Below are positions 1 to 9,734 of a stretch of DNA of 9,734 nt, piece after piece (within the stretch, counting starts at the first letter, position 1; every line of letters starts with the position of its first letter). A program made the position numbers and the translations under genes. The DNA comes from a candidate division TM6 bacterium UASB124 (GTDB lineage: Bacteria; Dependentiae; Babeliae; Babeliales; RVW-14): the NCBI GenBank assembly GCA_001468855.1, contig LDIV01000002.1, forward strand, positions 153,353-163,086. The letters are read 5' to 3'. A model generated the notes under the pieces. The model made no database searches and was not told where the DNA came from. It worked only from the letters and a program-made list of their open reading frames with translations.

Positions 1-580
1 AACGAATTGTTTGCTTTGTTGCATAGTGTGCATCACCAAGAATTCTTTTGATCTTGAATGTTTCGATAATAAGTTTGGTTATGCTAACGGCCATCTCACT
101 TTTTGTTTTGTAGAGGCCTTGAGCAAGCTCTTTGCTAAAATATGGTATTGCATTAATCGGTATATTGATCTTTCTGTTAGTTAGTAATGCGGTCACCATC
201 TTCATTCCCGGTGCTGCCATTCCAAGGCTACCGTCGAAACCAACCTCCAACCCTTCGACCTGTTTTGCATACAACTTGGTTATCTGCGTATCATCAAAGA
301 TTAAATATAGCTCTTCAAGGTTCAATGTATTTAGGGTCATTGTTGTGAGATCATCAAGTAGTGCATTTGCCTTTTCAATCGGATTATCAAAATTGCGACA
401 CATCGAATCATGTGACGTATTCATTTCTTTTGCCACATTTGTGCAAACTTTTTTATCAGTGCAAAGTAATAAAGCATCAACGTATTGCTCTGACCAAAGT
501 TTTTGATATGATTGAGCAGCATGCATGTAAAGAGCCCCTTTTTTTATGGAATAATAGATTAACTCATAAAATTGGAGCAT
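1..580 (-). CDS. DDE transposase, N-terminal part (3' end beyond window)
   Basis: This minus-strand frame is open from an ATG at 580 to the left edge (193 codons) and has no stop in the window. It reads like an IS4/IS701-type DDE transposase. An N-terminal helical part ends in a TSHDSMCRNF segment that resembles the ISHDxVTRxL stretch of such proteins. An IFDDTQITK motif follows, with the first catalytic Asp at residue 96 or 97, then a KMVTALL...INIPI strand pair, then ILGDAHYATK with the second Asp at residue 183. The third acidic residue would lie outside the window. The start is uncertain: in-frame ATGs also lie at 526 and upstream of 580. I prefer 580 because the residues after it (LQFYELIYYSIKKG) continue well into the conserved part. 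Plus-strand open frames across 132-717 are antisense shadows. The family call rests on recalled motif patterns, not a search. Confidence 0.8.
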   Translation of the reverse strand, partial: MLQFYELIYYSIKKGALYMHAAQSYQKLWSEQYVDALLLCTDKKVCTNVAKEMNTSHDSMCRNFDNPIEKANALLDDLTTMTLNTLNLEELYLIFDDTQITKLYAKQVEGLEVGFDGSLGMAAPGMKMVTALLTNRKINIPINAIPYFSKELAQGLYKTKSEMAVSITKLIIETFKIKRILGDAHYATKQTIR

Positions 581-697
581 CTTTACATAAAAAATCAAGA
601 TCTGGATATAACTTTCAGCTAGTGCGTAAGTCCTGTACATCAATAACAACGACATCTGTTGTCATGGCATCAGCTTCTGGTGAAAGGGAGATGATAG

Positions 698-856
698 CAA
701 AGACATTATTACAATAACATAAAGAGTGCTTTGGTTGATTATACTGGAGATAAGCAATCAATTTGGCAAGATGCTTTGAATGCTGAACGTTTGGTTGATC
801 TAGACAAATTGAGAAAGATCTTAGACACGCTAGAAAAGGAGGATGGGAATGAATGA
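698..856 (+). pseudogene. Possible C-terminal remnant of an unrecognised gene
   Basis: A plus-strand frame with no start codon runs from just after a TAG at 695-697 to TGA at 854-856. Its peptide looks protein-like: KSALVDYTGDKQSIWQ, then a charged, probably helical tail with heptad-like leucines (ERLVDLDKLRKILDTLEKE). The frame just upstream (about 600-717, ending SVVMASASGEREMIAKTLLQ then stop) is also protein-like and would join it through a frameshift near 700-717. This suggests the 3' end of a gene broken by frameshift, possibly cut off at its 5' side by the neighbouring insertion element. No family is recognised, and chance open frame remains possible. Confidence 0.3.
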
Positions 857-1019
857 TGATTCCAGAGAGGTGCAAGATCTAGATTAAAATCGTTTTTTAT
901 GTGGTTACGAGCTTTGTAGTATAACAAAACATGCTGCAAGGCTCATTTCATTTTGTCGTTTTACTGGTGGTTTTATACTTGGTGTGGTGCGGTTTGAAAA
1001 TATGCAATCAAGGGGGTAA
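849..1019 (+). pseudogene. Possible small broken gene with in-frame stop
   Basis: A strong ribosome-binding site (AAAAGGAGG, about 834-842) precedes ATG at 849, which overlaps the end of the upstream remnant in the manner of coupled genes. The frame gives MNDDSREVQDLD, a TAA at 885-887, then continues open in the same frame (segment LISFCRFTGGFILGVVRF) to TAA at 1017-1019. With one stop codon repaired it would be a protein of about 56 residues with a hydrophobic C-terminal half. It may be a decayed small gene, or only a 12-residue peptide followed by chance open frame. No family is recognised. Confidence 0.25.
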
Positions 1020-1032
1020 TGGTTTTTAGCCT

Positions 1033-1061
1033 TTGTCTTGAAAGTTTCTTTTTGTTAAACT
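1033..1061 (+). promoter_or_regulatory. Candidate sigma70-like promoter for the paralog operon
   Basis: TTGTCT (1033-1038) and TAAACT (1056-1061) are separated by 17 bases, each matching 4 of 6 consensus positions. They lie 80 bases before the first paralog and after the last decayed fragment. In such AT-rich DNA this match could occur by chance. Confidence 0.3.
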
Positions 1062-1127
1062 GGCAATAAATGTATTGTTTTAGATCATTTTTTCTTGAAG
1101 TTACCTCAAAAATCGAACAATCAAATG

Positions 1128-1140
1128 GAAGGTTATTGAT
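1128..1140 (+). promoter_or_regulatory. Conserved 13-base leader / ribosome-binding site, paralog 1
   Basis: GAAGGTTATTGAT directly precedes the ATG. The same box with one to three changes sits directly before paralogs 2 and 3. AAGGT at about -8 is a partial Shine-Dalgarno match. Its conservation fixes the start codon of all three genes. Confidence 0.6.
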
Positions 1141-2307
1141 ATGAATAGGGCACTCAAGATCAAATCTTTATTCACAATGTTTTTGTTCTTTTTTTCTTTG
1201 TTCTGTATTTGTTATGACCAATGTTATGCTCGAATTATTTGCCTGGATATTTTGTATGCAAAAGATGATTCATCAAAGATTGTTTATTTATTTGGTGATA
1301 GCCATGATTGGATTACGGGAAGACATATTAAAGAGGAAGTTGAACAACTTACTCAGTTAAAAAAGGCTGTTGAGCAACAAAATAAACATGTAACGATTTT
1401 GGTGGAGGATGTTAAAGATTTTTTGCATGAATCATTGCGAAGTACAGCTCCAGATTTTTGTGATGATTATTTTTTATCCGGACTTGTTCAACGTGTGCAA
1501 CAATGGGCAAAGAGTAACATTGTTTGTGCCTATGGTATTGAACAACGATACTTGCTATTAGAAGCTTTTGCTTTTTATAATGCGTATTCTGTGCCACCAA
1601 TTATGGCGCATGCATTTTATAGTTCCTATGTACTAACATTTGATGATTTGTTTGGAGAGATAGAAATACTGTGCAAAAACATTTGCTCGTTAGCACGTTC
1701 AATTAATGTACAGGGAGCATGTGCAGAGATTGTAAAAGAAAAAATGAAATCAATTCAATATAATTGTGTGAATCTGCTTAATGTAATGTTTGACCGAAAA
1801 TTGGTTATGGATGACAATATATATCAAAAGCAGCTTGCATTATTTTGCGAAGAGATAAAAATGCGGTTGTTACAATATGGCGATAATACATTATGGATTG
1901 AAGAATTAGAGAAAAAATTAACTCTTTTTGCCAAGCAGGCGGCCATAGAAGGTGGAACAGAGAATTTGCGTAAACAATGTGATGCTCTTCGTGAAGACGT
2001 GAAACGGACATTGGCGGCAAAGGTTGGAGATAAGGTTAATAATCAGAGCTTTTGGTATAATTTGCGATATGAAGAGCGTTTAGTAAATAACGCAATTCTG
2101 CCAATTTTGATTGATATTCTTGATCTAATCATTTTTCTTAATCTGATCAAATATTTGGCCGATGGGCCTGTTGTTGTTTTTGCTGGCGCAGCACATACCG
2201 AGAATGTAAGAACAATGCTTGCGACGCTTGGCTTTGTATGGGATTATAAACAAAGTATTTGCTTTTGTGCCGATGATAAATTTCCATTGAATAAAATAAT
2301 CTTTTAA
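1141..2307 (+). CDS. Exported TraB/Tiki-like (paired GX2H) protein, paralog 1
   Basis: The protein has 388 residues. A signal peptide (basic start, hydrophobic core at about 10-22) probably ends after CYA at residue 30, giving a mature protein that begins RIICLDILY. Conserved marks are GDSH (52-55), V-E-D with E89 and D90, GIEQR (132-136) and GAAH ending in H352, within VVVFAGAAHTENV. Two GX2H motifs plus a conserved Glu and Arg are the reported signature of TraB/Tiki/GumN proteins in the EreA/ChaN-like clan. The 200-odd residues between are mostly helical, charged and variable. It ends PLNKIIF. It is the first gene of a three-paralog tandem with a 22-base gap to the next. Function is inferred as a metal-dependent exported protein, possibly a protease. 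Motif spacing argues against calcineurin-type phosphatase despite the GDxH motif. Confidence is high for the gene and moderate for the family. Confidence 0.85.
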   Translation: MNRALKIKSLFTMFLFFFSLFCICYDQCYARIICLDILYAKDDSSKIVYLFGDSHDWITGRHIKEEVEQLTQLKKAVEQQNKHVTILVEDVKDFLHESLRSTAPDFCDDYFLSGLVQRVQQWAKSNIVCAYGIEQRYLLLEAFAFYNAYSVPPIMAHAFYSSYVLTFDDLFGEIEILCKNICSLARSINVQGACAEIVKEKMKSIQYNCVNLLNVMFDRKLVMDDNIYQKQLALFCEEIKMRLLQYGDNTLWIEELEKKLTLFAKQAAIEGGTENLRKQCDALREDVKRTLAAKVGDKVNNQSFWYNLRYEERLVNNAILPILIDILDLIIFLNLIKYLADGPVVVFAGAAHTENVRTMLATLGFVWDYKQSICFCADDKFPLNKIIF

Positions 2308-2316
2308 TCAATCATA

Positions 2317-2329
2317 AAAGGTTATTTGT
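2317..2329 (+). promoter_or_regulatory. Conserved 13-base leader / ribosome-binding site, paralog 2
   Basis: AAAGGTTATTTGT abuts the ATG and is the second copy of the leader box. It lies in the 22-base gap after the paralog 1 stop, so each tandem copy carries its own translation start signal. Confidence 0.6.
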
Positions 2330-3529
2330 ATGAAACGAGCACTGAATACCAAGTCTTTATCCCAAGTATTTCTATCTTTATGTCGTAGATCTGTTGTTGT
2401 AAGCGTCTTTATTGTCATAAGCACCTGTCTTGTCTTTATAAAAGTCGATGCGCGTATTGTATCGGTTGATGTTTTGTATCGTGGAAATAATGTTGTGTAT
2501 TTATTTGGTGACTATCATGGATTTGGCTTTGGTGGTGAGAGTAAAGAGGAAAAAAAGCAATTGGTACTCATAAAGTCATTGATTGAGCAACAAAAACAAA
2601 AAATGACTATCCTAGTTGAAGATCAGTTGGATCTAAGGAAACAAAAGCTAGAGAAAGAAGATTCTGATTATATTCCGGATTTTCTTTTAGCGGGCTTAGT
2701 TCAACGTGTACAAAAATGGAAAAACGATAAGGTCGATGTTTATGGTATAGATTGTAGGTGGGTTTTGGGTGATGCGTTTTCTTTTTTTAATCCATTTGCT
2801 ATTCATCCTATACAGATAAAGGCCGCTGATAATATTAATCCATACAAACTAACGGTCTCAGAAGTTTTTGACGAAATTGAAACAATTAATAAGAAATCTT
2901 TAAATTTATTGTGTTGTTTAGGTTTGGCAAATAACTTCGATGTTGTCATGAAGCAAGAAATGAAAACAATTCAAGATGCTCAAGCATTATTGCTTGATTG
3001 TTTAACTAAAATGAAAATCAATCTAAAAAATACTCTATATTGCAGTTCTATTGAGTTATTCTGCAAAGAGATGCGGGATAATGTAATGGAAAGTGATAGT
3101 GATCAACAACTGCTGAAGAAGCTAGAATCAGCACTTGAAGACCTTAGTAATCAATATTTGAAAAAGTATCCAAACGCTGAGGCTGATATTATTGCTAAAA
3201 AAATTCATGAAGAGTTTTGGAGCTACATTAAACAGGTAACCGATTCGTTTCAGAAGATTGAGTTTTCTGATTTTATTCAACATGCAAGACCATTATGTAA
3301 GTTGGTGCATGATGCGTTGCATAAAGTTATTGTTCATATTTTTGATCCAATAGTGTATCTGAACGTTCTAAAATATTTATCTCAAGGATCTGTGGTTGTT
3401 TTTGCTGGAGCTGATCATACCAAAAATGTAAGAGACATGCTTTTAAAAAGTGGATTTACTCTATGTAAGGACAAAACTGCTTCTTGTAAATATTGGGAAA
3501 AACTACCATTGAATAAAATAAGTTTTTGA
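2330..3529 (+). CDS. Exported TraB/Tiki-like (paired GX2H) protein, paralog 2
   Basis: The protein has 399 residues. The long signal region has an N-terminal MKRALNTKSL block, a second basic spot (RR at 19-20), a hydrophobic core at about 21-36, and likely cleavage after VDA at residue 41 before RIVSVDVLY. A cysteine inside the core (ISTC) does not make a normal lipobox because Thr precedes it. The family marks are all present: GDYH with H63, ILVED, GIDCR (Asp where the other copies have Glu) and GADH with H363. The block before the second motif (FDPIVYLNVLKYL) is very close to paralog 3. It ends PLNKISF. It sits mid-operon with gaps of 22 and 24 bases. The Glu-to-Asp change in GIDCR could alter activity if that position is functional. 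Confidence 0.85.
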   Translation: MKRALNTKSLSQVFLSLCRRSVVVSVFIVISTCLVFIKVDARIVSVDVLYRGNNVVYLFGDYHGFGFGGESKEEKKQLVLIKSLIEQQKQKMTILVEDQLDLRKQKLEKEDSDYIPDFLLAGLVQRVQKWKNDKVDVYGIDCRWVLGDAFSFFNPFAIHPIQIKAADNINPYKLTVSEVFDEIETINKKSLNLLCCLGLANNFDVVMKQEMKTIQDAQALLLDCLTKMKINLKNTLYCSSIELFCKEMRDNVMESDSDQQLLKKLESALEDLSNQYLKKYPNAEADIIAKKIHEEFWSYIKQVTDSFQKIEFSDFIQHARPLCKLVHDALHKVIVHIFDPIVYLNVLKYLSQGSVVVFAGADHTKNVRDMLLKSGFTLCKDKTASCKYWEKLPLNKISF

Positions 3530-3540
3530 TCTAATACACC

Positions 3541-3553
3541 GAAGGTTATTGGT
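3541..3553 (+). promoter_or_regulatory. Conserved 13-base leader / ribosome-binding site, paralog 3
   Basis: GAAGGTTATTGGT abuts the ATG. It differs from the paralog 1 box at one base, and the similarity runs on into the codons for MNRAL. Confidence 0.6.
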
Positions 3554-4741
3554 ATGAATAGGGCACTGAGTACTAAATCTCTGTTACGAAGCTTTTTATC
3601 TGTAGCTTGCAGGTCTGCAATAAGCATTATTCTCATCATTCTCATCTCAACTTGTCTTATTTTTTCTCAAACTCAAGCCCGTATTGTCGTTCTTGATGTC
3701 TTATATGCAAAAAAAGATCCATCAAAAATAGTTTATTTATTTGGTGATGAGCATTTTCTGTTATCAGAGGTTGTGAACAGTCAGCTTGAGCAGCTACAAA
3801 AAGTCGTTAAACAACAAAACAGAAATAGTATGATTTTGGTTGAGGATCCTCTAGCATTTCGTGATGAAAAATTATCGAGTGATGATGATGGATTTCTTCC
3901 TGGACTTGTACAACGTATAAATCAATGGGGAAATAGTGCATATGTGCATAGTCAGGGAATTGAAAACAGAGGCGTTCTTACTGAAGCATTGACAGTTTTT
4001 AATCCGTTTTCTGTGCCGCCAGTCATTGTGTCTTCACATAAACCTCAACCATATAATCCATATACGAAGACATTTGATGATTTGTTTAATGAAGTTGAGA
4101 TTTTATATAAAGATATTCAGTTGTTGAGTAAATCAATTAATGCTGATGATAATTGTAATAAAATTATATTTAAGAAGATTGAGCTTCTTCAATCTTCCTG
4201 CATTAAATTGCTTGATGCTTTAGCAAAGACCCAAGGTACGATTGATGACGTTATCTATTTGCATGCGCTTAAACTTTATAATAAACAGATCCATGCTTGC
4301 ATAATAAAAAACGGTAGTGATTTAACATGGGGCGCTTTAAGCGATGAAATTGCCCATTTTTATGAACGAATGATTAATAAGGGTTCCAATGGCGTCACCA
4401 AAAAAGAAGCTGAGGATCTTAATCAGAGAATAATGAATTATCTCAATGAAAGAAAAGGTGGGGACTATATAGTGTGTTATATGAATTGGCTTGGTTATTT
4501 GTATCGTATTATGTATGATGCTCTACATGATGTGTTAGTCCATATTCTGGATCCATTTATTTTCCTGAATATTCTTAAATATATACCGCAAGGTTCTGTA
4601 GTTGTTTTTGCAGGTGCAGATCATACAAAAAATGTAAAAGAAATGTTAATTGAGTTTGACTTTGTTCATAATACTGAAAGAAGCGTGCCGTATGAGGGTA
4701 CTGACATCAAGCCATTTCCATTGAACAAAATAGCATTTTAG
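3554..4741 (+). CDS. Exported TraB/Tiki-like (paired GX2H) protein, paralog 3
   Basis: The protein has 395 residues. A MNRALSTKSL start and a hydrophobic core at about 21-37 lead to likely cleavage after TQA at residue 42, before RIVVLDVLYAKKDPSKIVY, which is almost the same as the corresponding part of paralog 1. Marks are GDEH with H67, ILVED, GIENR and GADH with H357 within VVVFAGADHTKNV. The segment HDVLVHILDPFIFLNILKY precedes the last motif. It ends PLNKIAF. It is the last gene of the tandem. It shares its N-terminal part with paralog 1 (AKKDPSK / AKDDSSK, absent from paralog 2) but its C-terminal part with paralog 2 (GADHTKNV), a pattern that could reflect gene conversion. Role as for paralog 1, inferred. 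Confidence 0.85.
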   Translation: MNRALSTKSLLRSFLSVACRSAISIILIILISTCLIFSQTQARIVVLDVLYAKKDPSKIVYLFGDEHFLLSEVVNSQLEQLQKVVKQQNRNSMILVEDPLAFRDEKLSSDDDGFLPGLVQRINQWGNSAYVHSQGIENRGVLTEALTVFNPFSVPPVIVSSHKPQPYNPYTKTFDDLFNEVEILYKDIQLLSKSINADDNCNKIIFKKIELLQSSCIKLLDALAKTQGTIDDVIYLHALKLYNKQIHACIIKNGSDLTWGALSDEIAHFYERMINKGSNGVTKKEAEDLNQRIMNYLNERKGGDYIVCYMNWLGYLYRIMYDALHDVLVHILDPFIFLNILKYIPQGSVVVFAGADHTKNVKEMLIEFDFVHNTERSVPYEGTDIKPFPLNKIAF

Positions 4742-4948
4742 TTTGCTTGCTAATGCTCTAATAAGATCTGCAAAGTATCGATTCTGTAATAGTTGCTTCT
4801 TGCTTTATCAGATGTTTTTATAAAACACTTGCCTGGATATTAATTCCTTTTGTAATATGCATCTGGTGTTGAAAATATGGGCAACGTATAGATAATATGT
4901 GTAAAATTATTTATGTAAGCCCTATGCTTAATGAGCAAAGGAGATTTA
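4742..4948. other. Intergenic gap between tandem and acidic-protein gene
   Basis: No gene is visible here. There is no strong terminator after paralog 3. A 6-bp AT-only palindrome (TGTTTT, TAT, AAAACA) near 4814-4828 lacks a T-run. The right end holds the shared upstream box of the next gene. Confidence 0.5.
4923..4948 (+). promoter_or_regulatory. Shared upstream box with TATGCT and AAAGGAG ribosome-binding site
   Basis: TATGCT (4923-4928), AATGAGCAAAGG and then GAGATTTA precede the ATG at 4949. Nearly the same string lies before the phosphatase gene (6872-6895). TATGCT could be a -10 element, though no good -35 is visible. The AAAGGAG sequence gives a well-placed ribosome-binding site for 4949. 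Confidence 0.45.
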
Positions 4949-5257
4949 ATGAAAAGGTTTTTTGCCTTTTTATCCACCCCAATTTTTTTATCGTTGTTGT
5001 TGAGTTTGTTTCTTTTGGGACATTGTTGTTTAGCGGATGATACAGTTTCGCCGGACACTCCTGTAGTAGAGCAGCAACCTTCTGTAATCGACGAGTCGGA
5101 AGATAATTGGGAAGTTGATTTGGGAGATGGGGCGGGAACCATTGGAGATACAACACTTAAAGAAGAAGCGAATTCTGCGGACGGTGATGATGTTGTTGGT
5201 GATGTAGATGGTGCGTTACCTTTGGATGATTCAGAAGACGGTGCTGAAAATAAGTAG
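4949..5257 (+). CDS. Small, very acidic exported protein
   Basis: The protein has 102 residues from ATG 4949. An in-frame ATG at 4931 would add MSKGDL, but 4949 follows AAAGGAG at good spacing and starts a clean signal peptide (MKRFFAFL..., core about 11-24, likely cleavage after CLA at residue 29). In addition, the matching upstream sequence of the phosphatase gene is out of frame with its gene, so the extra residues are not conserved as protein. The mature 73 residues contain 24 Asp or Glu and only 2 Lys, no Arg, with repeated G-D and D-G steps, so it is probably disordered. No EF-hand loop is evident. Possible roles are cation binding or partnering with a basic surface, but none is shown. 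It is followed by a strong terminator. Confidence 0.75.
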   Translation: MKRFFAFLSTPIFLSLLLSLFLLGHCCLADDTVSPDTPVVEQQPSVIDESEDNWEVDLGDGAGTIGDTTLKEEANSADGDDVVGDVDGALPLDDSEDGAENK

Positions 5258-5277
5258 ATTAGTTTAAGGATAGTTGC

Positions 5278-5314
5278 AAGGTGAGCTTACTATGAAGCTC
5301 ACCTTATTTTTTTT
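5278..5314 (+). terminator. Intrinsic terminator after the acidic-protein gene
   Basis: An 11-bp perfect stem (AAGGTGAGCTT / AAGCTCACCTT) with a 6-base loop (ACTATG) is followed by A and eight T residues. It ends just before the stop codon of the convergent fourth paralog. On the other strand no T-run follows, so it mainly serves the plus strand. Confidence 0.9.
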
Positions 5315-5319
5315 ACTCG

Positions 5320-6750
5320 TTACGTGTTACGGCAGGATTGATACACTTTTGCAATAGTTAGTCCGCCTGCGGTGGCGGCTGAAAGAGCACCGATGATAGT
5401 TCCTGCAATAGAATTTTTTGCATTGCTACGTGCTAATAAATATGTACCTAATGCTCCTAGTGTGACAATGACGGGTATGCTTGTGAGCTTATGTATCAAT
5501 CGCTTCAGCCGTTCATAACGGGGATTAAACCTACGTACATGAAGACTCAATGGTGGGGTGTTGTCATTAAGGTTGCTTGATGATGAGGTCTCTGTTCTTG
5601 GGAAGGTGAGTTCTTCAGAATATAAAACAGTAGGAAAATCATAATATGGTCGTGATATCTTGTTATTGTATTCAAGACCGGCTTTAATAAGCATGTCTTT
5701 TAGATTTTGCGTGTGTAATGCTCCGGCAAATACTGCAACTGTTTTTTGAGTGTTTTTTAAGATATTGATGAAAGTAAATGTGTCGACAATTAATATACCG
5801 ATATCCATTAATGCTGTGTACATTGGTGTTCGGCTTTCGATGGTAGATTTCGTTCTGGGACACCTATTGATTGCATCACGTAATCTTTCTATGTATTGTG
5901 TATAAGCAATCCAAGTTTGTTTATCTTGTTGGTGAGGATATATGCTTGCAAATGTTTTAAGTGCATTTTTGAACCTAGGGAAGAGTTGCGTAAATTGGGG
6001 TGATTGATCAAAGGTTTTTTCTATGTCGCTCAAATGTATCTCAAGTGCTTTCTCTAATATGATATCACTTTGTTTTATGTTGTTTATTTCAAGGTAGTCC
6101 GTGATTTGTTTATAGCATGAATCGATTTGCTGAATATTGTTGTTGATGATGCCTTTAACCGTTGTGTTAAATGAATCTGTGTTGCAGAGTGTTTGCAATT
6201 CATTTCTGCAAACTTGAATTTCTTTACAGAGGTCGGCAAACGTTATTTTGTAGTTATTAGGATACTTGCCTGAGACTATTTTTTCGGGCGCATGGTCGCC
6301 ATTAAATGGTAGTTCGCGCATAGTGTTAAAAAAACTAATAGCTCTGGCGATATGAAATCGTTTTTCTATAGAAGTTGCTTGAATATTTGGTTTATTGAGG
6401 TTGTTAATACGTTGTGTGAGTCCTCTTATTGTTCCGAATCGAAAAGAATTAAGAGCTTTCTCTTTAAGAGTTTTGCCTTGGATTGCAAAAAGGTCTTCTG
6501 TAAGGATGCAGATAGGCTCCGTTTTATTTTTAAGATTATCTAGAATATTGGTGATTTGTGTACGTTCTATATTTTCGTATCCTGTGACGTGGTCATTGCC
6601 ATACGGTGTTGAATGAATATCGCCAAAAAGGTAAATGTTTGAACCGAAAATATCTACGCATACAAATCGAGCATGGGCTGTATTTATAAAAAGTTGAGCA
6701 AAGAGCGTAAGCAAGGACATTGTTTTGTTAAAATTTGTGCATGGGAACAT
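5320..6750 (-). CDS. Exported TraB/Tiki-like protein with C-terminal membrane tail, paralog 4
   Basis: The protein has 476 residues. ATG at 6750 follows GGAG at good spacing. The signal peptide ends in a good AHA site at residue 27, before RFVCVDIFG. Family marks are GDIH (H46), ILTED (E85, D86), SIEKR, TFADLCKEI and GALH (H346) within VFAGALHTQN. It lacks both the MNRALxxKSL start and the PLNKIxF end of the tandem copies. Instead about 80 extra residues follow: a Ser/Asn-rich linker, a basic stretch (RRFNPRYERLKRLIHK) and two hydrophobic segments at about 425-440 and 447-467, the second rich in Gly and Ala. This suggests a membrane-anchored version with the catalytic-like domain on the far side. 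It has low identity to the tandem, so it is an older relative. It lies divergent to the phosphatase gene and convergent with the acidic-protein gene. Confidence 0.85.
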   Translation of the reverse strand: MFPCTNFNKTMSLLTLFAQLFINTAHARFVCVDIFGSNIYLFGDIHSTPYGNDHVTGYENIERTQITNILDNLKNKTEPICILTEDLFAIQGKTLKEKALNSFRFGTIRGLTQRINNLNKPNIQATSIEKRFHIARAISFFNTMRELPFNGDHAPEKIVSGKYPNNYKITFADLCKEIQVCRNELQTLCNTDSFNTTVKGIINNNIQQIDSCYKQITDYLEINNIKQSDIILEKALEIHLSDIEKTFDQSPQFTQLFPRFKNALKTFASIYPHQQDKQTWIAYTQYIERLRDAINRCPRTKSTIESRTPMYTALMDIGILIVDTFTFINILKNTQKTVAVFAGALHTQNLKDMLIKAGLEYNNKISRPYYDFPTVLYSEELTFPRTETSSSSNLNDNTPPLSLHVRRFNPRYERLKRLIHKLTSIPVIVTLGALGTYLLARSNAKNSIAGTIIGALSAATAGGLTIAKVYQSCRNT

Positions 6751-6871
6751 AAAAACTCCATTTTTTGCTAAACCATTGCTTCATCTTGGTTTCTATTTGT
6801 AATATATATAAGAGGATGCAGGGTTTTGCATTGTTAGACATATGGTATTAAGTATTTATATTAGCCAGTTT

Positions 6872-6895
6872 TATGCTAATGAGCAAAGGGGTATT
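6872..6895 (+). promoter_or_regulatory. Shared upstream box with TATGCT and AAAGGGG ribosome-binding site
   Basis: TATGCT, AATGAGCAAAGG and GGTATT lead into ATG 6896, matching the box before 4949 with small indels. A six-codon frame MSKGVL starts at 6879 and its TGA (6897-6899) overlaps the gene's ATG. In the other copy the equivalent codons are in frame with the gene. Confidence 0.45.
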
Positions 6896-9481
6896 ATGAA
6901 GATATTTCGCAGTTTCTCGATGTTTTTGTTGTTGAGTATAACTGTTTTTGGCTACGGTTGTGTCAAAGCAGCTGTTCCGAATGTTCCGCAAAGTCCTTTG
7001 TTTATACTATGTTTTGATGATGATCAGTTAAACCAACAAATGAAAATTGTGGTTACTGAATGGTGGAATGAAGGTTTGGGAGAAGCATTGGGATTTGTTA
7101 AGGATATGCGTGCGTTACCGGCAAATGCAGCATTTAGGGTACTGAACGATAAAAATAATTTTGAGATGATAAAACCAGCGTGGGGGTATGCTCTTTTTGG
7201 TGGTTGGGCTTGGAAAAACCTTGAGGCACTTAAAGAAATCATTAAAAAGGGTAAGGGTCAGCAGCGACCGGTTGTTATAATTGCTGGTGGTAAAAATTCT
7301 TCTCAATTTGTTCGTGATGCAATAGTGGATTTTACTGAAAAGGTGATACATTCAATATTGCTTTTCGATCCAGAATCTTACATATATAATTTTGCATCAG
7401 TTGAAAATCGTATTTACAATTTTTGTACAAATGATTCTCGAACAATAAGCCCTATAACTACAAGTAATAATGGATTTGTTGTATCTGGAGATCAACGACT
7501 CCGTTCCAAGGTTATAAATATTTTATTTAAATCAATTTTGGCGTCTATAAATTTTTTTGAAAATAATATTTTTTGGTTGCGCGAAATACCTATTGTTGAT
7601 CTTATACGACAGAGTAATCACTATAATTTTAACGCAGATTTGAAAGCTGATATTAATTATAATGATCAAGGTTTTGTTGTTGTTTACTTGACTATAAATA
7701 ATAAATGGCAACAAGGTTTTGATCGTTCTAATAAAGTGTATTTTTTTAAGACCCCTCGATGGACATATTATGTTAATACTCAAAGCGTAGGTGTTTTGTG
7801 TGATGTGAATAACCTAGAAAGTAGGATTAAAAATACGCCTATTTCTAGAAAATCGAAATCTGGAGAGGGGACTACTCAAGCAATAGAAGATTGGGATGCG
7901 TTAGTGGAGGAGCATTTTCCTATTTTGCAGATTAGTAGTGATGTATCTACGCCTGTGTCTGTATCATCGTCAGTGAGTACGACTCCTTTGCCTATAACAT
8001 CTTCTGTCTCAACGGTAACTGTGGAACAGCCGGTTAAGCCAGCTGTAGCAGTAACACCAGCTACTCTAACACCATCAATGAGCGTGAGTTCTTCTAGTTT
8101 ACCCCAAACTTTGCCGCCTATAACAACTTCCGTGACAACGGCAACTGTAATGCAAACGATTGGATCTACTGTTGCTCCTGTTAGTTCAGCTAAAAGTGGA
8201 ATGCCATCGCTGAGCACTTTTATGAGCGCAATCCCAATTGAATTGGAAAAGCAGGGGGAGATGGACAGTGAGTTATTAAAAAAAGTTATTGATGAGTCAA
8301 AAGGTATTGTTTCATTTGATATGTTGCAATCTTTAATTCAAGAATATAATAAACGGGTTAAGATTGAGTTAGTGAAAGATGAATTTTATATACAAAAACG
8401 AACGCTCGATAACGCTGTTAGTAAGATTTGTTTTATAGGGGATATTCATGGCAGCGTTACATCAATTACTAAAATTCTTAATGATCTTAAAGGCGCAGAT
8501 AAGCAAGAAGCAGAAAGATACATAGACGATGATTTTAAAATTATTAAGAATGACTTTTATATAGTGTTTACCGGCGATTATACAGATCGTGGGCTATACG
8601 GAGTAGAGGTGTTGTATCTTCTACTAAGGCTTAAACTAGCCCCTGGGAATTGGGATAAGGTCTTTTTATTGCGTGGGAACCATGAGGATATAACAATTAA
8701 TAATACTGCGGGTAGTGCGCAACTCAACAGTCCATTCGGATTTGAAAATGAGCTTCGTATTAGATTTTTTAAGACTAACGAAAATAAGTTGAAGCTTTTT
8801 TTGAATCAATTGCTTAATCAATTTTATAACCTATTGCCACAGGCTCTTTTAATTGGTTGGGGAGAAAATTGGGTGCTTGCTTGTCATGGTTGCGTAATGC
8901 AAGATACGCTTGATCAGATAAATGGATTTAAAAAATTTAATGAAAAACTAGTATCTATGAAATTAAGGGTACAATCCCCATATGTACAAGATGTTTATTT
9001 CAATGGACAACCATGCGTTGTATATAGAACGAGTTTTCTTTGGACTGACGTTCTTTGGCGTAAAAAACAAATTATTTTTGATTTGAAGCGAGCGGGTCTT
9101 GATACGTCTAATAGTATTATTGATCCCAAGGCTTGGCTGGCTGGGGCAGGTATAAAAGCTGTCTTCAGAGGGCATCAGCATGCCGGTGCCGGATTGAAAA
9201 TGATTTCTAAAGAAAAGTATGATCATGAAAATTTTGGTCCAGTTTCATGGGAGGAATTTTTTATCGATAGGTTGGTGCCTAAGTCTATTGCTGACGTTGA
9301 GTGTCCTATCTTTACTTTTACGACAGCGCGAGTGAAGTTTCCTGATGGGGTTTTGCGATTATCCAGAGATGTTTTCTATGGCATGGTTACCACGAATGAT
9401 GATTTTGCAAAATGGATCTTGACGCCGCATCCTATTGAGGAACAAACAGCAACATCGTCAACCCAGTCTTCGACAGATTAA
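6896..9481 (+). CDS. Exported PPP-family (Ser/Thr phosphatase-like) protein with large N-terminal domain
   Basis: The protein has 861 residues from ATG 6896, chosen over in-frame ATG 6842 because AAAGGGG precedes it and a normal signal peptide then follows (MKIFRSF..., likely cleavage near VKAA, residues about 22-25). Residues about 30-340 form an unrecognised domain containing RPVVIIAGGKNSS and IHSILLFDPES. Residues about 350-460 are a Ser/Thr/Pro/Val linker with an internal repeat. The C-terminal domain carries the whole PPP set: GDIHG (515-519), GDYTDRG (560-566), LRGNHE (592-597), CHGC with H664, and RGHQH with H760. These match the metal ligands and catalytic His of PP1/PP2A-type enzymes. 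The string VEVLYLLLRLK after GDYTDRG resembles eukaryotic PPPs more than short bacterial ones. It is predicted to remove phosphate from Ser/Thr in exported form, perhaps on host proteins; the target is unknown. Confidence 0.88.
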   Translation: MKIFRSFSMFLLLSITVFGYGCVKAAVPNVPQSPLFILCFDDDQLNQQMKIVVTEWWNEGLGEALGFVKDMRALPANAAFRVLNDKNNFEMIKPAWGYALFGGWAWKNLEALKEIIKKGKGQQRPVVIIAGGKNSSQFVRDAIVDFTEKVIHSILLFDPESYIYNFASVENRIYNFCTNDSRTISPITTSNNGFVVSGDQRLRSKVINILFKSILASINFFENNIFWLREIPIVDLIRQSNHYNFNADLKADINYNDQGFVVVYLTINNKWQQGFDRSNKVYFFKTPRWTYYVNTQSVGVLCDVNNLESRIKNTPISRKSKSGEGTTQAIEDWDALVEEHFPILQISSDVSTPVSVSSSVSTTPLPITSSVSTVTVEQPVKPAVAVTPATLTPSMSVSSSSLPQTLPPITTSVTTATVMQTIGSTVAPVSSAKSGMPSLSTFMSAIPIELEKQGEMDSELLKKVIDESKGIVSFDMLQSLIQEYNKRVKIELVKDEFYIQKRTLDNAVSKICFIGDIHGSVTSITKILNDLKGADKQEAERYIDDDFKIIKNDFYIVFTGDYTDRGLYGVEVLYLLLRLKLAPGNWDKVFLLRGNHEDITINNTAGSAQLNSPFGFENELRIRFFKTNENKLKLFLNQLLNQFYNLLPQALLIGWGENWVLACHGCVMQDTLDQINGFKKFNEKLVSMKLRVQSPYVQDVYFNGQPCVVYRTSFLWTDVLWRKKQIIFDLKRAGLDTSNSIIDPKAWLAGAGIKAVFRGHQHAGAGLKMISKEKYDHENFGPVSWEEFFIDRLVPKSIADVECPIFTFTTARVKFPDGVLRLSRDVFYGMVTTNDDFAKWILTPHPIEEQTATSSTQSSTD
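7991..8022 (+). repeat. Linker repeat, copy 1
   Basis: CCTATAACATCTTCTGTCTC and the following 12 bases match 8117-8148 at 27 of 32 positions. They encode PITSSVSTVTV in the phosphatase linker. Copies start 126 bases (42 codons) apart, in frame. Confidence 0.7.
8117..8148 (+). repeat. Linker repeat, copy 2
   Basis: This is the second copy, encoding PITTSVTTATV. The changes mostly keep Ser, Thr or Val, which fits a low-complexity linker grown by internal duplication. Confidence 0.7.
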
Positions 9482-9502
9482 AATCATTTTTTTTAAATAA
9501 GG

Positions 9503-9526
9503 AAGGGCTGGTATACGCCAGCCCTT
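9503..9526 (+). terminator. Hairpin terminator between phosphatase gene and dnaK
   Basis: A 9-bp perfect stem (AAGGGCTGG / CCAGCCCTT) with a 6-base loop (TATACG) is followed by a short T run on the plus strand. A further T-rich stretch lies on the minus-strand side a few bases past the stem, so it may serve both convergent genes. Confidence 0.75.
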
Positions 9527-9558
9527 TTGTAGTTAGTTGGATACTTACGATAGTTAAT

Positions 9559-9734
9559 TTATTTCTTTTCTTTGAAATCGGCATCGATTGGGTCGTTGCC
9601 ATCTTTACCTTGTTGTGATTGATCACCTGCTTGTGTATTGCCGTCTTTTGTATTTTGTTGTTTATATAAGAATTCGGCAACTTTATATGATGCTTGCATG
9701 AGGTCGTCATATGCCTTTTGCAATGCTTCTGCAT
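9559..9734 (-). CDS. dnaK: Chaperone DnaK (Hsp70), C-terminal end
   Basis: The last 57 residues are in the window; the 5' part lies beyond the right edge. The frame reads EALQKAYDDLMQASYKVAEF, as in the lid helices of DnaK, then a disordered Gln/Asn/Gly/Lys/Asp-rich tail, then DPIDADFKEKK and stop. This matches the usual bacterial DnaK ending of a disordered linker plus an acidic D-A-D/E-F-type tail. DnaK is the ATP-driven cytoplasmic Hsp70 that folds proteins with DnaJ and GrpE. It is the only housekeeping gene visible and marks the border of the accessory region. A longer overlapping open frame on the same strand is a shadow. Confidence 0.88.
   Translation of the reverse strand, partial: AEALQKAYDDLMQASYKVAEFLYKQQNTKDGNTQAGDQSQQGKDGNDPIDADFKEKK

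Follow-up and report, generated by a model that had tools for sequence, protein, structure and literature searches.

A four-copy family of exported proteins in a candidate division TM6 bacterium is probably a distant branch of the TIKI (EreA/ChaN/TraB) fold group

The window, i.e. the whole stretch of DNA analysed here, comprises 9,734 nucleotides of contig LDIV01000002.1 from the candidate division TM6 bacterium UASB124. At the positions given in the initial annotation, it contains four open reading frames of one protein family, three in tandem on the forward strand and one on the reverse strand. The array has the following features:

1128..1184, + strand: leader and 5' end of copy A, repeat family D2, 57 bases
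1141..2307, + strand: copy A (P0002), 388 residues, putative exported TIKI-like protein; motifs GDSH at 1294-1305, VED at 1402-1410, GIEQR at 1534-1548 and GAAH at 2185-2196
2330..3529, + strand: copy B, 399 residues; motifs GDYH at 2507-2518, VED at 2615-2623, GIDCR at 2744-2758 and GADH at 3407-3418
3554..4741, + strand: copy C (P0001), 395 residues; motifs GDEH at 3743-3754, VED at 3839-3847, GIENR at 3956-3970 and GADH at 4613-4624
4073..4591, + strand: helical insert of copy C, residues about 174-346, between core strands
5278-5305, + strand: terminator-like hairpin with a T run, between the converging + strand genes and copy D
5320..6750, - strand: copy D (P0004), 476 residues; motifs GDIH at 6613-6624, TED at 6493-6501, SIEKR at 6358-6372 and GALH at 5713-5724
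5353..5487, - strand: C-terminal tail of copy D, with hydrophobic segments at residues 422-440 and 448-466

The tandem genes are separated by 22 and 24 bases, and the leader and 5' end of copy A are repeated before copy B (2317-2373, 72%) and copy C (3541-3597, 77%). Because the ribosome-binding region, as read by eye in this repeat, and the start of the coding sequence are common to all three genes, we conclude that copies A, B and C are tandem duplicates. The hairpin has a z score of -3.35, and none of 200 shuffled sequences folded as well.

The initial annotation described four proteins carrying GDxH, (V/T)ED, (G/S)I(E/D)xR and GAxH in this order, and all four copies indeed do so. They are 23-41% identical to each other over 354-382 aligned columns and are thus homologs rather than chance look-alikes. 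Searches of 5.8 billion proteins yielded only two homologs beyond the window, P0003 (504 residues; GDMH, VED, GIECR, GRSH) and P0005 (492 residues; GDIH, VED, PIEKR, GALH). These searches require shared five-residue words, two of them scored only the 7996 and 7998 candidates with the most shared words, and they missed the window's own copy B, i.e. they were not exhaustive. Since P0003 has GRSH at the second position, this motif is better described as GX2H than strictly as GAxH.

In the alignment of the four copies with P0003 and P0005, 32 columns are invariant, and the only two invariant His columns are those of the GX2H motifs. In copy C numbering, the invariant residues include Y-L-F-G-D-x-H, E-D, R121, R139, T173, E180, D333, F-A-G-x-x-H-T-x-N and M-L; D65, E97 and D98 are among those conserved in all six sequences. 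Mean pairwise identity is 39.2% in residues 42-160 of copy C and 47.4% in residues 331-380, and falls to 22.4% in residues 161-330, so that the least conserved part is the region of the helical insert. GDxH had been placed about 20 residues past the signal cleavage site, and we find it 15-21 residues from an AxA/R-like junction located by eye on the alignment. A strong N-terminal hydrophobic segment was computed in five of the six proteins, while that of copy D fell under the cut-off used.

Copy D is 52% identical to P0005, and the closest outside homolog of copy B is P0003 (40%). In a tree with a midpoint root only, D was joined with P0005 (100/100) and A with C (100/99), leaving the placement of B and P0003 open. 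A C-terminal tail with two hydrophobic segments is common to D, P0003 and P0005 and absent from A, B and C. In copy D it is rich in Gly and Ala, and 28 of the 47 positions from 422 to 468 are invariant with P0005 and P0003; its only profile matches in these three proteins were sub-threshold SLATT and holin rows. The tail of copy D is probably a membrane hairpin in the predicted structure, in a part where model confidence is low. Because it is strongly conserved, its sequence suggests that it has a function of its own, e.g. in anchoring or sorting. A loose inference is that the tandem copies have lost a tail that their ancestor possessed.

Profile searches gave the family no identity. PF01963 (TraB/PrgY/GumN), ChaN PF04187 and erythromycin esterase PF05139 had no row at E<=1 in any of the four copies and none at E<=10 for P0003 and P0005, under conditions in which the positive control YbaP scored 150.8 bits with PF01963. 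Pfam assigned no domain to P0003 or P0005, the four copies reached no NCBIfam family, PADLOC returned nothing for them, and PHROGs gave rows for A, B and C only at E 0.008 and worse and none for D. TetR, DUF6376, SLATT and Glyoxalase were rejected as identities, the rows being sub-threshold and differing between copies. Moreover, scans of genome contigs and viral contigs with the family confirmed no relative, and tblastn with copy C found no match in phages or plasmids at E<=1. Most likely, the family is rare and fast-evolving.

The profile of the family was also compared with an alignment of ten TraB/GumN proteins. With hhalign, the two were aligned on the second GX2H motif (probability 24, E 8e-4). 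At another match-column setting, the probability was 12 and the score 30.5; 200 column shuffles reached at most 19.3, and the reversed alignment scored 15.2. The next local alignment paired the first GX2H motifs (score 22.2, E 0.043), so that both GX2H motifs of the family are paired with those of TraB; in global mode, just 3 columns were aligned. Against 99 E. coli proteins, the family profile ranked YbaP, compared as a single sequence, first (28.5), followed by UshA (24.5) and SelU (23.7). This set consisted of the complete coding sequences from three K-12 stretches, including one picked because it holds ybaP, and left out rhsD, appX, the short copA product, end-cut genes and pseudogenes. 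In total, the YbaP ranking and the TraB profile comparison are suggestive of a relationship, not proof of it.

As in the TraB family, exemplified by YbaP, two GX2H motifs lie near the N- and C-terminal ends of the domain in all six sequences. A conserved Glu follows the first His at +30 to +40 in all six and at +26 in YbaP (E67); it sits just after the next strand in both predicted models described below. The family differs from TraB in having GDxH in place of GS/GTxH, and in a long helical insert after the IExR strand.

AlphaFold models were built for copy C (pLDDT 80.3, pTM 0.81) and copy D (pLDDT 73.4, pTM 0.70) from the same six sequences, the target differing. Both have an alpha/beta core with a long helical insert, and core strands end in the motif residues or are directly followed by them. 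The order of elements is a strand, a strand with GDxH at its end, a helix, a strand followed by ED and a strand followed by IExR; after the latter come the long helical insert, a strand followed by GAxH, and a helix. If the sheet is parallel, motif residues at successive strand ends would share one edge of the predicted core.

Foldseek searches of the PDB with the predicted models gave no significant match. Among the VIA matches spanning the core, both models had ciliate complex IV chains, copy C had ChaN, and copy D had a PMT C-region. The Tetrahymena complex IV matches are to chain DQ/E (8bqs, 8b6h, 7w5z), which is possibly the TraB-family subunit of that complex. The ChaN match (2g5g) has a Z score in the background range of the tool and 12% identity, and ChaN was not listed for copy D. 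Erythromycin esterase structures were absent among the 50 VIA matches listed, which we do not take as evidence.

According to PMC6254334, Glu3900, His3902, Glu3930 and His4030 of RRSP, a TIKI-superfamily endopeptidase, are essential in vitro, and Arg4001 is a basic residue said to be conserved across all TIKI proteases. The comparisons with RRSP and with the Ere-type protein Bcr135 rest on the residue numbers in that paper, not on computed similarity. D65-x-H67, E97 and H357 of copy C, invariant in all six sequences, occur in the order of the RRSP residues, and the His-to-Glu spacing is 28 in RRSP and 30-40 in the family. The alpha/beta core with added helical parts is also reminiscent of RRSP and Bcr135 as described there. 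By contrast, the family has Asp for the first Glu and its basic residue elsewhere, and its N terminus is hydrophobic and of export type, while RRSP occurs in a toxin context.

The proposal that the conserved Arg of the family corresponds to the TraB/Tiki Arg was not borne out, as judged by spacing. The basic residue precedes the second His by 24 residues in YbaP (R228, which is invariant in the ten TraB proteins aligned) and, by the published numbering, by 29 in RRSP. At 23-24 residues before the second His, all six family sequences have an invariant Asp. The invariant Arg residues of the family, R121 and R139 in copy C, are far earlier; that of the IExR strand lies 215-259 residues before the second His. 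Judged from these spacings, the IExR Arg is probably distinct from the Arg of TraB and RRSP, and a spatial equivalent elsewhere is possible.

Thus, the assignment to the EreA/ChaN/TraB clan in the initial annotation stands in part. In its favour are a weak alignment with the TraB profile that falls on the GX2H motifs and beats its controls, the structural matches to complex IV, ChaN and PMT, and the fact that acid-x-His, Glu and His come in the right order at similar distances; the Pfam, PDB Foldseek and global profile results speak against it. Because the sequence test failed and no Arg is present at the TraB spacing, we do not file the family under TraB, ChaN or Ere. Altogether, the four-copy family is probably a distant branch of the TIKI (EreA/ChaN/TraB) fold group, a placement that is supported but not proven.

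We favour, at somewhat better than even chances, the explanation that the four genes are paralogs coding for exported hydrolases with a TIKI-type (EreA/ChaN/TraB-like) alpha/beta core. These would most likely be peptidases; esterase activity is less likely. D65-x-H67, E97 and H357 (copy C) would come together at one sheet edge as the active site and correspond to the Glu-x-His, Glu and His in the 2His/2Glu site of RRSP. The His-acid pair would activate water to attack a carbonyl, with or without a metal, and Arg139 or Arg121 may bind the substrate in place of the Arg that lies further along in TraB and RRSP. The helical insert would probably select the substrate and, because it diverges, suggests that each copy has its own. 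Copies A, B and C probably end up free in the periplasm or outside the cell, while copy D, keeping the two-helix tail, is probably anchored in the membrane.

Two alternatives concern the chemistry and the fold. The proteins might be TIKI-fold binders rather than enzymes, in which a metal or haem cofactor is bound by the two His residues and the acids, much as ChaN binds haem, and is scavenged by the family. The ChaN structure matched by copy C carries cofacial haem binding in its PDB title, and exported paralogs with diverged inserts would suit the capture of differing ligands; however, the acid-x-His, Glu and His of the family have their counterparts in the catalytic residues reported for RRSP, and the invariant D65, E97 and D98 would exceed the needs of a simple His ligand site. 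We therefore regard binding as rather improbable. It is slightly harder still to favour an unrelated Rossmann-like alpha/beta fold in which the two GX2H motifs arose by convergence: the failed global alignment with TraB lends it some weight, but the profile controls favour TraB, and both models match the ciliate complex IV chains.

A third alternative arises from a library of predicted structures, which comprised viral proteins only, so that closer cellular relatives would not show. At E<=1e-3, 13 proteins matched copy C and nine, all among these 13, matched copy D (probability 1.00, E 9e-7 to 4e-4, alignments of 381-508 columns). These were the only fold matches at E<=1e-3 in any library searched, and all (13/13 and 9/9) come from large DNA viruses infecting protists or algae, i.e. 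Klosneuvirus, Hokovirus, Indivirus, Terrestrivirus, Hyperionvirus, Harvfovirus, Fadolivirus, the LCMiAC01 and LCMAC101 viruses, Feldmannia viruses and Heterosigma akashiwo virus. None has a named function in the table of matches, which includes Hyperionvirus A0A3G5AC46, Terrestrivirus A0A3G4ZJX3 and Klosneuvirus A0A1V0SIX0, among others. The whole shapes superpose poorly, as TM-scores are 0.21-0.42 and rmsd 11-25 A, and identity is 11-15%.

The genes could accordingly belong to a giant-virus-type family, a separate lineage of the fold in protist parasites that bacteria and large DNA viruses exchanged within a common host cell and that acts on host proteins. The uniform origin of the viral matches is in its favour. 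Against it are the poor superposition and low identity, the restriction of the library to viruses, and the sequence searches, in which viral contig scans confirmed no relative and the A3 profile matched none of 40 IMG/VR records at E<=10 (7 had a first-look candidate). PF04187 and PF05139 were found in 0/40 of these records and PF01963 in 0/19; the 40 came from 80 listed loci with an Hsp70-like motif and are unclassified. A motif scan of 120 stretches (1,069,562 bases), covering 974 frames at least 150 residues long, gave no hit. Because no positive control among viruses was available, the IMG/VR searches and the motif scan show little. No phage match was obtained for a TraB protein of Rhizobium. 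We consider such a family unlikely.

Bolder, and doubtful on the present data, is the idea of an undescribed branch of exported TIKI-fold hydrolases that is common, as a fold, to protist-infecting bacteria and giant viruses of protists and algae, acts on host targets in both, and was expanded by this bacterium into a gene array with a diversifying helical substrate domain.

In PMC4378268 and PMC6561590, genomes of the Dependentiae/Babelota are described as rich in exported proteins of unknown function; a search of PMC4378268 for the term 'TraB' did not find it. No title describing this family was found among those listed on Dependentiae with TraB or GumN, or on giant virus with TraB, Tiki, GumN and erythromycin esterase. 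The array thus reaches no Pfam or NCBIfam cut-off and has no significant PDB match, yet its invariant residues and predicted fold lead to an active site that can be tested. Should the likeness to giant-virus proteins stem from shared ancestry, it would provide an unannotated class of these viral proteins with a hypothesis on their chemistry and connect them to bacteria whose protist hosts may be the same; otherwise, the family would be a clear case of a TIKI-like enzyme that drifted past profile detection with its Arg moved or replaced.

The window also contains other genes. At 2-655 on the - strand lies an IS701/DDE_5-type transposase that extends past the window edge (PF13546, 43.4 bits; IS701 models under their cut-off) and had no tblastn match in plasmids. 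The segment 6842-9481 on the + strand would encode a large exported protein. Its calcineurin-like phosphoesterase domain (PF00149, 69.4 bits) occupies residues 528-781 of the 6842 frame, ahead of which are a long unassigned N-terminal part and then a linker rich in Ser, Thr, Pro and Val. By eye, the likely start of the protein is ATG 6896, after AGCAAAGGGG. In tblastn searches, the protein had no match in phages and the domain none in plasmids; a scan of the genome contigs with the domain confirmed no relative. A small protein of 102 residues from ATG 4949 (4949-5257, + strand) has a hydrophobic N terminus and a very acidic remainder, with 24 D+E and 4 K+R in all; the 4931 frame had no family match. 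Similar leaders (TAATGAGCAAAGG..., family D15, 85% over 20 bases) at 4929-4948 and 6877-6896 on the + strand precede this small exported protein and the phosphoesterase, and perhaps represent a promoter or leader type common in the source genome.
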